The notes under the pieces: model-generated
Seen by the model: the letters and a program-made list of their open reading frames with translations, nothing else
What the model was told of the DNA's origin: nothing
Databases searched by the model: none
Position numbers and translations under genes: made by a program
In this document: positions 1-64,000 of the stretch, one piece after another
Position numbering within the stretch: the stretch's first letter is position 1
How the letters are laid out: the number at the start of each line of letters is the position of its first letter
Assembly (NCBI RefSeq): GCF_016126015.1
Contig: NZ_JAEFDB010000010.1
Coordinates: 1 to 64,000, forward strand
Length of the DNA: 64,000 bases
Source: Capnocytophaga periodontitidis
GTDB lineage: Bacteria; Bacteroidota; Bacteroidia; Flavobacteriales; Flavobacteriaceae
Direction of reading: 5' to 3'

Positions 1-46
1 AAAATCCTATAAATCTGATAATCAATCACTTTTAGTCACATTGTAA

Positions 47-65
47 GGGCGTTTTGCAAACGCCC
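47..65. repeat. Perfect 8-bp inverted repeat before the broken DJ-1 gene
   Basis: GGGCGTTT and AAACGCCC are separated by three bases and can form a strong GC hairpin. No T-run follows, so it is a weak terminator candidate. It may end a gene lying left of the window, or be an intergenic repeat. The rest of bases 1-117 shows nothing else. Confidence 0.5.
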
Positions 66-117
66 CCACAAAATGGAACTTTTAGGACAGTTTTTTTAGA
101 AACACATATAACATCGT

Positions 118-715
118 ATGAAAAAAATCATATTCATCATTTTAGACAAGTTTGCCAATTGGGAACTTGCTTATCTTTCTGCTGCCCTTGGCGAAAAACA
201 ATTAGGTACAGAGCAATACACTGTTTTGTATGCTTCAACCGATAAAGAGGTGAAAACCTCCATCGGCAATCTCAAAGCCTTACCCGACCTTAGTATCTGG
301 GAAATTCCCGAAGATATTTCGGCTCTTGTATTTATTGGGGCAGAAGGTTCGTGACATAATCTTTCTAAGGAGCAAACCTCTCAGCTGGTAACCCTTGCCC
401 AAAAGATAAAAGCCAGTGGCAAAATATTAGGAGCTATTTGTGATAGTGCAGAATGGTTTGCTAAATGATGTAAAGCATACCGCTAATACTTTTGATGAGA
501 TAAAAGATGCCGTGCTTTATACCAATGGCGAGAATTTCGTACTTACCGCCAATGAAGCCGTAACTGATCACAAGGTAGTAACCGCCAAGGGGGATAGTGC
601 ATTGCATTTTGCGGTAAGTGTACTGCGTGCTTTAGGCGATGTCCCCGAAGAGAATATACAATTTTTCTATACCCTACACACCAAAGGCTTTCTCAAAGCT
701 ATTCAAATGAACTAA
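118..715 (+). pseudogene. Disrupted DJ-1/PfpI-family protein
   Basis: The first part reads as the N-terminus of a DJ-1/PfpI glutamine-amidotransferase-like protein (starts MKKIIFIILDKFANWELAYL). At 352-354 it meets TGA directly after GAEGS and before HNLSKEQ, where the family commonly has Trp, so a TGG-to-TGA change is likely. Reading through, the frame continues to the nucleophile-elbow sequence GAIC at about 432-443, then must shift to the frame that encodes QNGLLNDVKHTANTF and runs to 715. A few residues normally found between GAIC and NGLL are missing, so a small deletion with a frameshift is likely. Intact relatives are about 190-200 residues, which fits the combined 598 bases. Two independent lesions make a sequencing error or recoding unlikely. 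The downstream permease gene starts 15 bases later. Confidence 0.85.
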
Positions 716-730
716 TTTGCTAATTATACT

Positions 731-1882
731 ATGAAATATTTTAAAACCGAATGCAAAAACCTTTTCCTATCACCCAAACGACTGTTTTACGTTTTGGTGT
801 TTCCCTTGGTTATCTTTGGGTTCTTTGCGGCTATTTTCTACAAAGGAGTACCCCGCGACCTGCCTATGGCGTATATCAATTACGACCAAAGTCAGCTGTC
901 CGAAAACCTTTTGCGTATGCTTGATGCTACCCCAAACATCAACCTGAAAATCAAACTCACCGATGAACAAGAAGCCCAACGACTTATCCAGCAACAGCAG
1001 ATAATGGGCTTTATCGTTATCCCTGCCGACTTTCAGCAGAAACTATTCAAAGGTGAAAACCAATCGGTGATTTGCTATACCAATAGTCAGTTTATGCTGG
1101 GGGCAAGTCTTATCCAAAAGGATTTTCAAACTACTGTAGGAATGTTCTCTGCTGGACTGGTGATGAAAAAGAAAATGCAAAAAGGGCAACAAACCGAGAA
1201 GGTACGTGCCGAAGCTCAAACCGTAAAGGTAGACGACCACGGATTATTTAACCCTTATGCTAACTATGCCTATTACCTGCTCACAGCACTTTTGCCTATG
1301 ATGCTCCAAATGATTGTGATGATGGTAACTGTGTATGTATTAGGAGTAGAATTCCGTTACCGCCAAGGGAAACAGTGGCTCAAAAAGGCAGGCGGCAGTC
1401 CGCTAAAAGCCTTGATAGGCAAACTCTTGCCTTATACTTTAGTGCTCCTCTTTGTCGCGTGGTGGATGAACTATCTCCTTTTTGGGCTTATAGGCGCACC
1501 CCTCCACATCCCGATGTTCAACGTAGTGCTTATCACTTTTGCTTTAGTCATCATTTATCAGATTATCGCGATTACACTCGTCTCTCTCCTACCTAATTTT
1601 AGGTCGGCACTCACCATAGGCAGTGGTTTTACAGCGATTGCCTTCTCATTTGCCGCTTATACTTTTCCGATGGAAGGATTACCAAAGAGTATGCAGTATT
1701 TAGCACAAATTTTTCCCTATGCTCATTTTATGAAATACTACGTAAATCGTGCGATCAAAGGGATACCTGTAGAGATGACGTGGCAACCCCTTTTAGCCTT
1801 GTTGCTCTTCGGCTTATTGCTGATAGTTGCCTACCCTATGTTTGTAAAGAAAATAAAATCAGGAGGATATGAAACAATTTAG
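731..1882 (+). CDS. ABC-2 family transporter permease (first of pair)
   Basis: This 383-residue inner-membrane protein has the YhhJ/YbhR-type ABC-2 layout. One N-terminal membrane segment (about 17-38, LFYVLVFPLVIFGFF) is followed by an extracytoplasmic domain of about 140 residues, then a C-terminal block of five or six membrane helices (about 183-372). Such permeases usually pair with a second permease, an ATPase and an HlyD-type adaptor to export drugs or envelope components. Here only the second permease is visible, its start overlapping this gene's end by 14 bases. No ATPase or adaptor lies in the window, so they may be to the left of it or encoded elsewhere. The substrate cannot be told from sequence. 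The family call is firm, the specific role is not. Confidence 0.85.
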   Translation: MKYFKTECKNLFLSPKRLFYVLVFPLVIFGFFAAIFYKGVPRDLPMAYINYDQSQLSENLLRMLDATPNINLKIKLTDEQEAQRLIQQQQIMGFIVIPADFQQKLFKGENQSVICYTNSQFMLGASLIQKDFQTTVGMFSAGLVMKKKMQKGQQTEKVRAEAQTVKVDDHGLFNPYANYAYYLLTALLPMMLQMIVMMVTVYVLGVEFRYRQGKQWLKKAGGSPLKALIGKLLPYTLVLLFVAWWMNYLLFGLIGAPLHIPMFNVVLITFALVIIYQIIAITLVSLLPNFRSALTIGSGFTAIAFSFAAYTFPMEGLPKSMQYLAQIFPYAHFMKYYVNRAIKGIPVEMTWQPLLALLLFGLLLIVAYPMFVKKIKSGGYETI

Positions 1883-3056
1883 AAGTTATATATATCAAAG
1901 TTCAGCTGACTTCACCCGTGCAATGCTCTGGGAAGCCAAATACATATTCCGCGACAAAGCGGTGTTCTTTTCGTTTGTTATCGTAGCGGTAGTAGTCTCT
2001 TTCTTGTACACCTACCTCTATTCCGAAGAAACGCTACAAAAGCTCCCTATTGGAGTAGTTGATGAAGATAATACAGCGCAAAGTCGTCAGCTATTGCGTA
2101 TGATAGATGCCAATAGTGGCGTGGCTATCTACAGCAGCTATCTCAACCTCAGCGAAGCAGAAAAGGCTTTTCAGCGCGAGCAAATACGCGGTATCGTAAC
2201 CATTCCTAACGGTTTTGCACGCGACTTACAACGCGGGGAACAACCCGCCATATCAGTCTACGCCGATGCCTCGTATATGCTCTATTACAAGCAAATACTC
2301 ACTGCAGCGAAACTCTCGGCTGCCTACCTCAATGCGGGCGTGGAAATGAAACGCTCTTCAGCTCAAGGCAAGCTCCCTACCCAAGCACGTGAGGAAGCAA
2401 TGCCTGTGAGTGCTAAAGTAGTGAGTTTGTACAACCCTTCATCGGGTTATGCTACTTTCTTGATTCCCATAGTGTTGGTGATTATTTTCCAAACTACCAT
2501 TCTCACAGCAGTAGGCATTTTAGGAGGTACAATGCGCGAAGGTAACAAGCTACGCAAAATATACCCTAATTCGCATAACTTCTGGGGAGCACTACCTATT
2601 GTAATGGGTAAAGCTACTACCTATTTAGGATTTTCAACCGTAATTTTGCTCATTATCTTAGGAATTATAATGCCATTGTTTGGCATTCCAGTACGCAGTT
2701 CAATGCTCAGCACCTTGGTATTTATGATACCTTTTATCCTTTCGATAGTGTTTATGGGGCTTTGTCTGCTCAACTTTGTACGCCGACGTGAAGATGCGAT
2801 TATGCTCATTATGTACACCTCGTTGCCATCGGTAATGCTCACTGGCTTTTCGTGGCCCTCAGTAGCAATGCCACAATGGCTAAATGTCTTTTCGTATATC
2901 GTGCCTACCACCTTAGGGGCAAAAGGATTTATTTCCATCACCCAAATGGGGGCTCACCTCACTACCATTATGCCTTATTGGCTGGGAATGTGGGGACTCT
3001 GTTTAGTGTATTTAGTATTAGCGACTTTCACCCTAAAGAAGGTTTTGAATAAGTAA
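1869..3056 (+). CDS. ABC-2 family transporter permease (second of pair)
   Basis: This 395-residue protein is a paralogue of the preceding permease. It has an N-terminal membrane segment (about 32-50, AVFFSFVIVAVVVSFLYTYL), an extracytoplasmic domain containing LPIGVVDEDNTAQSRQLLRM (compare DLPMAYINYDQSQLSENLLRM in the first), and a C-terminal block of about six helices. The ATG lies inside the last codons of the upstream gene, so the two are almost certainly co-transcribed and translationally coupled. The pair probably forms a heterodimeric channel. The operon ends at a good hairpin terminator 11 bases after the stop codon. Confidence 0.85.
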   Translation: MKQFRSYIYQSSADFTRAMLWEAKYIFRDKAVFFSFVIVAVVVSFLYTYLYSEETLQKLPIGVVDEDNTAQSRQLLRMIDANSGVAIYSSYLNLSEAEKAFQREQIRGIVTIPNGFARDLQRGEQPAISVYADASYMLYYKQILTAAKLSAAYLNAGVEMKRSSAQGKLPTQAREEAMPVSAKVVSLYNPSSGYATFLIPIVLVIIFQTTILTAVGILGGTMREGNKLRKIYPNSHNFWGALPIVMGKATTYLGFSTVILLIILGIIMPLFGIPVRSSMLSTLVFMIPFILSIVFMGLCLLNFVRRREDAIMLIMYTSLPSVMLTGFSWPSVAMPQWLNVFSYIVPTTLGAKGFISITQMGAHLTTIMPYWLGMWGLCLVYLVLATFTLKKVLNK

Positions 3057-3066
3057 GAGATAAAAG

Positions 3067-3104
3067 AAAAAGCTGCCTGAGCACAATATTCAGGCAGCTT
3101 TTTT
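3067..3104. terminator. Bidirectional intrinsic terminator
   Basis: A stem of AGCTGCCTGA with TCAGGCAGCT around a nine-base loop is flanked by an A-run on the left and a T-run on the right. It can end the ABC permease operon from the left and the SLC13 transporter gene from the right. Confidence 0.9.
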
Positions 3105-3112
3105 AGTATCTC

Positions 3113-4489
3113 CTATAATTTGTCATTCCAAAAGAAAAAAGCCACTGCCGATATAAAGATAATACAAAGTATATTCAGTACAAAACCAGCTTTCACCATA
3201 TCCTTCTGACGCACTTTACCGGTACCATAAGCAATGGCATTAGGCGGAGTCGCAACGGGCAACATAAAGGCACAAGATGCTCCTAAACCTATGATGAGTG
3301 AAAGTCCTAACGGGTTAAGTCCCATATTTTCGGCTACCGAAATGAAGATAGGCACCAATAATGCTGCACTGGCGGTATTGCTAGTAAACTCGGTGAGAAA
3401 GATGATAAAAGTAGCCACCACAACTCCAATGACAAAGTAACTACTATCAGAAATAAGGAACTGCACCGACTCTACGAGTGCCTTGCTCGCTCCCGATTGA
3501 GTGAGGATTACACTTAATGAAAGTCCGCCTCCGAAGAGCATTAGCACACCCCAATCGGTGTTTTCTTGTATTTGTTTCCATTCGGCAACGCCAAACAAAC
3601 ACACAAACACGGCAGCAATCATTGCTACCACAGCATCAAAATCTTTTATTTTTTCGATATGCAAGAAAGAAGTAATCACCTCATTGATTACATCGCCAAA
3701 TATCCAGCAAAGGGCTGTAATTAAAAAGATGAGAATAGTGAGATACTGTTTAGTATTCAGTTTTTCAGTCATTGCTTCACTCTCTATCTTGATATTCAGC
3801 TTAGGGCGAAATACCACATACATTGCTCCAATCATCAGAGGGAACAAACCTAAAACTGTAGGCATACCATAGCGCAACCATTGGGCAAAAGTGATGTCCA
3901 ATTGAGAAGCGACAATCGCATTAGGTGGGCTACCTACCAAAGTACCCATACCACCTATACTCGCGCTGTAAGCAATCCCCAATATCACAAAGGCATAGGT
4001 ACCTTTATTAGTTTCATAGTCAATGTTTTTGAGCATTCCCATAGCCAAAGGGATAATCATCGCGGCTGTAGCTGTATTGCTAATCCCCATAGAGAGAACA
4101 GCGGTAACCAATAACAAAAGGAATACTGCTACCATAAAATTCCCTTTCGCCAAAGAAATCACCTTATGAGCGATATATTGGTCGAGTTTTTGAACACTTA
4201 AGGCTGTAGCAATGGCAAAACCACCAAAAAACAAGAAGATTGTAGGGTTTGCAAAAGCCTGTAGCGCACTTTTAGTATTCTCTAATCCTAAAAGTATTGC
4301 CAATACAGGCACTAAAAGTGCCGTGACAGTAATATGTAAGGCTTCAGTAAGCCATAAAATTGCTACAAAGGCAAGTAAAGCCAAACCTTTTTTAGTAGGT
4401 TCTTCATAAGGAAGAAACCAATAGAGCAAGAGCCCTATCGCTAATGCGATGGCTATAATAACAGAACGTTTGATGTATTTGGTTAGCAT
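3113..4489 (-). CDS. SLC13 (DASS) family sodium/dicarboxylate-type symporter
   Basis: This 458-residue polytopic protein is built of hydrophobic helices throughout. It carries the two SNT signature motifs of the divalent anion:sodium symporter family: SNTATAAMIIP at about 137-147 and TSNTASAALLVP at about 369-380. These form the sodium and substrate sites in structurally known members such as VcINDY. Length matches the family (450-500). Likely substrates are C4-dicarboxylates such as succinate, or another divalent anion; sequence alone does not separate them. It is transcribed alone, with 34 bases to the upstream MscS gene and a shared terminator at its 3' end. Confidence 0.88.
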   Translation of the reverse strand: MLTKYIKRSVIIAIALAIGLLLYWFLPYEEPTKKGLALLAFVAILWLTEALHITVTALLVPVLAILLGLENTKSALQAFANPTIFLFFGGFAIATALSVQKLDQYIAHKVISLAKGNFMVAVFLLLLVTAVLSMGISNTATAAMIIPLAMGMLKNIDYETNKGTYAFVILGIAYSASIGGMGTLVGSPPNAIVASQLDITFAQWLRYGMPTVLGLFPLMIGAMYVVFRPKLNIKIESEAMTEKLNTKQYLTILIFLITALCWIFGDVINEVITSFLHIEKIKDFDAVVAMIAAVFVCLFGVAEWKQIQENTDWGVLMLFGGGLSLSVILTQSGASKALVESVQFLISDSSYFVIGVVVATFIIFLTEFTSNTASAALLVPIFISVAENMGLNPLGLSLIIGLGASCAFMLPVATPPNAIAYGTGKVRQKDMVKAGFVLNILCIIFISAVAFFFWNDKL

Positions 4490-4523
4490 ATCAATTAGGT
4501 TGTTTTAGTTATTTACAGTGGTA

Positions 4524-5054
4524 TTAGGATTTTAGTTTTACTGCGTATTCCTCTTCCGAGACAATTACAATTCCTTTTTGTAACAAAAGATTGTTTGGCA
4601 AACTTATCTGTTCACCTTCGGCAGTTTTCAATAGCGTATAAAACGATTTGATATCTATGATTTTAGCTTCAATAGGAAAATCTTTATCTAAAATCTTGAT
4701 AGTATCGCCTATTCTAAACGGAGAAGAGAAAAACACAATAATGCCTGCTGTAATATTGCTGAGTATAGACCACTGAGCAAAAAAAGCTACCCCTATTACA
4801 GTAAGGACTGAAGTAACGAACAAGAAGAGTTGTTCGGTTTTTATTCCCCAAATAGAGACAATAGTAAGAATAGCCAACGCATAGATAAAATAATTTATAT
4901 ATTTTTTAACCAAACTCGTACGACTCACCCCTAAACCTGCTCTTTTGCCAAACTTTTCGATGATAGAGTTCACCAAATAGCGCAAGGCAGTGAAAACCAC
5001 CAATACAATGGCAGTAGCGATGATTTGGTATATGTAATTTTGTATATAGGTCAT
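4524..5054 (-). CDS. Small MscS-type mechanosensitive channel
   Basis: This 176-residue protein has three predicted membrane helices (about 8-27, 51-68, 72-105) followed by a beta-rich MscS middle domain (about 105-176; FSSPFRIGDTIKI is the typical junction). The third helix, rich in Ala, Gly and small residues, would line the pore. It is much shorter than E. coli MscS (286 residues) because the C-terminal cage domain is nearly absent. The start lies 2 bases after the ribonuclease Y stop codon, so the two genes are one transcript. Confidence 0.8.
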   Translation of the reverse strand: MTYIQNYIYQIIATAIVLVVFTALRYLVNSIIEKFGKRAGLGVSRTSLVKKYINYFIYALAILTIVSIWGIKTEQLFLFVTSVLTVIGVAFFAQWSILSNITAGIIVFFSSPFRIGDTIKILDKDFPIEAKIIDIKSFYTLLKTAEGEQISLPNNLLLQKGIVIVSEEEYAVKLKS

Positions 5055-5056
5055 TT

Positions 5057-6625
5057 CTATTTCGCTATATTCACAGCACGAGTTTCACGGATTACCGTTA
5101 CTTTCACTTGACCTGGGTAGGTCATATCAGTTTGGATTTTTTGTGATAAGTTGAATGATAGTTCTGCGGCTTTATCATCGGTTACTTTTTCGCTTTCTAC
5201 GATTACGCGCAACTCACGACCCGCTTGAATAGCATAAGCTTTTTTCACACCTTGGAAAGTGAAGGCTGCATCTTCGAGGTCTTTGAGGCGTTGAATGTAC
5301 GAATCGAGTACTTGGCGACGTGCTCCTGGACGTGCTCCACTGATAGCATCGCATACTTGTACGATAGGTGAAAGCAATGAAGTCATTTCTATTTCGTCGT
5401 GGTGAGCCCCAATAGCATTGCACACTTCGGGTTTTTCGCCATATTTCTCTGCCCATTCCATACCGAGGAGCGCGTGAGGGGTTTCGGTTTCCACTTGTGG
5501 CACTTTACCTATGTCGTGCAAAAGTCCGGCACGTTTAGCGAGTTTAGGGTTCAAGCCTAATTCGGCTGCCATTACCCCGCAAAGTTTGGCTACCTCACGA
5601 GAGTGTTGTAAGAGGTTTTGACCATAAGAAGAACGGTATTTCATACGACCTACACATTTCACCAATTCAGGGTGTAATCCGTGGATACCGAGGTCGATTA
5701 CAGTGCGTTTACCTATTTCAACGATTTCTTCTTCTATTTGTTTGGTAGTTTTTTCAACTACTTCCTCAATACGTGCAGGGTGGATACGACCATCGGTTAC
5801 GAGTTTGTGCAATGAGAGGCGTGCAATTTCGCGGCGTACTGAATCGAAGCAAGAGAGGATAATCGCTTCAGGGGTATCATCTACAATAATTTCGACCCCA
5901 GTAGCGGCTTCGAGGGCGCGGATGTTGCGACCTTCACGACCGATGATACGACCTTTCACTTCATCAGATTCGAGGTTAAACACTGATACACAGTTGTCTA
6001 CTGCTTCCTCAGTGCCTATACGCTGTATGGTATTAATGATGATTTTTCGAGCTTCTTGATGAGCGGTGAGTTTAGCTTCCTCAATGGTATTTTGGATATA
6101 TGCCATTGCATCGGCTTGAGCCTCACTGCGAAGAGAGTCGGTGAGTTGTTTTTTAGCTTCTTCGGCGGAGAGTCCGGAGATAACTTCGAGTTGTTGCACT
6201 TGGCTTTTGTGTAAACGTTCGATTTCTTCTTGTTTTTTGTCGAGAGTTTGGAGGCGGAAATCAACTTCTTCAGTTTTCTTTTCTAACTCGTCTTTCAGGC
6301 GTTTATTTTGAGCTAACTCATTGGATACTTGTGATTCTTTATCACGGATACGTTTTTCAGCCTCTGCCATTTTTTTATCTTTGGCAGCGATTGTTTTTTC
6401 GTGTTCGGCTTTTAGTTCAAGAAACTTTTCTTTAGCTTGGAAGATTTTGTCTTTTTTAATGTTTTCGCCTTCAACTTTAGCATTTTTTAGAAGAACGTCG
6501 GCTTCATTCTGAGCGTTGAGAATAATTTTAGAGGCGTTCTTCTTTTCCAGCACTTTGGCGATAGCAAACCCTATGGCAAGGGCGATAATAAAAACTGCAA
6601 TACTTATAATAACTGTACTATCCAT
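5057..6625 (-). CDS. rny: Ribonuclease Y
   Basis: This 522-residue endoribonuclease starts bulk mRNA decay and is anchored to the inner face of the membrane. The order of parts is canonical: one N-terminal membrane helix (about 4-25), a long charged coiled coil (about 28-200), a KH RNA-binding domain with [11 protein letters not shown] (about 225-235), and an HD metal-dependent phosphohydrolase domain with LLHDIGK (His370-Asp371). Length matches the family (about 520). It lies directly downstream of the 6S-type RNA and zapA on the same strand, and 2 bases upstream of the mscS gene. No separate promoter is obvious between the RNA and the start codon. Confidence 0.97.
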
Positions 6626-6656
6626 CTTGTTGATTTAAAAAAATAAAATATTAATA

Positions 6657-6833
6657 TAAAAAAATGCCTATATTGATTAATGTGTTTCACGTAAAACTCT
6701 GAAAAACAGGTTTAGGGATACTCAGTAGGTCAAGTATCCGGCAACTGAAAGACCGGCACGCTTTAGCTACTGTAACTCACCCTTTTGTGAAATGTTAATG
6801 TTGAGTTTACCGAAAGGACAATCAATATAGGCA
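6657..6833 (-). ncRNA. ssrS: 6S-type RNA (6S-Flavo-like)
   Basis: The 238-base gap between zapA and rny holds a clear structured RNA on the minus strand. Its two ends pair perfectly over 14 bases (6665-6678 with 6820-6833), and a T-run follows the 3' arm, giving a closed terminal stem plus terminator. Inside are further stems, for example GGATAC/GTATCC (6716-6740) and CCGG/CCGG (6738-6756). A 170-180 base RNA with a long closing stem next to zapA is the known arrangement of 6S RNA, which sequesters RNA polymerase holoenzyme. In E. coli ssrS also follows zapA. The Flavobacteriia version is known as 6S-Flavo. The identification rests on structure and context. Confidence 0.75.
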
Positions 6834-6863
6834 GTAAGTTTTTGTATGTAAATGTACGTGCTT

Positions 6864-7154
6864 TTACCCTATTTGATTTAGGGTGTTGTATACCTTTTGC
6901 AGGGTATTTTTGAGGGTTTCATCTTCTTGGGTTTCATTGAGGCGAGTTTGTTCTATTTGTCGTGCTAAGGTGATAGCGCACATAGCCAACCCGTCTTGTT
7001 TATCGCGCAATTGATAAATGGTTTCAAACTCTTGAATCATATCATTTATTTTTTTTGCGGCTTTTCTAAAACCCTCTTCTTGGGTAGGTACAATGGTAAG
7101 GGGGTATAGCCTATCGGCTACAGAAAGTTTGATTTTCAATTCGTCCTGTTCCAT
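6864..7154 (-). CDS. zapA: Cell division protein ZapA
   Basis: This 96-residue protein starts at MEQDELKIKLSVADRLYPL, not at an upstream in-frame codon, because the chosen ATG lies 2 bases after the preceding gene's stop. ZapA binds and bundles FtsZ filaments at midcell. The N-terminal half has the ZapA fold (VADRLYPLTIVPTQEEGFRKAAKKIND), and the C-terminal half is a coiled coil (about 45-96). It is followed by the 6S-type RNA gene, as in many bacteria. Confidence 0.9.
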   Translation of the reverse strand: MEQDELKIKLSVADRLYPLTIVPTQEEGFRKAAKKINDMIQEFETIYQLRDKQDGLAMCAITLARQIEQTRLNETQEDETLKNTLQKVYNTLNQIG

Positions 7155-7156
7155 TG

Positions 7157-7450
7157 TTATTGTTTTGTAAGCTGAACGATACACGCGTCGATTTCGCGTA
7201 TAAGGGTATTAATTTTCAGTTTAGTTTCTCTCTTGTGTTCTTTACTGCCTAATATACGGTTAGCAACAGCGAGTGTTTCGTTTTTTTCTTTCAGTGAAGT
7301 GATTGTGCTCTGAAGCGATGTTTTTTCACTGCGAAGTTGTTCAATGGTTTGCTTTAATTTGCCATTTTCCTCTCTAAGACTTTGAAATTGGGCTTGTAGG
7401 GCAATGGCTTTTTCGTTTAATAAGGCTACCAATTGTTTTAAATCACTCAT
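7157..7450 (-). CDS. Short coiled-coil protein upstream of zapA
   Basis: This 97-residue, almost entirely helical protein starts MSDLKQLVALLNEKAIAL. The region about 5-75 has heptad-like spacing (LREENGKLKQTIEQLRSEK), typical of a parallel coiled coil. No catalytic motif is visible. It is translationally coupled to zapA (2-base gap) and so probably acts with it in division, much as ZapB partners ZapA in Gammaproteobacteria. That role is inferred from context, not homology. The longer reading upstream was rejected because it would run through the -7 promoter box. Confidence 0.75.
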   Translation of the reverse strand: MSDLKQLVALLNEKAIALQAQFQSLREENGKLKQTIEQLRSEKTSLQSTITSLKEKNETLAVANRILGSKEHKRETKLKINTLIREIDACIVQLTKQ

Positions 7451-7478
7451 CGGAATAGCAAACTTTGTATATTTGGGG

Positions 7479-7486
7479 CAAAAATA
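7479..7486 (-). promoter_or_regulatory. -7 box for the coiled-coil/zapA/6S/rny unit
   Basis: TATTTTTG on the minus strand matches TAnnTTTG and lies about 29 bases before the ATG at 7450. No clean -33 TTTG is seen at the usual spacing. Confidence 0.5.
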
Positions 7487-7656
7487 CAATAGTTTTTTTA
7501 AAAAAGCAATTTTTTTAGTAAAGAACGTAAGTTCAACTTGATAAAAAAAACACCTAAAATAATGTAAGTCAAACAAATAGATAGTTTTACTATTTTTGAA
7601 GAGGCTTACAGATTATACGGGCTTTGATACAGATAATCTTTAATTATCAGTTTATT

Positions 7657-7678
7657 CAACTTTGGCAAAGTGTAGTGA
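7657..7678. repeat. Dispersed element CAACTTTGGCAAAGTGTAGTGA, copy 1
   Basis: This 22-base element contains the palindrome ACTTTGGCAAAGT. An extended copy occurs at 22045-22084. It sits in the 337-base divergent gap 7451-7787; apart from the two promoters nothing else is recognisable there. Confidence 0.7.
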
Positions 7679-7759
7679 TAAAATAATTTTACGAAATTTA
7701 ATTCTATTATTAGCCATATCCCCTCTCAATAAAAATTTCTCTGTTTAGAAAATTAGTAC

Positions 7760-7767
7760 TACTTTTG
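7760..7767 (+). promoter_or_regulatory. -7 promoter box for the DUF502 gene
   Basis: TACTTTTG matches the Bacteroidota -7 consensus, 20 bases before the start codon. The -33 side is weak (TGTTTA near 7742). Confidence 0.6.
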
Positions 7768-7787
7768 CACTCTAACACCTACAATCA

Positions 7788-8357
7788 ATGAAATTTAGTA
7801 CTTTTATCAAATATTTTTTCCAAGGAATCCTTATTATCGGTCCCTTGAGTGCTACTATTTGGATTATTTGGTCGATATTCAGGAGCGTTGATAACCTCGT
7901 CCCCGATCTCTCTAAGGCTTACCCAGGTTTAGTGTTCGTATTAGTGTTATTAGGTACAGCAATCATCGGATTTATAGGTAGCCGACTCATCTTAGGAAAA
8001 CTCTTAGTCAGTTTGTTGGACTATCTGGTAGCGCATATCCCTGGCGTAAAAGTTATCTATTCTTCTATCAAAGAGGTATTAGCATCGTTTGTTGGTGATA
8101 AACGCAAGTTTTCCAATCCCGTATGGGTTCGTGTAAACGAAACTCCTGAAGTGTGGCGCATAGGCTTCCTTACTCAATCCTCTATGGATTTTGCTAATCT
8201 TGAGGGGATGGTAAGTGTATATTTGCCCCATTCATACGCTATTTCGGGTTGGGTAATTGTTACTTCTGCCGAGAATGTAAAACCCGCCGAAGGCTTTACT
8301 GCCCAAAAAGCGATGGAATTTGCTCTAAGTGGCGGAATCACAACAATTAATAAGTGA
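7788..8357 (+). CDS. DUF502 family membrane protein
   Basis: This 189-residue protein has two N-terminal membrane helices (about 10-30 and 45-70) and a C-terminal soluble domain. The layout and phrases such as FFQGILIIGPLSATIW, HIPGVKVIYSSIKEV and MVSVYLPHSYAISGWVI match DUF502 proteins, a widespread bacterial and plant chloroplast family of unknown biochemical role. It is a single-gene unit: its own -7 box lies just upstream and a strong terminator follows 28 bases after the stop. Confidence 0.85.
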   Translation: MKFSTFIKYFFQGILIIGPLSATIWIIWSIFRSVDNLVPDLSKAYPGLVFVLVLLGTAIIGFIGSRLILGKLLVSLLDYLVAHIPGVKVIYSSIKEVLASFVGDKRKFSNPVWVRVNETPEVWRIGFLTQSSMDFANLEGMVSVYLPHSYAISGWVIVTSAENVKPAEGFTAQKAMEFALSGGITTINK

Positions 8358-8385
8358 TTAACTAATAAAACAATAATTAACAATT

Positions 8386-8417
8386 AAAGGCGCGAGCTCA
8401 TAGCTCGCGCCTTTTTT
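8386..8417 (+). terminator. Intrinsic terminator after DUF502 gene
   Basis: GGCGCGAGCT and AGCTCGCGCC pair over 10 bases around a three-base loop, followed by seven T. A near-identical hairpin, without the T-run directly behind it, recurs at 21993-22015, so this is also a member of a small repeat family. Confidence 0.92.
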
Positions 8418-8435
8418 ATCCCCCATTCCTCTACT

Positions 8436-8464
8436 GTTACAACCCTGTAACCCCCGGTTACAAC
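8436..8464. promoter_or_regulatory. Dyad GTTACA-N4-TGTAAC plus a third half-site
   Basis: GTTACA and TGTAAC form a perfect inverted repeat (8436-8451), with another GTTACAAC at 8457-8464. It lies about 60 bases before the lysis cassette and resembles the palindromes upstream of the two nitroreductase genes (33716, 47013). Operator function is inferred. Confidence 0.4.
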
Positions 8465-8518
8465 TATTTGCCCACTTCTTCAGAACTCCCCAATTTTGCA
8501 CCACAAATCAAAAAGAAA

Positions 8519-8788
8519 ATGGAACTCCTCAAAGAACAATTCATTACCTTTATAGGGCTCTTGCTCTCTGGCTGGGTAGGCTGGCTCTTCGGCCGACCAA
8601 AACAACGCGTTGAACTCCAATCTAACGAATTAGACAATGTTGATAAGGCAATTCACATCTACCGCGAAATGATTGACGACTTAGGTGTAAAATACGCCAA
8701 AGCCATTGCCGACCTCAATGAGGCTAACCAACGCATCAAAGAACTTGAGTCTTCTATCGATAACCTTTTAAAACAACTTAGAAAATGA
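8519..8788 (+). CDS. Small membrane-anchored coiled-coil protein, holin-like position
   Basis: This 89-residue protein begins MELLKEQFITFIGLLLSGWV; the ATG is preferred over an upstream TTG that would add 17 unlikely residues. One membrane helix (about 8-25, ending in FGRPK) is followed by a charged coiled coil (about 35-87). It overlaps the next gene by the four-base ATGA. The gene order (small membrane protein, muralytic enzyme, lipoprotein with C-terminal membrane anchor) is that of a phage lysis module, where the first gene is the holin. The protein itself shows no family-defining holin motif, so the call rests on context and topology. Confidence 0.6.
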   Translation: MELLKEQFITFIGLLLSGWVGWLFGRPKQRVELQSNELDNVDKAIHIYREMIDDLGVKYAKAIADLNEANQRIKELESSIDNLLKQLRK

Positions 8789-9318
8789 CAAACAACGAAC
8801 AACAAATCGCACATTTTGTAACTACCTACAAACCCTATGCTTTAGAAACCGAACGAAAAACGGGCATTTCACACCTCTTTATTTTAGCACAAGTAGCCTT
8901 AGAAAGTGCTTGGGGAACACACGCTCCCGGTAATATGTTCTTTGGCATAAAAGCTAAACCTAATACGCCCACCGAGGAACGACAACTCTTGCTAACTACC
9001 GAAATCCTCTCTTGTGATTGGCAAACTTATCAGCGCAACCCTGCATTACAAAAATTCCCCGAAGTACTAAGCGTTACCAAGCGTCCTGATGGCAAATACA
9101 CCTATAAAGTAAAAGACTGGTTCAAAAAATACCCCTCTCCCGAAGCCTCTTTCACCGATCACGCCCTGTTTTTCCTGCACAATCCTCGCTACGCAGAGGC
9201 TCTAAAGGTCAAAACCGACCCTTACTTATTTGCCGAAGCCATCGCTCGTGCTGGTTATGCTACCGCCCCCGATTATGCTACCCAACTCAAAAAAATCATA
9301 AAACAACTATCAAAATGA
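8785..9318 (+). CDS. Glucosaminidase-domain muralytic enzyme (endolysin-like)
   Basis: This 177-residue protein consists almost wholly of a glucosaminidase (FlgJ/lysozyme-type, glycoside hydrolase family 73-like) domain. Visible hallmarks are FILAQVALESAWGTH with the likely catalytic Glu40, NMFFGIKA at about 50-57, and YPSPEASFTDHALFF then NPRYAEAL. It would cleave between peptidoglycan sugars. There is no signal peptide and no wall-binding repeat, as expected for an endolysin that needs a holin to leave the cytoplasm, and unlike a housekeeping autolysin. It is coupled by ATGA overlaps to genes on both sides. Confidence 0.85.
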   Translation: MTNNEQQIAHFVTTYKPYALETERKTGISHLFILAQVALESAWGTHAPGNMFFGIKAKPNTPTEERQLLLTTEILSCDWQTYQRNPALQKFPEVLSVTKRPDGKYTYKVKDWFKKYPSPEASFTDHALFFLHNPRYAEALKVKTDPYLFAEAIARAGYATAPDYATQLKKIIKQLSK

Positions 9319-9758
9319 AACAAATCCTCTTTTTATCGCTTTTTTCACTTCTGCTATCTTGTAAAACGCACAAAATCAAACAAACTGAAACTCTCCAAAT
9401 GCGTGAGCAACTTGATAGCCTCTACCAGCAACAACACGCCGTATTACACAGCATCGAATGGCTCAACAGCCTGCAAGAAGTGCATCTCACTCTTGAATCG
9501 TTTAAGGATAGCACGGGGCGTACCCAAGTACAACTCCACAGCACTACCCGTCTAAAACACCTGCGTGAATACACCGATAGTCTGCAACAAAATGAGGTAC
9601 TTCATCTACGACAAAGAACCCTGCATTTCCACAAACGCCAATCACTCAAACAAAAAGAACACAAATTTGAGTTATCTCCTAATAACTATTGGCTTATTGT
9701 ACTCGTTTTGGTAGCGATTGCCTATTACCAATATAAAAAACGTATTCTAAAAAAATAA
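9315..9758 (+). CDS. Lipoprotein with C-terminal membrane helix, u-spanin-like
   Basis: This 147-residue protein has a lipoprotein signal peptide (MKQILFLSLFSLLLSC, lipobox LLSC, Cys16), a helical, Gln/His-rich charged middle, and a C-terminal membrane helix (about 124-140, NYWLIVLVLVAIAYYQY) ending in basic residues. An outer-membrane lipid anchor at one end and an inner-membrane helix at the other is the architecture of unimolecular spanins such as phage T1 gp11. These fuse the two membranes in the last step of lysis. It overlaps the muralytic gene by ATGA. The family is inferred from topology and order only; no sequence relative is recalled. Confidence 0.6.
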   Translation: MKQILFLSLFSLLLSCKTHKIKQTETLQMREQLDSLYQQQHAVLHSIEWLNSLQEVHLTLESFKDSTGRTQVQLHSTTRLKHLREYTDSLQQNEVLHLRQRTLHFHKRQSLKQKEHKFELSPNNYWLIVLVLVAIAYYQYKKRILKK

Positions 9759-9790
9759 AGAAACTATTTACACCACCCCTCCCACCTCCA

Positions 9791-9830
9791 AGATTCTCCG
9801 AGATTTTCCAAGATTTTCTGAGATTCTCCA
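9791..9830. repeat. Four tandem imperfect 10-bp units
   Basis: AGATTCTCCG, AGATTTTCCA, AGATTTTCTG and AGATTCTCCA run head to tail, equivalent to two 20-base copies. They lie between the spanin-like gene and the CDF transporter promoter. No coding potential is seen. Confidence 0.75.
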
Positions 9831-9899
9831 CAACACCTCCAGCGGGGGTTAGGCTTTGAAAAAACATCTCTAAATAGAGATTATTTCTAAATAAATTTG

Positions 9900-9907
9900 T
9901 ACCTTTG
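9900..9907 (+). promoter_or_regulatory. -7 box for the CDF transporter gene
   Basis: TACCTTTG fits TAnnTTTG, 50 bases before the start codon. A copy of the CTTATCTCTTACCT repeat (9916-9943) lies in the leader between the promoter and the gene. Confidence 0.55.
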
Positions 9908-9957
9908 CCCCAATTCTTATCTCTTATCTCTTACCTCTTACCTAAAAAAGAAGTATT

Positions 9958-10890
9958 ATGGAACATTCACACGACCACAACCACGACCACGATCATCACC
10001 ACCATACAGTAACCGATCTAAGTGCTCTCAACCGCGCTTTCTACATAGGTATTGGGCTCAATTTGCTCTATACCCTTATCGAATTTGTAGTGGGGTTTAA
10101 AGTCAATTCATTAGCGCTTATTTCCGATGCAAGTCATAATCTGAGCGATGTTGCTAGTTTAGTGATTTCACTCATCGGAATGAAACTTGCTCACCACGCT
10201 GCTACCCAGCTATATACTTATGGCTACAAAAAAGCGTCTATCCTCGCTTCACTTATCAATGCGGTACTGCTGATGTACATCGTGATAAAAATCTTTATCG
10301 AAGCCTTTGAACGCCTTTCCAATCCTCCCGAAATGGCTGGAGCTGCTATTGTGATTACAGCCTTTATAGGGGTGATTATCAACGGGCTATCGGCTTTCCT
10401 CTTCTATAAAGGTCAAAAAAACGACATCAATATCAAAGGGGCTTTCCTACACCTCCTCCTCGATGCTTTAGTATCGGTAGGGGTGATTATCTCAGGTGCA
10501 ATTATGTACTTTACCGGTTGGTATATCGCCGACCCTATCAGTAGTTTTATGGTGGGTATCGTGATTCTCTTCTCTACTTGGGGACTCTTAAAAGAAAGCG
10601 TAAAACTCATTTTAGACGGCGTCCCTCAGAATATAAACCAAGCTCACATACAACAATTGATAGAACAACATCCAATGGTCGAAAGCGTGCATCACCTCCA
10701 TATATGGGCACTGAGCAGTGCTCAAAATGCCTTAACAGCCCATTTGGTACTCAAAGAATGTATTACTCTAAAAGAATTTATGACCATCAAAGCTGAACTA
10801 AAACACTCACTCTCTCACGAAGGAATTACCCACAGCACTTTTGAAATAGATACCGAAAATTGCCACTGCAAAGAAGAAAACTGTAATTAA
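9958..10890 (+). CDS. Cation diffusion facilitator metal exporter (CzcD/ZitB type)
   Basis: This 310-residue inner-membrane antiporter exports Zn2+, Co2+ or a similar divalent metal in exchange for protons. A His/Asp-rich N-terminal tail (residues 2-16) probably binds metal. Six membrane helices (about 25-215) carry the two metal-site HxxxD motifs: ISDASHNLSD (His60, Asp64) and LHLLLDALVS (His165, Asp169). A cytoplasmic C-terminal domain (about 220-295) holds VHHLHIWAL and ends with an HCKEENC metal-binding tail. Length fits the CzcD subgroup (about 300). It stands alone with its own promoter. Confidence 0.93.
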   Translation: MEHSHDHNHDHDHHHHTVTDLSALNRAFYIGIGLNLLYTLIEFVVGFKVNSLALISDASHNLSDVASLVISLIGMKLAHHAATQLYTYGYKKASILASLINAVLLMYIVIKIFIEAFERLSNPPEMAGAAIVITAFIGVIINGLSAFLFYKGQKNDINIKGAFLHLLLDALVSVGVIISGAIMYFTGWYIADPISSFMVGIVILFSTWGLLKESVKLILDGVPQNINQAHIQQLIEQHPMVESVHHLHIWALSSAQNALTAHLVLKECITLKEFMTIKAELKHSLSHEGITHSTFEIDTENCHCKEENCN

Positions 10891-10901
10891 AAAAATATTG
10901 C

Positions 10902-10909
10902 TATCTTTG
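10902..10909 (+). promoter_or_regulatory. -7 box for trmB
   Basis: TATCTTTG, a strong TAnnTTTG match, 39 bases upstream of the trmB ATG and only 11 bases after the CDF stop codon. Confidence 0.55.
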
Positions 10910-10948
10910 CCGCCCTAACACTTTTCACTATTCACTTTTCACTTACCT

Positions 10949-11629
10949 ATGGGAAGCAAAAATAAACTCAAACGATTCGAAGAAAATAAAACCTTTGCTA
11001 ATGTAATTCAGCCCTCACGCAACGAACTCCTCACCGATGCTTTTGCCTATAAAGGACGTTGGAATGAACTCTATTTCAAGAATAACAACCCTATAGTTTT
11101 AGAATTGGGCTGTGGCAAAGGCGAGTATTCAGTAGGATTAGCCAAACGTCATCCCGAGAAGAATTTTATAGGAATAGATATCAAAGGAGCGCGCTTTTGG
11201 CGAGGAGCTAAAACTGCTATAGAAGAAAATATCGCCAATGTAGCTTTCCTCCGCACTCAAATAGAACTCATCGAAAAATGCTTTGCCCCTGATGAAGTGA
11301 GTGAAATATGGATTACTTTCCCCGATCCGCAAATAAAATACAAACGCACCAAACACCGCCTCACCAATGCCGATTTTCTCGCGCGTTACGAGCGTATCCT
11401 TGCCCCCGATGGCTATGTGCACCTCAAAACCGATAGTGAGTTTATGCACGGTTATACCTTGGGCTTGTTACACGGAGCAGGACATAAAGTGCTCTATGCC
11501 AATCACAATATCTACAACAGCGATGGTGTACCCCCAGAAGTAACCGAAATTAAAACCTTCTACGAACAGTTCTATTTAGAACAAGGCAAACCCATTACCT
11601 ATATTCGTTTTCAGATAAAAAAACAGTAA
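10949..11629 (+). CDS. trmB: tRNA (guanine-N7-)-methyltransferase
   Basis: This 226-residue enzyme uses S-adenosylmethionine to methylate G46 in the tRNA variable loop. Motif I of the Rossmann fold is VLELGCGKGEYSVGLA (about 50-65). The TrmB signature ITFPDPQIKYKRTKHRL lies at about 125-141, and HLKTDSEFMHGY follows near 157. Length matches bacterial TrmB. Its stop codon overlaps the next gene's ATG by one base (TAATG), so the two are coupled. Confidence 0.94.
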   Translation: MGSKNKLKRFEENKTFANVIQPSRNELLTDAFAYKGRWNELYFKNNNPIVLELGCGKGEYSVGLAKRHPEKNFIGIDIKGARFWRGAKTAIEENIANVAFLRTQIELIEKCFAPDEVSEIWITFPDPQIKYKRTKHRLTNADFLARYERILAPDGYVHLKTDSEFMHGYTLGLLHGAGHKVLYANHNIYNSDGVPPEVTEIKTFYEQFYLEQGKPITYIRFQIKKQ

Positions 11630-12348
11630 TGCTTCACAAACTCAACTTAGACGATATACTTTTTTTGGATATAGAAACTGTACCGTTACACCAGCAGTAC
11701 AGCGAATTGTCGGCTGAAGCTCAAATGCTTTGGGAAGAAAAAACGCGTTACCAACGCAAGGAAGAGTTCTCTGCTGAAGAATTTTACGACCGCGCAGGTA
11801 TTTGGGCTGAGTTCGGGAAAATTGTGTGCATATCAGTAGGGTATTTTTCATTCAGGCATCAGCAACGCACCTTTAGAGTAACCTCGTTCACAGGTGAAGA
11901 AAAGAATTTGTTAGAAGATTTCAGCAGATTAGTAAACGAACATTTTTCACGTCCTAATAAATTGTTTTGCGCCCATAACGGCAAGGAATTCGATTTTCCA
12001 TATATCTCCCGCCGTATGATTATCAACGGGATAGAAATTCCGCAAAAGCTACAGCTCTTTGGCAAAAAACCTTGGGAAATCCCTCATCTCGATACAATGG
12101 AAATGTGGAAATTCGGCGATTACAAACACTATACTTCACTGAAACTCTTAGCTCATATTTTGGGCATACCCTCTCCTAAAGACGATATCGATGGCTGCGA
12201 AGTGCGCAATGTGTTCTACAACGAAGGTGATATCGACCGTATAGCTACCTATTGCGAAAAAGATACCATTACGGTTGCGCAAATACTTCTGCGCTTCCGC
12301 AACGATACCCTTTTAAACGATGATGAAATCCTGATTTTAGGACACTGA
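11629..12348 (+). CDS. 3'-5' exonuclease, PolB-like DEDD family
   Basis: This 239-residue protein has the exonuclease motif I FLDIETVP (Asp14, Glu16), motif II FCAHNGKEFDFPYISRRM (about 113-130), and a late region with YCEKDTITVAQILL where the final catalytic Asp is expected. This matches the predicted PolB-like 3'-5' exonuclease family that acts as a free-standing proofreading-type nuclease. It is coupled to trmB by a one-base overlap. The gene ends 6 bases from the convergent beta-barrel cluster. The physiological substrate is unknown. Confidence 0.85.
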   Translation: MLHKLNLDDILFLDIETVPLHQQYSELSAEAQMLWEEKTRYQRKEEFSAEEFYDRAGIWAEFGKIVCISVGYFSFRHQQRTFRVTSFTGEEKNLLEDFSRLVNEHFSRPNKLFCAHNGKEFDFPYISRRMIINGIEIPQKLQLFGKKPWEIPHLDTMEMWKFGDYKHYTSLKLLAHILGIPSPKDDIDGCEVRNVFYNEGDIDRIATYCEKDTITVAQILLRFRNDTLLNDDEILILGH

Positions 12349-12354
12349 TAAGCG

Positions 12355-13125
12355 TTATTCCCCTTCTTTTACTTCTTGGGGTGCAGGCTCTTCTTTTACC
12401 TCTTGGTATACTGGTTCTTCACTTGAAGGATATACCGGCTCTTGAACATTAGGTTGTTCATTCTTGTTTTTAGAGAGTTTTAAACCTGCACCTATAGAAA
12501 TAGCAATATAGTAACTTTTAGCATCTTTAAAATAAAGATGAGGAATGTATTCTTGATTGGTAAGGGGGGTAAGGTTCGTAGAAAAACGAGCATCAACGGT
12601 GAAAATCCATTTAGGAATCTCCCACATCACTCCTCCACCTACGTGGAAACTAAGTGAAGCTTGGTTGAAATATTTCGTCATATTAAACTTCTCACTGTTC
12701 TGTTTTTCAGAATACGATGCCAAAAGCAAGATTTTAGGAGCTAATCCTATTTGTCCAAAACCTCTAAACCACTTTTTACCCTCAAATTGTAATAAGAAAG
12801 GCATTTCTAAGTAATCAAAACGAATGTGACGGCGGTCTTGCAATTTTAAATCAGAGCCTTCAGGGCGATACGGAATCGCCTCGCGCTTATACATCAACTC
12901 TATTTGTGAAGCGAAATGAGTTTTAAAGGGTATTCGCAAGAATAACCCTGAGTTCACTACGCCTGTTTTTCCAAAATACTCCACGTTATACCCTTCCATC
13001 GATTGTATGGGTGTAATAATCGTAAAAGTACTTGCAGGGCTATTGATTTTCACCCCTATCGCAGTTTGCGCAAAGCTAAATGTAGTAACACTCAAAAAAA
13101 TGATGATGATTAAAAAACGTTTCAT
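12355..13125 (-). CDS. Tandem outer-membrane beta-barrel protein, copy 4
   Basis: This 256-residue PorT/OMP_b-brl_2-type protein is last in transcription order of four paralogues. A signal peptide (about 1-19, MKRFLIIIIFLSVTTFSFAQ) precedes alternating hydrophobic strands. Shared landmarks are AIGVKI near the mature N-terminus, KWFRGFGQIGLAPKI (about 115-130), VGGGVMWEIPKWIFTVDARFS and the final strand YYIAISIGAGLKLSKNKN. The C-terminal tail after the barrel is Pro/Glu-rich (VQEPVYPSSEEPVYQEV) and differs from copies 1-2. It is probably an outer-membrane protein exposing variable loops; no ligand can be named. It follows its neighbour by exactly 18 bases. Confidence 0.82.
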   Translation of the reverse strand: MKRFLIIIIFLSVTTFSFAQTAIGVKINSPASTFTIITPIQSMEGYNVEYFGKTGVVNSGLFLRIPFKTHFASQIELMYKREAIPYRPEGSDLKLQDRRHIRFDYLEMPFLLQFEGKKWFRGFGQIGLAPKILLLASYSEKQNSEKFNMTKYFNQASLSFHVGGGVMWEIPKWIFTVDARFSTNLTPLTNQEYIPHLYFKDAKSYYIAISIGAGLKLSKNKNEQPNVQEPVYPSSEEPVYQEVKEEPAPQEVKEGE

Positions 13126-13143
13126 AATATATGAGTTAAAAAA

Positions 13144-13932
13144 CTAAAATTCTTGTTCTTGTGATGTATTCACCTCAGCAGGAATGCTATCATTAGTAAT
13201 TGTTGGGAGCTCTTCCTGAGGAATAGCCCTTTCTAAAGGCAATGCTTTCTTTTTAAAAGGTTTGTAACCTGCCCCTAAAGAAAACGCAAAATAATAGCTT
13301 TGTGCCTTACTGAAATCAATATCAGGGGTGTTCTTTTTAGAGGTAAGTGGTGTAAGGTTGGTAGCGAGTCTTCCATCAGCAGTAAAAACCCAATCTCTTC
13401 TGTTCCATAAAACACCTCCCCCAACATTTAAATTGAGAACAACCCTATTAAAAGAGCTCGTAACATTATGGTCGCCTTTTTCTAAAACTGCAGAATACTT
13501 TGCTGAAGTTAAGAATTTAGGAGACACTCCTAATTGAGCAAAACCTCTTACGGTGCGCTTTCCTTCCCATTGTAACAGGATAGGAACCTCAGCATACCAA
13601 AATTTATATACTCCGCGATCAGAGAGAAGTTCTTCTATTGTTTCCTCTTGATGAAAAAACCAAACCCCTTCACGCTTGAACAACACTTCGGTTTGTAGTG
13701 CCCAATGTGTTTTTAGAGGTATTCGCATAAAAGCTCCTATATTAAAAGCCCCTATATAAAACTCACCAAAAATACCTCCTCCGTTTCTAATCCCCTTAGG
13801 TGTATTTGCAATTTGATGTTTCATTACATTAACTGCTACAAACGGATTAGCAACTTTCACCCCTACGGCTATTTGGCTATAGCTAAATGCCGAAATACTT
13901 AAAAGCATAGCAGTAATTAAAAAACGTTTCAT
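13144..13932 (-). CDS. Tandem outer-membrane beta-barrel protein, copy 3
   Basis: This 262-residue paralogue has a signal peptide MKRFLITAMLLSISAFSYSQ. It keeps the family landmarks RTVRGFAQLGVSPKF, VGGGVLWNRRDWVFTADGRLA and YYFAFSLGAGYKPFKKK. It differs from the other copies by a Gly-rich insertion near 47-60 (GIRNGGGIFGEFYIGAFNIG) and a tail without TEEV repeats. Its role is unknown beyond a likely outer-membrane barrel. The 18-base gaps on both sides equal those between the other copies. Confidence 0.8.
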   Translation of the reverse strand: MKRFLITAMLLSISAFSYSQIAVGVKVANPFVAVNVMKHQIANTPKGIRNGGGIFGEFYIGAFNIGAFMRIPLKTHWALQTEVLFKREGVWFFHQEETIEELLSDRGVYKFWYAEVPILLQWEGKRTVRGFAQLGVSPKFLTSAKYSAVLEKGDHNVTSSFNRVVLNLNVGGGVLWNRRDWVFTADGRLATNLTPLTSKKNTPDIDFSKAQSYYFAFSLGAGYKPFKKKALPLERAIPQEELPTITNDSIPAEVNTSQEQEF

Positions 13933-13950
13933 AATATCTTTAGTGAAAGA

Positions 13951-14688
13951 TTATTCGGTTATGGGTTCTTTATTTACCTCTTCAGTAGGTGTGATAACTT
14001 CTTCAGTAGGAGTTACGACTTCTTCAGTAGGAAGAGTATTATTTTTCTTTTTAGAGAGTTTGTAGCCTGCGCCTAACGAAATGCCAAACACAAATGTTCT
14101 CGCTTTATCAAAATTGATATATTCTGTACGGATTCCCGATGCTAAGTTCGTTATATTGGTAGAAAGACGAGCATCAACTGTGTAAATCCATTTAGGGCGC
14201 TCAAATAGCACGCCTCCTCCAATATGTCCCATCAACATCACTGTATTAAATTGGGAACTTCCTCCATAAGTAATATTCTTAGAAGCATCATAAAAAGCAG
14301 AAGAGAAGAGAATTTTAGGTGAAAAACCTACAAAACCAAAACCTCTAAACGCTTTCTTACCTTCGTATTGTACTAAGAAAGGCACGTCCAAGTATTCAAA
14401 TCTATAATAAGAATCTTTGCTGCTATTCTCTATTCTAAAACGCACAGCCTCGTGCTTAAAAAGCAATTCACTTTGTAATACCCAACGCTCTTTTAAAGGA
14501 ATACGAACGAATCCTCCAAGGCTAACAAAGGCATTGTAGGTTTTTATATCAACATTGGTTGCTGTATATAAAGGAGTTATTAAGCTAACAACCGACAGTG
14601 GGTCGGTTACTTTTACCCCTATCGCAGTTTGTGCAAAGCCCAAATAAGCAGCGCAAAGCCATAAAATTGTAGTTAAAAAGCGTTTCAT
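13951..14688 (-). CDS. Tandem outer-membrane beta-barrel protein, copy 2
   Basis: This 245-residue paralogue has a signal peptide MKRFLTTILWLCAAYLGFAQ that is nearly identical to copy 1, pointing to recent duplication or gene conversion. Barrel landmarks are KAFRGFGFVGFSPKI, IGGGVLFERPKWIYTVDARLS and FVFGISLGAGYKLSKKKN. The periplasmic tail is a short tandem repeat of the unit TPTEEV ending NKEPITE, shared with copy 1. Copy number of the TEEV unit could vary by slippage. No enzymatic motif is visible. Confidence 0.8.
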   Translation of the reverse strand: MKRFLTTILWLCAAYLGFAQTAIGVKVTDPLSVVSLITPLYTATNVDIKTYNAFVSLGGFVRIPLKERWVLQSELLFKHEAVRFRIENSSKDSYYRFEYLDVPFLVQYEGKKAFRGFGFVGFSPKILFSSAFYDASKNITYGGSSQFNTVMLMGHIGGGVLFERPKWIYTVDARLSTNITNLASGIRTEYINFDKARTFVFGISLGAGYKLSKKKNNTLPTEEVVTPTEEVITPTEEVNKEPITE

Positions 14689-14706
14689 AATATATTTAGT
14701 TAAAGA

Positions 14707-15468
14707 TTATTCGGTTATGGGTTCTTTATTTACTTCTTCAGTAGGAGCTACGACTTCTTCAGTAGGTGTGATAACTTCTTCAGTAGGAGGAGTATTGTTT
14801 TTCTTTTTAGAGAATTTATAGCCTGCACCTAACGAAAATGTAAAGGTATGATTTCTCGCTTCTATGAAATTTAAATAAGGAGAACTGCTATTCGCTGCCA
14901 TTTTGGTGAGATTAACTGAATAACGTGCTTCGGCAAACAACAACCATCTGGAGCGTTCTACGAGCAACCCTCCTCCTATATTGAAGTTGATGTGTAGTTG
15001 TCCTGTGCCAAAATAGTATTTCATATCTTGCACCTCATTGCTTCCTTTATCTCTAAAAGCTGCTCTTGTACTAATTTTGGGTGAAAAACCTAACTGTGTA
15101 AATCCTCTAACGGGTTTTTTGCCCTCGAATTGTATCATAAGAGGGATTTCTAAGTAATCAAACTCGTAATAAGGGCGTTCTTCGTAATCCCAACTGCTAT
15201 CTTTAGGACGGAATGACAATGTTTCTCTGCGATAAAGCACTTCAGTTTGTAATGCCCAACGTTTGGCGAGTTGGAAATGTGCAAATACACCTGAATTAAA
15301 CGCAGCAATTCGCGGATAAATCTCAATATCATAATTTTCGTTAGAGGTGAGCTCGTTGAAAAAATTAAAAGAATGTAATGGAGTATTCACTTTCACCCCT
15401 ATTGTGGTTTGTGAAAATCCAACATAAGTAGCACAAAGCCATAAAATTGTAGTTAAAAAACGTTTCAT
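14707..15468 (-). CDS. Tandem outer-membrane beta-barrel protein, copy 1
   Basis: This 253-residue protein is the promoter-proximal member of the four-gene array. The signal peptide is MKRFLTTILWLCATYVGFSQ. Landmarks are KPVRGFTQLGFSPKI, IGGGLLVERSRWLLFAEARYS and HTFTFSLGAGYKFSKKKN, followed by a TPTEEV/APTEEV tandem tail ending NKEPITE. It lies 40 bases after the CBS-domain gene, which is probably transcribed into it. The 18-base spacers between array members have related sequence (ATAT followed by TTTAGTTAAAGA in the two best conserved), a mark of array amplification. Confidence 0.8.
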   Translation of the reverse strand: MKRFLTTILWLCATYVGFSQTTIGVKVNTPLHSFNFFNELTSNENYDIEIYPRIAAFNSGVFAHFQLAKRWALQTEVLYRRETLSFRPKDSSWDYEERPYYEFDYLEIPLMIQFEGKKPVRGFTQLGFSPKISTRAAFRDKGSNEVQDMKYYFGTGQLHINFNIGGGLLVERSRWLLFAEARYSVNLTKMAANSSSPYLNFIEARNHTFTFSLGAGYKFSKKKNNTPPTEEVITPTEEVVAPTEEVNKEPITE

Positions 15469-15508
15469 ACTATATATTTAGTTAAAGATTATTTTTATCT
15501 CTTATCTC

Positions 15509-16156
15509 TTATCTGTTACCTAAGTCTAAGTATTTTTCAAAGTAATCAGCGATGTCTTTCAGTTCTTTCCGGTAGTGGTCATCTTCTTTTTCGGTGAGGA
15601 TACCATAACCATAACGGCGGAAGTGTTGTAGTATTTCCGAGAGTCGGTTGGTGGTGATTTTTAGGGTGATAAGCACGTTGTTTTCCGTGCGATTAGAGAG
15701 ATAAAGCCCTAAGAGTTTTCCTCCATTTTCCTCTACGATGCTGCTAACTTCAGCAAGTGAATAGTTAAGAGTATCTTTCTGCAAGATGAGCACATAGCCA
15801 GCTTCTTGTATAAAAGGCGTTTTAGTGAGTTGTTGTATAAAGTCTCCCAAGTAGTAATAACCTATAAATTGCTGAGTCTCATTTATTACGGGGAGCATAT
15901 CGGTGTGATAGGAAGCGAAAGCCTCTATTACAGTATCCCACGTTGCGGTTAGCGGTACAAAAAAGCGTTCTAATGCATATTGATAATCGGCTACTGTAGC
16001 TTCTTTATCTTCCTCATCTACTGCTTCTTTGCGGAGTACCCCTATAAAAGTATTGCCTTCGCACACGGGCAAAGCTGAAAGCAAATGCGCCTCAAAAAGC
16101 AACTTTACTTCCTCTATTGAAGTATTAGGTTCTATGTATAAAAAATGTGTTGTCAT
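15509..16156 (-). CDS. CBS-domain protein
   Basis: This 215-residue soluble protein has a tandem CBS pair (about 1-55 with SALPVCEGNTFIGVL, and about 65-118 with DMLPVINETQQFIGYYYL). A C-terminal ACT-like region (about 130-190) contains YVLILQKDTLNYSLAEVSSI and VLITLKITTNRLSEIL. CBS pairs usually bind adenine nucleotides, so a regulatory or sensor role is likely. The C-terminal residues and stop codon are encoded by a copy of the dispersed CTTATCTCTTATC repeat. It sits between the reductase gene and the beta-barrel array on the same strand. Confidence 0.8.
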   Translation of the reverse strand: MTTHFLYIEPNTSIEEVKLLFEAHLLSALPVCEGNTFIGVLRKEAVDEEDKEATVADYQYALERFFVPLTATWDTVIEAFASYHTDMLPVINETQQFIGYYYLGDFIQQLTKTPFIQEAGYVLILQKDTLNYSLAEVSSIVEENGGKLLGLYLSNRTENNVLITLKITTNRLSEILQHFRRYGYGILTEKEDDHYRKELKDIADYFEKYLDLGNR

Positions 16157-16194
16157 ATTCTATTTATTATCTATCTCCTGTTTCCTGACACCTG

Positions 16195-18354
16195 CTAATA
16201 GCAGTCTGTTTTGATTTGCCCTTTATTTTGGTAGTAGCTCAGCGGTTTTTCTAAATGTTCTCTACAAATTGTCTCCAAAACTTCGGTTACTGCTTTCTCC
16301 ATCGCTACTGACCCGCATATCATTATAATCCCTTTGTTTTTAAGGAGTTCTGCAAAGAAAGAGGCTTCTCTTTGCAAGATGTCTTGCACGTAGAATTTAT
16401 CCCCTTCACGTGAGAGAGCTTGCCAATAGTTGGCTATCTTTCCTTCTCGAGTAAACTGTTCTATATAAGGGCGGTAGATTTCCAAAGAGGCTTCACGGCG
16501 ACAACCCCATATCAGGGTGATAGGTTTCTTTTGAGTGTTTTCGGCTATCATTCCTATAAAGGGTGCCATCCCCGAACCATTGGCAATACACACCACTTGA
16601 GGTGCTTTTTTAGGAAAATGGAAGTGTTTGTTGGCTACCAAGGCAGCTTGCAATGTATCGCCTATTTGTAAATTGTTCAGCAGGTTAGACACCACCCCTT
16701 GTGAGTGTAGCTTTACGCTCAACCACACATCTCCTTGGTATTTGGCAATAGAATAGAGTCGTTCGCGCCCGTCTTCTGGGGTAATGCCCAAGAGGTCGCC
16801 AGATACAAAACTACTTTTTTCGGAAGGGCGTAGTGCTATTAGGAAAATATCGTCGTCCATTACGGGGGTTTTCTCTGTTACGGTGAAAGTGAGCGGTTTG
16901 CGCTGAGGTTGTACGCTGAAATCATCGGGCAAAGCCAAAGAGAGCTTTTGCACCATAGCCCAAGCCGTTGCCCACGCTTTAAACTGACCAAAGTCTTGGT
17001 CGTTTACGGTATGCAAAGGCAGCGCACATTCAGCTTGTGCAGTAGCCGACAAAAGTTGGTCTACTTCTTTGGCATATTTGCAGAAATCGGGGTAAGAGTC
17101 AGAGCCAAAGCCGAGTACGCTATACGCCAAAGGTTGTGCGGGGGGATATTTCGCCCATAGTTGCGCAAAGTGAGTCGCATTGATAGGCGCCTCGCCATCG
17201 CCATAAGTGCAAGTAAATACAATGAGTTGCTCTGCTTTAGCAAAACGAGTGTAGGCATTCATATTGGTGAGGTAGGAACGCTTGCCCAAACGGAGGAGTT
17301 CGTTATGGAAAAGGATAGCAAATTTGCGGGTGGAGCCTCCTTCGGTGCCTACTAACACGATGTATTCACATTCGCTTTTATCAAACGGATTGTTGATGCC
17401 TTTTTTTCGTTTTCTGAGGGTCATCGCAAAACCAGAGTAGAGGAAGAACAACAACGCCACACACGAGAGCAACAACACGGTCGCCCAGAGGTAATGCCCT
17501 TTGCCGATGTGCAGGGTGCGCACCAAATACGCCAAGCCTTTATAAGGAGAGGTTGAGGTACTAATCACCTCGCCCGTAAACTGATTGACTACTATATTTT
17601 TATCGATGAAATCTACTTTATAAACCTCTTCTACATCTTCAAAAGCAGGGAATTCTACTTGACGCACTTCGGCGAGAGGCACTTGGAAGGCGGAGAAGTC
17701 TTTAGCAGGTTTTGCGGGTGTTTCTTGTAGTGTGCTAACATCGTAATTGTGTTGGGCTTTGAACTTAGGAAACACTCCTACTGTTTCGAGCATCATATAC
17801 ACCCCCGTGAGGGCAATGATAAAGATAGGCACGAGCGCCCAGCGCCCCAGAGCACTGTGGTAATGATTGTAGAATTTTTCTTGAGGAAGTTTGTGGAAGA
17901 ACCTGCCCCAGCGTTGCTGTTTGCGAGCGATGAGCCATATACCCGACAAGGCTACTACACACAAACACAAAGCCGTAATCCCCATTATCACCCGTCCCGT
18001 TTTGCCCATATAGAGCGAGCGATGTAGCGTTTTGACGAACTGTATAAACTTCGAGGGTTTATAATCCCCTTGGATTACCTCCCCCGATTGGGGATGGATA
18101 AAGAGTTTTTTACCCTCAGTCGTCTCCACCTGCACAAAGTGATTGCGGTCGATAGAGAGTTTGAGAGCATCTATATTCTTTTCCTTCAAAACGGCAATGG
18201 TTTGGGCAAGGGTAGTGCTTTCAAACGCTGCACTTTTGTAAGGCAACGTCTGATTATACACCGATTCACCTGCCAAGATGCCCCCTGTAAGAGCTCCCAG
18301 CAATATGAATACCCCTGCTATCAGGGAAAGAATTAAATGAAGTTTTCTTGCCAT
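16195..18354 (-). CDS. PepSY membrane domain fused to flavodoxin/NADPH-flavin reductase
   Basis: This 719-residue inner-membrane protein joins a PepSY-associated unit (about 1-315, four membrane helices near 10-30, 120-145, 170-190, 292-312) to a cytochrome P450 reductase-like half. The flavodoxin part (about 330-470) begins YIVLVGTEGGSTRKFA. The FAD part has RERLYSIAKY (RxYS, about 534-543). The NADPH part has IANGSGMAPFIGMIAE, and the chain ends in the family's acidic-aromatic pattern (QIKTDCY). It could pass NADPH electrons through FAD and FMN to the periplasmic face, for example for ferric-siderophore or metal reduction; that use is inferred. WG-repeat and CBS genes flank it on the same strand. 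Confidence 0.88.
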   Translation of the reverse strand: MARKLHLILSLIAGVFILLGALTGGILAGESVYNQTLPYKSAAFESTTLAQTIAVLKEKNIDALKLSIDRNHFVQVETTEGKKLFIHPQSGEVIQGDYKPSKFIQFVKTLHRSLYMGKTGRVIMGITALCLCVVALSGIWLIARKQQRWGRFFHKLPQEKFYNHYHSALGRWALVPIFIIALTGVYMMLETVGVFPKFKAQHNYDVSTLQETPAKPAKDFSAFQVPLAEVRQVEFPAFEDVEEVYKVDFIDKNIVVNQFTGEVISTSTSPYKGLAYLVRTLHIGKGHYLWATVLLLSCVALLFFLYSGFAMTLRKRKKGINNPFDKSECEYIVLVGTEGGSTRKFAILFHNELLRLGKRSYLTNMNAYTRFAKAEQLIVFTCTYGDGEAPINATHFAQLWAKYPPAQPLAYSVLGFGSDSYPDFCKYAKEVDQLLSATAQAECALPLHTVNDQDFGQFKAWATAWAMVQKLSLALPDDFSVQPQRKPLTFTVTEKTPVMDDDIFLIALRPSEKSSFVSGDLLGITPEDGRERLYSIAKYQGDVWLSVKLHSQGVVSNLLNNLQIGDTLQAALVANKHFHFPKKAPQVVCIANGSGMAPFIGMIAENTQKKPITLIWGCRREASLEIYRPYIEQFTREGKIANYWQALSREGDKFYVQDILQREASFFAELLKNKGIIMICGSVAMEKAVTEVLETICREHLEKPLSYYQNKGQIKTDCY

Positions 18355-18361
18355 TTGTCAA

Positions 18362-19603
18362 TTAGTCACATCTTGGTTCAACAGCTATAAAGCCTTTATG
18401 TATTTTCACCTTTCTAAGGCGTTTGAGTTTCTTTTCTTTTACAAAATCATATAGATAGTTATAACCATTAAAAGATACTATAGCAATATTTCCATTTACG
18501 TATTCTATACTATCATATTTAGGTTCAGCTATTATTTCTCCTTTCAGATTGATAAGACCTGCACCTCTATCAGTATAGTATTCAGCCCCCCCATTTTTAA
18601 AGGAGCCTACCTCCTTATTAGTAAACTCAAACGGAATCACTATCTCATTTTTTGGATTGATATACCCCCATTTACCATCTTTGCGTACCGAAGCCAAACC
18701 TTCGCTAAAATTATTAACTTCTTCATATTCAAAGGGGACTATTACCTTGCCATAGCCATCTATATAGCCCCATTTACTACCTTTTTTAACCCCAAAAATA
18801 GCATTACCACTCCAATTGTTTATAAAACCATCATAGGTGTCTAATAAATTACCATTCAAATCATAGACCATATACTTACATTCCTTACGCACACCTACTA
18901 TGTAAGTGTTGTCAGAAGGTTCAATCACATAATTTTGAATCACATAATTATCAAAATCTTGAATAACAGGTTCTCCTTTAAGGTTGATATACATATAATT
19001 TCTACCTTTTTTTACTCTAGCTAAACCTTGTTGAAAATCAAATGCATATTGATAAGTAGGAGGTATCACCCATTCATTTTTAGTATTGATATATCCTGCT
19101 TTGCTCTCGTTCAATTCTGCTACAATAGGAATATTGTCATCTATCTTATCCGTGTAAACCCAGTGATAGCTTATAGGGATAATTTCTTTTCCTTCAGAGT
19201 TAAAAAGACCTGCTTTTTCATTAAGTTTTACGGTATAGCCATTTTTGTTAGAGTTTATGTTGCTGTATTTTAAGGGCAAGATTACGGCACCTTTTTCAGA
19301 AACCACCCCATACTTTCCATCCTTTTTAACAATAAACTGACCTTCACAGCCAAGTTCTATAGAGTTATAACCCCCTTTAAGAACGAGTTGTAAATTTCCG
19401 TTATATACTGAACAGCCTTTTGTTTTACTACAAGCAATGAAGTATGGTTGTTTTTCTTCTATAGAATTAAAAGTAGGGGCTAACACTGTTTTTCCCTGCA
19501 AATCTACCAATCCTAACTTACCCTTTTCTTCAAAAATAAAGTATTTAGATTGTGCCAAAGCCGTAAAGCCACACAACAGTAAGGTTAATTTGAATATTTT
19601 CAT
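18362..19603 (-). CDS. Secreted WG-repeat protein
   Basis: This 413-residue protein has a signal peptide (about 1-18, MKIFKLTLLLCGFTALAQ) followed by about ten WG-type repeats of roughly 35 residues. Each has a pattern such as GKWGYINPKNEIVIPFEF or GSKWGYIDGYGKVIVPFEYE. These repeats form beta-hairpin arrays thought to bind other proteins or surfaces. No catalytic motif is seen. The gene lies 7 bases upstream of the PepSY reductase and 69 bases downstream of the tssF-like remnant. WG-repeat genes are often found near secretion or toxin loci in Bacteroidota, but a link here is only suggested by proximity. Confidence 0.85.
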   Translation of the reverse strand: MKIFKLTLLLCGFTALAQSKYFIFEEKGKLGLVDLQGKTVLAPTFNSIEEKQPYFIACSKTKGCSVYNGNLQLVLKGGYNSIELGCEGQFIVKKDGKYGVVSEKGAVILPLKYSNINSNKNGYTVKLNEKAGLFNSEGKEIIPISYHWVYTDKIDDNIPIVAELNESKAGYINTKNEWVIPPTYQYAFDFQQGLARVKKGRNYMYINLKGEPVIQDFDNYVIQNYVIEPSDNTYIVGVRKECKYMVYDLNGNLLDTYDGFINNWSGNAIFGVKKGSKWGYIDGYGKVIVPFEYEEVNNFSEGLASVRKDGKWGYINPKNEIVIPFEFTNKEVGSFKNGGAEYYTDRGAGLINLKGEIIAEPKYDSIEYVNGNIAIVSFNGYNYLYDFVKEKKLKRLRKVKIHKGFIAVEPRCD

Positions 19604-19672
19604 ATTTGCTAATTTGTTAAAGGTTAAAATTTGTTTAAGTCTCTCCCCAAAGTTTTTCGTGTATGCTAACCG

Positions 19673-19744
19673 TCACCTCTCCTTATAGCCCCACATACGT
19701 GAAGCACGTCTTAATATGCGGTCTCTTATTCTATCTTGATTCAT
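19673..19744 (-). pseudogene. 5' remnant of a tssF-like baseplate gene
   Basis: An ATG 27 bases after the TssE-like gene opens 23 codons beginning MNQDRIRDRILRRASRMWGY and then stops at TGA. In Bacteroidota T6SS loci the gene after gp25/tssE is usually tssF, whose product begins with a similar pattern, a basic helix (I-x-x-R-x-L-x-x-A) ending in WG. The remnant's position, strand and sequence fit that start. Nothing coding-like follows, so the rest of the gene is deleted. The assignment comes from recalled family features and is moderate. Confidence 0.45.
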
Positions 19745-19770
19745 CTTTAATTCATTTTTAGATGTGTTTA

Positions 19771-20199
19771 TTAATAAGACAAAGGTGCTATAAACAAGTG
19801 TGTTCTATACTCATAAGGGTTGTTAGTCTCTCTTATAAATCCTTTGATATAGATTATTACTTTCTTCTTTGTACGGGTCTTTTCTAAGGTACTCAGGTTT
19901 TGATTGGTTACCTCTACTTCAACCTCTTCTACAAATAAGCGTTTTTCGTGTCGCTGTATAGCTTCTTTCAAGCTCTCTTTTACCAAGAGTTTTAGGTTGG
20001 CATCACTTTTAAGCATATCAAAGTCTGCTTCCCAAAAGCCCGTGCCGAAGCCTTCATCAAACTTACACTCTCCCCAAGCTGTGGTAGCCAGTAGGAAGAG
20101 TTGCTGGTCAATAGAGGTCTCTAAGGAGGTCTTGGCAAGGTCGCGCTTCTCTATCAACGCCTTGAAGTCTATGGGGGTTTTGTAGTAAGTGCCTTTCAT
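19771..20199 (-). CDS. GPW/gp25-family protein, TssE-like baseplate subunit
   Basis: This 142-residue protein matches the gp25/TssE pattern. IDQQLFLLATTAWGECKFDEGFGTGFWEAD (about 31-60) corresponds to the phage gp25 segment in which the protein wedges into the baseplate. A helix KESLKEAIQRHEKRL with the expected charged face follows, then beta strands VEEVEVEVTNQ and KVIIYIKGFIRET. In type VI secretion systems, TssE joins the wedge that anchors the contractile sheath. Length is typical (about 140). No sheath, tube or membrane-complex gene is in the window, so the gene is orphaned or its locus has been broken up. Two unknown genes lie upstream in the same operon (19-base gap). Confidence 0.75.
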   Translation of the reverse strand: MKGTYYKTPIDFKALIEKRDLAKTSLETSIDQQLFLLATTAWGECKFDEGFGTGFWEADFDMLKSDANLKLLVKESLKEAIQRHEKRLFVEEVEVEVTNQNLSTLEKTRTKKKVIIYIKGFIRETNNPYEYRTHLFIAPLSY

Positions 20200-20218
20200 T
20201 TATCTTAATTATTACAAA

Positions 20219-21142
20219 TCAATATCTTCTTATTATTACAAATTCATCACTACCTTGTGGTAAATATAGCTTAACGGGGAATGTAGCGGCACCTCCTTCT
20301 TTTCCATATTGTATAAGAGGACTCTCTCCTTTTATATCCCAATCGATACCATTAACCTGTTTAGTGTGATTACTCCGTTCTAAGCACACTAATCTACCAT
20401 CAGCATATATTTTCATCTCATAATCTTCTAAAGCAGCCATCATACCCTTGTCTTTGATAATTTCTTCTTTTTCTTCTTTGATGTACTTATTGAGGTATTC
20501 TTTATCAGAATAATTGAAAAAAGCTGTTTCTTCTTGAGATTTTTTTACTAATTTTTGCCATTGATCAACATCTCCTTTATTAAGAATTTCCCATAGCTTT
20601 TTATAATAGGCGATAACTTTTTTCTTTAGTGTATCTTTGTCCCATTTTCTAAGATCTTGCCCATTACTCCAACCATTCAGTTCATAAGGTAAATCGATTG
20701 TAAACTTTCCTTTTATTTCATAATATGGAACAGGTTTCTCCAAATTTGGAATAGGATAAGAGTATAGATACTGATATGTTCCCTCTTCTGCTCCTTCTCC
20801 CACAGCAATCTTCTGATATTTAACTAATCCTACTTTTAAGAACTGAAAGGTATCAGGCTGTATACCTCCTTTTCTCAGTTCTTCATTAGAAGAAAATAGT
20901 TTTATCCTAAACTGATAAGTACCACTCTTTAGAACAGCTTGATTAATGTTTATTATAGTATTATGCATAGACATTTCATTGTTTGTTTCTACTAAAATAT
21001 CATTAATGTAAGCTTCATAACGACCAGGTATGGTAACATCTAAAGCATAAACAATTCTTTCATTTGATTTCATATTATTTTTTTGTTTCCAACTCAGTGA
21101 TAATACTGTTAGAAGTATTAAAATACAATATTTATTTCTCAT
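20219..21142 (-). CDS. Unknown exported or membrane-anchored protein
   Basis: This 307-residue protein is not recognised. The N-terminus (MRNKYCILILLTVLSLSWKQKN) looks exactly like a lipoprotein signal, except that the lipobox Cys is Trp18 (TGG at 21089-21091, one base from TGC/TGT). The remainder has a beta-rich N-terminal domain (about 28-125), a KGKFTIDLPYELNGWSNGQDL segment (about 144-164), and a helical stretch rich in Lys and Glu (about 168-245). It overlaps the upstream gene by 11 bases and is followed by the TssE-like gene after 19 bases. A second in-frame ATG (MKSNERIVYALD, codon 24) would give a cytoplasmic form instead. Confidence 0.65.
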   Translation of the reverse strand: MRNKYCILILLTVLSLSWKQKNNMKSNERIVYALDVTIPGRYEAYINDILVETNNEMSMHNTIININQAVLKSGTYQFRIKLFSSNEELRKGGIQPDTFQFLKVGLVKYQKIAVGEGAEEGTYQYLYSYPIPNLEKPVPYYEIKGKFTIDLPYELNGWSNGQDLRKWDKDTLKKKVIAYYKKLWEILNKGDVDQWQKLVKKSQEETAFFNYSDKEYLNKYIKEEKEEIIKDKGMMAALEDYEMKIYADGRLVCLERSNHTKQVNGIDWDIKGESPLIQYGKEGGAATFPVKLYLPQGSDEFVIIRRY

Positions 21143-21962
21143 CTTTTTTTAGATATTCTTTTTTTAAGTCAAAAATAGGTATTTTGTATGAAAAATCATT
21201 GCGATTGACAATGAACAACCAATTGCCATCTAACAAATAGACCGCTATGTAATCAGGATTATCAGAAAGACATATTGAAAAAAGTGTTTTACCACTAAGT
21301 TTTTCTTTTTCTTTAAAATTGATACGCCAAACTTCCTCGTCCTCATTGTTCATATACACTAAGATATTACTGCCTAAATAGTAGTAACCTTTGTTGTCGC
21401 AAGCTACTTTACAATCAAATATACGTATTTTTTTATCAGTAGATACGGCTGAGAACGCAAGTGTATCAAAGTTGAATTTGTACAGATTAGGCTGTTTGAA
21501 AGCACTAAAATACACCGAATTGCTCTCAGGATGATAAGCAGTGTTACCCCATTGTGTTTTTTCGTCGAGAGTAGCTATTACTTTACCCGTTTCGGCATCT
21601 ACACAAAAAGGGTTTCCATAAATATTCTTATAAATATCGCTTTTAGTTACTGAAAATACTTTGCTGCCTTCTCTATCAAGACAAGGATAGATAAAAGTAT
21701 GATTAGAAATGGTATTTTTTATAGTTTTTTTATCAACATCAACCATAAGTAATGGTTCATTAGTACCAATGTTACGAGAAACAGCTATCGTTTTCCCGTT
21801 ATCAGCTACTGCTCTAACCATATAATCCTTGTACAAAGAGTCTTTTAACACACAAAATGCTTCTTCTTTATCAAAATCCTGACACCAAATACCCTCTTTC
21901 CCGAAGTAGTATCCACGCCAAAAATACATTCGTCTGTTAGTAAAATCTGTAATTATACTCAT
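21132..21962 (-). CDS. Unknown beta-propeller-like cytoplasmic protein
   Basis: This 276-residue protein has no signal peptide. It shows repeated short strands with Gly/Asp/Asn turns (AVADNGKTIAVSRNIGTNEP, YHPESNSVYFSAF, NKGYYYLGSNILVYMNNEDE), which suggests a beta-propeller or similar repeat fold. No catalytic residues stand out. It starts a three-gene unit with the altered-lipobox protein and the TssE-like gene, overlapping the next gene by 11 bases. Its place beside a secretion-baseplate gene would suit an immunity or accessory protein, but nothing in the sequence proves this. Confidence 0.65.
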   Translation of the reverse strand: MSIITDFTNRRMYFWRGYYFGKEGIWCQDFDKEEAFCVLKDSLYKDYMVRAVADNGKTIAVSRNIGTNEPLLMVDVDKKTIKNTISNHTFIYPCLDREGSKVFSVTKSDIYKNIYGNPFCVDAETGKVIATLDEKTQWGNTAYHPESNSVYFSAFKQPNLYKFNFDTLAFSAVSTDKKIRIFDCKVACDNKGYYYLGSNILVYMNNEDEEVWRINFKEKEKLSGKTLFSICLSDNPDYIAVYLLDGNWLFIVNRNDFSYKIPIFDLKKEYLKKDEK

Positions 21963-21992
21963 TTTATTGATTTGTCAATTTACTAATTTATT

Positions 21993-22015
21993 GGCACGAG
22001 CTACAAGCTCGCGCC
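21993..22015. repeat. Hairpin repeat GGCACGAGCT...AGCTCGCGCC
   Basis: It forms an imperfect 10-bp stem closely matching the terminator hairpin at 8389-8411 (two substitutions in the stem arms, different loop). It lies beside the start of the unknown operon. A T-run occurs about 8 bases to the right. Confidence 0.65.
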
Positions 22016-22044
22016 AGCATTGGTTTTTTTTACTGATTTGTTTT

Positions 22045-22084
22045 CAACTTTGGCAAAGTGTGAAACTTTGCCAAAGTGTAGTGA
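22045..22084. repeat. Dispersed ACTTTGG/CCAAAGT element, copy 2 (extended)
   Basis: It contains CAACTTTGGCAAAGTG, then AACTTTGCCAAAGTGTAGTGA. The last 13 bases and the first 16 recreate the 22-base element at 7657-7678, with an extra palindromic unit between. Function is unknown. Confidence 0.65.
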
Positions 22085-22099
22085 CGCTTTTCTTACCTC

Positions 22100-24340
22100 T
22101 TATCTCTTACCTAACTCAAATCGTATTTTCTTTGCGTTTTTCAACGCCTCGTGACTGATAAAATAGGATTTGTAAGGCTTGTCGTCGATGTAAATGTTCT
22201 TAATGTAAATATTTTCGGGTGAAGCATTACTTTCTATTACCAAATCACCAGCAGGATAGTATTGTGGATTGCGTTTGAGGGTGATTTTGGTAAATTTAGG
22301 CGAGGTGAAAGTATAGTTAGGTTCAGCAGGAGTGATAGGGTAGAAGCCTGCCATTCCATAAATGAGCCAAGCCGACATTACCCCTGTATCTTCATTGCCA
22401 GGGAGTCCCGCAGGTTTGTTTTGAAAATACTCATTGATGAGTTGGTCTATCTTCTGTTGTGTTTTCCACTCTTTGCCTTTAAGGAAGTTGTAGAGATACG
22501 GATAAGCAATATCGGGTTCGTTTGCCATATCGTACTGCTTGCTGTCGAAAATATGGTCGAGTTGCTTTTCAAAAGGCTTTTCACCGCCCATTAGCTTGAT
22601 CATTCCTTTTACATCGTGAGTTACCATATAGACATACTGCCACGCATTGCCCTCGATATAGCCCACGTTTTCTTCAAAGTTAGCCCCACTTTCGGGGTTG
22701 AAAGGTGTATACCACTTGCCATTGGCGTGACGCGGACGCAATAAATGGGTTTCTTTGTCAAATAATTTTCTATACGAATAGGCTTGTTTGTTAAACTTCT
22801 CGTAATCGGCTTTTTTGCCTAATTTTTTAGCAATTTGCGCAATAGCGAAGTCGGCAGCATTGTACTCTTGGGTAGTAGATACAGGTCCTCTTACCCCTCC
22901 GTCTACACTCAGGTAACCCAATTTCCAATACTCTTTCACCCCTGGGCGTATAGGGTTATTTTCAAGCGTATTCGCCCCTTTGAGCATCGCCTCGTAAGCC
23001 GTTTGTATATCAAAATCGGTGAGACCGCGCAGGTAAGTATCCGCTAATACTATGCTGGCAGGGTCGCCTACCATCGTAAAGGTTTCGGTAGAATTGAGTT
23101 CCCATTTGGGCAGCCAACCGCTTTCTTTATATATGTCCAGCATCGTGCGCACCATTTGCAGTTGCTGTTCGGGGTAGAGCAGGGTGAGCAATTGGTGGTA
23201 ATTGCGATAGGTATCCCAAAGCGAGAACACCGTATAACGCTGGTGATTTTTGCCTATTTTGTTAGTCTTGCTCTCAGGGTAATCGCCATTCACATCGTTG
23301 AGGAGATTCGGGTGAATAAGCGCGTGATACAGAGCCGTGTAGAATATTGTTTTTTGGTCGTCGGTACCGCCTTCTACGGTAGCGCGGAGGGCATCGTTCC
23401 ACGTTTGGCGTGTGGTGGCATACACCTCGTCGAAAGTGCGGTTGCCTATTTCTTTTTCGAGGTTTTCACGGGCGTTGGCAATGCTCACATACGAAATGCC
23501 TACCTTGAGTTCTACTACTTCATCTTTATCAAATTTATAGCGGAAATACGCCCCTATACTATCGCCTACTACCTCGCGGGCGAATTGTTCTTTGAGGCGG
23601 GTGTCACCGTTGTACCACATCCATTGAGCTTCTACCCCTTGGTGTTTTTCAGGCGTATGCCAAACGCCATAAGAAGGGGCTACTTTGTTCACTTTAGCTA
23701 CGAAATACACCGGATAAGCTAGCTCCGGACTGTTATAGCAGAAAGTCCCTACCATACGCATTCCTTCCACCTCGGTAGGCGATACGAATTTCAGCATTGC
23801 GCCTTTCTCATTGGTGAGTCCAAGTCCGAGATTGATGAGCAAGTTAGCTTCTCCTTTAGGGAAGTGATAGCGAGTAATACCTGCGCGAGTGGTGGCGGTA
23901 GCTTCAGTTTTGATATTGTATTTAGTGAGGAAATTGCTGTAATAACCCGCTTTGGCGACTTCTTTTTGGTAAGTAGAGCCGTATTTTAAGTGATTGATTT
24001 CCAATTTACCAGTAGTAGGCATTGCGATAATCACCCCTAATTCAGGACAGCCCACCCCGCTGAGGTTCACGTGAGTAAGCCCCGTGAAGAATTTATTTTC
24101 ATTTACATAAGGATTTGAAAGCCATCGACTATCTTTTTCAAGCGGAGCTTTCACTCCCGTAGTGTCAAAAGCCACATTAAAGGGCGAAATGCTAAGCATA
24201 CCGCGGGGAGCAATTGCGCCAGGGTGGGTAGCGCCAAAGTTAGAAGTACCAATCAGTGGATTGATATAATCCACAGGTTGTTGTTGAGCGTGTAGTGATA
24301 AAGCCACCCACAAAGTGGCAAAAGAAAGAAGTTTCTTCAT
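22100..24340 (-). CDS. GH92 family alpha-mannosidase
   Basis: This 746-residue exported enzyme has a signal peptide (about 1-18, ending LHAQ) and then the GH92 opening VDYINPLIGTSNFGATHPGA. Later landmarks are FSLWDTYRNYHQLLTLLYPE (about 372-391), the GNEDTGVMSAWLIYGMAGFYP region near 650 that carries acidic residues of the active site, and the C-terminal beta-domain. GH92 enzymes are Ca2+-dependent exo-mannosidases (mostly alpha-1,2) that trim host N-glycans. Length is typical (about 750). The C-terminal LGKR-stop is encoded within a copy of the dispersed CTTATCTCTTACC repeat. Its promoter lies at the 3' end of the upstream glycosyltransferase gene. Confidence 0.95.
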   Translation of the reverse strand: MKKLLSFATLWVALSLHAQQQPVDYINPLIGTSNFGATHPGAIAPRGMLSISPFNVAFDTTGVKAPLEKDSRWLSNPYVNENKFFTGLTHVNLSGVGCPELGVIIAMPTTGKLEINHLKYGSTYQKEVAKAGYYSNFLTKYNIKTEATATTRAGITRYHFPKGEANLLINLGLGLTNEKGAMLKFVSPTEVEGMRMVGTFCYNSPELAYPVYFVAKVNKVAPSYGVWHTPEKHQGVEAQWMWYNGDTRLKEQFAREVVGDSIGAYFRYKFDKDEVVELKVGISYVSIANARENLEKEIGNRTFDEVYATTRQTWNDALRATVEGGTDDQKTIFYTALYHALIHPNLLNDVNGDYPESKTNKIGKNHQRYTVFSLWDTYRNYHQLLTLLYPEQQLQMVRTMLDIYKESGWLPKWELNSTETFTMVGDPASIVLADTYLRGLTDFDIQTAYEAMLKGANTLENNPIRPGVKEYWKLGYLSVDGGVRGPVSTTQEYNAADFAIAQIAKKLGKKADYEKFNKQAYSYRKLFDKETHLLRPRHANGKWYTPFNPESGANFEENVGYIEGNAWQYVYMVTHDVKGMIKLMGGEKPFEKQLDHIFDSKQYDMANEPDIAYPYLYNFLKGKEWKTQQKIDQLINEYFQNKPAGLPGNEDTGVMSAWLIYGMAGFYPITPAEPNYTFTSPKFTKITLKRNPQYYPAGDLVIESNASPENIYIKNIYIDDKPYKSYFISHEALKNAKKIRFELGKR

Positions 24341-24372
24341 TCGTTCAGAACTCTAAATGGTTAATCAGGCTA

Positions 24373-24403
24373 CAAATGTACGATTATTTTTTAAAAGAAG
24401 CAA
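24373..24403 (-). promoter_or_regulatory. Promoter of the GH92 gene
   Basis: TACATTTG (-7, complement of 24373-24380) with TTG 20 bases upstream. It overlaps the last codons of the preceding glycosyltransferase gene, so GH92 can be expressed apart from the glycan operon. Confidence 0.6.
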
Positions 24404-25553
24404 CACTTAATAACTTATTATACATTTCTACCAAGGCTTGCCATACCATTTCCCTGTGATATCGTTGTTCTATCAAAGATCTGCTATTACTCTTTAACTT
24501 ATGATACAATGGCTTATCATCTAATAATAACGTCATTGCTTTTTGAAAAGCTTCTACATTTTTAGGAGGAACGATAAGTCCGTTTTTGTTTTCTATAATA
24601 ATTTCGTTACTACCGTTGATATCGGTTACAATACAAGGCAATTCCATAGCTCCTGCCTCTAATACTACATTGGGGAAACCTTCGCGATAACTTGGAAATA
24701 CAAAACAGTTGGCAATTGCCAAATAAGGGCGTACGTCTTTTTGCTCTCCTACGGATATAATATTAGGGTCTGTATCTATGGCGCTTAATGTTTTAGTTTG
24801 CAGGGGGTCTAAATGAGCTTCTTGTCTGCCTACCAATAGCAGTTTTATAGGAGATGTTGTTTGCTGTTTCAGTGCTTGAAAAGCGGTAACCAATTCATTA
24901 ATGCCCTTATCGCCTACTAATCTTCCCACAAATACGTATACAAAATCATCTGCTCCTATGCCTAAGGATGCTCGTAAAGTAGCTTTATCAGCAGCCGAAA
25001 AATGTGTTTTAGAAAAATAATCGGTATCTATCCCGTTGATATTGCCATTAGCCAATACTTTTAAGGGTTTTGCTGTAATATGAAATCGCTGTAAATCTCT
25101 TTTTACCCCTTCACCTTCGGGATATATATCGGTAGCCGACCAACATAGTAGCTTATCCATCGCTATGAGTAGCCGTTGCATTACACCTTTGCGAGTAGGA
25201 AAAATGAGTCCGGTGAAAGTATGTATCCTGATAGGTACTCCTGCCATTTTTGCAGCCAGCATACTCAATAAGCCTGCCTTTGGAGTAATAGAATGTACTA
25301 TAGTAGGTTTTTCTCTCTTAAACAAGCGGTAAAGTTTCAGCAGAGAGCTCAAATCTTTCAAGGGAGCAATAGGGCGCGACATTGCAATAGCAAAGGTATT
25401 TACCCCTTCTCGCCTCTTTACCTCTTCCAAGTCTTCTCCTTCACCCGAAATAGCAGTTACCTCAAAAGTCTCGTTCAAGAACTTTAGTTGCCCTTTTAGC
25501 AGTGAGTTTAAAGACGAGGGTACAGTGGCAGTTCTAAATAGTTTTATTTTCAT
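24384..25553 (-). CDS. Glycosyltransferase family 4
   Basis: This 389-residue GT-B enzyme has an N-terminal acceptor domain beginning MKIKLFRTATVPSSLNSLL. Its C-terminal donor domain has VFVGRLVGDKGINELV (about 194-210) and the GT4 signature PSYREGFPNVVLEAGAMELP (about 276-295, Glu-x7-Glu type). It adds a sugar, retaining configuration, to a lipid-linked glycan on the cytoplasmic membrane face. It is the last gene of the glycan operon and overlaps the GT2 gene by 20 bases. Donor sugar is not predictable. Confidence 0.9.
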   Translation of the reverse strand: MKIKLFRTATVPSSLNSLLKGQLKFLNETFEVTAISGEGEDLEEVKRREGVNTFAIAMSRPIAPLKDLSSLLKLYRLFKREKPTIVHSITPKAGLLSMLAAKMAGVPIRIHTFTGLIFPTRKGVMQRLLIAMDKLLCWSATDIYPEGEGVKRDLQRFHITAKPLKVLANGNINGIDTDYFSKTHFSAADKATLRASLGIGADDFVYVFVGRLVGDKGINELVTAFQALKQQTTSPIKLLLVGRQEAHLDPLQTKTLSAIDTDPNIISVGEQKDVRPYLAIANCFVFPSYREGFPNVVLEAGAMELPCIVTDINGSNEIIIENKNGLIVPPKNVEAFQKAMTLLLDDKPLYHKLKSNSRSLIEQRYHREMVWQALVEMYNKLLSVASFKK

Positions 25554-26364
25554 CTTGATAAGCTGTATAAGGTTTTACAGGGGTGATTTTTATATTGCGC
25601 CTATTTACAAGCCATTGCTCCATACCAAAAATATGAGCTATTCTATATACAATACCTTTGAGAAAGTTTGATCTAAAATACTGTTTCCAATAGCCTTCAT
25701 TAGGATATTTATTAAAAATATAGGCTTTACTTTGCTGAGCTAAAAAATACTTCTTGTAATAGTTATTGCCTACTTCTCTATAAAACATCAAAGGCTCATT
25801 TAAACGCACAAAATGGTATTTTGAGTGGGTGCGGTACCACAGTTCAGCATCTTCCATACGAAGCGCTTTGGTATCATAAGGATTTTCTAAAAACCACTGT
25901 TTTTTAGCTATGATGGTAGGGTGTATAAAGCTTTTTACACGTGTTAAAGTATTTTTGGGAGTGAGAGGGTATCGCGTGCTTGTTACGGCATTCTCATCGT
26001 TTATGATATAGGCATTAGTACCGAGTACATCTATCTCGGGGTGAGCTTTCAATACTGCTAATTGTCTTTCAATGCGAGCTGGGAGCATTATATCGTCGGC
26101 ATCCATTCGGGCAAGATAAAGTCCTTGCGCAAGAGAAGGAAGTTCGTTGAGTCGCGTTGCCAAGTTCTTATTCTTTCCATCGCTTATTACTTTTATACGA
26201 CTGTCTTTCTGAGCATAGCTTTGAGCAATAGATAAAGAATTGTCAGTACTTCCGTCGTCCAATAGCAATAATTCCCAATCGGTATAGGTCTGTTGTAATA
26301 CCGATTCAATGGCTAAAGCTAAATACTTTTCGGCATTGTAAAAAGGGAGTCCAATGGTTACCAT
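25534..26364 (-). CDS. Glycosyltransferase family 2
   Basis: This 276-residue GT-A enzyme opens MVTIGLPFYNAEKYLALAIE, with the nucleotide-binding LLDDGSTDNSL (about 34-44) and a metal-binding DXD in LARMDADDIMLP (about 88-99). An inverting transferase, it probably extends the lipid-linked repeat unit. It abuts the polymerase gene with no gap and overlaps the GT4 gene downstream. Confidence 0.92.
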   Translation of the reverse strand: MVTIGLPFYNAEKYLALAIESVLQQTYTDWELLLLDDGSTDNSLSIAQSYAQKDSRIKVISDGKNKNLATRLNELPSLAQGLYLARMDADDIMLPARIERQLAVLKAHPEIDVLGTNAYIINDENAVTSTRYPLTPKNTLTRVKSFIHPTIIAKKQWFLENPYDTKALRMEDAELWYRTHSKYHFVRLNEPLMFYREVGNNYYKKYFLAQQSKAYIFNKYPNEGYWKQYFRSNFLKGIVYRIAHIFGMEQWLVNRRNIKITPVKPYTAYQDENKTI

Positions 26365-27486
26365 CTATGCGTGTTTTAAAGTGTTGTACAAAGTGAAAAA
26401 GGCGTATAGCAAAATAAAAAAAACAATCACGGCGGTCTTAGGTTTAAAGCCTTTGGAAAAACAAGGCAGTACAATAAACGGAATTGCTATCCAAGCAAAA
26501 AGTCCCCAACGGTCGGAATACGGAATCTGGAATGCCATAAAAAACAGAAAACTTACACTTATAAAGTATTTTAAAAGCTGGTCGTAAGAAGTGCTCCAAG
26601 CGCTCGCTACCATAAACGATTGCTTACGTATATAGAGCCCTATCCCCAGAAAAAGTGTGGTAAAAGCTACAAACTGTGGTTTGAAGCCCACTTGATATAA
26701 GCCATCATCATTTAGAAAATAAGTACTAAATCGCCCTGAGTCTTTCCGCAAAAGAACTTCTATAACCGAAACAATATTTAACAGCCCTACATTTAGATAG
26801 GCTAAAACAATCCCCAATACGTATAAGGCTAAAAAATAGTACAATGGAATTCTTTTAGCTATTAATTGCAATAGCAGAAATACAACAATAGGAATTATTA
26901 CAGTGGTGTGGGTAACAAAGGCTAATAATAAAAATAAATAAGCTGTGTATTGCTTTCTTTCCCATAAGCTATAAGCAAATATTAAAAAAGCTAAAGAAAG
27001 TCCTTGCCTAATAATATTAATAGCTAAACTCTCTGCAAAAAACAACGACACAAAGGAGAAAAAGACAAAAAAAGCATTTGCTTGGTATTTGTTACTTAAG
27101 TTTTTGAAAGCATAGGCTATGACTCCGTAGAAAAGTCCTGCAATTATTAGTAAAAATACTGAAAAAGGGGCTCCTATACTACTTAATCCTGCCATCAACC
27201 AGCTGAACATTACCTCCATTTTCGCCTCTTGGGGTACATCGCCTGCCATCCAGTAGTGATAATTTACCGTATCTGTACCTACACTTACGTCTCTAAACCC
27301 TACAATCGCGATAAAATAAAGCACAAAGAAAGGTAAAGCGTGTTTTGAAATAAAAGAAGGTAATTTATCTTCATTACCTCTATCTATTTGGTATGCCCAA
27401 ACAAGGGCTATAATAGCCATTAGTGCATAACCAACGTTATACAATAGCTTAAAATACGCTTCTGAAATTCCTAATGGTGTAATCAT
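26365..27486 (-). CDS. EpsG/Wzy-type polysaccharide polymerase
   Basis: This 373-residue integral membrane protein has ten or more helices. It carries the EpsG pattern around VGFRDVSVGTDTVNYHYWM (about 61-79), whose Arg and Asp residues are typical of that polymerase family. It would join undecaprenyl-linked repeat units on the periplasmic face after flipping. It overlaps the flippase gene by 4 bases (ATGA type). Confidence 0.82.
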   Translation of the reverse strand: MITPLGISEAYFKLLYNVGYALMAIIALVWAYQIDRGNEDKLPSFISKHALPFFVLYFIAIVGFRDVSVGTDTVNYHYWMAGDVPQEAKMEVMFSWLMAGLSSIGAPFSVFLLIIAGLFYGVIAYAFKNLSNKYQANAFFVFFSFVSLFFAESLAINIIRQGLSLAFLIFAYSLWERKQYTAYLFLLLAFVTHTTVIIPIVVFLLLQLIAKRIPLYYFLALYVLGIVLAYLNVGLLNIVSVIEVLLRKDSGRFSTYFLNDDGLYQVGFKPQFVAFTTLFLGIGLYIRKQSFMVASAWSTSYDQLLKYFISVSFLFFMAFQIPYSDRWGLFAWIAIPFIVLPCFSKGFKPKTAVIVFFILLYAFFTLYNTLKHA

Positions 27487-28895
27487 AGTTCTTTATTTTT
27501 ATACATAATATGTTTCACTTCTTTTGCATAAAACACAGCGAAAAGCGACCCTATCACTAAACATTTTAACACAAAAGAGAGGTATAAATTATGAAATTCA
27601 ATAGCTCGGGTAAAATAGGCTATCAATAATAGCCCTACAAATATAATGGCTACTTTCAGCACATTCCATAACTGATGCTTTAAAATTCCTTTGAGCACTT
27701 TATCAAGAGAATAACTCACCCAAAGGAACATTATCACACTGTGGATTACAATTCCGTAGAGCACCCACTGAAAACTTCCGCAGTAGGCAATTAAAAGAAC
27801 GGGAATAATGAGCAGTTTCCCGATGAGTTCTATCCGTAAATATTGGTTAGTGTCACCTAATACCGCAAAATAATCGATATTTAAGTTATAAAGCACTATA
27901 AAGACTCCTGAAAGGGAAAGGATTTGTAATATCGGGATACTTTCTATCCATTTTTCTGATAATATAATAATTATTATCTCCTTTGAAGCAAAAAATAGCA
28001 CACAACTCACAAAACTCACCAATAAGAAAGTAACCTTTTCAAAAAAGAAGAACTTATCACTTTTAGCTTTGAGATTTTCTTCCTTAGAAAGAGTTGAGAA
28101 ACTTACTTTTTTTACAATCGTAGAAATATTGGAAGAAAACAAATCGCGAAAGGTTACTGCACGAGTGTAATAACCCAAAGCACTTGCACTAAAAAACTTA
28201 CCAATAAACACGTAGTAAATATTAGTTTGGAGGATATTTAGCAGGTTTGAAAACAGTAGATTCCCTCCATACAAAAACAACTGTTTAAACGATTGCCAAG
28301 AGAACAACCAACTGGGGCGCCATTTATTTAAAATCCAAAAAAGTACGACTGTAATAGCTTCTCCAATAAGCACTCTATACACCAAACTGTACACACCCCA
28401 GCCTCTTTTTGCCATTACGATAGCGCAAACGGCACTGATAGTTACAGAAATGAGCGAAACAACAGCAATCTTTCTGAAAGCTAATTCTTTTATAAGTATA
28501 GTGCGATGTATGAGCTCAAAAGAAACTAATACAATGTTAAGCCCTAATAACTGTAATAGAGGCTCAATTGATGGATTACTGAAAAAAGAGGCTATCCCTG
28601 CTGATGAGACATAGAGGAGTAGGTATAAAAATACTGAAAAACATATATTTATAAAGAAGATAGTGCTATAATCGGTTTGTGTAGTGTTCTTTTTATTGAT
28701 AAGTGCTGCTCCAAAACCACCTTCTACCAAAACATTTGTTACAGTAATGAAGAAGGTAGCAATACCAATAAGACCAAAATCTTCAGGCACGAGGATACGA
28801 GCCAAAATAATCCCTACTACAAAATTCAATATTTGTTGTAGGAAATTATCTACTGAACTCCAAAATAAATGCCTAAAAGAATTGTTTTGTAACAT
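27483..28895 (-). CDS. Wzx-type oligosaccharide flippase (MOP superfamily)
   Basis: This 470-residue protein with about 12-14 membrane helices opens with the PST/Wzx-like SSVDNFLQQILNFVVGIILA and VPEDFGLIGIATFF. It flips undecaprenyl-diphosphate-linked glycan to the periplasm. Polymerase, transferases and initiating enzyme are all in the same operon, supporting a Wzx/Wzy-dependent pathway. It lies 8 bases after the dehydratase gene. Confidence 0.9.
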   Translation of the reverse strand: MLQNNSFRHLFWSSVDNFLQQILNFVVGIILARILVPEDFGLIGIATFFITVTNVLVEGGFGAALINKKNTTQTDYSTIFFINICFSVFLYLLLYVSSAGIASFFSNPSIEPLLQLLGLNIVLVSFELIHRTILIKELAFRKIAVVSLISVTISAVCAIVMAKRGWGVYSLVYRVLIGEAITVVLFWILNKWRPSWLFSWQSFKQLFLYGGNLLFSNLLNILQTNIYYVFIGKFFSASALGYYTRAVTFRDLFSSNISTIVKKVSFSTLSKEENLKAKSDKFFFFEKVTFLLVSFVSCVLFFASKEIIIIILSEKWIESIPILQILSLSGVFIVLYNLNIDYFAVLGDTNQYLRIELIGKLLIIPVLLIAYCGSFQWVLYGIVIHSVIMFLWVSYSLDKVLKGILKHQLWNVLKVAIIFVGLLLIAYFTRAIEFHNLYLSFVLKCLVIGSLFAVFYAKEVKHIMYKNKEL

Positions 28896-28903
28896 TATAA
28901 AGT

Positions 28904-30823
28904 TTATCTCTTATCCAGCTCCTCAAATATTGAGTTATTACTTTTAAACTCTTTTACTATCTGTTTCAGTAAGCGTACCACAGCTACTTTGTCCTCTTGT
29001 TTAGCCAGTTCATACATTTGGATAGTAAAAGCATCTATTTCGGTAAATGACATTGAAGGGTCTTTACTTATCATTATTTTATTATGGTGTGTAGGCATTG
29101 TCCTAGTACTGTCACTCAACAATTCCTCATATAGTTTTTCACCAGGGCGTAATCCTGTATAGACAATCTTAATATCTACATTGGGTTCAAATCCTGATAG
29201 TTTAATCATACGCGTAGCAAGATTGAGTATCTTCACGGGTTCTCCCATATCAAATACGAATATTTCTCCCCCTTTGCCCATAGTTCCTGCTTGCAATACG
29301 AGTTCACACGCTTCGGGTATGGTCATAAAGTAGCGCACTATATCGGGGTGGGTAATGGTTACAGGCCCTCCTTTTTCTATCTGCTTTCTAAAATGAGGTA
29401 TTACTGAACCATTAGAACCTAATACATTGCCAAAACGGGTGGTGATAAAGGTCGTGGTATTGCCTTCTTTGTTTTGTAAAGCCTGTACAAAAAGTTCTGC
29501 TACACGTTTTGAGGCGCCCATCACATTGGTAGGATTTACCGCCTTATCAGTAGAAATCATCACAAAGTGAGGTACTTTATAAGCACTTGCTAAAAGAGCT
29601 ACATTCTTGGTGCCTTGTATATTCACTAAAGCTGCTTCGTGTGGATTTTCTTCTATCATCGGTACGTGCTTATAGGCTGCAGCGTGATACACTACCGAAA
29701 ACTGATGCGCCTTAAATACACTTTCTAAACGCTCATAATTTGTAATATCCGCTAAAACAAACTCAAAGGCTATATTGGGGAAAGTTTCTTTAAGTTCTAA
29801 TTCTATGTCGTATAGAGGCGTTTCTGCTTGGTCGAGCACAACTACTAAGGCGGGGGTGAAGGTAGCTATTTGTCGCACCAACTCACTACCGATAGACCCA
29901 GCCCCTCCTGTTACCAAAATACTTTTATGATAGTGCTTTTGCCGTACTTCTTCATTGTCGAGTACTATTTGTTTCCTACCTAAAAGGTCTTCTATTTGTA
30001 TATTGTGAAGATTGAATCCTTCTTTCTCAGGGCGTAGTTTCTGTAAAGCAGGGGTTTTGAGCAATTGTAATCCTTTGTCTAAACAGATGTTTACCCAAAA
30101 GGTCATTTCCTCTTTAGAGAGTTGGGTTTTGTTAATGAGTACTCCATCAGCCCCTAATTCTTGTTGAGGGATATCTATAAATTTTTCTTTTGAGATAATA
30201 GGTCTTCCCATTAGAGTGGCCTGTTTAGGATTCGTGCGCCCTGTAAGGAAGCCTACTACTGAGTACGGAATCACGGCATTACCTATAATTCCATTGGCAA
30301 AAGCCACCGCTTCATCATCTACTCCTAAAATGAGGATACGCTTTTTTGAAGTACGTCGACTAATTTCTTTAATCAGATAAAAAAACTCCTTTACTGATAA
30401 CCTAAATACAAACAATATGATAAATGATAAAGTAAAATAAATCAGTAGGATAGGATTTAATAATACTTTTTCACCAATAAAATGTAAACTTATCTTATTG
30501 GCGATAAACATCATTATTACTGTACATCCACTTGAAAGCAGTATGCGAAACAAATCGCGAAAAGTAGAGTATCGTATGATCCCCGAATAAGTACGGAAGA
30601 TAAACATAAAGAAGAGATTTACCCCTATTACTAAAAAATAGCGTTTATAAAGCGGAATGCTATTGGGTATATATACCCCTAAACGTTCTACTACAAAAAA
30701 AGAAAGATAAAGTGCAATAGAAAGTAAACACACTTCAATGCACACCACTATCCATCGCGGTGTATATCGCGCAGTAGCTAAATTTATTAAAGTATTGTCG
30801 CTATATGTATGAGAAGGAAGCAT
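28904..30823 (-). CDS. Membrane UDP-sugar 4,6-dehydratase (PglF/WbpM/CapD type)
   Basis: This 639-residue protein has four N-terminal membrane helices (about 25-140), a Rossmann-like linker domain (about 160-275), and a C-terminal SDR domain with VTGGAGSIGSELVRQ (about 301-315), AAAYKHVPMIE and STDKAVNPTNVMGASKRVAE. In this last motif Met replaces the usual SDR Tyr, as in inverting and retaining 4,6-dehydratases of this group. It would convert UDP-GlcNAc to the 4-keto-6-deoxy sugar, the substrate for the aminotransferase encoded 69 bases upstream. Length matches WbpM-like proteins (about 640). Confidence 0.93.
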   Translation of the reverse strand: MLPSHTYSDNTLINLATARYTPRWIVVCIEVCLLSIALYLSFFVVERLGVYIPNSIPLYKRYFLVIGVNLFFMFIFRTYSGIIRYSTFRDLFRILLSSGCTVIMMFIANKISLHFIGEKVLLNPILLIYFTLSFIILFVFRLSVKEFFYLIKEISRRTSKKRILILGVDDEAVAFANGIIGNAVIPYSVVGFLTGRTNPKQATLMGRPIISKEKFIDIPQQELGADGVLINKTQLSKEEMTFWVNICLDKGLQLLKTPALQKLRPEKEGFNLHNIQIEDLLGRKQIVLDNEEVRQKHYHKSILVTGGAGSIGSELVRQIATFTPALVVVLDQAETPLYDIELELKETFPNIAFEFVLADITNYERLESVFKAHQFSVVYHAAAYKHVPMIEENPHEAALVNIQGTKNVALLASAYKVPHFVMISTDKAVNPTNVMGASKRVAELFVQALQNKEGNTTTFITTRFGNVLGSNGSVIPHFRKQIEKGGPVTITHPDIVRYFMTIPEACELVLQAGTMGKGGEIFVFDMGEPVKILNLATRMIKLSGFEPNVDIKIVYTGLRPGEKLYEELLSDSTRTMPTHHNKIMISKDPSMSFTEIDAFTIQMYELAKQEDKVAVVRLLKQIVKEFKSNNSIFEELDKR

Positions 30824-30892
30824 TGTCTATTAGTAATAAAAATAAATTTTCTGCAAAAATATAAAAATCAAGTGAAACTTTATAGAGATATA

Positions 30893-32020
30893 CTACATTT
30901 TATTCAAAATAGCTGTAATACGTTCTCTATCTTCATCTGTAAGATTAGATCCCGAAGGTAAGCATAATCCTTTGTCAAACAGGTGTTCACAACTATTTTC
31001 ACCATAGTAAGGAGCAGTAGCAAACACAGGTTGCAAATGCATAGGTTTCCACAAGGGGCGTGTTTCAATATTTTCTTCTAAAAAGGCTAAACGCAAGTCT
31101 TCTCTATCAAATCCTGTTTTTACTTTATCAATGGTAATAACTGAAAGCCAATAATTACAAAAGTAATCTTCGTTGGGTTCTGTAAGTAAATTTATCCCTT
31201 CAGTTTCTTTGAACAAGTCTGTATAAAAAGCGTGCATCTTTCGGCGAGCTTCAATGCGTTGTGGCAATACCTCCATTTGTCCACGACCTATGCCTGCAGT
31301 AATGTTGCTCATACGGTAGTTATATCCTATATGTGAATGCTGGTAGTGAGGCGCATTGTCGCGCGCTTGGGTACTCAAAAAAACCGCTTTATCTTTCTCT
31401 TCTTGGCTGTGGCACACCAATGCCCCACCTCCCGAAGTCGTGATAATTTTATTCCCGTTGAATGAGAGGACTCCAAACCTGCCAAAAGTACCACAAGGCT
31501 TTCCTTTGTAAGCGCTTCCTAAGGCTTCTGCAGCATCTTCTATTAAAGGGATGTCGTATTTTTCACATACGGTGAGCACCTTGTCTACCTGAAAAGGCAT
31601 TCCGTAGAGCGATACAGCGATTACCGCTTTAGGCTTCTTGCCTTTCTTGATGCGGTCTTTAATAGCTTCTTCCAAGAAAATAGGCGATATATTCCACGTT
31701 TCTTCTTCCGAATCTACAAACACGGGCGTAGCACCTTGATATACGATAGGGTTAGCAGAAGCTGAAAAAGTCATCGATTGACAGAGCACCTCATCACCTG
31801 CTTGCACCCCACACTCTATAAGAGCTAAGTGCAAGGCTGCCGTACCTGCCGAAAGCGCCGATACTTTCACTCCATTGCCCAAAAAGTGTTGTAAATCTTC
31901 TTCAAAGCCATTTACGTTAGGGCCTAAGGGCGCTACCCAATTCTCCTCAAAGGCTTGATGAATATATTTAAGTTCGTTTCCTCCCATATGTGGGGAAGAA
32001 AGCCATATTTTTTCTTTCAT
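30893..32020 (-). CDS. DegT/DnrJ/EryC1/StrS sugar aminotransferase
   Basis: This 375-residue PLP enzyme has Lys191 in LSFNGNKIITTSGGG as the Schiff-base residue and EDAAEALGS (about 161-169) holding the pyridine-nitrogen Asp. It resembles PglE-type UDP-4-amino-4,6-dideoxy-N-acetyl-sugar aminotransferases, and the adjacent PglF-like dehydratase supplies the 4-keto substrate. The product should be a UDP-2-acetamido-4-amino-2,4,6-trideoxyhexose. It lies 12 bases after the ATP-grasp gene. Confidence 0.93.
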   Translation of the reverse strand: MKEKIWLSSPHMGGNELKYIHQAFEENWVAPLGPNVNGFEEDLQHFLGNGVKVSALSAGTAALHLALIECGVQAGDEVLCQSMTFSASANPIVYQGATPVFVDSEEETWNISPIFLEEAIKDRIKKGKKPKAVIAVSLYGMPFQVDKVLTVCEKYDIPLIEDAAEALGSAYKGKPCGTFGRFGVLSFNGNKIITTSGGGALVCHSQEEKDKAVFLSTQARDNAPHYQHSHIGYNYRMSNITAGIGRGQMEVLPQRIEARRKMHAFYTDLFKETEGINLLTEPNEDYFCNYWLSVITIDKVKTGFDREDLRLAFLEENIETRPLWKPMHLQPVFATAPYYGENSCEHLFDKGLCLPSGSNLTDEDRERITAILNKM

Positions 32021-32032
32021 AGTATGATGTTA

Positions 32033-33058
32033 TTAATACGTTGGTATTGTAATTAGTCTGTCACATTTTGAAGACATAACATTAGGGCGATATGTGGTAT
32101 ATTTATCTATATCTTTATTGCCTTTTAACCATTCTATATAGATGGCAGGAATATTAATCCCAGCTTGATGAGAGAAAGGATACCCTCCACCAAACCTGGG
32201 ATTTAATTCAAGAACATATAACTCATTGTTATATTCAAAAACATCGCAATCTAAATTACCTATATGCTTTAAATTTTTACTTATAATACGCCCCAATTGC
32301 TCAAAACGGTTGTCAATTAAAGTAATTGCTTTATCTGTTTCTCCTGCACGCATAGCTAATTTTTTACGTACAAAAGTACCTACATAATTACCTTTAAAAT
32401 CATTTAATATGTCAACTCCATACTCTTGTCCCTCTAATTTTTCTTGAATTAGAATAGCATTATTAATATCTTTTTTGCTAGCTTCAGCAAGAATTGTACG
32501 TTGTAGTTGTATTTTTTGTAATTGATAAGTAATTTCTAACTCATCTAATGTTTCAGGAAAATATATACCGATAGAGGCACTTCCCCAACGAGGTTTCAAT
32601 ACTAATGGAAAATGAAGCTCTCCTATAGCAACGGCTTCTTTAGCTTTGACTAAATCTGTATATGTTTTAGGTGTATTTATTTGATTTTGTTGTAAGAATC
32701 CTACTGTTTTTAATTTATCAAAACAAGTTTCTATAATCTCCTCTTCTGCAACAATTACTTTTGCCCCATATTGTTCTAATACCTGTTTGTGTGCAGATAA
32801 AATCGGCAGTTCCAAATCATTTAAAGAAATAATAGCTTTAATATCATTCTCTTTTACTATTTTTTCCAAAACAGAAATATAATTTTTATCAAATATATTA
32901 GGCACTACAAAAGCAATGTCGGCATCTGCCATCGCTGGAGCTGAAATTTGCATATCTGCTGCAAAAACTTTCCCTTGTCCATTAAGAGCTTCTTTAAAAT
33001 AGTTAATAAGATAGTTCCTGCGTCCTGCGCAGGTAAAAAGCATATTTATATTATTCAT
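32033..33058 (-). CDS. ATP-grasp ligase, carbamoyl-phosphate-synthase-like
   Basis: This 341-residue protein starts MNNINMLFTCAGRRNYL. That ATG, overlapping the upstream gene by 8 bases, is preferred to one 21 bases further upstream. An N-terminal pre-ATP-grasp Rossmann-like domain (about 1-110) is followed by the ATP-grasp fold: FPLVLKPRWGSASIGIY (about 148-164), KLEGQEYGVDI, and metal-binding ELNPRFGGGYPFSHQAG (about 285-301). Such enzymes join a carboxylate to an amine via an acyl-phosphate. Between the initiating transferase and the aminotransferase, it could acylate the sugar's 4-amino group, perhaps with an amino acid. That is an inference; no PglD-type acetyltransferase is present in the operon. 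Confidence 0.85.
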   Translation of the reverse strand: MNNINMLFTCAGRRNYLINYFKEALNGQGKVFAADMQISAPAMADADIAFVVPNIFDKNYISVLEKIVKENDIKAIISLNDLELPILSAHKQVLEQYGAKVIVAEEEIIETCFDKLKTVGFLQQNQINTPKTYTDLVKAKEAVAIGELHFPLVLKPRWGSASIGIYFPETLDELEITYQLQKIQLQRTILAEASKKDINNAILIQEKLEGQEYGVDILNDFKGNYVGTFVRKKLAMRAGETDKAITLIDNRFEQLGRIISKNLKHIGNLDCDVFEYNNELYVLELNPRFGGGYPFSHQAGINIPAIYIEWLKGNKDIDKYTTYRPNVMSSKCDRLITIPTY

Positions 33059-33659
33059 TTCTATTTTTTCTATAATCATCCAAATCTATATAACCTACAG
33101 CAATATCTTTTCGAAGCAGAACATTAATTATAGTCCTAAATAGTATCTTAATGTCTAACAAAAAAGATAAATTTTCTACATATTGAGCGTCTAACTCCAA
33201 TCTGTCATCCCAATTTAGTTTATTTCTACCATTTACTTGGGCAAGCCCCGTAATACCTGGTCTAACAGTATGCCGAAGTTGTTCACGTTTGCTATAATAA
33301 GGTAAATATTTTACTAATAATGGTCTCGGCCCTATAAGTGACATATCTCCTTTGAGTACATTCAGTAGTTGCGGAATCTCATCCAGCGACGTCTTCCGTA
33401 CAAAAGTCCCTATCTTAGTGAGTCGCTCAGCATCAGGCAAAAGCTGCCCATTCGCATCTCGGCGATCATTCATCGTTTTAAACTTGATAATCTTAAAAAT
33501 CCGTTCTCCTTTCCCAGGTCGCAATTGGTAGAAAAAAGACTTTCCTCCATTGGCAAACCACAATCCCACTGTCACCACTACAAAAATAGGACTCAGTAAA
33601 ATAAAGACAATCAGTGCTATAAGAAAGTCTAACGCTGGTTTTATAATTTTTTTATACAT
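33051..33659 (-). CDS. Initiating sugar-phosphate transferase (PglC type)
   Basis: This 202-residue monotopic phosphoglycosyl transferase has one membrane helix (about 8-33), then the family signatures FFYQLRPGKGERIFKIIKFKTM (about 41-62), LLNVLKGDMSLIGPRPLL and RPGITGLAQVNGRN. The catalytic Asp-Glu dyad is expected in the KTSLDEIPQ segment (about 92-100). It moves a phospho-sugar from a UDP-sugar onto undecaprenyl phosphate. It is short like PglC, so it lacks the extra helices of WbaP/WecA. First gene of the operon, it has its own promoter 34 bases upstream. Confidence 0.93.
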   Translation of the reverse strand: MYKKIIKPALDFLIALIVFILLSPIFVVVTVGLWFANGGKSFFYQLRPGKGERIFKIIKFKTMNDRRDANGQLLPDAERLTKIGTFVRKTSLDEIPQLLNVLKGDMSLIGPRPLLVKYLPYYSKREQLRHTVRPGITGLAQVNGRNKLNWDDRLELDAQYVENLSFLLDIKILFRTIINVLLRKDIAVGYIDLDDYRKNRNE

Positions 33660-33692
33660 TAAAAAAATAGTTTACCGAATTAAATTGTCGTG

Positions 33693-33722
33693 CAAATGTA
33701 CGATTTTTTTTTGAAGTTACAA
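33693..33722 (-). promoter_or_regulatory. Promoter of the surface-glycan operon
   Basis: TACATTTG (-7, complement of 33693-33700) with TTG exactly 19 bases upstream, facing the sugar transferase. The -33 side overlaps the palindrome at 33716-33731, so a regulator bound there could repress this operon. Confidence 0.65.
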
Positions 33723-33731
33723 CCTTGTTAC
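33716..33731. promoter_or_regulatory. Dyad GTnACAAnnTTGTnAC, copy in nitroreductase/glycan divergent region
   Basis: GTTACAACCTTGTTAC is an inverted repeat of GTnACAA. The exact reverse complement occurs at 47013-47028, also upstream of a nitroreductase gene. This suggests an operator for a dimeric regulator; the factor is unknown. Confidence 0.5.
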
Positions 33732-33768
33732 CTCCTTTTTTCGTAATTCATAATTCGTCTTTATTTAT

Positions 33769-33776
33769 TATCTTTG
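33769..33776 (+). promoter_or_regulatory. -7 box for nitroreductase gene
   Basis: TATCTTTG 28 bases before the ATG at 33805. No convincing -33 box is seen; the dyad at 33716 lies about 45 bases upstream and might be an activator site. Confidence 0.6.
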
Positions 33777-33804
33777 CCCCGTTAAACATTATTTTTTTAA
33801 TATT

Positions 33805-34317
33805 ATGACGCAAGCCCAAACACTCAAGCATATCATTACCTCCCGCAAAAGTGTGTATCCACCCGAATATAGCGATACCCCTATACCTGATGAAGTGTTA
33901 CAAGAGATTATCAGCTCAGCTAACGAGGCACCTAATCACAAACGCACTAAACCTTGGCGATTAAAAGTGTATAAAGGTGATGAGAAAGTGCGTTTGGGAG
34001 AAGAATTAGTGCGTTTATACAAAGAAAATGTACCAGCAGAGAGCTTTTCTGAGATAAAAATGAATGAAATAGCGAAAAAAGTGGCTAAATCTTACGCTGT
34101 TGTAACTATCAGTGTTCATTTTAGTAGTAAAGTAGCCGAATGGGAAGAAATTGCTGCTACAGCGATGGCGGTACAGAATATGTACCTCACCTGCACTGCC
34201 CACGCGGTAGGGTGCTATTGGGGCACCCCTGGTTTTATGTTTCAACTGAAAGATTTTCTACAATTAGAAGAAAATGAACGCTGCTACGGACTCTTTTTTA
34301 TGGGAATGAAGAAGTAA
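33805..34317 (+). CDS. Short nitroreductase-family flavoprotein (YdjA-like)
   Basis: This 170-residue FMN-dependent oxidoreductase has the N-terminal RKSVYPPEY motif (about 13-21), SSANEAPNHKRTKPWRLKVY for FMN contact (about 36-55), and AVQNMYLTCTAHAVGCYWG near 125-143. The short length (about 170-185) matches the YdjA branch, minimal nitroreductases with no active-site lid. It should use NAD(P)H to reduce nitro or quinone compounds; its natural substrate is unknown. It is monocistronic and divergent from the glycan operon. Confidence 0.88.
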   Translation: MTQAQTLKHIITSRKSVYPPEYSDTPIPDEVLQEIISSANEAPNHKRTKPWRLKVYKGDEKVRLGEELVRLYKENVPAESFSEIKMNEIAKKVAKSYAVVTISVHFSSKVAEWEEIAATAMAVQNMYLTCTAHAVGCYWGTPGFMFQLKDFLQLEENERCYGLFFMGMKK

Positions 34318-34341
34318 ATCGTGCTACAATTGCTTGTCGTA

Positions 34342-35163
34342 CTACGACCAAAATCGCTTTATGGCTAAAGGTAAGCCTTTCTCACGCTTGTATAGAATAG
34401 TCCCTATCACACCTGTGACAATTAGTAGTATAAAAATGGGAATTTTAAGAAAAGTCAATCCATTGGCTAAGTTCAATACTAAATGCGAAAATACTACCAC
34501 CCAAAGATTGAATTTCCATTCTACATAAAGCCAATAAAGAAAACTAGCCGTTAGAATAAACCTCAGAAGGCTTAAAATTCCTTTTAATAACAAGTCCATA
34601 GGAATCATATTTAATAATTTCAGGTCATCACCTATTTTCGATAAGATTTCACTGTTAAATAACAAACTTACGAATGCTGTTACAAGGGCTACAGCCGAAT
34701 AGATAGCCACGTAAAACAAAATTATGCGAAAGAAGCTCCATCCAGTGTAGGTGGTTATTTTCCTAAAGAAGAATGCTTGTACACACAAATCAATGACAAA
34801 AACCTCTATAAAAATATAAAAAAGCCATTTTACATAAACCAAATCGCGTAAAAAATCCAAAGAAAAAATCGAAAATATCCAAGCGGCTAAAAATAGAACT
34901 CCTCCTGCAATCAACCCTTCTTTGATGTTGCCTTCTACACCAAAAACTTGAAGGTAATTTCCCTTATCGCCCAATAATTTGTATCCTATTACAATAGGAA
35001 TCATCACGATAACCGAAGTGATAAAAGTTATGAATAATCGCACAAAATCATAGTTGAGTAGCATCAAAAAAGGAGAAAACCAATTCAGTAAAATATACCC
35101 CACAAAGCAGAGAACTACAATGCAAATATTGCGATAATTGTTTTTAAAAGTCGTTGTTGCCAT
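34342..35163 (-). CDS. CPBP-like membrane protein lacking motif 1
   Basis: This 273-residue protein has about eight membrane helices. FSHLVLNLANGL (about 227-238) matches CPBP/Abi motif 3 (HxxxN), and LCVQAFFFRKITT (about 126-138) sits where motif 1 (EExxxR followed by FRG) is expected, but without the Glu pair. CPBP proteins are intramembrane glutamate proteases used for prenyl-protein-like processing or bacteriocin self-immunity. Loss of the catalytic Glu pair suggests an inactive or differently working homologue. It is a single gene convergent with the nitroreductase gene (24 bases apart). Confidence 0.6.
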   Translation of the reverse strand: MATTTFKNNYRNICIVVLCFVGYILLNWFSPFLMLLNYDFVRLFITFITSVIVMIPIVIGYKLLGDKGNYLQVFGVEGNIKEGLIAGGVLFLAAWIFSIFSLDFLRDLVYVKWLFYIFIEVFVIDLCVQAFFFRKITTYTGWSFFRIILFYVAIYSAVALVTAFVSLLFNSEILSKIGDDLKLLNMIPMDLLLKGILSLLRFILTASFLYWLYVEWKFNLWVVVFSHLVLNLANGLTFLKIPIFILLIVTGVIGTILYKREKGLPLAIKRFWS

Positions 35164-35791
35164 TTTTTATAGTTTTGTAAAAATATCAAAATCTTTATTG
35201 ATGAGTAGTATGAAAAATTCGAGAATTTCAAGATCTTCTCAGAATACTAATTTTATCCAAGTAGTTAGTCTACAAAATTGTTATATCAATAGGTCTCAAG
35301 GTTTGATCAGTTACTTTTTGGTAATCACCAAAGGCTTTAGGTATTCCTTTGTTTCCCTTGTTAGGAGCAAAATATAGGTTTGATAGGTTTAATAGCCAAA
35401 GCGCCTATACAAAAGAGAATCTTTTCATATTGCTTTTTATTTAAATGAATAATTTCGACAAAAGTATGCGAAAATTAGAAAATTAGCAAATTAGCAAATT
35501 TTAAATCTCTTATCTCTTACTTTTCATCGCCTACTTTAGTGTTAAAATATTCATCATACCTCACAGAAAAGGGTATTCTTTTCTCAATAAAATAAAAACA
35601 CAATAAAATCAATTAAAACATAAATATTATTCAATAAAATATAATAAAATTCAAAATATCATCAATAAAAAACATTTTTTATTGAAAAATAGACAATGGA
35701 AAACACCCTTTAAAAATGTTAAAAAAAAACTAAATACGTTAAATATTCGTTTTTTTTTACTCAAATAGTAGTGTAACACAAAAAAAATAAA
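35164..35791. other. Long AT-rich non-coding stretch
   Basis: No supported gene is seen in this 628-base stretch. It holds a perfect 11-bp palindrome TCAATAAAAAA/TTTTTTATTGA at 35662-35685, several near-repeats of ATTCAATAAAAT around 35580-35660, a run of AAATTAGCAAATTAGCAAAT (about 35480-35501) and a CTCTTATCTCTTAC copy (35505-35520). On the minus strand about 38 open codons ending at 35270 (KGNKGIPKAFGDYQKVTDQT) look protein-like but have no start codon. They may be a worn gene end. Confidence 0.5.
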
Positions 35792-35799
35792 TATCTTTG
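35792..35799 (+). promoter_or_regulatory. -7 box for porP/sprF-type gene
   Basis: TATCTTTG, about 98 bases upstream of the start codon, giving an unusually long AT-rich leader of roughly 90 bases. The -33 box is not clear. Confidence 0.5.
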
Positions 35800-35896
35800 C
35801 TGAAAATTTTGCGAGTTGTACCTATATATTAATAGGTATGTTTCACAAAATCAAAATTGAGTATTATAGCAATCTAATAGTTTAATTTTATCAACA

Positions 35897-36856
35897 ATGA
35901 AAAAAATAGTTTTGTTTGTTTTAGCAGTATGCGCTTTTGCTCCAAAAGCCTTCTCTCAAGAGCTAAATTTACCACAACAAAATCAGTACTTAGCAGATAG
36001 CGAATTTCTTATCGCTCCTACTTACGCTGGTATTGGTGACTTCGTGCGCATCCGCCTCTCTGGGGTTACTCAGTGGGTAGGTGTAAAAGGCGCTCCCGAC
36101 TATCAATCGCTCGCTGGCGATATGCGCCTCGGTGAACGAAGCGGAGCAGGGGTGATGCTCTATAACGACCGCAATGGTTTTACCAAACAAATGGGAGGTA
36201 AAGCTACCTTTGCTCACCACCTCACCCTCGACCGTTATGACAACCACTTCGTCTCTTTCGGTATCTCCTACGCTTTGAATACCTTTAAAATAGACATCGA
36301 TAAATTCGATAAAAATATATCTGGTAATGACCAAGCAATTACAAACGACCGCTTTACCGTGAACCACAACTTCGATGTCGCTGTCCTTTATCGTTATAAA
36401 AGATGGTGGGTAAACCTTACCGCCCTCAATATCCTCAACAAAGATATCGAACGTTTCTATAAAGAAGAACCTAAAGCGCTTCGCAACTATATGGTGTATG
36501 GAGGCTACCGCTACAAACGAGATAAAAATAGTAAATTCGAAATCGAACCCTCTGTACTCTTCCAACACTACGAAAGCGACGGTCGTTCCACAACCGACTT
36601 CAATATCAAATTCCGTTGGCTCGATATCGAAGATTACTATTGGGTAGGTTTAAACTACCGCTCCCTCAACGATCAAATCTTCCGCCCTCTCAACATAGGC
36701 CCTATGGCAGGAGCTAAACTCGGTATGTTCTACGCCGCTTATTCTTATCAAATTACTCTCAATGAACTCATAGGCTATAACTCTGGTACCCACATGTTAA
36801 CCTTAGGCCTTGATCTCTTCCAAGGAGTTAGTAACTGTAAGTGTGCACAACGATAA
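35897..36856 (+). CDS. PorP/SprF family outer-membrane protein (type IX secretion-associated)
   Basis: This 319-residue protein has a signal peptide (about 1-20, ending AFSQ) and the PorP/SprF pattern: QNQYLADSEFLIAPTYAGIG near the mature N-terminus, then GAGVMLYNDRNGFTKQMGG and repeated beta strands up to LTLGLDLFQGVSNCKC. Members form 14-strand barrels that anchor secreted T9SS substrates or gliding filaments to the cell surface, usually with a large adhesin encoded next door. No adhesin is nearby here, so this is a stand-alone copy. The folB gene follows after 2 bases. Confidence 0.88.
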   Translation: MKKIVLFVLAVCAFAPKAFSQELNLPQQNQYLADSEFLIAPTYAGIGDFVRIRLSGVTQWVGVKGAPDYQSLAGDMRLGERSGAGVMLYNDRNGFTKQMGGKATFAHHLTLDRYDNHFVSFGISYALNTFKIDIDKFDKNISGNDQAITNDRFTVNHNFDVAVLYRYKRWWVNLTALNILNKDIERFYKEEPKALRNYMVYGGYRYKRDKNSKFEIEPSVLFQHYESDGRSTTDFNIKFRWLDIEDYYWVGLNYRSLNDQIFRPLNIGPMAGAKLGMFYAAYSYQITLNELIGYNSGTHMLTLGLDLFQGVSNCKCAQR

Positions 36857-36858
36857 AA

Positions 36859-37224
36859 ATGGAAGAAATTATCCTAAAGAATATACGTGTCTATGCCTAT
36901 CATGGCTGCCTTGCTGAAGAAGGTGCTATCGGTAGTGATTATCGTGTCGACTTAAAAATCTATGCCAACTTAAAAAAAGCAATCCAAACCGATGAACTCA
37001 TCGATACTGTGGATTATGTGCACCTAAATAAAATTGTAAAAGAGGAAATGGCTATCCGTGCTAAATTATTAGAAAATGTAGCAGGTCGCATCATCGACAA
37101 AATCTTTATAGAACTCCCTCAGGTTCAGAAACTAAAGATTAAAATAGCCAAAATTAATCCTCCTATAGGAGGCGATGTAGCACAAGTAATCGTAAAAATA
37201 AAACGAAAAAGATTTGGAAGTTAA
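36859..37224 (+). CDS. folB: Dihydroneopterin aldolase
   Basis: This 121-residue enzyme starts at MEEIILKNIRVYAYHGC, 2 bases after the porP stop; an in-frame GTG 18 bases upstream is less likely. It converts 7,8-dihydroneopterin to 6-hydroxymethyl-7,8-dihydropterin in folate synthesis. Typical sites are YAYHGCLAEEGAIGSDYRVDL with Glu20/21 in the pterin pocket region, DTVDYVHLNKIV, and the C-terminal Lys in KINPPIGGDVAQVIV. Length is typical (about 120). The tRNA-Cys promoter lies over its last codons. Confidence 0.94.
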   Translation: MEEIILKNIRVYAYHGCLAEEGAIGSDYRVDLKIYANLKKAIQTDELIDTVDYVHLNKIVKEEMAIRAKLLENVAGRIIDKIFIELPQVQKLKIKIAKINPPIGGDVAQVIVKIKRKRFGS

Positions 37225-37244
37225 AAAAAATAAATCTACTTTTG
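37213..37244 (+). promoter_or_regulatory. Promoter of tRNA-Cys
   Basis: TTTG at 37213-37216 and TACTTTTG at 37237-37244, separated by 20 bases, with the tRNA beginning 17 bases later. The -33 box lies in the folB reading frame. Confidence 0.75.
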
Positions 37245-37261
37245 CACCCTGAACAGTAAAA

Positions 37262-37332
37262 GGCATCGTGGCCGAGGGGTTAGGCGGAGGTCTGCAAAAC
37301 CTTATACAGCGGTTCAAATCCGCTCGATGCCT
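37262..37332 (+). tRNA. tRNA-Cys (anticodon GCA)
   Basis: A full cloverleaf can be drawn: acceptor GGCATCG with CGATGCC (discriminator U), D-stem GCC/GGC, anticodon stem GAGGT/ACCTT with loop CTGCAAA (GCA at 37294-37296), and T-stem AGCGG/CCGCT with loop TTCAAAT. The gene is 71 bases long. CCA is not encoded. Confidence 0.97.
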
Positions 37333-37391
37333 CACTTAATTTTTTATTCAATAATAACAATAATAATAATAATTTAAAAAGAACTTACAAG

Positions 37392-37772
37392 ATGACAAAT
37401 GTTTTAGACAAATTTATTCAGGATGTAAAAAACAACATTCCTGGATTCGTTGCCGTTTCAGTAACTGAAGTACGTTCAGGGGTTTCTTACGGCGCAGAAT
37501 CAGTAGATCCTAGTTTTGATCCTAACTTAGCTTCTGCTTATAACTTAGAGGTAATAAAAGCTAAACAAAATGCGCTTCAAGTACTCGGATTGGCTTCTAA
37601 GGAAAAAATAGATGAAATTATAATCGTTCTAACAGATCAAAATCACATTATTGATGTGGCAGCAAATGGTAGTTATTTCATTTATTTAGTAGTAGACTCA
37701 ACCAAAGCAAACTATGGTATGACAAAAGCTTTACTTTCTAAATACAAAAAAGATTTAGCAGCTATATTCTAA
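37392..37772 (+). CDS. Roadblock/LC7-like small protein
   Basis: This 126-residue soluble protein has an alpha/beta pattern matching the Roadblock/LC7 (MglB-like) fold. An N-terminal helix is followed by IPGFVAVSVTEVRSGVSYGA (about 15-34), a middle helix (about 50-66), then EIIIVLTDQNHIIDVAANGSYFIYLVVDS (about 73-101) and a final helix. Roadblock proteins dimerise and often control small GTPases; in gliding bacteria MglB acts on MglA. The match is by fold pattern only. No GTPase gene is adjacent: tRNA-Cys is upstream and recX downstream. Confidence 0.6.
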   Translation: MTNVLDKFIQDVKNNIPGFVAVSVTEVRSGVSYGAESVDPSFDPNLASAYNLEVIKAKQNALQVLGLASKEKIDEIIIVLTDQNHIIDVAANGSYFIYLVVDSTKANYGMTKALLSKYKKDLAAIF

Positions 37773-37833
37773 TCACAGCTCTAATTCCCGCATAATTAAG
37801 TTAGTAAAAGAATGTAAAGAAGTTATTATTAAA

Positions 37834-37862
37834 AGAAAGCTACCGTATTGGTAGCTTTTCTT
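37834..37862 (+). terminator. Intrinsic terminator before recX
   Basis: AAAGCTACC and GGTAGCTTT pair around a five-base loop, followed by a T-rich tail (TCTT). It ends the Roadblock-like gene and sits directly beside the recX -7 box. Confidence 0.75.
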
Positions 37863-37863
37863 G

Positions 37864-37871
37864 TATCTTTG
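37864..37871 (+). promoter_or_regulatory. -7 box for recX
   Basis: TATCTTTG 17 bases before the recX ATG. The -33 region falls inside the terminator hairpin. Confidence 0.5.
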
Positions 37872-37888
37872 CCTAATTACAAAATATA

Positions 37889-38368
37889 ATGGAAGCTACT
37901 GCGAAAACCTATACCGTACAAGAGGCAAAAGAACGATTGGAAGCCTATTGTGCCTACCAAGAGCGTTGCCACCGCGAGGTAGTAACAAAACTGCGCGCGA
38001 TGGGTATGATACCTTTGGCTATTGATGATATAGTGGTACACCTGATACAAAACGGCTTCCTAAACGAAGAGCGCTTTGCTAAAAGCTTTGCCCGTGGTAA
38101 GTTTCGCATCAAAAAATGGGGACGCGTGCGCATAGAACGGGAACTAAAAACTAGAGGGCTTTCAGATTACAATATTGAAGTTGGCTTAGAAGAAATTGAC
38201 GAAGAAGAATACATAGATACTTTTGAGATAGTGGCTGAGAAAAAACAAGCTACCATCAGAGAAAAGAACCCTTATAAAGCTAAAGCTAAACTGGCTAATT
38301 ACCTACTGTACCGCGGTTGGGAGCCGGATTTGGTTTATGAGAAAGTAGAAGAATTATATGAAAAGTAG
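37889..38368 (+). CDS. recX: Regulatory protein RecX
   Basis: This 159-residue protein is built of three-helix repeats. LEAYCAYQERCHREVVTKL (about 17-35), LIQNGFLNEERFAKSFARGKFRIKKWGRVRIERELKTRGL (about 48-87) and the C-terminal YLLYRGWEPDLVYEKVEEL are standard RecX signatures. RecX caps RecA filaments and limits recombination. recA is not adjacent, as is common in Bacteroidota. The next gene starts 11 bases before this one ends. Confidence 0.92.
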   Translation: MEATAKTYTVQEAKERLEAYCAYQERCHREVVTKLRAMGMIPLAIDDIVVHLIQNGFLNEERFAKSFARGKFRIKKWGRVRIERELKTRGLSDYNIEVGLEEIDEEEYIDTFEIVAEKKQATIREKNPYKAKAKLANYLLYRGWEPDLVYEKVEELYEK

Positions 38369-40016
38369 AGCACAAGAATCCACAAACGCCATCGAGCGTA
38401 TGTACGTAACAATGCGACACCTCTTCTCAAGAGGCTTCTATAAACCTATGGGCATCTCAGGCGAGGCACTCCGCGAGTCTCTACTCGTACTCCGACCCGA
38501 AATCTACGGCACTATCGCTGAAAGTAAATCTGAACTCAGCGGACTCATCTATGTACTCGACCGCCTTCCCGAGGGTATTGAGCAATGTAAGTACATCAAT
38601 CTCATCGCCGATGAAGGCTACCGCCAATCGCACTTCAAACCTATTATCCCCCCTAAACGCCGCCGTAATTGCTATCGCATCGACCCTGAGCAAATGAACA
38701 TCGAAATTACTCGTGGCCGTTCCGATATCTACGACGTGCTCACTCACCTCACTTTCCTATTTATAGAATCTCATAAAATCGCCGACCGCATTTTCTTAGA
38801 CGATAATAAAATCTCACACGATTGGGCTAAACTCGAGGCTAATATCCAAAAGAACAAACTTACTCTTGCTGAGCGTGAAGCTACTTTTATACACATCGGT
38901 AACTTATTAGGGCGTACCTTTGAAGAAGTTCTCACTGCCTACAAAGCTTTGGCTACCCCCGCCTTCCCCGATCGCTTTATCCATATCATCTACTGGTTGG
39001 GTAAATTAGCGTTCAACGAACGTGTGAACGACGATAAACGCGTAATTACCTTCAGTACCGTACTGCGCGAACGCATCGGGCATCACCTTCACGGCGAAAT
39101 CTGGGCTGAACACATCAAACATATCCTCCTCAAAAACGGACTTTTAGACCGCCCTCTCCACATCATCAGTGCCAATATGCACAGTGTGATGAATAGCTTA
39201 TTTGCCGAAAAAGCTCTTGCAAACGAAGTAAAAGTGAGTTCCCGTATAGAACTTTTTGAACTCCTCAGCTTGCCCGAGAGTGAACCTCTGCGCAAAAAAG
39301 TAAAAGCCTATGCTCACAAACACGGAATGATTTCAGTAGACGACACCTCAGGTACCAATATCGATGTACAACTCTTTGATACTGCTAAAATCGATTTTTC
39401 CGATACTCCTTATAAAGTGCATCACCTTGATGAAAACCAAAAACCTATAATCTTTGTGATGGACTACGCCTTTGGCGAACAAGCCTATGAAACTATCGAC
39501 GAACTGCTAAAACCTTATCACAAAGCTGGTAAAACTTATTTTCTCGATGTGCTTTCCATTTCCATTATGGGCAAGGCGGGCATCTTGGAAGGCGAAAAAG
39601 GCGACTTGATGATTCCTACCGCGCATATCTTTGAAGGTACTGCCGATAACTATCCTTTCCACAACGAATTTTCTAAAGCCGATTTTGAAGGTAACGGGCT
39701 CAAAGTATTTGAAGGCTCGATGATTACAGTGCTCGGAACTTCTCTCCAAAATAAGGACATCCTAAAATTCTTTCTCCACTCTACGTGGAATGCCGTCGGT
39801 TTGGAAATGGAAGGTGTTCATTATCAAAAAGCGATACAATCGGCTTCTAAAATACGCAAGAGTATACGCGAAGATGTAAAAGTGCGTTATGCTTACTACG
39901 CTTCTGATAACCCCCTCGAAACGGGGAGTACCCTCGCTTCTGGTGGTTTAGGTACTACAGGCGTAAAACCTACCTACCTCATCACCTTTAAAATATTAGA
40001 ACAAATTTTTAATTAA
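38358..40016 (+). CDS. Large conserved protein of unknown function (DUF6909-like)
   Basis: This 552-residue soluble protein has no signal peptide or membrane segment. From memory it resembles the DUF6909 family found in Flavobacteriia and relatives; that name is not confirmed. Visible regions are a helical N-terminal half (HLFSRGFYKPMGISGEALRE near 15-34) and a Rossmann-like C-terminal half with PIIFVMDYAFGEQAYETID (about 356-374), DVLSISIMGKAGILEGEKGDL and AVGLEMEGVHYQKAI. The last phrase recalls nucleoside-phosphorylase-like folds, suggesting nucleotide binding. The start overlaps recX by 11 bases, implying co-translation with it. Confidence 0.65.
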   Translation: MKSRAQESTNAIERMYVTMRHLFSRGFYKPMGISGEALRESLLVLRPEIYGTIAESKSELSGLIYVLDRLPEGIEQCKYINLIADEGYRQSHFKPIIPPKRRRNCYRIDPEQMNIEITRGRSDIYDVLTHLTFLFIESHKIADRIFLDDNKISHDWAKLEANIQKNKLTLAEREATFIHIGNLLGRTFEEVLTAYKALATPAFPDRFIHIIYWLGKLAFNERVNDDKRVITFSTVLRERIGHHLHGEIWAEHIKHILLKNGLLDRPLHIISANMHSVMNSLFAEKALANEVKVSSRIELFELLSLPESEPLRKKVKAYAHKHGMISVDDTSGTNIDVQLFDTAKIDFSDTPYKVHHLDENQKPIIFVMDYAFGEQAYETIDELLKPYHKAGKTYFLDVLSISIMGKAGILEGEKGDLMIPTAHIFEGTADNYPFHNEFSKADFEGNGLKVFEGSMITVLGTSLQNKDILKFFLHSTWNAVGLEMEGVHYQKAIQSASKIRKSIREDVKVRYAYYASDNPLETGSTLASGGLGTTGVKPTYLITFKILEQIFN

Positions 40017-40020
40017 CCAA

Positions 40021-40058
40021 AAAAAGGCTGTTTGATAATGTGTCAAACAGCCTTTTTT
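40021..40058. terminator. Intrinsic terminator after the DUF6909-like gene
   Basis: GGCTGTTTGA and TCAAACAGCC form a 10-bp stem flanked by A-run and T-run, so it can work in both directions. Confidence 0.92.
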
Positions 40059-40080
40059 AGATGAAAACAATTAGTAAAAA

Positions 40081-40280
40081 TTATTTGTTGATAAATTCTT
40101 GGTCAGTATACATAGTGCGTACTTCTACTTCACGATTATCTTTTAACGTACATCTACACTGCTGACGTACAGAGGTTCATACGCACCTAAGTCTTCAAAA
40201 TCACCCCATTGATTCGCATTTTTAGGATCTACACTGATACTGTAAAACACTTGGCATACCTTTATAGAAAAAGATACCAA
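40081..40280 (-). pseudogene. Decayed gene end of unknown family
   Basis: In this 390-base gap the minus strand still encodes protein-like text in shifting frames: QVFYSISVDPKNANQWGDFE then DLGAYEPLYVSSVDVR before a TAA, and one frame over KDNREVEVRTMYTDQEFINK ending in TAA at 40081-40083. At the 5' side another frame gives KIGIFFYKGMPS. At least two frameshifts are needed to join these into one chain of about 65 residues. I do not recognise the family. The rest of the gap (40290-40369) shows nothing. Confidence 0.6.
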
Positions 40281-40369
40281 TTTTAGCTCAGAGAATCATT
40301 TTTCAACTCTTGACTCATAAATTCTAATTCCTACCTCCTAATCTCTATTCACAAACGATATATTGGTAT

Positions 40370-40377
40370 TATTTTTG
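40370..40377 (+). promoter_or_regulatory. -7 box for pyruvate oxidase gene
   Basis: TATTTTTG 29 bases before the ATG at 40407. No -33 TTTG is visible at normal spacing. Confidence 0.5.
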
Positions 40378-40406
40378 CATACAAAAAACCATTAATAATA
40401 AAATAT

Positions 40407-42152
40407 ATGAGCAAAAATGTATCCGACCAATTGGTCGAAATGTTAGTACAAGCAGGCGTAAAAAGAGTCTATGCTATTACGGGCGATAGCCTCAACCCTG
40501 TGAACGACGCCATCCGTCGCGATGGTCGCCTTGAGTGGATACACGTCCGCCACGAGGAATCAGCAGCTTATGCAGCCTCTATGGACGCCGAACTAAACGG
40601 CATAGGCTGTTGTATGGGTAGTTCAGGACCTGGACACGTACACCTTATCAACGGACTCTACGATGCTAACCGCTCAGGGAACCCCGTAATTGCCATTGCC
40701 AGCACCTGCGCTACCCATAAATTCGGTACCCACTGGTTCCAAGAAACCAACCCCTTCTTGCTGTTTCAAGATTGCAGTAAATACGTGTATGTAGCCAATA
40801 CCCCCAAACAGTTCACCACAATGATGCAACGCGCCATACAAACGGCCATCAACGAGAAAGGCGTGGCGGTGTTGGGACTCCCTGGCGATGTGGCAGGCGC
40901 CGACCTTGAAGAGGTACCTACTGCTACGCAAACCTTCTTAGCAAAACCTGTAGTGCGCCCTTCTGATAGTGAGCTCGACAAATTGGCAGCGGTGCTCAAC
41001 GACAACAAAAACAAGAAAATAGCCCTTTACTGCGGTCACGGTTGCCAGTATGCCGTGAAAGAAGTAGAACAGCTTGCCGAAACCCTTAAAGCGCCTATCG
41101 TGGCTTCTTTCCGTGGCAAAATATTCTTCGACCGCACCGATAGCCCTTATATAGCGGGAATGAACGGCTTGCTCGGACACCGTTCAGGTTATGATGCTTG
41201 CGCCAAAGCCGATGTGCTCGTAATGCTCGGCACCGATTTCCCTTATGCGGAGTTCTTACCTAAGAAAAACACCATTATCCAAATAGATGAACGCCCCGAT
41301 ATCATTGGTCGTCGAGCCAAAGTAGATTACGGTTTTGCAGGCGATGTGAAAGACACCATTACTGCCTTATTGCCTAAACTCACCCCTCGCACCGACGATA
41401 GTTTCCTCAAAGACATTCACAAAGAGTATTTGGATCTCGAAAAATCATTAGATGATTACACTAAAAAGAAAACCGAAGAGAACCAAATAGACCCCGAATA
41501 TGCGGCTAAACTCTTAGATAAATACGCCGCCAACGACGCTATTTTCACCGTCGATACAGGTATGAATGTAGTGTGGGCAGCGCGCTTTATCAAAGGTACG
41601 GGCAAACGTTACCTCACCGGTTCGTTCAACCACGGTTCTATGGCAAACGCCCTCCCAATGGCAATTGGCGCAGCAGCTTCGTCCAAAGGCAGACAAGTGG
41701 TAGCAATGTGTGGCGATGGTGGGCTATCAATGCTCTTGGGCGACTTGGCTACCCTGATGCAATACCAATACCCTGTGAAGATATTTGTGTTCAACAACCG
41801 TTCGCTCGCAATGGTAAAACTCGAAATGGAAGTATCGGGCTACCTCGATTGGCAAACCAATATGGTAAACCCACCTTTCGATAAACTCGCCGACCTGATG
41901 AACATCAAAGGCTATGAAGTGCGTAAAACCGAAGACCTCGAAGCCACCGTAAAAGCAGCTTTCGAGCACGACGGACCTACTTTGGTGAATATCTACACCA
42001 ATCGCGATACCTTAGCGATGCCTCCTCATATCACTTTTGAACAGATGAAAGGTTTTGCAACCAACATCATCAAGAAGATAGGTCAAGGTGACTTTGCAGA
42101 AGCCAAAGGCAGTATTACCAACAGTATGAAACACATCAAGGACGTGTTTTAG
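40407..42152 (+). CDS. poxB: Pyruvate oxidase / quinone-dependent pyruvate dehydrogenase
   Basis: This 581-residue thiamine diphosphate enzyme has the three expected domains. The N-terminal PYR domain contains YAITGDSLNPVNDAI and the cofactor-activating Glu in VRHEESAAYAA (Glu50). The central FAD-binding domain spans about 190-335. The C-terminal PP domain has CGDGGLSMLLGDLATL (about 436-451) ending FNN, the GDG-x-NN Mg-TPP motif. It decarboxylates pyruvate to acetate and CO2, passing electrons to quinone (PoxB) or oxygen. The length (about 575) and MNVVWAARF-type residues fit PoxB, but the C-terminal membrane-binding peptide was not verified, so a Pox-type oxidase is also possible. Single gene with terminator. 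Confidence 0.88.
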   Translation: MSKNVSDQLVEMLVQAGVKRVYAITGDSLNPVNDAIRRDGRLEWIHVRHEESAAYAASMDAELNGIGCCMGSSGPGHVHLINGLYDANRSGNPVIAIASTCATHKFGTHWFQETNPFLLFQDCSKYVYVANTPKQFTTMMQRAIQTAINEKGVAVLGLPGDVAGADLEEVPTATQTFLAKPVVRPSDSELDKLAAVLNDNKNKKIALYCGHGCQYAVKEVEQLAETLKAPIVASFRGKIFFDRTDSPYIAGMNGLLGHRSGYDACAKADVLVMLGTDFPYAEFLPKKNTIIQIDERPDIIGRRAKVDYGFAGDVKDTITALLPKLTPRTDDSFLKDIHKEYLDLEKSLDDYTKKKTEENQIDPEYAAKLLDKYAANDAIFTVDTGMNVVWAARFIKGTGKRYLTGSFNHGSMANALPMAIGAAASSKGRQVVAMCGDGGLSMLLGDLATLMQYQYPVKIFVFNNRSLAMVKLEMEVSGYLDWQTNMVNPPFDKLADLMNIKGYEVRKTEDLEATVKAAFEHDGPTLVNIYTNRDTLAMPPHITFEQMKGFATNIIKKIGQGDFAEAKGSITNSMKHIKDVF

Positions 42153-42169
42153 ATTTTAATTTTGATAAT

Positions 42170-42206
42170 AAAAAAGTCGCTAAGCGAGATGCTTAGCGAC
42201 TTTTTT
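42170..42206 (+). terminator. Intrinsic terminator after poxB
   Basis: GTCGCTAAGC and GCTTAGCGAC form a perfect 10-bp stem around a five-base loop, with A-run before and T-run after. Confidence 0.93.
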
Positions 42207-42228
42207 GTTAATAAGGTTATTTGTTAAT

Positions 42229-42262
42229 AAAAAGGCTGTCCTAAAAAATAGAACAGCCTCAT
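42229..42262 (-). terminator. Intrinsic terminator for the susC-susD operon
   Basis: On the minus strand AGGCTGTTCT-like and AGGACAGCCT arms pair with one mismatch around an eight-base loop and are followed by five T. It lies 22 bases after the susD stop codon. Confidence 0.85.
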
Positions 42263-42283
42263 TTAATTATAATTTTCAAAAGA

Positions 42284-43816
42284 TTACCAACCTGGGTTTT
42301 GTTGCCAATTGGCTCTACCTTGTTCATAGCGAATATCACTAGGAGGGATTGGCCAAGTCATTTTATAATTTCCCGCAGGGATATTAAGTTGGTAATACTG
42401 GTCAGCAGGATCTGAAACAATAGCACTGAGGTTCTGAGGAGTACCACGTACTACGCCTAAATTCCAACGCTTGATATCTGCCATACGGAAGCCCTCGAAA
42501 GCAAGTTCGCGGTTGCGTTCGTTTTGTATTTCAGTCCAAAGGTCGGTATAGGTTACACTACCAATTCCGCGAGCGGTACGCAATCTATCTAAATAGATTT
42601 TAGCATTGGCTTGATCGCCGTTTTTATAGGCAGCTTCGGCGGCAATAAGGTATATTTCGGCAATCCGGAATACTTTAGGACGGTGGAGATAGGTAGGATC
42701 ATCTCTAGTGCTGTTCTTTAGAACGTCGTTATCAGGATATTTATATACTAAATAGATATTTTCGTATTTAGTACTTGCATAGTTAGCAAATAATTTTTTG
42801 ATGTATATACTTTTTCTAAAATCCGAATCATCAAATAAATCTACAAATGATTGAGTAGGGATTAGCTTAGGATAATAATAGAGTACTTTTTGTGTATAAT
42901 AGCTTTTCTCTTCGCCTAAGTACACATCGTTACCATTAGGTAATTCGGCTGTATTCCCTTTATCATAACGTGCGTATAGCTGTGTTATTGTTTCAGCAGT
43001 ACCATCTTTCTCCCATGCATTTTGCAAAGTAGGAGAAGTAGTAGTTAAGGGGTAAGTTCCTGCTGAAATAAGCCCATTTGCCGCTTGATAAGCTCCTGCC
43101 CAATCTTCTTTATAAAGTAGTACACGGGCTTTAAGAGCTGCCACGGCATCTTTAGAAAAAGTAGCTTTTCCTGCGCTACCAGTTATATTAGATAAGAGTT
43201 GTTCAGCTCGTGCTATATCGTTTAAGATAAACTCGTAGGTTTCTTTTACAGTACTTCTGTTAGGAAAATCATTAATAGTAGGTTTATCAAGCAAGGGTAA
43301 TCCATATACTGAACTTTCGTCATAAGCAGGGCAATAGTGTGTTACTAAATAAGTATAATAGTAAGCACGTGCCAAATAGAGTTCCCCCATATTTTGTTTG
43401 ATTTGCGCTGTGGAGGTTGCTGACCCTTGTGCCGATATAGGGATAGTAGGAATACCTTCTAAGCCTATGTTTATATTTTGAATGGCATTGAAATAATTTT
43501 GCCAAATTGTAGCTATTACACCATTTGATGAAGTTAGCAACGTCCAATTGTGAATTTCTGTTAGGATATCAGAGTTAGAGGAACGCCTTGCTAAGTTTGC
43601 GAAATCGGCTTGGGCATCAGTAGCATACATCGATCTTCCGTACACATTCGTACGCAAGGTAGCATACATTCCGTTTACCCAAAATTGCGCGTCTTGTATA
43701 CTTTTAAAAGAGTTTTTTTCGCTAAGCTCTTTATAAGGCTCTTGATCAAGACTAAAACAAGCGTTAAGTAAAAACGGAATAGCTATAAAAATGAGTATTT
43801 TATAAATATTTTTCAT
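42284..43816 (-). CDS. SusD/RagB outer-membrane nutrient-binding lipoprotein
   Basis: This 510-residue protein has a lipoprotein signal (MKNIYKILIFIAIPFLLNAC, lipobox LNAC, Cys20). It has the SusD fold: TPR-like helices such as ARAYYYTYLVTHY and ALKARVLLYKEDWAGAYQAA, and the C-terminal signature AEIYLIAAEAAYKNGDQANAKIYLDRLRTARG (about 391-422) followed by ERNRELAFEGFRMADIKRW. SusD lids the SusC transporter and captures a glycan or peptide at the surface. The gene lies 12 bases after susC. No hydrolase or regulator gene is next to the pair, so the ligand is unknown. Confidence 0.95.
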   Translation of the reverse strand: MKNIYKILIFIAIPFLLNACFSLDQEPYKELSEKNSFKSIQDAQFWVNGMYATLRTNVYGRSMYATDAQADFANLARRSSNSDILTEIHNWTLLTSSNGVIATIWQNYFNAIQNINIGLEGIPTIPISAQGSATSTAQIKQNMGELYLARAYYYTYLVTHYCPAYDESSVYGLPLLDKPTINDFPNRSTVKETYEFILNDIARAEQLLSNITGSAGKATFSKDAVAALKARVLLYKEDWAGAYQAANGLISAGTYPLTTTSPTLQNAWEKDGTAETITQLYARYDKGNTAELPNGNDVYLGEEKSYYTQKVLYYYPKLIPTQSFVDLFDDSDFRKSIYIKKLFANYASTKYENIYLVYKYPDNDVLKNSTRDDPTYLHRPKVFRIAEIYLIAAEAAYKNGDQANAKIYLDRLRTARGIGSVTYTDLWTEIQNERNRELAFEGFRMADIKRWNLGVVRGTPQNLSAIVSDPADQYYQLNIPAGNYKMTWPIPPSDIRYEQGRANWQQNPGW

Positions 43817-43828
43817 CGATTTATATTT

Positions 43829-46800
43829 TTAAAAGTTAAGATCTATACCTAAGGTGAACTGGCGAGAAGGAGGATAACCTCCTAAAGAGATAGCACTTGC
43901 CGACTCAGGATCTGGTCCTTCATACTTGGTAAGAGTAAAGATATTACGAGCGGTAGTATAAATACGTATACCTTCAAAGAATTTTATTTGATCGATCACT
44001 TCTTTAGGTAAACGATAGCTAAGGCTGATGCTTTTCATACGCATATACGAAGCATCTTGTATGAGGCGTGAATCTAAGCTATATATAAATACATCTGAAT
44101 TTACTTTAGGATGACGTGTGTTATCACCAGCTTGTTTCCAATAGTCAAATACTTTTCTGCTCATATTGTACACCCCGAACCTACCAGGATTCTCTACATA
44201 TCTCATATCATTATTTACTACATATCTACCCAATGAGAATGAAAAAGCCATATCTAATGAAAAAGATTTATAAGTGATATTCCAACCAAACCCTCCATTG
44301 GTAGGAGCTTGCATTTTCTTACCGGTAGTTTGTATCAGTTTGCTGTCATCATAAGTTGTAGTTACATTGTTGTCATCGGTTACTTGTTCCATACGGTCGG
44401 TACCTGGCACATAATACTCGGTTTCACCCGTAGTTGGGTTCACCCCTTTGCGAATCACAGCAGCCCATTCTAAGGGTCTACCTAATTTATACGCCACTCC
44501 TGATCCTGTACTTACATCCGATATTTTGTTACCAAAAAGAGAAGTTACCTCTTGTTTGTTGTAATTCACGTTGAAATAAGGACGGATAGTGAGGTCGTTA
44601 TTCTTACTTCTGTACACTACTGATGAAAAAGTAAAATCAATACCTCGGTTGCGCATACCCCCTGCATTGTCGTAAAACTGATTTTGCCCAGAGGTAGTGT
44701 TGAGTTCTCGGCTTGAAAGCATATCGTAAGTTTCGCGATCGTAGTACTCTATATTAAACGAAGTGCCTCGGTCGAACACAACGTTAAGACCTACAGTAGT
44801 TTTGCGTTGTTCTTCCCAATGCAAATTAGGGTTTCCTAAGCGATAAATAGTATATCCCATATTTTGTTGATAATAACTATCACCTTCAATAGTGGTGAGA
44901 TGATTGTAACTACCCCCTCCTGCATTACCCGATAAACCTGTACTAAAGCGCAAATTTAGGTCGGTAAGCCATTTTACCTCTTTCAAGAAGTTCTCTTGTT
45001 TGAGTTTCCACATCACTCCTACTGCCCAGAAATTACCGTAATGATTATTTCTACCAAAAGCTGATGAACCATCTCTACGTGCTGAAAGATCTAAGAAATA
45101 ACGACTACCATAAGAGTATTCTAACCTTCCAAAGTAAGAATTAAAAGTAGTTGTTGTTTTATCATCTTCTACCGTTTTATTTTTGTTCCCGTGTGAAAGT
45201 GTTGAAAGTCCATCGGAAGGTTGCCCATAAGTTACTATTGTCAATGATTTTGAACTGTTTTCTATAGATTCTTGTCCTAATAATACATTGAAACTATGCT
45301 GTTTTTCTCTTCCTAATAGAAAACGATATTCTAATGTGTTAGTAAGTGTTTTTCTAAGTGATCTACTGCTACTAAAAAGTGTATAAGAATTAGTAGTAGG
45401 AGCTGGGGTTCGCTGTCTGTATATAATAAAAGAGGAAAGCTCTTTATTTTCTACATCGCCATAACCGTACTGTACCCCTCCTTGTGTTTTGAATATCAAA
45501 TTTTTTACAGGTTCAACACTGATGAATCCTGAAGGCATAAAGTCATCACTAATAGTCGATCTCGGGTGCTTTTCAGCGTAGTACTCTGGATGATAGAAAC
45601 CTAACGAAGGACTTATGATACTAGTGATATAGTCTTTTCTTTTTCCATCAGCGTAAGTAGGAGTGTAGAAAGGAAGAGTATTCATACGTATGGTAGAGTC
45701 TGAGCCACTACCATCGCGTTCATTATGCCCTGCTACAAACGAAACACCTGCTTTCAACCATTTTGTAACTTGAGTATTAACACTACCATTGAGAGTGTAA
45801 CGTTTGTAATCGGAAGAAGGGTTCAAGGTTCCCTCTTGTTTAAAATATCCTAAAGAAAGATAGTACGATGTACTCTCTGTCCCTCCTGAAAGAGAGACAT
45901 CTGTTCGTGTAAGAGGAACAAAATCTCGAAAGAAAACTTTATCCCAACGAGTATTATAAGGGTTTTCTGCTAATATTTTGTTAGCAGCAGCTTCAGCTAC
46001 TTCGCGAGTGGAGCCCATACTGGTCATCCCCGCTGCCGAGATAATAGAAGATGGACTTCTTTCAAGCCAAAAGTCCATATATTCACGTGGCGTCATCATA
46101 TCGTCGAAGAATTTGCGACTGGCATTGGTAAGTGCTGAAAAACCAAGCTGATGGCTAATTGTGATATTGGTACGCTCATTACGGCGTCCTTTTTTGGTAG
46201 TAATCAAAATCACCCCATTGGCAGCACGTGCCCCATAGATAGAGGTAGAAGCAGCGTCTTTAAGCACCGTAATCGTTTCTATATCATTAGGGTTAAAGTC
46301 GCTCATCACACTACTACTCACCGCTATTCCATCCATTATATACAAAGGTTCTTGAGTACCTGTTTTTGCCAATGCTCCTTGGAAGTTATTATAACCGTGG
46401 ATAAGGATATCACTATTGCTACCGGGTCTTCCTGATGAGGTAGTAACCACAACCCCTGCTAATCGTCCTTGTAAGGCATCGGATACGCTGGCTACCGGAG
46501 CTGCACTCACATCTTTACCTTGTACTTGTGCCACTTGTGCGACGGTGCGGCTGGCGAGCTTAGGAGCTCCATAGCCGGTAACCACCATTTCTTCAAGCTC
46601 TTGTACATCGTCCTTCATCACAATGTCTAAATGTTTAGAGTTTGCTGTAATTTTCTTTTCGGTAGTTTTCATCCCCAAAAAGGAATATTGCAGCACATCG
46701 CCTACTTTAGTTTGAATGGTGTATTTACCATCCATATCGGTGGCAGCACCGCGCTGGGTACCTTTCACCAATATCAATACGCCTAATAAAGGCTCGCCTT

Positions 46801-46900
46801 TTTCATCTTTTACAGTTCCTGAAACTTCTATGTTTTGTGCAAACATTGCAAAAGTAGCTGTTAAGAAGAAAATCCACGTGTAAAATAACTTTAGCTTCAT
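43829..46900 (-). CDS. SusC/RagA TonB-dependent outer-membrane transporter
   Basis: This 1023-residue protein starts MKLKLFYTWIFFLTATF. That ATG fits the signal peptide and promoter better than one 39 bases upstream. Order: signal peptide (about 1-21), carboxypeptidase D-like domain (about 22-105, VSGTVKDEKGEPLLGVLILV), TonB box region near LEEMVVTGYG, plug (about 115-230, PLYIMDGIAV and NPNDIETITVLKDAASTSIYG), and a 22-strand barrel. It imports a ligand caught by SusD using TonB energy. A textbook promoter lies 25 bases upstream, and no ECF sigma/anti-sigma pair is adjacent. Confidence 0.96.
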   Translation of the reverse strand: MKLKLFYTWIFFLTATFAMFAQNIEVSGTVKDEKGEPLLGVLILVKGTQRGAATDMDGKYTIQTKVGDVLQYSFLGMKTTEKKITANSKHLDIVMKDDVQELEEMVVTGYGAPKLASRTVAQVAQVQGKDVSAAPVASVSDALQGRLAGVVVTTSSGRPGSNSDILIHGYNNFQGALAKTGTQEPLYIMDGIAVSSSVMSDFNPNDIETITVLKDAASTSIYGARAANGVILITTKKGRRNERTNITISHQLGFSALTNASRKFFDDMMTPREYMDFWLERSPSSIISAAGMTSMGSTREVAEAAANKILAENPYNTRWDKVFFRDFVPLTRTDVSLSGGTESTSYYLSLGYFKQEGTLNPSSDYKRYTLNGSVNTQVTKWLKAGVSFVAGHNERDGSGSDSTIRMNTLPFYTPTYADGKRKDYITSIISPSLGFYHPEYYAEKHPRSTISDDFMPSGFISVEPVKNLIFKTQGGVQYGYGDVENKELSSFIIYRQRTPAPTTNSYTLFSSSRSLRKTLTNTLEYRFLLGREKQHSFNVLLGQESIENSSKSLTIVTYGQPSDGLSTLSHGNKNKTVEDDKTTTTFNSYFGRLEYSYGSRYFLDLSARRDGSSAFGRNNHYGNFWAVGVMWKLKQENFLKEVKWLTDLNLRFSTGLSGNAGGGSYNHLTTIEGDSYYQQNMGYTIYRLGNPNLHWEEQRKTTVGLNVVFDRGTSFNIEYYDRETYDMLSSRELNTTSGQNQFYDNAGGMRNRGIDFTFSSVVYRSKNNDLTIRPYFNVNYNKQEVTSLFGNKISDVSTGSGVAYKLGRPLEWAAVIRKGVNPTTGETEYYVPGTDRMEQVTDDNNVTTTYDDSKLIQTTGKKMQAPTNGGFGWNITYKSFSLDMAFSFSLGRYVVNNDMRYVENPGRFGVYNMSRKVFDYWKQAGDNTRHPKVNSDVFIYSLDSRLIQDASYMRMKSISLSYRLPKEVIDQIKFFEGIRIYTTARNIFTLTKYEGPDPESASAISLGGYPPSRQFTLGIDLNF

Positions 46901-46924
46901 TTTTCTGTTTAAAAAATTAGGGTG

Positions 46925-46955
46925 CAAAGATAATAACAATTCGCAAAATCACAAA
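46925..46955 (-). promoter_or_regulatory. Promoter of the susC-susD operon
   Basis: On the minus strand TTTG, then exactly 19 bases, then TATCTTTG: a perfect Bacteroidota promoter 25 bases before the start codon at 46900. Confidence 0.85.
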
Positions 46956-47012
46956 TAAATGACAATAGGATTTTATTGCTTTTTCCGTTTTTGCAAAAAG
47001 TTGTAAGCATTG

Positions 47013-47028
47013 GTAACAAGGTTGTAAC
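47013..47028. promoter_or_regulatory. Dyad GTnACAAnnTTGTnAC, copy in susC/nitroreductase divergent region
   Basis: GTAACAAGGTTGTAAC is the exact reverse complement of the element at 33716-33731. It lies between the divergent susC and nitroreductase promoters, 43 bases before the latter's -33 box. Confidence 0.5.
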
Positions 47029-47070
47029 ACAATAACAACAGTAAAAAGAGGGATAATAGCTATCTACTAA

Positions 47071-47102
47071 TTTGGTAATTTGCTAATTACGCCGTACCTT
47101 TG
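47071..47102 (+). promoter_or_regulatory. Promoter of nitroreductase-rlmN operon
   Basis: TTTG at 47071-47074 and TACCTTTG at 47095-47102 with 20 bases between, 27 bases before the start codon. Confidence 0.7.
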
Positions 47103-47129
47103 CCGCCTGAAACTTAAAAACAAAACACT

Positions 47130-47732
47130 ATGGACTTTCTGCAATTAGCACAAAATCGTTATACTACTAAACATTACAGCGATAAACGCATCAGTGATAG
47201 TGATATCGCTAAACTCAAAGAAATATTGCGCCTCGCTCCTTCATCTATCAACTCTCAACCTTGGCAATTTGTTTTCATAAGTGATGAAGCTACTAAGGAA
47301 GCTTTCGCCAAAGCGTCGTTCATCAATGAAGAACGCGTGAAGCAAGCCAGCCATTTAGTGGTATTTATGGCGAATAGCGCTTTGCCTTCATTTGAGAAAA
47401 AGCTCGCTAAAGCTGCTACCGAAACAGGACTCAACTTCTATCATAAAATACAAAAACCCAAAGGTGATGTAGGGCTCTATGCGTGGATGAACAACCAAGT
47501 GTATATCGCATTAGGATTTTTCCTCAGTGCGTGTGCGGCAATGGGCATTGATAGCACCCGTATGGAGGGCATTGTCAATACTGAATACGACAGACTTTTA
47601 AACGAACCTGAATACACTACGCTCTTTGCCGTGGCGATAGGCTATCGCGACCCTGAGGACAGCAATCAGTTGCACTTGCGACCTAAATCACGTTTGCCTT
47701 TAGAAGAGGTAGTAAAGGATTTTAAATTATGA
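47130..47732 (+). CDS. NfsB-like nitroreductase / NAD(P)H oxidoreductase
   Basis: This 200-residue FMN enzyme has the N-terminal [21 protein letters not shown] (about 8-28), the FMN-contact stretch [16 protein letters not shown] (about 35-50), and [29 protein letters not shown] (about 118-146), matching NfsB/YfkO-type reductases. It reduces nitroaromatics, quinones or flavin using NAD(P)H. It overlaps rlmN by 4 bases. It is not closely similar to the 170-residue nitroreductase at 33.8 kb, yet both carry the same upstream palindrome. Confidence 0.92.
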
Positions 47733-48769
47733 TCCAAAAACGCGATATACGCGCTCTTACTAAAGAAGAACTCCGCACTTTTTTTGAAAGTAATGGCGAC
47801 AAGGCTTTCCGCGGCAACCAAGTATACGAATGGTTGTGGCAGAAAGGGGTGCATACTTTCGACGAGATGACCTCCCTGCCCAAAGCTACACGCGAGATGC
47901 TCGCTGAACACTTCAGTATCAACCACATCAAAGTGGATGTGATGCAGCGCAGTAACGATGGTACGATTAAAAACGCAGTGCGCCTGCACGATGGCTTGTT
48001 GGTAGAGTCGGTGCTAATTCCTACCGATACCCGCACGACAGCCTGCGTATCAAGTCAGGTGGGGTGTAGTCTCAACTGTTCGTTTTGTGCGACAGCGCGC
48101 CTCAAACGTATGCGCAATCTCCTGCCCGATGAAATATTCGACCAAGTGAAAGTAATTGACGAGCAGAGCAGGGCTTTCTTTGGTCGTCCGCTTTCTAACA
48201 TAGTGTTTATGGGAATGGGCGAACCGCTGATGAACTACAACAATGTACTGAAGGCAATCGACAAGATTACTTCGCCTGAAGGCTTAGGAATGTCGCCCAA
48301 ACGCATCACGCTATCTACTTCGGGTATCCCCAAATTGATAAAAAAAATGGCTGATGACGAGGTAAAATTCAAATTGGCAGTATCTTTGCATTCAGCCATT
48401 GGCAGTGTACGCACAGGCATTATGCCTTTCAATGAGCAATTCCCGTTAGAAGAACTGCGAGAAGCTTTGGCATATTGGTACCAAAAAACTAAAAACCGCA
48501 TCACTTACGAATATGTAGTGTGGAAGGGTATCAACGACCAGAAAAAGGATGTAGAGGCGCTGATAAAATTCTGTAAATTTGCCCCTTCTAAAGTGAATCT
48601 CATTGAGTACAACCCCATAGACGACGGTGATTTTCAACAAGCCGACCCTAAAGCACTTGAACTTTACCAAACAATGCTTGAAGCAGCAGGCATTACCGTT
48701 ACCGTTCGCCACTCACGCGGTAAAGACATCGATGCTGCCTGCGGACAATTAGCGAATAAGAAGGCTTAG
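47729..48769 (+). CDS. rlmN: 23S rRNA (adenine-2503-C2) methyltransferase
   Basis: This 346-residue radical-SAM enzyme methylates C2 of A2503 in 23S rRNA and A37 of some tRNAs. The [4Fe-4S] cluster motif CX3CX2C is in [17 protein letters not shown] (Cys113, Cys117, Cys120). [17 protein letters not shown] is the RlmN/Cfr GGE-like motif, and the second catalytic Cys lies near the end (Cys338, DAACGQL). Length is typical. The ATG overlaps the nitroreductase stop (ATGA), coupling the two. Confidence 0.97.
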
Positions 48770-48838
48770 GTGTTAGGTGTCAGGGGATAGGTATAGAGCC
48801 CTAACAATAGTATAAAAAATAATTAAAAAACCAACAAA

Positions 48839-49127
48839 ATGAATAAGATAAAAGACTTTAAAGATTTGATTGTTTGGCAAAAAGCAATGGATCTTGCTGT
48901 TGAAGTTTATCAGTTAGTAAAAAAACTACCTAAAGAAGAACTTTTTGCTTTAAGTGACCAAAAGTTCTAATGCCGAATTAGAAACACAATTATTACTTTG
49001 TGTTAAGATTAATTATTTAAACAATTCAGATATTGAAAAAGCTTTGGGTTTAATAAAAGAAGTAGGAAAAATGCTTAATTCTTTACAAAAGAGCTTAATT
49101 TCTCCCACCCTGAAGCCTGAGACCTAA
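48839..49127 (+). pseudogene. Four-helix-bundle (S23/IVS) protein gene with internal deletion
   Basis: From the ATG at 48839 the text MNKIKDFKDLIVWQKAMDLA is the classic start of S23-type four-helix-bundle proteins (TIGR02436). It reaches LFALSDQ, then stops at TAA (48968-48970). One frame over, the text resumes at SSNAELETQLLLCVKINYLN and runs to TAA at 49125-49127. In intact relatives about 30 residues, including the conserved RRASVSIPSNIAEG-type helix, lie between these parts. So an out-of-frame deletion of roughly 90 bases has destroyed the gene. It fills most of the 367-base gap between rlmN and rseP. Confidence 0.85.
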
Positions 49128-49136
49128 AACCTGAAC

Positions 49137-50468
49137 ATGGAAGTATTTTTAATAAAAGCGGCTCAATTAATTCTGAGTCTTTCAATTTTAGTAGTCCTAC
49201 ACGAATTAGGACATTTTATCCCTGCTAAACTCTTCAAAACAAGAGTAGAAAAGTTTTTTCTTTTCTTTGATGTGAAGTTTTCCCTCTTCAAAAAGAAGAT
49301 AGGTGAAACTGTATACGGCATCGGGTGGCTACCACTGGGCGGCTACGTGAAGATTGCCGGTATGATTGATGAGAGTATGGATAAAGAGCAAATGGCGCAA
49401 CCTGCACAACCGTGGGAGTTCCGCTCTAAACCTGCGTGGCAACGCCTTATCATTATGATAGGTGGGGTAACCGTGAATTTGCTCTTAGGGTTCTTTATTT
49501 ACTCAATGATTCTCTTCGCTTGGGGGCAAGATTACCTCAAACCCGAAGGGGTGAAAGATGGTTTCGCCGTTACTCGCACTATGCGTGCTTATGGTTTCAA
49601 AAATGGCGACATTGTAACAGCTATTGATAGTAAGCCTTTGGAGAATGTGTTAGAAGCCAGCAAATACATTTTGTTGCGCGACCCAAAACAGCTTACCGTA
49701 CAAGGCATTGACGGCAATACACGCACTCTTTCTCTCCCCGAAAACATAGGTAAAACCCTTTATTTACGCGGTGAAACTGCTCCTTTTAGCATCAAAACAA
49801 AAGCCATTATCGATACTGTTATCCCAGAATCACCAGCGGCTAAAGCAGGCTTGCAAAAAGGCGACAAATTAGTAAGCATTGGCGGAGAACCTATCTACTA
49901 TTTTTCGGATGTTCCTCCTGCCCTTACAATGGCTCCTAAGGGTATTCCCGTGAGTGTGATGATAGAACGCGACGGAGTAGCTAAAGAACTAAAAATAGTC
50001 CTCGGTGAAGAGAAAAAAATGGGAATTTCGGCAGGACAACGAGAAGGCGAAATACAGCTTTCGCATAAAAACTACTCTTTAAGAGCAGCCTTAAGTCACG
50101 GAACTGCTTATGGCTACAATGTATTGCGCGACTATGTTTCTCAATTTAAATTTGTATTCACCAAAAAAGGTGCAAGTGAAGTAGGAGGTTTTGGCTCTAT
50201 AGGCAAACTTTTCCAAGATAATTGGAACTGGCTTTCTTTCTGGCAAATCACTGCCTTCCTCTCTATCGCTTTAGCCTTTATGAATATCTTGCCTATTCCA
50301 GCTTTAGACGGCGGACACGTGGTGTTCCTCCTCTATGAAATGGTAACCGGCAGAGCTCCTAATCAAAAAGTATTAGAATACGCTCAAATGGTAGGATTTG
50401 TAATCCTCATAGCTATCTTGCTATATGCCAATGGTAGCGACTTGTATAGAGCAATATTTAACAAGTAA
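49137..50468 (+). CDS. rseP: Site-2 intramembrane metalloprotease RseP
   Basis: This 443-residue inner-membrane protease has its zinc motif in VVLHELGHFIPAKL (His22-Glu23-x2-His26) in the first helix. A PDZ domain spans about 220-290 (PESPAAKAGLQKGDKLVSIGG), and the second active-site motif is AFMNILPIPALDGGHVVF (about 381-398). It cleaves anti-sigma factors and possibly signal-peptide remnants within the membrane. The last codon and stop overlap a dispersed repeat (GTAAGAGGTAAGAGATAAG). Confidence 0.95.
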   Translation: MEVFLIKAAQLILSLSILVVLHELGHFIPAKLFKTRVEKFFLFFDVKFSLFKKKIGETVYGIGWLPLGGYVKIAGMIDESMDKEQMAQPAQPWEFRSKPAWQRLIIMIGGVTVNLLLGFFIYSMILFAWGQDYLKPEGVKDGFAVTRTMRAYGFKNGDIVTAIDSKPLENVLEASKYILLRDPKQLTVQGIDGNTRTLSLPENIGKTLYLRGETAPFSIKTKAIIDTVIPESPAAKAGLQKGDKLVSIGGEPIYYFSDVPPALTMAPKGIPVSVMIERDGVAKELKIVLGEEKKMGISAGQREGEIQLSHKNYSLRAALSHGTAYGYNVLRDYVSQFKFVFTKKGASEVGGFGSIGKLFQDNWNWLSFWQITAFLSIALAFMNILPIPALDGGHVVFLLYEMVTGRAPNQKVLEYAQMVGFVILIAILLYANGSDLYRAIFNK

Positions 50469-50494
50469 GAGGTAAGAGATAAGAGGTAAGACTT
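50465..50494. repeat. Dispersed repeat AGGTAAGAGATAAGAGGTAAG at a stop codon
   Basis: This is the reverse complement of the CTTACCTCTTATCTCTTAC family. The rseP stop TAA is part of it. Other copies are at 9916-9943, 15495-15522, 22084-22112, 35505-35520 and about 61741-61755. Confidence 0.75.
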
Positions 50495-50503
50495 ATAGAC
50501 TAA

Positions 50504-50986
50504 ATGAAACACATTTACTTCATCATATTATTCTTGAGTTTTGGGGCTCTGCAAGCGCAGAGCCTTGAAAAGGTGCGCGCTGCCTATATTACAGCTTCCG
50601 ATAGCAAAGAGAACGCTACAGCTTTTGTAGAGCTGATAGCCAATGCTCCTACTACCGATGTAGTGCTAAGCGCCTATAAAGGGGCAAGCAAAATGATATT
50701 AGCAAAATTTGGAGGGGGTAGAATTGCCCTACTCAAAGAGGGTAAACCGCTGTTAGAAAACGCCCTCAAACAGCAACCTCAAAATGCTGAACTTCACCTC
50801 ATACGCCTCAGTGTACAAGAACACTTGCCTAAAGTAGTGCCTTATCGCAACAACATCACTGCCGATAAGGATTTTATACTCGCACACTACGCTCAGCAGT
50901 CTCCTGAACTACAAAAACATATAGCAGGGTTTGTAAAGAAGTCGAAAGTGTTTAACGATGAAGAGAAAAAGAAGTTAGATTTGTAA
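50504..50986 (+). CDS. Exported protein of unknown function
   Basis: This 160-residue protein has a signal peptide (about 1-19, MKHIYFIILFLSFGALQAQ). The mature part is helical with TPR-like character (TDVVLSAYKGASKMILAKF, PLLENALKQQPQNAELHLIRLSVQ), ending in a charged tail. No family name is recalled, but the placement after rseP and the clean signal peptide make it a credible periplasmic protein. No enzyme motif is visible. Confidence 0.75.
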   Translation: MKHIYFIILFLSFGALQAQSLEKVRAAYITASDSKENATAFVELIANAPTTDVVLSAYKGASKMILAKFGGGRIALLKEGKPLLENALKQQPQNAELHLIRLSVQEHLPKVVPYRNNITADKDFILAHYAQQSPELQKHIAGFVKKSKVFNDEEKKKLDL

Positions 50987-50999
50987 TAAACTCATAAAT

Positions 51000-51233
51000 A
51001 TGGAACTTACTATAAATATCAATGCACAACCATCTAAAATAGATGCTTTTCTAAATTTTATAAAATCTCTTGATTTTATAGAAGTTACTAATATTAAAAA
51101 GAGTGAAGAAACTTTAAATCCACAACAGAAAAAGTTTAAGAAAAAACTTTTTAATGCTTTGAATGAGCTAAAAGAAGCAAGAGAAGGCAAAGTAAAATTA
51201 GGTAATTTAGACGATTTGCTCAATGAAATATGA
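51000..51233 (+). CDS. Antitoxin-like small protein (DUF2683-like)
   Basis: This 77-residue protein has an N-terminal beta-alpha-beta unit (MELTININAQPSKIDAFLNF, then DFIEVTNI) and a charged helical C-terminus (LFNALNELKEAREGKVKLGN). This matches small antitoxins of type II toxin-antitoxin pairs in Bacteroidota, where the C-terminal tail wraps the toxin. A start codon for a second gene overlaps its last codons, as expected for the toxin, but only 18 codons of it remain. It is probably an orphan antitoxin. Confidence 0.6.
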   Translation: MELTININAQPSKIDAFLNFIKSLDFIEVTNIKKSEETLNPQQKKFKKKLFNALNELKEAREGKVKLGNLDDLLNEI

Positions 51234-51279
51234 ATTTATTGTTAAAAAATTAGTTGAAGAATATCGTGGAGAAGAATAA
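51223..51279 (+). pseudogene. Truncated toxin-gene remnant
   Basis: ATG at 51223 overlaps the antitoxin-like gene and opens MKYEFIVKKLVEEYRGEE, then TAA. The first eight residues look like a RelE/ParE-family toxin start. The remainder of the gene is missing, and the glycosyltransferase gene begins within it in another frame. This suggests deletion that fused the locus to the next gene. Confidence 0.4.
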
Positions 51280-52402
51280 AATTTGCGTTTTAATTCCTAC
51301 TTATAACAATGCTAAAACCCTCGCGCGTGTGATTGATGGGGTGTTGCGTTATACCTCTCATATTATCATAGTGAATGATGGCGCAACCGATGCTACTCCC
51401 GATATACTCGCTCGTTACCCCCAGCTCACTATTATTCATCTTCCCAAGAACAAAGGCAAAGGCAATGCCCTGCGCATAGGCTTTGACAAAGCCCGCTCTT
51501 TAGGCTACGACTACGCCCTTACCATCGACTCCGACGGACAACATTACCCCGATGATATCCCCGTATTTATAGCCGCTATAGAAGCTGAAAATGAACCTAC
51601 TTTGCTGGTAGGCAGCCGCAATATGACCCAAGATGGCGTACCTAAGAAAAGTAGTTTTGGACATAAATTTTCTAACTTCTGGTTTCACCTCGAAACGGGT
51701 GTCAATCTCCCCGATACGCAATCGGGATATAGGTTATATCCTTTGCATCACATTCCTAAGAAATATTACACCGAAAAGTTTGAGTTTGAGATAGAAATAT
51801 TGGTGCGTAGCAGTTGGAATGGAGTACAACTAAAAAATGTACCTATACAAGTGCTGTACGACCCCGAAGAACGCGTTTCTCATTTTCGACCTTTCCGCGA
51901 TTTTATGCGTATCAGCTTGCTGAACAGCGTGTTGGTACTCATCGCACTTTTCTACATCAAGCCGCGTAATTTCTTTAGAGATGCCAAAAAAAAGAGCCTC
52001 AAACGCTTCATCAAAGAGGATATTTTAGAAAGTGACAGCAGCGATAGTGTGAAAGCAGGTTCAGTAGCATTAGGTGTATTCTTTGGCATTGCGCCTTTTT
52101 GGGGTTTTCAAACCATACTTACTATCACTTTGGCAGTATTCTTCAATCTGAATAAAACTCTGGCTTTTATCTGCTCTAACGTGAGTATCCCCCCGATGAT
52201 ACCTGTGCTTATCTTCTCTTCTCTTAAAATAGGTACTTTTTTTGTGGGAGGCACCATTCTGCCGCAAGGCGACCTCACAGCAATGGAATATATCCAAAAC
52301 AATTTGTTACAATATTTAGTAGGAAGTTTTATTTTGGCAATTAGCGCCTCATTGTTGTTAGGGTTGCTCACTTATGGATTGTTGAAATTGAGAAAAAGAT
52401 AA
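51254..52402 (+). CDS. Glycosyltransferase family 2 with C-terminal DUF2062 domain
   Basis: This protein has about 382 residues. Its GT-A domain (about 9-230) carries ICVLIPTYNNAKTLARVIDG, IIIVNDGATDAT and the metal-binding TIDSDGQHYPDD (about 96-107). Two or more membrane helices follow. The C-terminal region (about 265-382) matches DUF2062: KAGSVALGVFFGIAPFWGFQT, a short motif often fused to dolichol-phosphate-mannose-synthase-like enzymes. It likely makes a polyprenyl-phosphate sugar. The start is uncertain: TTG at 51254 or GTG at 51266, neither an ATG, perhaps because a deletion removed the original start. Confidence 0.85.
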   Translation: MKNIVEKNKICVLIPTYNNAKTLARVIDGVLRYTSHIIIVNDGATDATPDILARYPQLTIIHLPKNKGKGNALRIGFDKARSLGYDYALTIDSDGQHYPDDIPVFIAAIEAENEPTLLVGSRNMTQDGVPKKSSFGHKFSNFWFHLETGVNLPDTQSGYRLYPLHHIPKKYYTEKFEFEIEILVRSSWNGVQLKNVPIQVLYDPEERVSHFRPFRDFMRISLLNSVLVLIALFYIKPRNFFRDAKKKSLKRFIKEDILESDSSDSVKAGSVALGVFFGIAPFWGFQTILTITLAVFFNLNKTLAFICSNVSIPPMIPVLIFSSLKIGTFFVGGTILPQGDLTAMEYIQNNLLQYLVGSFILAISASLLLGLLTYGLLKLRKR

Positions 52403-52455
52403 TTTTGAGGTGTCAAAATAAATTCACATATTTGCACTCTGAAAACTAATATATT

Positions 52456-52638
52456 ACGAATTTATTCAAAGGACAAAGCCTCTTAGAGTTTACTGAACGC
52501 TTTAAAACTGACTTAGATTGCGAAGAATATTTAGCTTCTTTAAAATGGGAAGGCGGATATTGCTGTCGCAAATGTGGTCATAAAAAATATCAAATCCGAA
52601 AAGATTTTTCGCGTACTTGTAATATCTGTGGAGATTAG
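52456..52638 (+). pseudogene. IS1595-family transposase N-terminal fragment
   Basis: Sixty codons read NLFKGQSLLEFTERFKTDLD, then EEYLASLKWEGGYCCRKCGH and KKYQIRKDFSRTCNICGD, then a stop. This is the zinc-binding N-terminal region of IS1595-type transposases (two CxxC pairs). The expected ATG is ACG (52456-52458). The DDE catalytic domain is entirely missing, so this is a dead scrap of an insertion sequence. No inverted repeats were found around it. Confidence 0.85.
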
Positions 52639-52649
52639 GAGAGAAAATT

Positions 52650-53663
52650 ATGCAGGTAAAATTAGATAAAATTTCAGAGTGGACAACTACGGGATTCAAG
52701 CTAAGCAATGGTGCCTATCAATATGCTCCCATAAATGCAAAAAATCATTTTGCACGAGGAAAAGACGAATTTGTTATCTGGAGCAGCGACAATGACGGCA
52801 ATAGCTACGGTATCGTTTGGATAAAGGCGGGGCAATGGTCATTCATTCCGTCTCCCGCACAAAAGAAAAGCTGGAATAAGCCCGTTTTGTTGGATACAGG
52901 TTCCGATATTTTAATTATTAGCGGAGAAGACAAAAAAGTCTGGTGGGTGTCATCTCCCGAGCAGAAACCGTGCGAAGTAGTAAGTGAAAACTTGTGCGCT
53001 GCAGAGAATATCACGGAGATTTCCACACTTGGCGAAAACGGGGTTTATCCAATTATTTGCCGTGTCGATGGAGAGGTATTTGCCGCAAATAGTTTTACCT
53101 CTCTACACTATGACAATGAGACACATACGCTGCATTGGGACAAGCAACTCACCCCTGTGTTTACAAATGAAAAAGTCCGAAGCAATTTTATGCTATCCTT
53201 AGGACGGGCAGAGGGTATCTATCACAAAATGGATTTTAGTTACTCCTATCCCCAGATAGGTAGCCTTATGATAAAAGATAATTTGATTTATGCCTTCGTG
53301 GAAGCGGATACAATAAATCCTTGTAGCTTATCACGATTCAAGTATTATTGGTACCTCGAACTCACCCAAGACGGTATCTACAAGAGGAAAATATGGGGAA
53401 AGGAAAAATTGGAAAAGCTTGCACAAAAACAAGGCTTGAGGGGAAAATTCAGCGCCCAAAAAGAATATCTAATCCTATCCCCGATTTTCAAGACAGATGA
53501 ATGGAAAGGAAACCAAAAACTGTTGAGATTGTCTGACTTGGAGCTTCTGGATATTACATTCCCAAGGGGATATTCTAAATTCAGAATTATGGATATTTGG
53601 GATAATTACGTATTTATCAGCGACGAGGCATACCATATCGCCCTCTGCAAAATGGTGGTATAG
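52650..53663 (+). CDS. Unknown protein, beta-rich
   Basis: This 337-residue protein has no signal peptide. It is rich in short strands with Trp/Tyr and Gly/Asp turns (FVIWSSDNDGNSYGIVWIKA, KKVWWVSSPEQKP, LMIKDNLIYAFVEADTINP, FRIMDIWDNYVFISDEAYHI), suggesting a beta-propeller or similar repeat fold. It starts 11 bases after the IS1595 scrap. It resembles the 276-residue unknown at 21.1 kb in style but not clearly in sequence. Proximity to mobile-element debris suggests acquisition. Function unknown. Confidence 0.65.
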   Translation: MQVKLDKISEWTTTGFKLSNGAYQYAPINAKNHFARGKDEFVIWSSDNDGNSYGIVWIKAGQWSFIPSPAQKKSWNKPVLLDTGSDILIISGEDKKVWWVSSPEQKPCEVVSENLCAAENITEISTLGENGVYPIICRVDGEVFAANSFTSLHYDNETHTLHWDKQLTPVFTNEKVRSNFMLSLGRAEGIYHKMDFSYSYPQIGSLMIKDNLIYAFVEADTINPCSLSRFKYYWYLELTQDGIYKRKIWGKEKLEKLAQKQGLRGKFSAQKEYLILSPIFKTDEWKGNQKLLRLSDLELLDITFPRGYSKFRIMDIWDNYVFISDEAYHIALCKMVV

Positions 53664-53674
53664 ATGATTTATTG

Positions 53675-53682
53675 TATCTTTG
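53675..53682 (+). promoter_or_regulatory. -7 box for unknown gene at 53788
   Basis: TATCTTTG lies across an upstream in-frame ATG (53680), so that ATG cannot be in the transcript. This supports the start at 53788. Confidence 0.55.
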
Positions 53683-53787
53683 CACAAAGTTCCTGAATTT
53701 TGGTGTTCTTTTTTCTCAAACACAAATTTACTAATTTTCCGGAACTTTTATTTTTTTAAACAGCTTCTTCATAAAAAAACAGAATAT

Positions 53788-54624
53788 ATGATTTATTACA
53801 AAATATCTATTTTCATCATTTTATCACTTGCTTTAAAATGTGCAATGGGGAAAGGCAATAATAACCCAAAGAATAGTATAAGTAATTCAACTCTTATCGA
53901 AGGGGTAAATACTTCAGAATCATTCATAAAGAACATTGAATTAAAACAATACAAATACAAAGGCTCCTATATTGAAGATTTAAAATTAGATACTTTTCAA
54001 AAAAAGGATTTTCGCTTGGAGTTTTTCAAATTTTTAAAAGAACAAGATTTTGAAAAAGAAGAATATGCTCAAGTTTTTTTCATAAAACTATTGTTAGTTC
54101 GCATCCAACAGAAAGATGAAGCTATTTTATATGATATTTTGAATCATATTTTTAAAGACGACTCATTAGGATATTATTTAGAAGATTACAATGTATATTT
54201 ATACCAACTTTTCTTATATAAACCTCATTTTTTCATTAAAAACGCCTATAAATATGGTGATTCTTCAATAATTGATTACATCAATCATTCTTTGCCAAAC
54301 GCTTTGCTCACAGACGAGAAAACTATCAAAAACGATATGGGTGAAATCCTAAAAGAGAATGACAACCAGCTTTTGATAAGTGAACAACAAGTCGACCTTT
54401 TTTCATTAGCAGCATTAAAGGATAAAATCAAGAAACAGAGTGTTATAGAAGTTTTTTATTCCCCTTCGCTTAAAACAGGATGGAAAGAGAAAACTGCTGT
54501 TTATTACAATATTTACAATTATATTAACGAAGAAATTTTAACATCCTTAACCGTAGAAGAAAGAAAATATTTTGAAGAAAATTTTTACCCAATATTTCAA
54601 GATTATATTGTAAAAAACAAATAA
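53788..54624 (+). CDS. Unknown exported protein
   Basis: This 278-residue protein starts MIYYKISIFIILSLALKC, a signal peptide with a possible lipobox (ALKC, Cys18). An upstream ATG adding 36 residues is rejected because the -7 box overlaps it. The mature part is helical and charged, with repeats of aromatic/acidic segments (FKFLKEQDFEKEEYAQVFFI, YLEDYNVYLYQLFLYKPHFF). It ends VEERKYFEENFYPIFQDYIV. No family is recognised. It could belong to the immunity-type proteins common in accessory regions, but there is no direct evidence. Confidence 0.65.
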   Translation: MIYYKISIFIILSLALKCAMGKGNNNPKNSISNSTLIEGVNTSESFIKNIELKQYKYKGSYIEDLKLDTFQKKDFRLEFFKFLKEQDFEKEEYAQVFFIKLLLVRIQQKDEAILYDILNHIFKDDSLGYYLEDYNVYLYQLFLYKPHFFIKNAYKYGDSSIIDYINHSLPNALLTDEKTIKNDMGEILKENDNQLLISEQQVDLFSLAALKDKIKKQSVIEVFYSPSLKTGWKEKTAVYYNIYNYINEEILTSLTVEERKYFEENFYPIFQDYIVKNK

Positions 54625-54672
54625 AAAGAAGCCTATCCCACCACGGATAAAATGTTAAATATCCTTTTTTTC

Positions 54673-54703
54673 TTGCTTTGTAAAAAACTAATTACTAACT
54701 TTG
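54673..54703 (+). promoter_or_regulatory. Promoter of small membrane protein gene
   Basis: TTG at 54673-54675 and TAACTTTG at 54696-54703, 20 bases apart, 26 bases before the ATG at 54730. Confidence 0.6.
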
Positions 54704-54729
54704 TAGCGGAATTTTAAAACCTTCATAAT

Positions 54730-54909
54730 ATGAAAAAATCTATACGTTATATATTGCTCACTATAGCCATTATATCATTTATTCCTATTTATATGAATGG
54801 TTTTGCTGAATATCAACTCAATAAATGGTTAATAGCATTGTCATACACAGTGTTAGTTGGTAATATTTTTGTTATTGACTATTTTGTCAGTAAGAGAAAA
54901 AAGTATTAA
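54730..54909 (+). CDS. Two-helix small membrane protein
   Basis: A 59-residue open frame reads MKKSIRYILLTIAIISFIPI, followed by YMNGFAEYQLNKWL, a second helix (about 39-53, IALSYTVLVGNIFVIDYF) and a basic tail SKRKKY. It has a credible promoter directly upstream and a TAA stop at 54907-54909. No family is known. It is first of a run of short membrane-protein genes on this strand. Confidence 0.6.
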   Translation: MKKSIRYILLTIAIISFIPIYMNGFAEYQLNKWLIALSYTVLVGNIFVIDYFVSKRKKY

Positions 54910-54951
54910 CTCACTTCAATCTCAATTTTTAATCTTAATACCTTATTTATT

Positions 54952-55152
54952 ATGAAACCTTTTTTAAGAAAAGATGTAAAAAGCGTCTTATTTGTGTTAG
55001 CAACCATCGGATTTTTTGTAGAAATAGCCTTTCTATGCTTTGCAAATTTAAATGGTAGAGATGTATTAAGCAATAGCCTTACAGCATTGGTATGTTTGCT
55101 TTCAGCTATTTCTATAGGTTTTGTTTTACAAAAAGAAAGACAACAAGAATAA
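54952..55152 (+). CDS. Two-helix small membrane protein
   Basis: This 66-residue protein opens MKPFLRKDVKSVLFVLATIG and has two membrane helices (about 11-31 and 40-58) separated by NLNGRDVLSN, with a basic N-terminus and charged C-terminal tail (QKERQQE). It lies 42 bases after the previous small gene and 31 before the next, so it is likely co-transcribed. Role unknown. Confidence 0.6.
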   Translation: MKPFLRKDVKSVLFVLATIGFFVEIAFLCFANLNGRDVLSNSLTALVCLLSAISIGFVLQKERQQE

Positions 55153-55183
55153 TATTTGTTCATAAGTAACTCTATCTTCTCAA

Positions 55184-55870
55184 ATGAAACATCTTTTATT
55201 TATGCTAATATGTCTAGTGAATACCTCTTTTGCACAAAAAATAGATTTTTTTGAAAAATTAGATTTTAAAGATTTAGTTTTTTATGGAAAAGAAATTAGT
55301 TTTGCTATGCAAATAACGGGTAATACCGAAAAAAGTTGTAAAGGGAATTTTAAAATTTCATCTAACACGTACGAAATAGAAAATTGCACTCTTAGCGAAC
55401 AAGAACCTACTAATATAAAAGATATAAACCAGATTAAAGAATTACTAAAATTTGCTGTGCGTACCTCAAACGCTATGTATAGCTCTCTTTATCAATATGA
55501 TGCACATAATAAGGGAAAGTTTAAAACTTCTTATATGTCCGATAATACTTGGAAACTCACTTGTGCCGACAAGGCGACAAGAGAGATGATGCAGTTAAGT
55601 AAAAACGATAAATGTTATTTTATGGTCACCCTAAACGAAAAGGGGTATATTACTCAAATAAAATCGGTTATAGAGGGTATAAGGGAAGATATTGTGCATT
55701 ATACAACGCAATATCTATCACCTGAAGATGCTGAAGCCTTAGGAGGAGCGATGGGCAAACTCTTTGTAGGCAATACTCTTGTAGCTTTTTTTACTGATAT
55801 AGAAGGTAAGTTTTTGGATAAACAGACTGGTAATACTCTCCATTTTCAATTAAAAACTAATCCATTATAA
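55184..55870 (+). CDS. Unknown exported protein
   Basis: This 228-residue protein has a signal peptide (about 1-18, MKHLLFMLICLVNTSFAQ). The mature protein is beta-rich, with three Cys residues (CKGNF, ENCTL, LTCADK plus DKCYF) that could form disulfides in the periplasm. No known family is recognised. It lies in the same direction as the small membrane-protein genes on both sides. Confidence 0.65.
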   Translation: MKHLLFMLICLVNTSFAQKIDFFEKLDFKDLVFYGKEISFAMQITGNTEKSCKGNFKISSNTYEIENCTLSEQEPTNIKDINQIKELLKFAVRTSNAMYSSLYQYDAHNKGKFKTSYMSDNTWKLTCADKATREMMQLSKNDKCYFMVTLNEKGYITQIKSVIEGIREDIVHYTTQYLSPEDAEALGGAMGKLFVGNTLVAFFTDIEGKFLDKQTGNTLHFQLKTNPL

Positions 55871-55887
55871 AACCTTTTTTAACCTTT

Positions 55888-56099
55888 ATGAATCCCCGAA
55901 AACCAATTGTCATTATCACAATGCTATTGCTCGCTTTGGGCATACCATTTATGCTGTTATAGAATACCCTTACAATCAAGGGAAAATCGCTCTTTTTTTA
56001 TCAGGAGTTTTATTCGTTATTCTTTTTTCAAAATTGTATTTCGATACTAAAAAGAAAAAGAAAATAATTGATTATTTCGCACTATTCTCTTCTTTTTAA
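55888..56099 (+). pseudogene. Frameshifted small membrane protein
   Basis: ATG at 55888 opens MNPRKPIVIITMLLLALGIP and stops at TAG (55960-55962). In a second frame the text continues YAVIEYPYNQGKIALFLSGV, then a second helix LFVILFSKLYFD and KKKKKIIDYFALF to TAA at 56097-56099. Joined, this is a two-helix membrane protein of about 70 residues similar in layout to the 59- and 66-residue neighbours, so a one-base indel near 55940-55955 is likely. Confidence 0.6.
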
Positions 56100-56252
56100 C
56101 AAAGTATTCGCATTTTAATAAACTACAAAAAATAGTAGGGTATATTAGATGTTTTCTCATTAAAAAATCACTTTTGCGGATTGCCTCCTTCCTTTTGGAA
56201 AGTTCGCGAGAGTGGAGTATGTGAAGGGAACGGGGGTTAGTCTTTTAAATGC
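56093..56252. repeat. Long direct repeat, copy A
   Basis: It is about 160 bases and matches 56624-56806 over nearly its full length, from TTTTTAACA through AATAAACTACAAAAAATAGTAGG to CTTTTAAATGC, with substitutions and a 25-base gap. It has an inner hairpin (GCGGA/TTCGC enclosing CTTTTGGAAAG) whose pairing is kept in copy B. Its right edge lies just before the start of the 90-residue membrane protein gene. Confidence 0.85.
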
Positions 56253-56260
56253 ACATTTTA

Positions 56261-56533
56261 ATGATGAAAATTCAAACTATAAACCTAATCAAGAGTAAGT
56301 TATTATTTCCTATATTAGGAATGTTTGTAGGCATTTTATTTTCTCTTTGTGAGGCAATAGTTGCTTACAGTGATACAGCTTCTCCAAGTGAGCCTATAAA
56401 AGAAATATTTTTCAATACAATATCAAATAACTTCTTTAATAAAAATACATTAGTTTATACATCTATGGGTATAGGAGCTGGATTACTATTAAATCTTATA
56501 ATAAGTATATTCAATAGAAAGAGAAGAGATTAA
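56261..56533 (+). CDS. Two-helix membrane protein between the direct repeats
   Basis: This 90-residue protein starts MMKIQTINLIKSKLLFPILG. An ATG 12 bases further upstream lies in the repeat edge and is less likely. Helices span about 14-34 and 67-85, with an extracytoplasmic loop DTASPSEPIKEIFF and a basic end NRKRRD. It is flanked by copies A and B of the long repeat, which suggests that gene and repeat were duplicated or moved together. No family recognised. Confidence 0.6.
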   Translation: MMKIQTINLIKSKLLFPILGMFVGILFSLCEAIVAYSDTASPSEPIKEIFFNTISNNFFNKNTLVYTSMGIGAGLLLNLIISIFNRKRRD

Positions 56534-56623
56534 CTTTTAGTTCTAACTATAAAAGAAGAACAAGGATAGAAAAAAGTGGAGGAATTATTGGTTCATCAGG
56601 GGTAAAGTCTAATGGTTGCCTAT

Positions 56624-56806
56624 TTTTTAACACGGCATTCGCATTTAAGATAATAGGTTTATACTTTATTAATAAACTACAAAAAATAGTAGGAAATATT
56701 AGGTGTTTTCTCTTTAAAAAGTCACTTTTGCGGATTGCCCCCTTCCTTTCGGAAAGTCCGCGAGAGCGGAGTATGTGTGGAGAACGGGGGTTAGGCTTTT
56801 AAATGC
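56624..56806. repeat. Long direct repeat, copy B
   Basis: Second copy of the 56093-56252 repeat. It has a 25-base insertion after ATTCGCATTT and holds the hairpin GCGGA/TCCGC around CTTTCGGAAAG. It fills most of the 346-base gap before the next gene; the part left of it (56534-56623) shows nothing recognisable. Confidence 0.85.
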
Positions 56807-56832
56807 GAACGCCCTCTTTTTTAATAGATTCC

Positions 56833-56863
56833 TTTGTCCTTTAAAATATTATTTATAATTTTG
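56833..56863 (+). promoter_or_regulatory. Promoter of the rnz operon
   Basis: TTTG at 56833-56836, exactly 19 bases, TAATTTTG at 56856-56863, and the first ATG 17 bases later at 56880. Confidence 0.75.
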
Positions 56864-56879
56864 CGGGAAATTTGTACTA

Positions 56880-57191
56880 ATGAAAGAAACTACCGAAATT
56901 ACCCTCAATAAATCACAACTTCCCTCTTGGCTGGCAACATTCAGCGCTACCCAAAAACCTCAGCATATTATCATTACACTACCCGAAGAGGAACATTGGC
57001 TCAAAAAAGACCTCAAACCGCTTGCTTCGTTTGCAAAACAGTACAGCCAACAACAAGCAAAATCAGTGGTGGTGGTGCAACGCGCTTTGGCTCTCGAAGA
57101 TTTTGAACTCAGCCTGCACATCGCCCCTACCCTACAAGAAGCCTACGACCTTATTGAACTCGACGAAATAGAACGCGACTTATGGAAGTAA
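56880..57191 (+). CDS. Small protein coupled to RNase Z
   Basis: This 103-residue soluble protein has a STAS-like or ribonuclease-associated alpha/beta pattern (HIIITLPEEEHWLKKDLKPL, then KSVVVVQRALALEDFELSLH, then a terminal helix LQEAYDLIELDEIERDLW). The last part resembles the end of anti-sigma-antagonist-like domains. It overlaps rnz by 10 bases and is found before rnz in related genomes as far as I recall. Role unknown. Confidence 0.7.
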   Translation: MKETTEITLNKSQLPSWLATFSATQKPQHIIITLPEEEHWLKKDLKPLASFAKQYSQQQAKSVVVVQRALALEDFELSLHIAPTLQEAYDLIELDEIERDLWK

Positions 57192-58096
57192 CTATCTTAG
57201 GTTGCCACAGTGCGACCCCTCGCTCTAATGCCCGCCCCTCGGCTCAACTGCTCGAAATGCGCGGTCATCTGTTCCTCATCGATTGTGGAGAGGCTACCCA
57301 AATCGCTCTCCGCAATGCCAATGCTAAATTCTCCCGCATCAAGCACATCTTCATATCTCACCTCCACGGCGACCATTTCTATGGACTTTTCGGACTTATT
57401 TCTACTTTCCAACTCCTTGGGCGTGAAGCCGAAATGCATATCTACGGACCTAAAGGCATCAAAGAAGCGGTGCTACTCGTGCTTAAACTCGGTGGGGCTT
57501 ACACACCTTTCCCTTTGTATTTTCACGAACTATCTTCTAAAAATTCTGAACTCTTATACGAAGATGATAAAGTGCTGATACGCACTATCCCGTTGCAACA
57601 CCGCGTCTATACCAATGGCTTCCTATTTCAAGAAAAAGAAGGTGAACGCCGTCTGAATATGGATGCTATTGCCCAATACCCCGAGATTGAAGTATGTGAT
57701 TACCAGAATATCAAAAATGGAAAAGACATTACTTTAGAGAATGGTAAAACTATTGCTAATACTGAGCTCACTTTCGAACCTCATCGCCCGCAAAGTTACG
57801 CCTATTGCAGCGACACTGTTTATTTAGAAGATTTAGCAACCGAAATACAAGGAACAAGGGTGATTTACCACGAATCTACTTTCTTGAAAATCAACGAAGA
57901 ACTCGCTGCCAAAACAATGCACGCTACCGCCTACCAAGCAGGGCTTGTCGCCAAAAATGCTCAGGCTGAAGCGCTTATTTTAGGGCACTACTCCTCTCGT
58001 TACCCCGATGTAAATATGTTTAAACAGGAAGCGCAAGAGGTTTTTAAGAATGTTTTTTTAGCTGAAGACGGAAAAAAGTTTGTCTTTGAAAATTAG
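57182..58096 (+). CDS. rnz: Ribonuclease Z
   Basis: This 304-residue metallo-beta-lactamase-fold endonuclease trims tRNA 3' ends. The zinc-binding motif is ISHLHGDHFYGL (His60, His62, Asp64, His65). Later ligands occur in QHRVYTNGFLF, AYCSDTVY and ALILGHYSSRY, all typical of bacterial RNase Z (tRNase Z short form). Length is standard (about 300). It follows a small gene by overlap and uses the promoter at 56833. Confidence 0.95.
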   Translation: MEVTILGCHSATPRSNARPSAQLLEMRGHLFLIDCGEATQIALRNANAKFSRIKHIFISHLHGDHFYGLFGLISTFQLLGREAEMHIYGPKGIKEAVLLVLKLGGAYTPFPLYFHELSSKNSELLYEDDKVLIRTIPLQHRVYTNGFLFQEKEGERRLNMDAIAQYPEIEVCDYQNIKNGKDITLENGKTIANTELTFEPHRPQSYAYCSDTVYLEDLATEIQGTRVIYHESTFLKINEELAAKTMHATAYQAGLVAKNAQAEALILGHYSSRYPDVNMFKQEAQEVFKNVFLAEDGKKFVFEN

Positions 58097-58154
58097 CATT
58101 GGCACTGTTTTTGAGGAAATTGCCAACTGAAAAACTAATTATCAACAACAGCAA

Positions 58155-59315
58155 ATGAAAACCTATTTTTTTAGCCTTTTGGCAAGTATCTTCACTTTGG
58201 GATGCGCTAACGGAACCGCTACTAACCAACAAGTTTCAACTAACAACAAGAACCTCAACACCGAGATGAAAGAACAAAATTACTCCAATGCTAATACTAC
58301 CGACATTTATTTCGCTGGAGGCTGCTTCTGGGGTACCGAACACTTTTTCAAGCAAATACGCGGAGTGCTCGCTACCGAAGTAGGTTATGCCAATGGCAAC
58401 CTCTCTCAAGCTCCTTCCTACCGCCAAGTGTGCGTGGGCGATACAGGTTTTGCCGAAACGGTAAAAGTTACCTACAACCCCCAACTCATCAACCTGAACC
58501 AACTACTCGACCTCTATTTCAAAATCATCGACCCTACTTCTCTCAACAAACAGGGTAACGACCGCGGCACCCAGTACCGCACGGGTATCTACTATACAAA
58601 TGAAGCTGAAAAACCTCTTATCGAGAAAGCTATTGCCATAGTGGCAAAACAATACTCCCAACCCATAGTGGTAGAGGTTCTTCCGCTAAAAAACTTCTAC
58701 AAAGCCGAAGAATATCATCAAGATTATTTAGACAAAAATCCACAAGGATATTGCCATATTTCACCCGCTTTGTTTGAGTTGGCTCGCCAAGCGAATCCCG
58801 CTCCTGCCGAGAAGACTTTCAAAAAAGTTTCTAAAGCCGACCTCCGCAAGCAGCTCACCCCCGAACAGTACGCTGTAACCCAAGAAAGCGCTACCGAGCG
58901 TCCGTTTGCTAATGCTTATTACGATGAGTTCCGCGAAGGTATTTACGTGGATATCACCACTGGTGAACCGCTTTTTGTCTCTACCGATAAGTTTGAATCG
59001 GGATGTGGATGGCCAAGCTTCTCTAAACCTATCGACAACAAGCTCATCGCTGAAAAAACAGATACTTCTCACAATATGACTCGTACCGAAGTGCGCAGCA
59101 AATTAGGCGATGCTCACTTAGGGCACGTGTTCAACGATGGGCCTAAAGATAAAGGCGGCTTGCGTTACTGTATCAACAGTGCATCGTTGCGCTTTATCCC
59201 TAAAGAAGATATGGAAAAAGAAGGTTATAGCCAATATCTTCCTTTATTAAACACTAAAAATACCCAAAACACTAAAAATAAAACTAAAACTACTAAGAAA
59301 AATAAGAAGAAATAA
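58155..59315 (+). CDS. msrAB: Bifunctional methionine sulfoxide reductase MsrA-MsrB, lipoprotein
   Basis: This 386-residue protein has a lipoprotein signal ([17 protein letters not shown], Cys17) and a Thr/Asn linker. The MsrA domain (about 50-205) has [13 protein letters not shown] with catalytic Cys57. The MsrB domain (about 222-355) has the zinc-type [13 protein letters not shown] and the catalytic [12 protein letters not shown] Lys/Asn/Thr tail follows. It repairs oxidised methionine in envelope proteins, reducing both S- and R-sulfoxides. The anchored form fits periplasmic repair. The next gene (GDPD) starts 6 bases later. Confidence 0.95.
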
Positions 59316-59321
59316 ACACTG

Positions 59322-60185
59322 ATGAAGAATTTTTTATCATTTATAGGACTCCTTTTTTGCGCCATAGCCTGCAAAAACGCTTCAGCTCCTGCAACAGGAC
59401 AGATTATCGCTCAGCAAGAGATTACAAACCAAATCTACTTTGCTGCCAAACCTATTGTATCGGCTCACCGCGGTGGCGGCGGCGAAGGTCTCAAAGGATA
59501 CCCCGAAAACTGCTTGGAAAGCATTCAGTATCTTTCTACTAAGGGAGTGCACAGTTTTGAAATTGACATTTTTGAAAGTGCCGATGGTGATTTGCTTTTG
59601 ATGCACGACAACAGTTTAGGTCGTACTGCAACGGGCAAAGGTGAAGTTTCGGCTATGTCTACCGCCGATTTACTCAAAGAAAATCTAAAAGATGAGTTCG
59701 GCAATGTAACTCAGTTTAAAATTCCTTATTTAAAAGATGTATTAGCGTGGTGTAAGGCCAATCACGGATACCTAATGCTCGATTTCAAAAAAGGAATTTC
59801 TTACCAAAAAGTAGTAGATTTAGTACGTGCTGAAGGTATGGAAGCCCAAGTGGTGCTCATCAGCTATAACACCGAACAAGCCAAAGCGCTCTACAAAGTG
59901 GCTCCTGAGATGTTGCTCTCGGTAAGTGTGCGCAACAACGATGAGTTAGAACGTATATTGCAAACGGGTATCCCCAAAGAAAAATTGGTAGCTTTCACGG
60001 GTATCAAAGTAGCTCCCGATGCACTCTACCAACGTTTGAACAAACTGAAAATCCCAGCTATTTTGGGTACTTTAGGAAACTTGGACAAGCGTGCCGCAAC
60101 TAAAGGTGACCATCTTTACAAAGAATGGGCGCAAAAAGGTATTCAAATTTTCTCTACCGATAGACCTCTTTCCCTTTCATTTTAA
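59322..60185 (+). CDS. Glycerophosphodiester phosphodiesterase lipoprotein
   Basis: This 287-residue TIM-barrel enzyme has a lipoprotein signal (LLFCAIAC, Cys17). Active-site pieces are VSAHRGGGGEG (His49-Arg50), the metal-binding FEIDIFESADG (Glu80, Asp82) and LLMHDNSLGRT (His95), as in GDPD enzymes. It hydrolyses glycerophosphodiesters to an alcohol and glycerol-3-phosphate, here in the envelope. The stop overlaps the convergent TIGR03915-like gene by 4 bases. The gene 6 bases upstream is msrAB. Confidence 0.93.
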   Translation: MKNFLSFIGLLFCAIACKNASAPATGQIIAQQEITNQIYFAAKPIVSAHRGGGGEGLKGYPENCLESIQYLSTKGVHSFEIDIFESADGDLLLMHDNSLGRTATGKGEVSAMSTADLLKENLKDEFGNVTQFKIPYLKDVLAWCKANHGYLMLDFKKGISYQKVVDLVRAEGMEAQVVLISYNTEQAKALYKVAPEMLLSVSVRNNDELERILQTGIPKEKLVAFTGIKVAPDALYQRLNKLKIPAILGTLGNLDKRAATKGDHLYKEWAQKGIQIFSTDRPLSLSF

Positions 60186-60919
60186 ACTTCGGGCAAGTAC
60201 TGCCAATAACGCTTAGGCATATTCCTGAGCTGGTACTTGCTGTTCTTGCGTTCGGCTATGTTGATGTGCTGGAAATAGGTTTTCCAAAGCATTTCATAGC
60301 CGTCGGGCAGGGAGGTGGATAGCTTTCCAAAGTGTTTATCGGCGGGAGTAAAGGGAAAGACTTCTTCTAAATTGTAAGCAAAACCATAAGCGCGTTGCGG
60401 GTCGTAGAGCACCCACTGCTGGTCGGAAAATCTATTTTTGAAGTGAGGAACTACCAAAGCCAGCACATCGTACTCAGGAACTATTTTGGCAAAATACAAA
60501 TCGCCTACCTTCTCAAAACGCACAAACTCTTTCATACGGTGTACTTCTCTGCCTACACTTTTGGCAGCCTTTTGTATGGCAGCAATAGCCGTGTTCCCAT
60601 AGTTTTCAAGTACTTGTTCTTCAGGGTGTTGTATCATCAACCGGATAGCGACTAATAGATAGTTTTCCATTCCCTCTTCTTCCGATAGGAAAGCCCTCAA
60701 TACTATTGCTTTCCCTTCTTTCCCCCAACATTGTTCTATTTTGTTCAGCACACGCTCAGCCTTAGCTGCATCGGTGTATACGGTTATTGCTTCCTCAAAC
60801 AGCGAAGGAGCAAATAGGTGTTGGGCAACGATAGCAACTTCCTCATAACGGTATTCAAAAACTACAAAAACCGCTGTGAGGAAGCCTTCAAAAGTACTAT
60901 CGTATACTAAAATCTTCAA
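60182..60919 (-). CDS. TIGR03915-like putative DNA-repair protein (DUF4130)
   Basis: This 245-residue protein opens MKILVYDSTFEGFLTAVFVV, the usual start of the TIGR03915/DUF4130 family. In many bacteria these sit beside a radical-SAM protein and are thought to act in DNA repair. Later regions are KEFVRFEKVGDLYFAKIVPE (about 126-145) and HFKNRFSDQQWVLYDPQRAYG (about 154-174). The usual radical-SAM partner is absent nearby. The gene follows a phosphoribosyltransferase by 2 bases in one operon and has convergent overlap with the GDPD gene. Confidence 0.85.
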   Translation of the reverse strand: MKILVYDSTFEGFLTAVFVVFEYRYEEVAIVAQHLFAPSLFEEAITVYTDAAKAERVLNKIEQCWGKEGKAIVLRAFLSEEEGMENYLLVAIRLMIQHPEEQVLENYGNTAIAAIQKAAKSVGREVHRMKEFVRFEKVGDLYFAKIVPEYDVLALVVPHFKNRFSDQQWVLYDPQRAYGFAYNLEEVFPFTPADKHFGKLSTSLPDGYEMLWKTYFQHINIAERKNSKYQLRNMPKRYWQYLPEV

Positions 60920-60921
60920 AA

Positions 60922-61725
60922 TTAAGGTGCTATTTTTAGTAAATTAGTTCTGTATTCAGCTATTTGGTGATAATTATTACTAATTGCCCATTCAAAAATC
61001 TCTTTTCGTTGGGTTTCGGTTATAGCTTTATATATTTTGTCAAATTCAGCTTCAGGAAGTAGTAAAATATACTTAACGATGCGCGTATTGAAAGCAAAAC
61101 GCTCACTTTTCATCAGTCCAATAAGGTCAGCAGGAGTTTTGATAGCAAAATAATTGAAGTGATTTTCAATTTTAGGGTCTATATCCTTATTGGTAAGTTC
61201 GGCGTAGTACAAGAAAAAGAAATCGCCTTGTACGTTGTATTGTTTGAGAATGCGGTTCACGGTGTGTTCGTGGCTACCAGTGATTTTGATATCGTCAATA
61301 AGCAAGCAGCATTTCCCTTCTATAAAAGTGCGATCGATGTAATAAGTATCATTAGCAATGAGGTTTACGCGTTGTTCATAGCTCATATTGCCATAATCCT
61401 GCACGTATGTTTGATTGCGGTGTATTTTGGCAGTTACGCAAGATTTGCGGTCGTGTTGAAAAAGAAAGTAGTTCAGTTCTTTCTTAAAATAATGACACAG
61501 ATAGTCGGATGCAGTAGGAATTGCGTAATACGGACTTGGCAAAAGCACAATTTCATCTTGTGCTAAAATGAAATCACTGTGCTGGGCGATAAACCCAGCA
61601 AAGAGTTCTTTGCCAAATTGTTCGGCAACAGCTGTGTCGCCAAATTTAAATCTACTGTAGGCGGCTTCGCTAAAAGTACAAGCCTCGGCGCTCTCTATAG
61701 AGTGCAGACTAAAACGTTTATTCAT
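60922..61725 (-). CDS. Phosphoribosyltransferase-fold protein
   Basis: This 267-residue protein has the PRPP-binding motif CCLLIDDIKITGSHEHTV (about 138-155), the hallmark of type I phosphoribosyltransferases (two acidic residues followed by a TGS loop). A pyrophosphate-loop-like PSPYYAIPTASDYL (about 64-77) comes earlier. Its length and flanks differ from purine salvage enzymes. It resembles PRTases found with HAD phosphatases and ATP-grasp enzymes in tellurite-resistance-type stress operons. That link is from memory. It is 16 bases after the HAD gene and 2 before the TIGR03915-like gene. Confidence 0.75.
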   Translation of the reverse strand: MNKRFSLHSIESAEACTFSEAAYSRFKFGDTAVAEQFGKELFAGFIAQHSDFILAQDEIVLLPSPYYAIPTASDYLCHYFKKELNYFLFQHDRKSCVTAKIHRNQTYVQDYGNMSYEQRVNLIANDTYYIDRTFIEGKCCLLIDDIKITGSHEHTVNRILKQYNVQGDFFFLYYAELTNKDIDPKIENHFNYFAIKTPADLIGLMKSERFAFNTRIVKYILLLPEAEFDKIYKAITETQRKEIFEWAISNNYHQIAEYRTNLLKIAP

Positions 61726-61741
61726 TTAATTTAGATAAAAG

Positions 61742-62401
61742 TTAAGAGATAAGAAAGGCGCACAAACCTACATTGGTAGCACCTTGTATATCGGCAATAG
61801 GATTATCGCCTATGTGCAGCCACTGAGTTTTTTCAACGGGGCGCAAGGCGTTAGTAAGCTCATAAGCCTTCTGGAAAATCGCGGGGTTAGGTTTGGCAAT
61901 TCCCTCCTCATCAGAATAGAGTTCAAACGAAAAATACGATGCTAATCCGTAGTACACCAATACCTTATGCAAGGTCTTCCCCTTAATGAAAGCCGTATTG
62001 CTCAACAGACTTATGGTCTTCCCTTGCGATTGAATTTCGGCGAAAAGCTCATCAATCTCAGGGTCTAATAGCTGAGGCATATAATGCAAAAAGAGAGTTT
62101 CCTGTTCTGCAAAACACGCTTCCCAATCAATCTTTTCATCTATGGGAACATTCAACAGCGTGAGTACTCTCTCAAAAAGCACTTGCTGAGGGATGTGTAG
62201 CCCCGTGCGTTCACTTTCGGCATTAGCTTGCAAATCTACCGTACGTATCGCTTTGTGCACCTCTTCTAAAGGTGTAGTAATGCTAAAATAGTAGCGCAAC
62301 CATCGGTCTCGTTGTTCTTTGAAAACAGGATGAGAACGGATGATTGTGAGCCACATATCAAATGAAAAGTGCTGGTATTTCTGTAGGTCGATAGTAGTCA
62401 T
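61742..62401 (-). CDS. HAD superfamily hydrolase with DxW variant motif I
   Basis: This 219-residue protein has HAD motif I as FSFDMWLTIIRS (nucleophile Asp15). The usual second Asp of DxD is Trp17, so the acid/base residue is missing. Motif II is LLSNTAF, motif III Lys is near GIAKPNPAIF, and motif IV is HIGDNPIADIQGA. A four-helix cap lies between about 20 and 100. Phosphatase activity may be reduced or need another residue. It overlaps the cytochrome c peroxidase gene by 1 base and precedes the phosphoribosyltransferase gene by 16, so it is in the same operon. Confidence 0.88.
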   Translation of the reverse strand: MTTIDLQKYQHFSFDMWLTIIRSHPVFKEQRDRWLRYYFSITTPLEEVHKAIRTVDLQANAESERTGLHIPQQVLFERVLTLLNVPIDEKIDWEACFAEQETLFLHYMPQLLDPEIDELFAEIQSQGKTISLLSNTAFIKGKTLHKVLVYYGLASYFSFELYSDEEGIAKPNPAIFQKAYELTNALRPVEKTQWLHIGDNPIADIQGATNVGLCAFLIS

Positions 62402-63546
62402 TATTGGGGGAGTTCGGGCATTCGTTCGTGATAAGCCGGTGAAGAAAGTGTTTTGAGGAAAGCTACCAAGGCTTCTTTTTCCTTTCTACTGAGGTTCAGA
62501 GGCTGCAATAGGCGGTCGGTAGTAGGGAAAAGCGTATCTTTTTTTTGGTTTTCGCGAGGTTCAGGGCGTGGCATTCCTATGTTGTACATCTCCACAACCC
62601 CCTCAAGGTCGGGCATAAAGCCATTGTGCATATAAGGGGCAGTGCGTGCCACCTCTCTAAGCGATGGTGTTCTAAAGCTCCCCACATCTTCTTTCTTTTT
62701 AGAGTGTTTGTACTTGCCTAAATCCTCGTACATACGTCCGTAATAGGAAAGTCCCACATTGTGAAACTGGTTATCGGAGAACAGAGGGGTATTGTGACAA
62801 TTGATGCAGCGCGCTTTGGTGCGGAAAAGGTGTAAGCCTACAACTTCCTCATCGGTGAAGCGTTTTTTATCCCCACTGATAAAGCGGTCGAATTTGCTTT
62901 TGCCACTCACAATAGTGCGTTCGTAGGTAGCGATAGCTTGGGTAATACGTTCGATAGTTATCTTATCGTCACCAAAAGCCTTTACAAAGTAAGGTTTGTA
63001 GCCTTTAATTTTGCGAATGCGTTTTACCGATAAATCTTGGGTAGAGTGCATTTCCACGGGGTCGGTCATAGGACCTAAGGCTTGAGCTTCTAAAGTAGCA
63101 GCCCTACCGTCCCAAAAGAACGAAGTATAATAGCTCGTGTTGAGAATAGTCATTGCGTTGCGTACCCCCATACGGCGGTTATGTCCAAACGACACACTGC
63201 GACCGTCGCCCCAGCCCAATTGAGAATCGTGACAAGAAGCGCAGGATATTTGTGTTGAACGCGACAAACGGGGGTCGAAAAAGAGCAGTTTGCCCAGCGT
63301 TTTTTTATCTTCGGAGAAAGGATTATCAGTGGGAAAAGGTATTGGAGGTAATGAGCCTATATCTTGAAAACCAGCTACAAGAGTGCTGTCTAAGGTAGGA
63401 GCTTCCCATTTTGTAGGGTCGCCAGAGCTATACATCGTTCGCAGTTGAGCGATATATTCGGGGTCGGTGAAGATATCGTCTTTATGGCGTAGTGTAAAAG
63501 CCAAAAGAGCTAAAATACCAAGTATGATAAGAGGAATTTTCTTCAT
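62401..63546 (-). CDS. Di-haem cytochrome c peroxidase (CcpA/MauG family)
   Basis: This 381-residue exported protein has an N-terminal signal/anchor (about 4-19, LIILGILALLAFTLR). Its two haem-binding motifs are CASCHDS (Cys102, Cys105, His106) and CINCHNT (Cys247, Cys250, His251), and a distal Met candidate sits near SLREVARTAPYMHNG. It reduces periplasmic hydrogen peroxide using c-type cytochromes. It starts 9 bases after rfbD and overlaps the HAD gene by one base. Confidence 0.92.
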   Translation of the reverse strand: MKKIPLIILGILALLAFTLRHKDDIFTDPEYIAQLRTMYSSGDPTKWEAPTLDSTLVAGFQDIGSLPPIPFPTDNPFSEDKKTLGKLLFFDPRLSRSTQISCASCHDSQLGWGDGRSVSFGHNRRMGVRNAMTILNTSYYTSFFWDGRAATLEAQALGPMTDPVEMHSTQDLSVKRIRKIKGYKPYFVKAFGDDKITIERITQAIATYERTIVSGKSKFDRFISGDKKRFTDEEVVGLHLFRTKARCINCHNTPLFSDNQFHNVGLSYYGRMYEDLGKYKHSKKKEDVGSFRTPSLREVARTAPYMHNGFMPDLEGVVEMYNIGMPRPEPRENQKKDTLFPTTDRLLQPLNLSRKEKEALVAFLKTLSSPAYHERMPELPQ

Positions 63547-63555
63547 AGAGAAATG

Positions 63556-64000
63556 TTATTTCAAAAAACTATCTCTCCAATATGGAATGCGATAACCAAA
63601 ATCGGTTTTGAGTTTGGTTTTATCTAATACTGAATAAGCAGGACGTGTAACTTTACTAGGAAACTCGGCTGAAGTACAAGGTAATACCTCACAAGCATTG
63701 CCCGCTTTGGTTACTATAGCCACAGCAAAATCGTACCACGAACATACTCCCTCATTAGAAAAATGATATACTTCACGCTTACCGCGATACCAAGCATTTT
63801 CTATAGCTTGCACTATAAAATCGGCTAAATCGGCAGCATTAGTAGGCGTTCCTACTTGATCAATTACTACTTTTAGCTGGTCGCGCTCGTTGCTAAGTCG
63901 CTGAATCGTTTTTACAAAATTATTGCCAAAGTGGAGAGAATAAAGCCAAGAAGTACGGATGATAAGATACTCAATTCCACTGTTTTGAACAGCTTGCTCA
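63556..64000 (-). CDS. rfbD: dTDP-4-dehydrorhamnose reductase (3' part; start outside window)
   Basis: The open frame runs unbroken from the window edge to TAA at 63556-63558 (about 148 codons). It encodes the C-terminal half of RmlD/RfbD: YLIIRTSWLYSLHFGNNFVKT, VVIDQVGTPTNAADLADFIVQ and WYDFAVAIV, then TRPAYSVLDKTKLKTDFG, all characteristic. The enzyme reduces dTDP-4-keto-rhamnose to dTDP-L-rhamnose. The N-terminal NADPH-binding half lies beyond base 64000. It precedes the peroxidase gene by 9 bases, so it may be first in that operon, or end a rhamnose cluster to the right. Confidence 0.92.
   Translation of the reverse strand, partial: EQAVQNSGIEYLIIRTSWLYSLHFGNNFVKTIQRLSNERDQLKVVIDQVGTPTNAADLADFIVQAIENAWYRGKREVYHFSNEGVCSWYDFAVAIVTKAGNACEVLPCTSAEFPSKVTRPAYSVLDKTKLKTDFGYRIPYWRDSFLK

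Follow-up and report, generated by a model that had tools for sequence, protein, structure and literature searches.

A three-gene set with the order of a phage lysis cassette stands behind a composite promoter that it has in common with a family of signal-less proteins of about 187 aa, and this sharing of a promoter is the new observation reported here. The set lies in the window (the whole stretch of 64,000 nucleotides that was analysed, positions 1-64000 of contig C2 of genome G000). We think it rather probable that this triplet is a phage lysis cassette that a Capnocytophaga clade has domesticated and retains at a constant position next to a CDF-type cation-efflux gene, and that it would lyse cells for release. 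The triplet occupies 8519-9758 of the forward strand, with open reading frames (ORFs) at 8519-8788 (89 aa), 8785-9318 (177 aa) and 9315-9758 (147 aa), coupled by ATGA overlaps at 8785-8788 and 9315-9318. The features of the locus are the following:

8387..8418, + strand: intrinsic-terminator-like hairpin GGCGCGAGCTCATAGCTCGCGCC followed by a T run, read in the sequence, which parts the cassette from the upstream gene (named DUF502-like on our own assumption)
8436..8464, + strand: direct repeat of GTTACAAC, two copies (8436-8443 and 8457-8464) 21 bp apart, operator-like
8460..8500, + strand: composite promoter ACAACTATTTG-N-TTTTGCA, common to genes of the 187-aa family
8519..8788, + strand: gene 1, P0001, 89 aa, N-terminal membrane helix and then a coiled coil, a probable holin
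8785..9318, + strand: gene 2, P0002, 177 aa, predicted endolysin of the glucosaminidase family without a signal sequence, by Pfam, PHROG and structure matches and hydropathy
9315..9758, + strand: gene 3, P0003, 147 aa, N-terminal lipobox LLSC and C-terminal membrane helix, the architecture of a unimolecular spanin (u-spanin)
9900..9907, + strand: TACCTTTG, read in the sequence as the likely -7 box in a separate promoter of the following gene, presumably so when judged against the Bacteroidota promoter consensus
9958..10890, + strand: CDF-type cation-efflux gene, named by eye, the constant downstream neighbour in five genomes, which we regard as separate from the cassette

A first-pass annotation of this DNA had described three ATGA-joined genes with no phage genes nearby, and both statements were borne out, the former by the ORFs and the two overlaps. 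By eye, we recognised no phage gene among the ORFs listed for the 64 kb, and no integrase beside the triplet among the window ORFs and the neighbours of the triplet loci. The topology it had proposed also held in Kyte-Doolittle profiles, with a single hydrophobic stretch in P0001 (1.49 over 19 residues, from residue 7), none in P0002 (maximum 0.98 over 19 residues), and a lipobox plus a C-terminal hydrophobic stretch in P0003 (1.48 from residue 118).

Regarding the second gene, P0002 matched Pfam Glucosaminidase (4.9e-27), the endolysin family PHROG 3513 (2.9e-44) and solved FlgJ structures (2.8e-12), and in this last sequence match its ALESAWG motif aligned with ALETGWG of FlgJ. We labelled the protein GH73-type and took the Glu of the motif to be catalytic. 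With its glucosaminidase fold, its Glu motif and no export signal, P0002 is predicted to be a GH73-type phage endolysin; the hidden export signal that had been raised as a possible objection did not appear, since hydropathy gave no signal helix. Related lysins were found in 17 viral contigs and in 40 phage records, the best three of which are Flavobacterium phages with 49-53% identity. The search of the genus gave 36 rows, of which 16 are close homologues from 11 of 20 Capnocytophaga genomes and 20 are weaker (E 1.7e-10 to 8.5e-6). We assigned the contexts of the 16 close loci by eye, aided by PHROG scans of a few proteins: five are the triplet at the CDF locus, one is another isolated set (L078, in G008), three are tailless capsid-plus-lysis islands and seven are prophage-type or other mobile gene sets. 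The second close copy in G000 (C1:497923, L073) is found in a locus that brings a holin-like gene, a lysin and a spanin of its own.

The N-terminus of P0003 is hydrophobic and ends in the LLS-C lipobox. Phage T1 gp11-type unimolecular spanins have an N-terminal lipobox and a C-terminal membrane helix, and P0003, which has no PHROG match at E<=1, is like them in architecture only. With the lipobox pattern and a C-terminal helix by hydropathy, we assign it as a u-spanin by architecture, with envelope fusion as its putative activity. The accessible part of one report annotates unimolecular spanins in two Cellulophaga phages (PMC8776804). Loss of the lipobox or the helix among homologues, another objection foreseen, was not seen in the five genomes with the triplet, all of which keep both (helix hydropathy only 1.28 in G001 and 1.22 in G013, where the protein is fused to the lysin). 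At each of the 16 close loci of the genus, the lysin has a partner protein that combines a lipobox with a C-terminal helix, encoded downstream in 15 (about 2.7 kb away at L072) and upstream in one (L077). After its cysteine (CKTHKIK), P0003 lacks the K-(D/E)2 surface-export motif of Capnocytophaga, a lipoprotein signal defined in C. canimorsus in the accessible part of the source (PMC5080379), and is thus expected to be an outer-membrane lipoprotein facing inward, to the periplasm. At L071 of G013 (9668-10654), the lysin and the u-spanin-like protein form one in-frame ORF of 328 aa with an internal lipobox-like stretch, which could reflect a naturally fused endolysin-spanin or else an atypical start of translation within the ORF. 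A fusion would tether the lysin, and this counts against the reading as a lysis cassette.

The product of the first gene, P0001, also carries a GRPKQR motif and a long coiled-coil-like tail. No holin model was among its Pfam or PHROG hits at E<=1; its best PHROG hit was a weak Rz-like spanin (0.0012), and its sole lysis-linked Pfam hit was XhlA (0.55), a family that we take to be lysis-linked. P0001 matches were found in 11 of the 20 Capnocytophaga genomes (E<=0.1) and in 7 of 349 genomes of the sampled family, two of the seven being Capnocytophaga. By eye, Mu-like prophages of G010, G009 and G004 have close homologues amid their tail genes, and the Mu-like prophage L124 has, besides its P0001 homologue, a separate membrane protein, an amidase-like gene and a spanin-like gene. 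Three matches from the sampled family (L207, L210 and L211) likewise have head or tail genes around them, and a fourth (L209) is in an unplaced gene set. Two other contexts point to a holin. At L208, by eye, a P0001-type gene comes first, linked through ATGA to a lysin-like gene from a different family, with a lipoprotein after them, and at L126/L127 a P0001-like gene (28-29% identity) occupies the slot that a two-helix holin-like protein has in the syntenic L077 element. Look-alikes of this two-helix protein, in L073 and L078, hit PHROG 20732 (unknown function), and the one in L078 also weakly hits a holin PHROG (0.0015). According to this equivalence of slots, P0001 is likely a holin. L126, L127 and L077 represent another type of mobile element, syntenic across three genomes, in which the P0001-like or two-helix holin-like gene is accompanied by a lipoprotein and a protein of 1200-1300 aa.

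The earlier description of a ‘complete’ holin/endolysin/spanin set stands in part. The phage-type endolysin and the u-spanin remain, joined by a probable holin, with no phage recognised beside them and kept by selection; the word ‘complete’ goes too far for P0001, which has no holin model and whose homologues lie among tail genes, in one case in a prophage that has a separate lysis set. Lysis could also have been lost, with the set doing envelope work (vesicles, peptidoglycan remodelling or DNA release) and P0001 serving as an anchor or regulator. The missing holin-family match, the homologues in prophage tail regions and the lysin-spanin fusion of G013 would agree with this. We hold it rather unlikely, however, as the genes are ordered and paired like those of phage lysis cassettes, and homologues of P0001 take the holin slot in the two other contexts (L208; L126/L127).

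Besides the window, the triplet is present in G018 (C. sputigena), G013, G001 and G009, that is, in 5 of the 20 Capnocytophaga genomes, so the concern that it might be restricted to a single genome was dismissed. In all five the triplet is followed immediately by the same CDF gene, and no structural gene of a phage was recognised next to the triplet. The genes upstream of it vary, with the exceptions of the DUF502-like gene in the window and G018 and a 187-aa gene in G001 and G009. The CDF gene itself was found in 17 of the 20 genomes (E<=1e-40; the G017 match, at 39% identity, is probably another member of the family), and no triplet precedes it in the 11 further loci examined (G017 excluded), with upstream sequence limited to about 2 kb in G003 and about 0.6 kb in G015. 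In the CDF tree, the five holders form one clade (86/85) together with G010 and G008, which lack the triplet. On this single-gene tree the triplet label needs at least two changes, which fits a single gain followed by one or two losses. In the lysin tree, the five CDF-locus lysins are clustered (0 of 500 shuffles were as low), two label changes are needed, and only 12% of bootstrap trees unite the five, since capsid-island lysins are interspersed among them.

For the one genome pair compared, the window and C. sputigena, dN/dS values of the three genes were 0.074, 0.133 and 0.134, with dS values of 0.60, 0.50 and 1.02. Such ratios (0.07-0.13) show that in this pair the triplet is kept by purifying selection and is not decaying. 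The adjacent DUF502-like and CDF genes gave dS values of 0.71 and 0.75, similar to the 0.50-1.02 of the triplet. The next two genes downstream (trmB-like and exonuclease-like) gave far lower values of 0.20 and 0.25, and two further genes 0.36 and 0.50, so divergence is uneven along the locus.

These data bear on two other explanations. A decaying prophage remnant without host function would have a lysin of phage type and could well be missing from G010 and G008, members of the same clade, but the frames are open in five species (in G013 as the fusion), the downstream neighbour is the same in 5/5 and selection is purifying in the pair tested. On its presence in 5 of 20 genomes and the dN/dS values we rejected this explanation, to which we would allow the faintest of probabilities. 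The other is a mini-cassette that moves horizontally and lands repeatedly beside the CDF gene. It would account for the variable upstream flanks and for the two label changes, not one, that both trees need; we regard it as very improbable, since the dS of the triplet is like that of the adjacent genes and no integrase was recognised by eye beside it.

The promoter region links the cassette to other genes. The two GTTACAAC repeats upstream of P0001, whose 21-bp spacing resembles, in our judgement, that of LytTR-type binding sites, have a similar arrangement before the triplet in L066 and a diverged one in L071. As single words, GTTACAAC occurs 5 times in the window, where 2.07 are expected on average, and 4 of 100 shuffles reach 5. 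Using the strict pattern of the composite promoter genus-wide, we obtained 20 matches, 18 of them in the five triplet genomes and the other two in G016 and G017 (one per genome); the reversed control gave 0. Eleven of the 20 precede the triplet or a 187-aa gene (including L204, assigned partly by its place), three (L199, L202 and L206) are at contig ends beside 5S rRNA, four (L191, L197, L200 and L201) precede neither, and two look like chance. Promoters of 187-aa genes may have been copied along with the genes, so these are not 20 independent events. The triplet promoter of G013 is one base off the strict pattern and stands outside the 20. G000 has two strict matches, one before the triplet and one before a lone 187-aa gene 98 kb away, and the same pair was found in G018; a looser pattern gave 5 matches in G000 and 0 in its reversed control. 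In G001 and G009, the same composite promoter precedes an extra 187-aa gene standing just before gene 1.

We also sampled the regions upstream of 187-family genes, taking 29 of the 30 loci L143-L172 and leaving out the stop-interrupted L165 and the 187-family matches without a locus identifier. The exact pattern is present in 8 of these 29 regions and in 3 of 402 upstream regions of longer genes in the fetched loci (5 of 402 with one mismatch), and its rate in Markov shuffles was 0.0003. The three matches among the 402 belong again to 187-family genes, at the same loci as three of the eight. Leaders of a GTTCTTTG-AYAT-like type, which we find similar to boxA, come after the composite promoter at L191, L197, L199, L201, L202 and L206, where no 187-aa gene was recognised; these promoters possibly drive non-coding transcripts.

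Of the 20 Capnocytophaga genomes, 14 carry the 187-aa family, as do 4 of the 299 searched in the sampled family (E<=1e-10), three of the four being Capnocytophaga. In 16 aligned members, the maximum hydropathy of the first 40 residues was 0.26-1.49 over 15 residues; four unfused spanin signals gave 1.89-2.71 over the same length. The N-termini are below the latter, so no export signal is apparent. Assignment to a known family failed at the curated cut-offs of NCBIfam (best 0.0065, unrelated) and Pfam, where one member showed weak Ig-like hits, with a C-terminus resembling Big_6 (0.00065, below the cut-off). PHROG gave weak hits only (best 0.011), and searches of viral contigs, plasmids and phages gave no match at the limits applied; we therefore discarded the idea of a known protein, phage or plasmid family. 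No convincing solved relative was found either (best E 0.55). Regarding location, a 187-aa gene of G010 lies directly upstream of the CDF gene in the absence of the triplet, an order that looks like 187-triplet-CDF after loss of the triplet. The family also occurs in 9 of the 15 genomes without the triplet, hence its genes do not require it. One member, at L212 (G010:C1:803460-804017), is inside a Mu-like prophage, beside a sheath-like gene.

The common promoter makes this signal-less family a plausible candidate cargo of the cassette, and we infer that it strengthens the reading of the triplet as a system for programmed lysis or release. A more specific proposal would be that the Capnocytophaga clade has a one-promoter regulon, marked by spaced TTACAAC repeats, in which lysis genes are expressed together with signal-less 187-aa proteins with Ig-like ends, which would be delivered when the u-spanin cassette lyses a part of the cells. 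We put this forward as tentative, and with clear doubt.

Capsid-plus-lysis islands carry close homologues of the lysin. Those at L072 (G011), L076 (G012) and L079 (G007) are compact and lie between housekeeping genes, with scaffold-like, 185-187-aa and major-head genes, three small genes, a glucosaminidase and a lipoprotein. The major-head protein of L079 matches PHROG 29 (9.3e-38), and no tail or tape-measure gene was recognised in the fetched stretch of the three islands. Their capsid gene is over 70% identical in G011, G012 and G007 (3 of 20 genomes), with 24-27% relatives in G004 and G008. The five CDF-locus lysins form one supported clade (97/94) with those of L072, L076, L079 and L001, the latter being an identical viral-contig copy of L079. 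This kinship would suit a lysis module that serves another element encoded elsewhere, be it a satellite, a tailless capsid element or a gene-transfer-like particle. We consider this quite unlikely: at E<=0.001 the island capsid gene was not found in the five cassette genomes, for which reason we rejected lysis on behalf of such islands, and the only other close lysin locus of G000 has its own holin-like/lysin/spanin set. Service to an R-type tailocin was likewise rejected for G000, which gave no contractile-sheath match (PF04984). A second kind of isolated lysis set was seen at L078 (G008), with a PHROG 20732 holin-like gene, a lysin, a spanin, a gene that is NYN-like by eye and a 187-aa gene; its flanks are housekeeping genes in the listed part (-7 to +6 kb).

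If the triplet is a domesticated lysis cassette, as we favour, its action can be pictured from the predicted parts. Once the shared promoter is turned on, P0001 would gather in the inner membrane and open it, the signal-less glucosaminidase P0002 would then get to the peptidoglycan and cleave it, and P0003, attached to the outer membrane by its lipid and to the inner one by its helix, would disrupt or fuse both. The cell, or possibly a subpopulation, would burst, and cytoplasmic content would come out as in type 10 secretion systems (T10SS).

In the accessible parts of two reports, T10SS are gene sets derived from phage lysis that lie outside phages and release proteins, with a core of a holin and a peptidoglycan hydrolase and, in some, spanins; they are named from Salmonella, Serratia, Yersinia and Clostridioides, and include Serratia ChiWXYZ, Yersinia entomophaga YenLC and Salmonella TtsA and ChiH/ChiP (PMC10847048, PMC13284979). 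The same parts place the Y. entomophaga lysis cassette apart from the toxin island to which it is transcriptionally coupled (PMC10847048, PMC13284979), and argue for a lytic (PMC10847048) or a non-lytic (PMC13284979) mode of release. The Capnocytophaga cassette is similar in having phage-type lysis genes outside a phage, under selection and with a promoter common to a signal-less protein. P0002 fits the hydrolase of the core, no phage was recognised nearby, and the holin slot would be filled by P0001. In contrast to those systems, it belongs to Bacteroidota and combines a glucosaminidase, a u-spanin instead of Rz/Rz1 and a one-helix candidate holin. Known here from its genes, the cassette appears T10SS-like by anatomy, and we do not class it as a member. 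It also resembles the lysis cassettes of flavobacterial phages and Capnocytophaga prophages in its holin-lysin-u-spanin order and homologous lysins, but those are accompanied by capsid, tail or other phage genes, whereas the triplet stands alone by housekeeping genes. One search, mostly of papers outside subscription, gave no paper on T10SS in Bacteroidota, and the matches listed, mostly from the same kind of papers, included no title dealing with orphan lysis cassettes of Capnocytophaga or other Bacteroidota.

All this suggests that a fraction of Capnocytophaga cells may lyse themselves in order to release something. If true, lysis-based release would extend to a further major group of bacteria, through a selected, promoter-linked u-spanin cassette of oral bacteria. 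The triplet would then offer a simple three-gene system for the study of one-protein spanins, and the 187-aa family a named candidate cargo open to experiment.

Downstream of this locus, at 12355-15468, the window also contains four tandem paralogous genes for outer-membrane-like proteins (MKRFL...GVKV), three of which were seen in C. sputigena.
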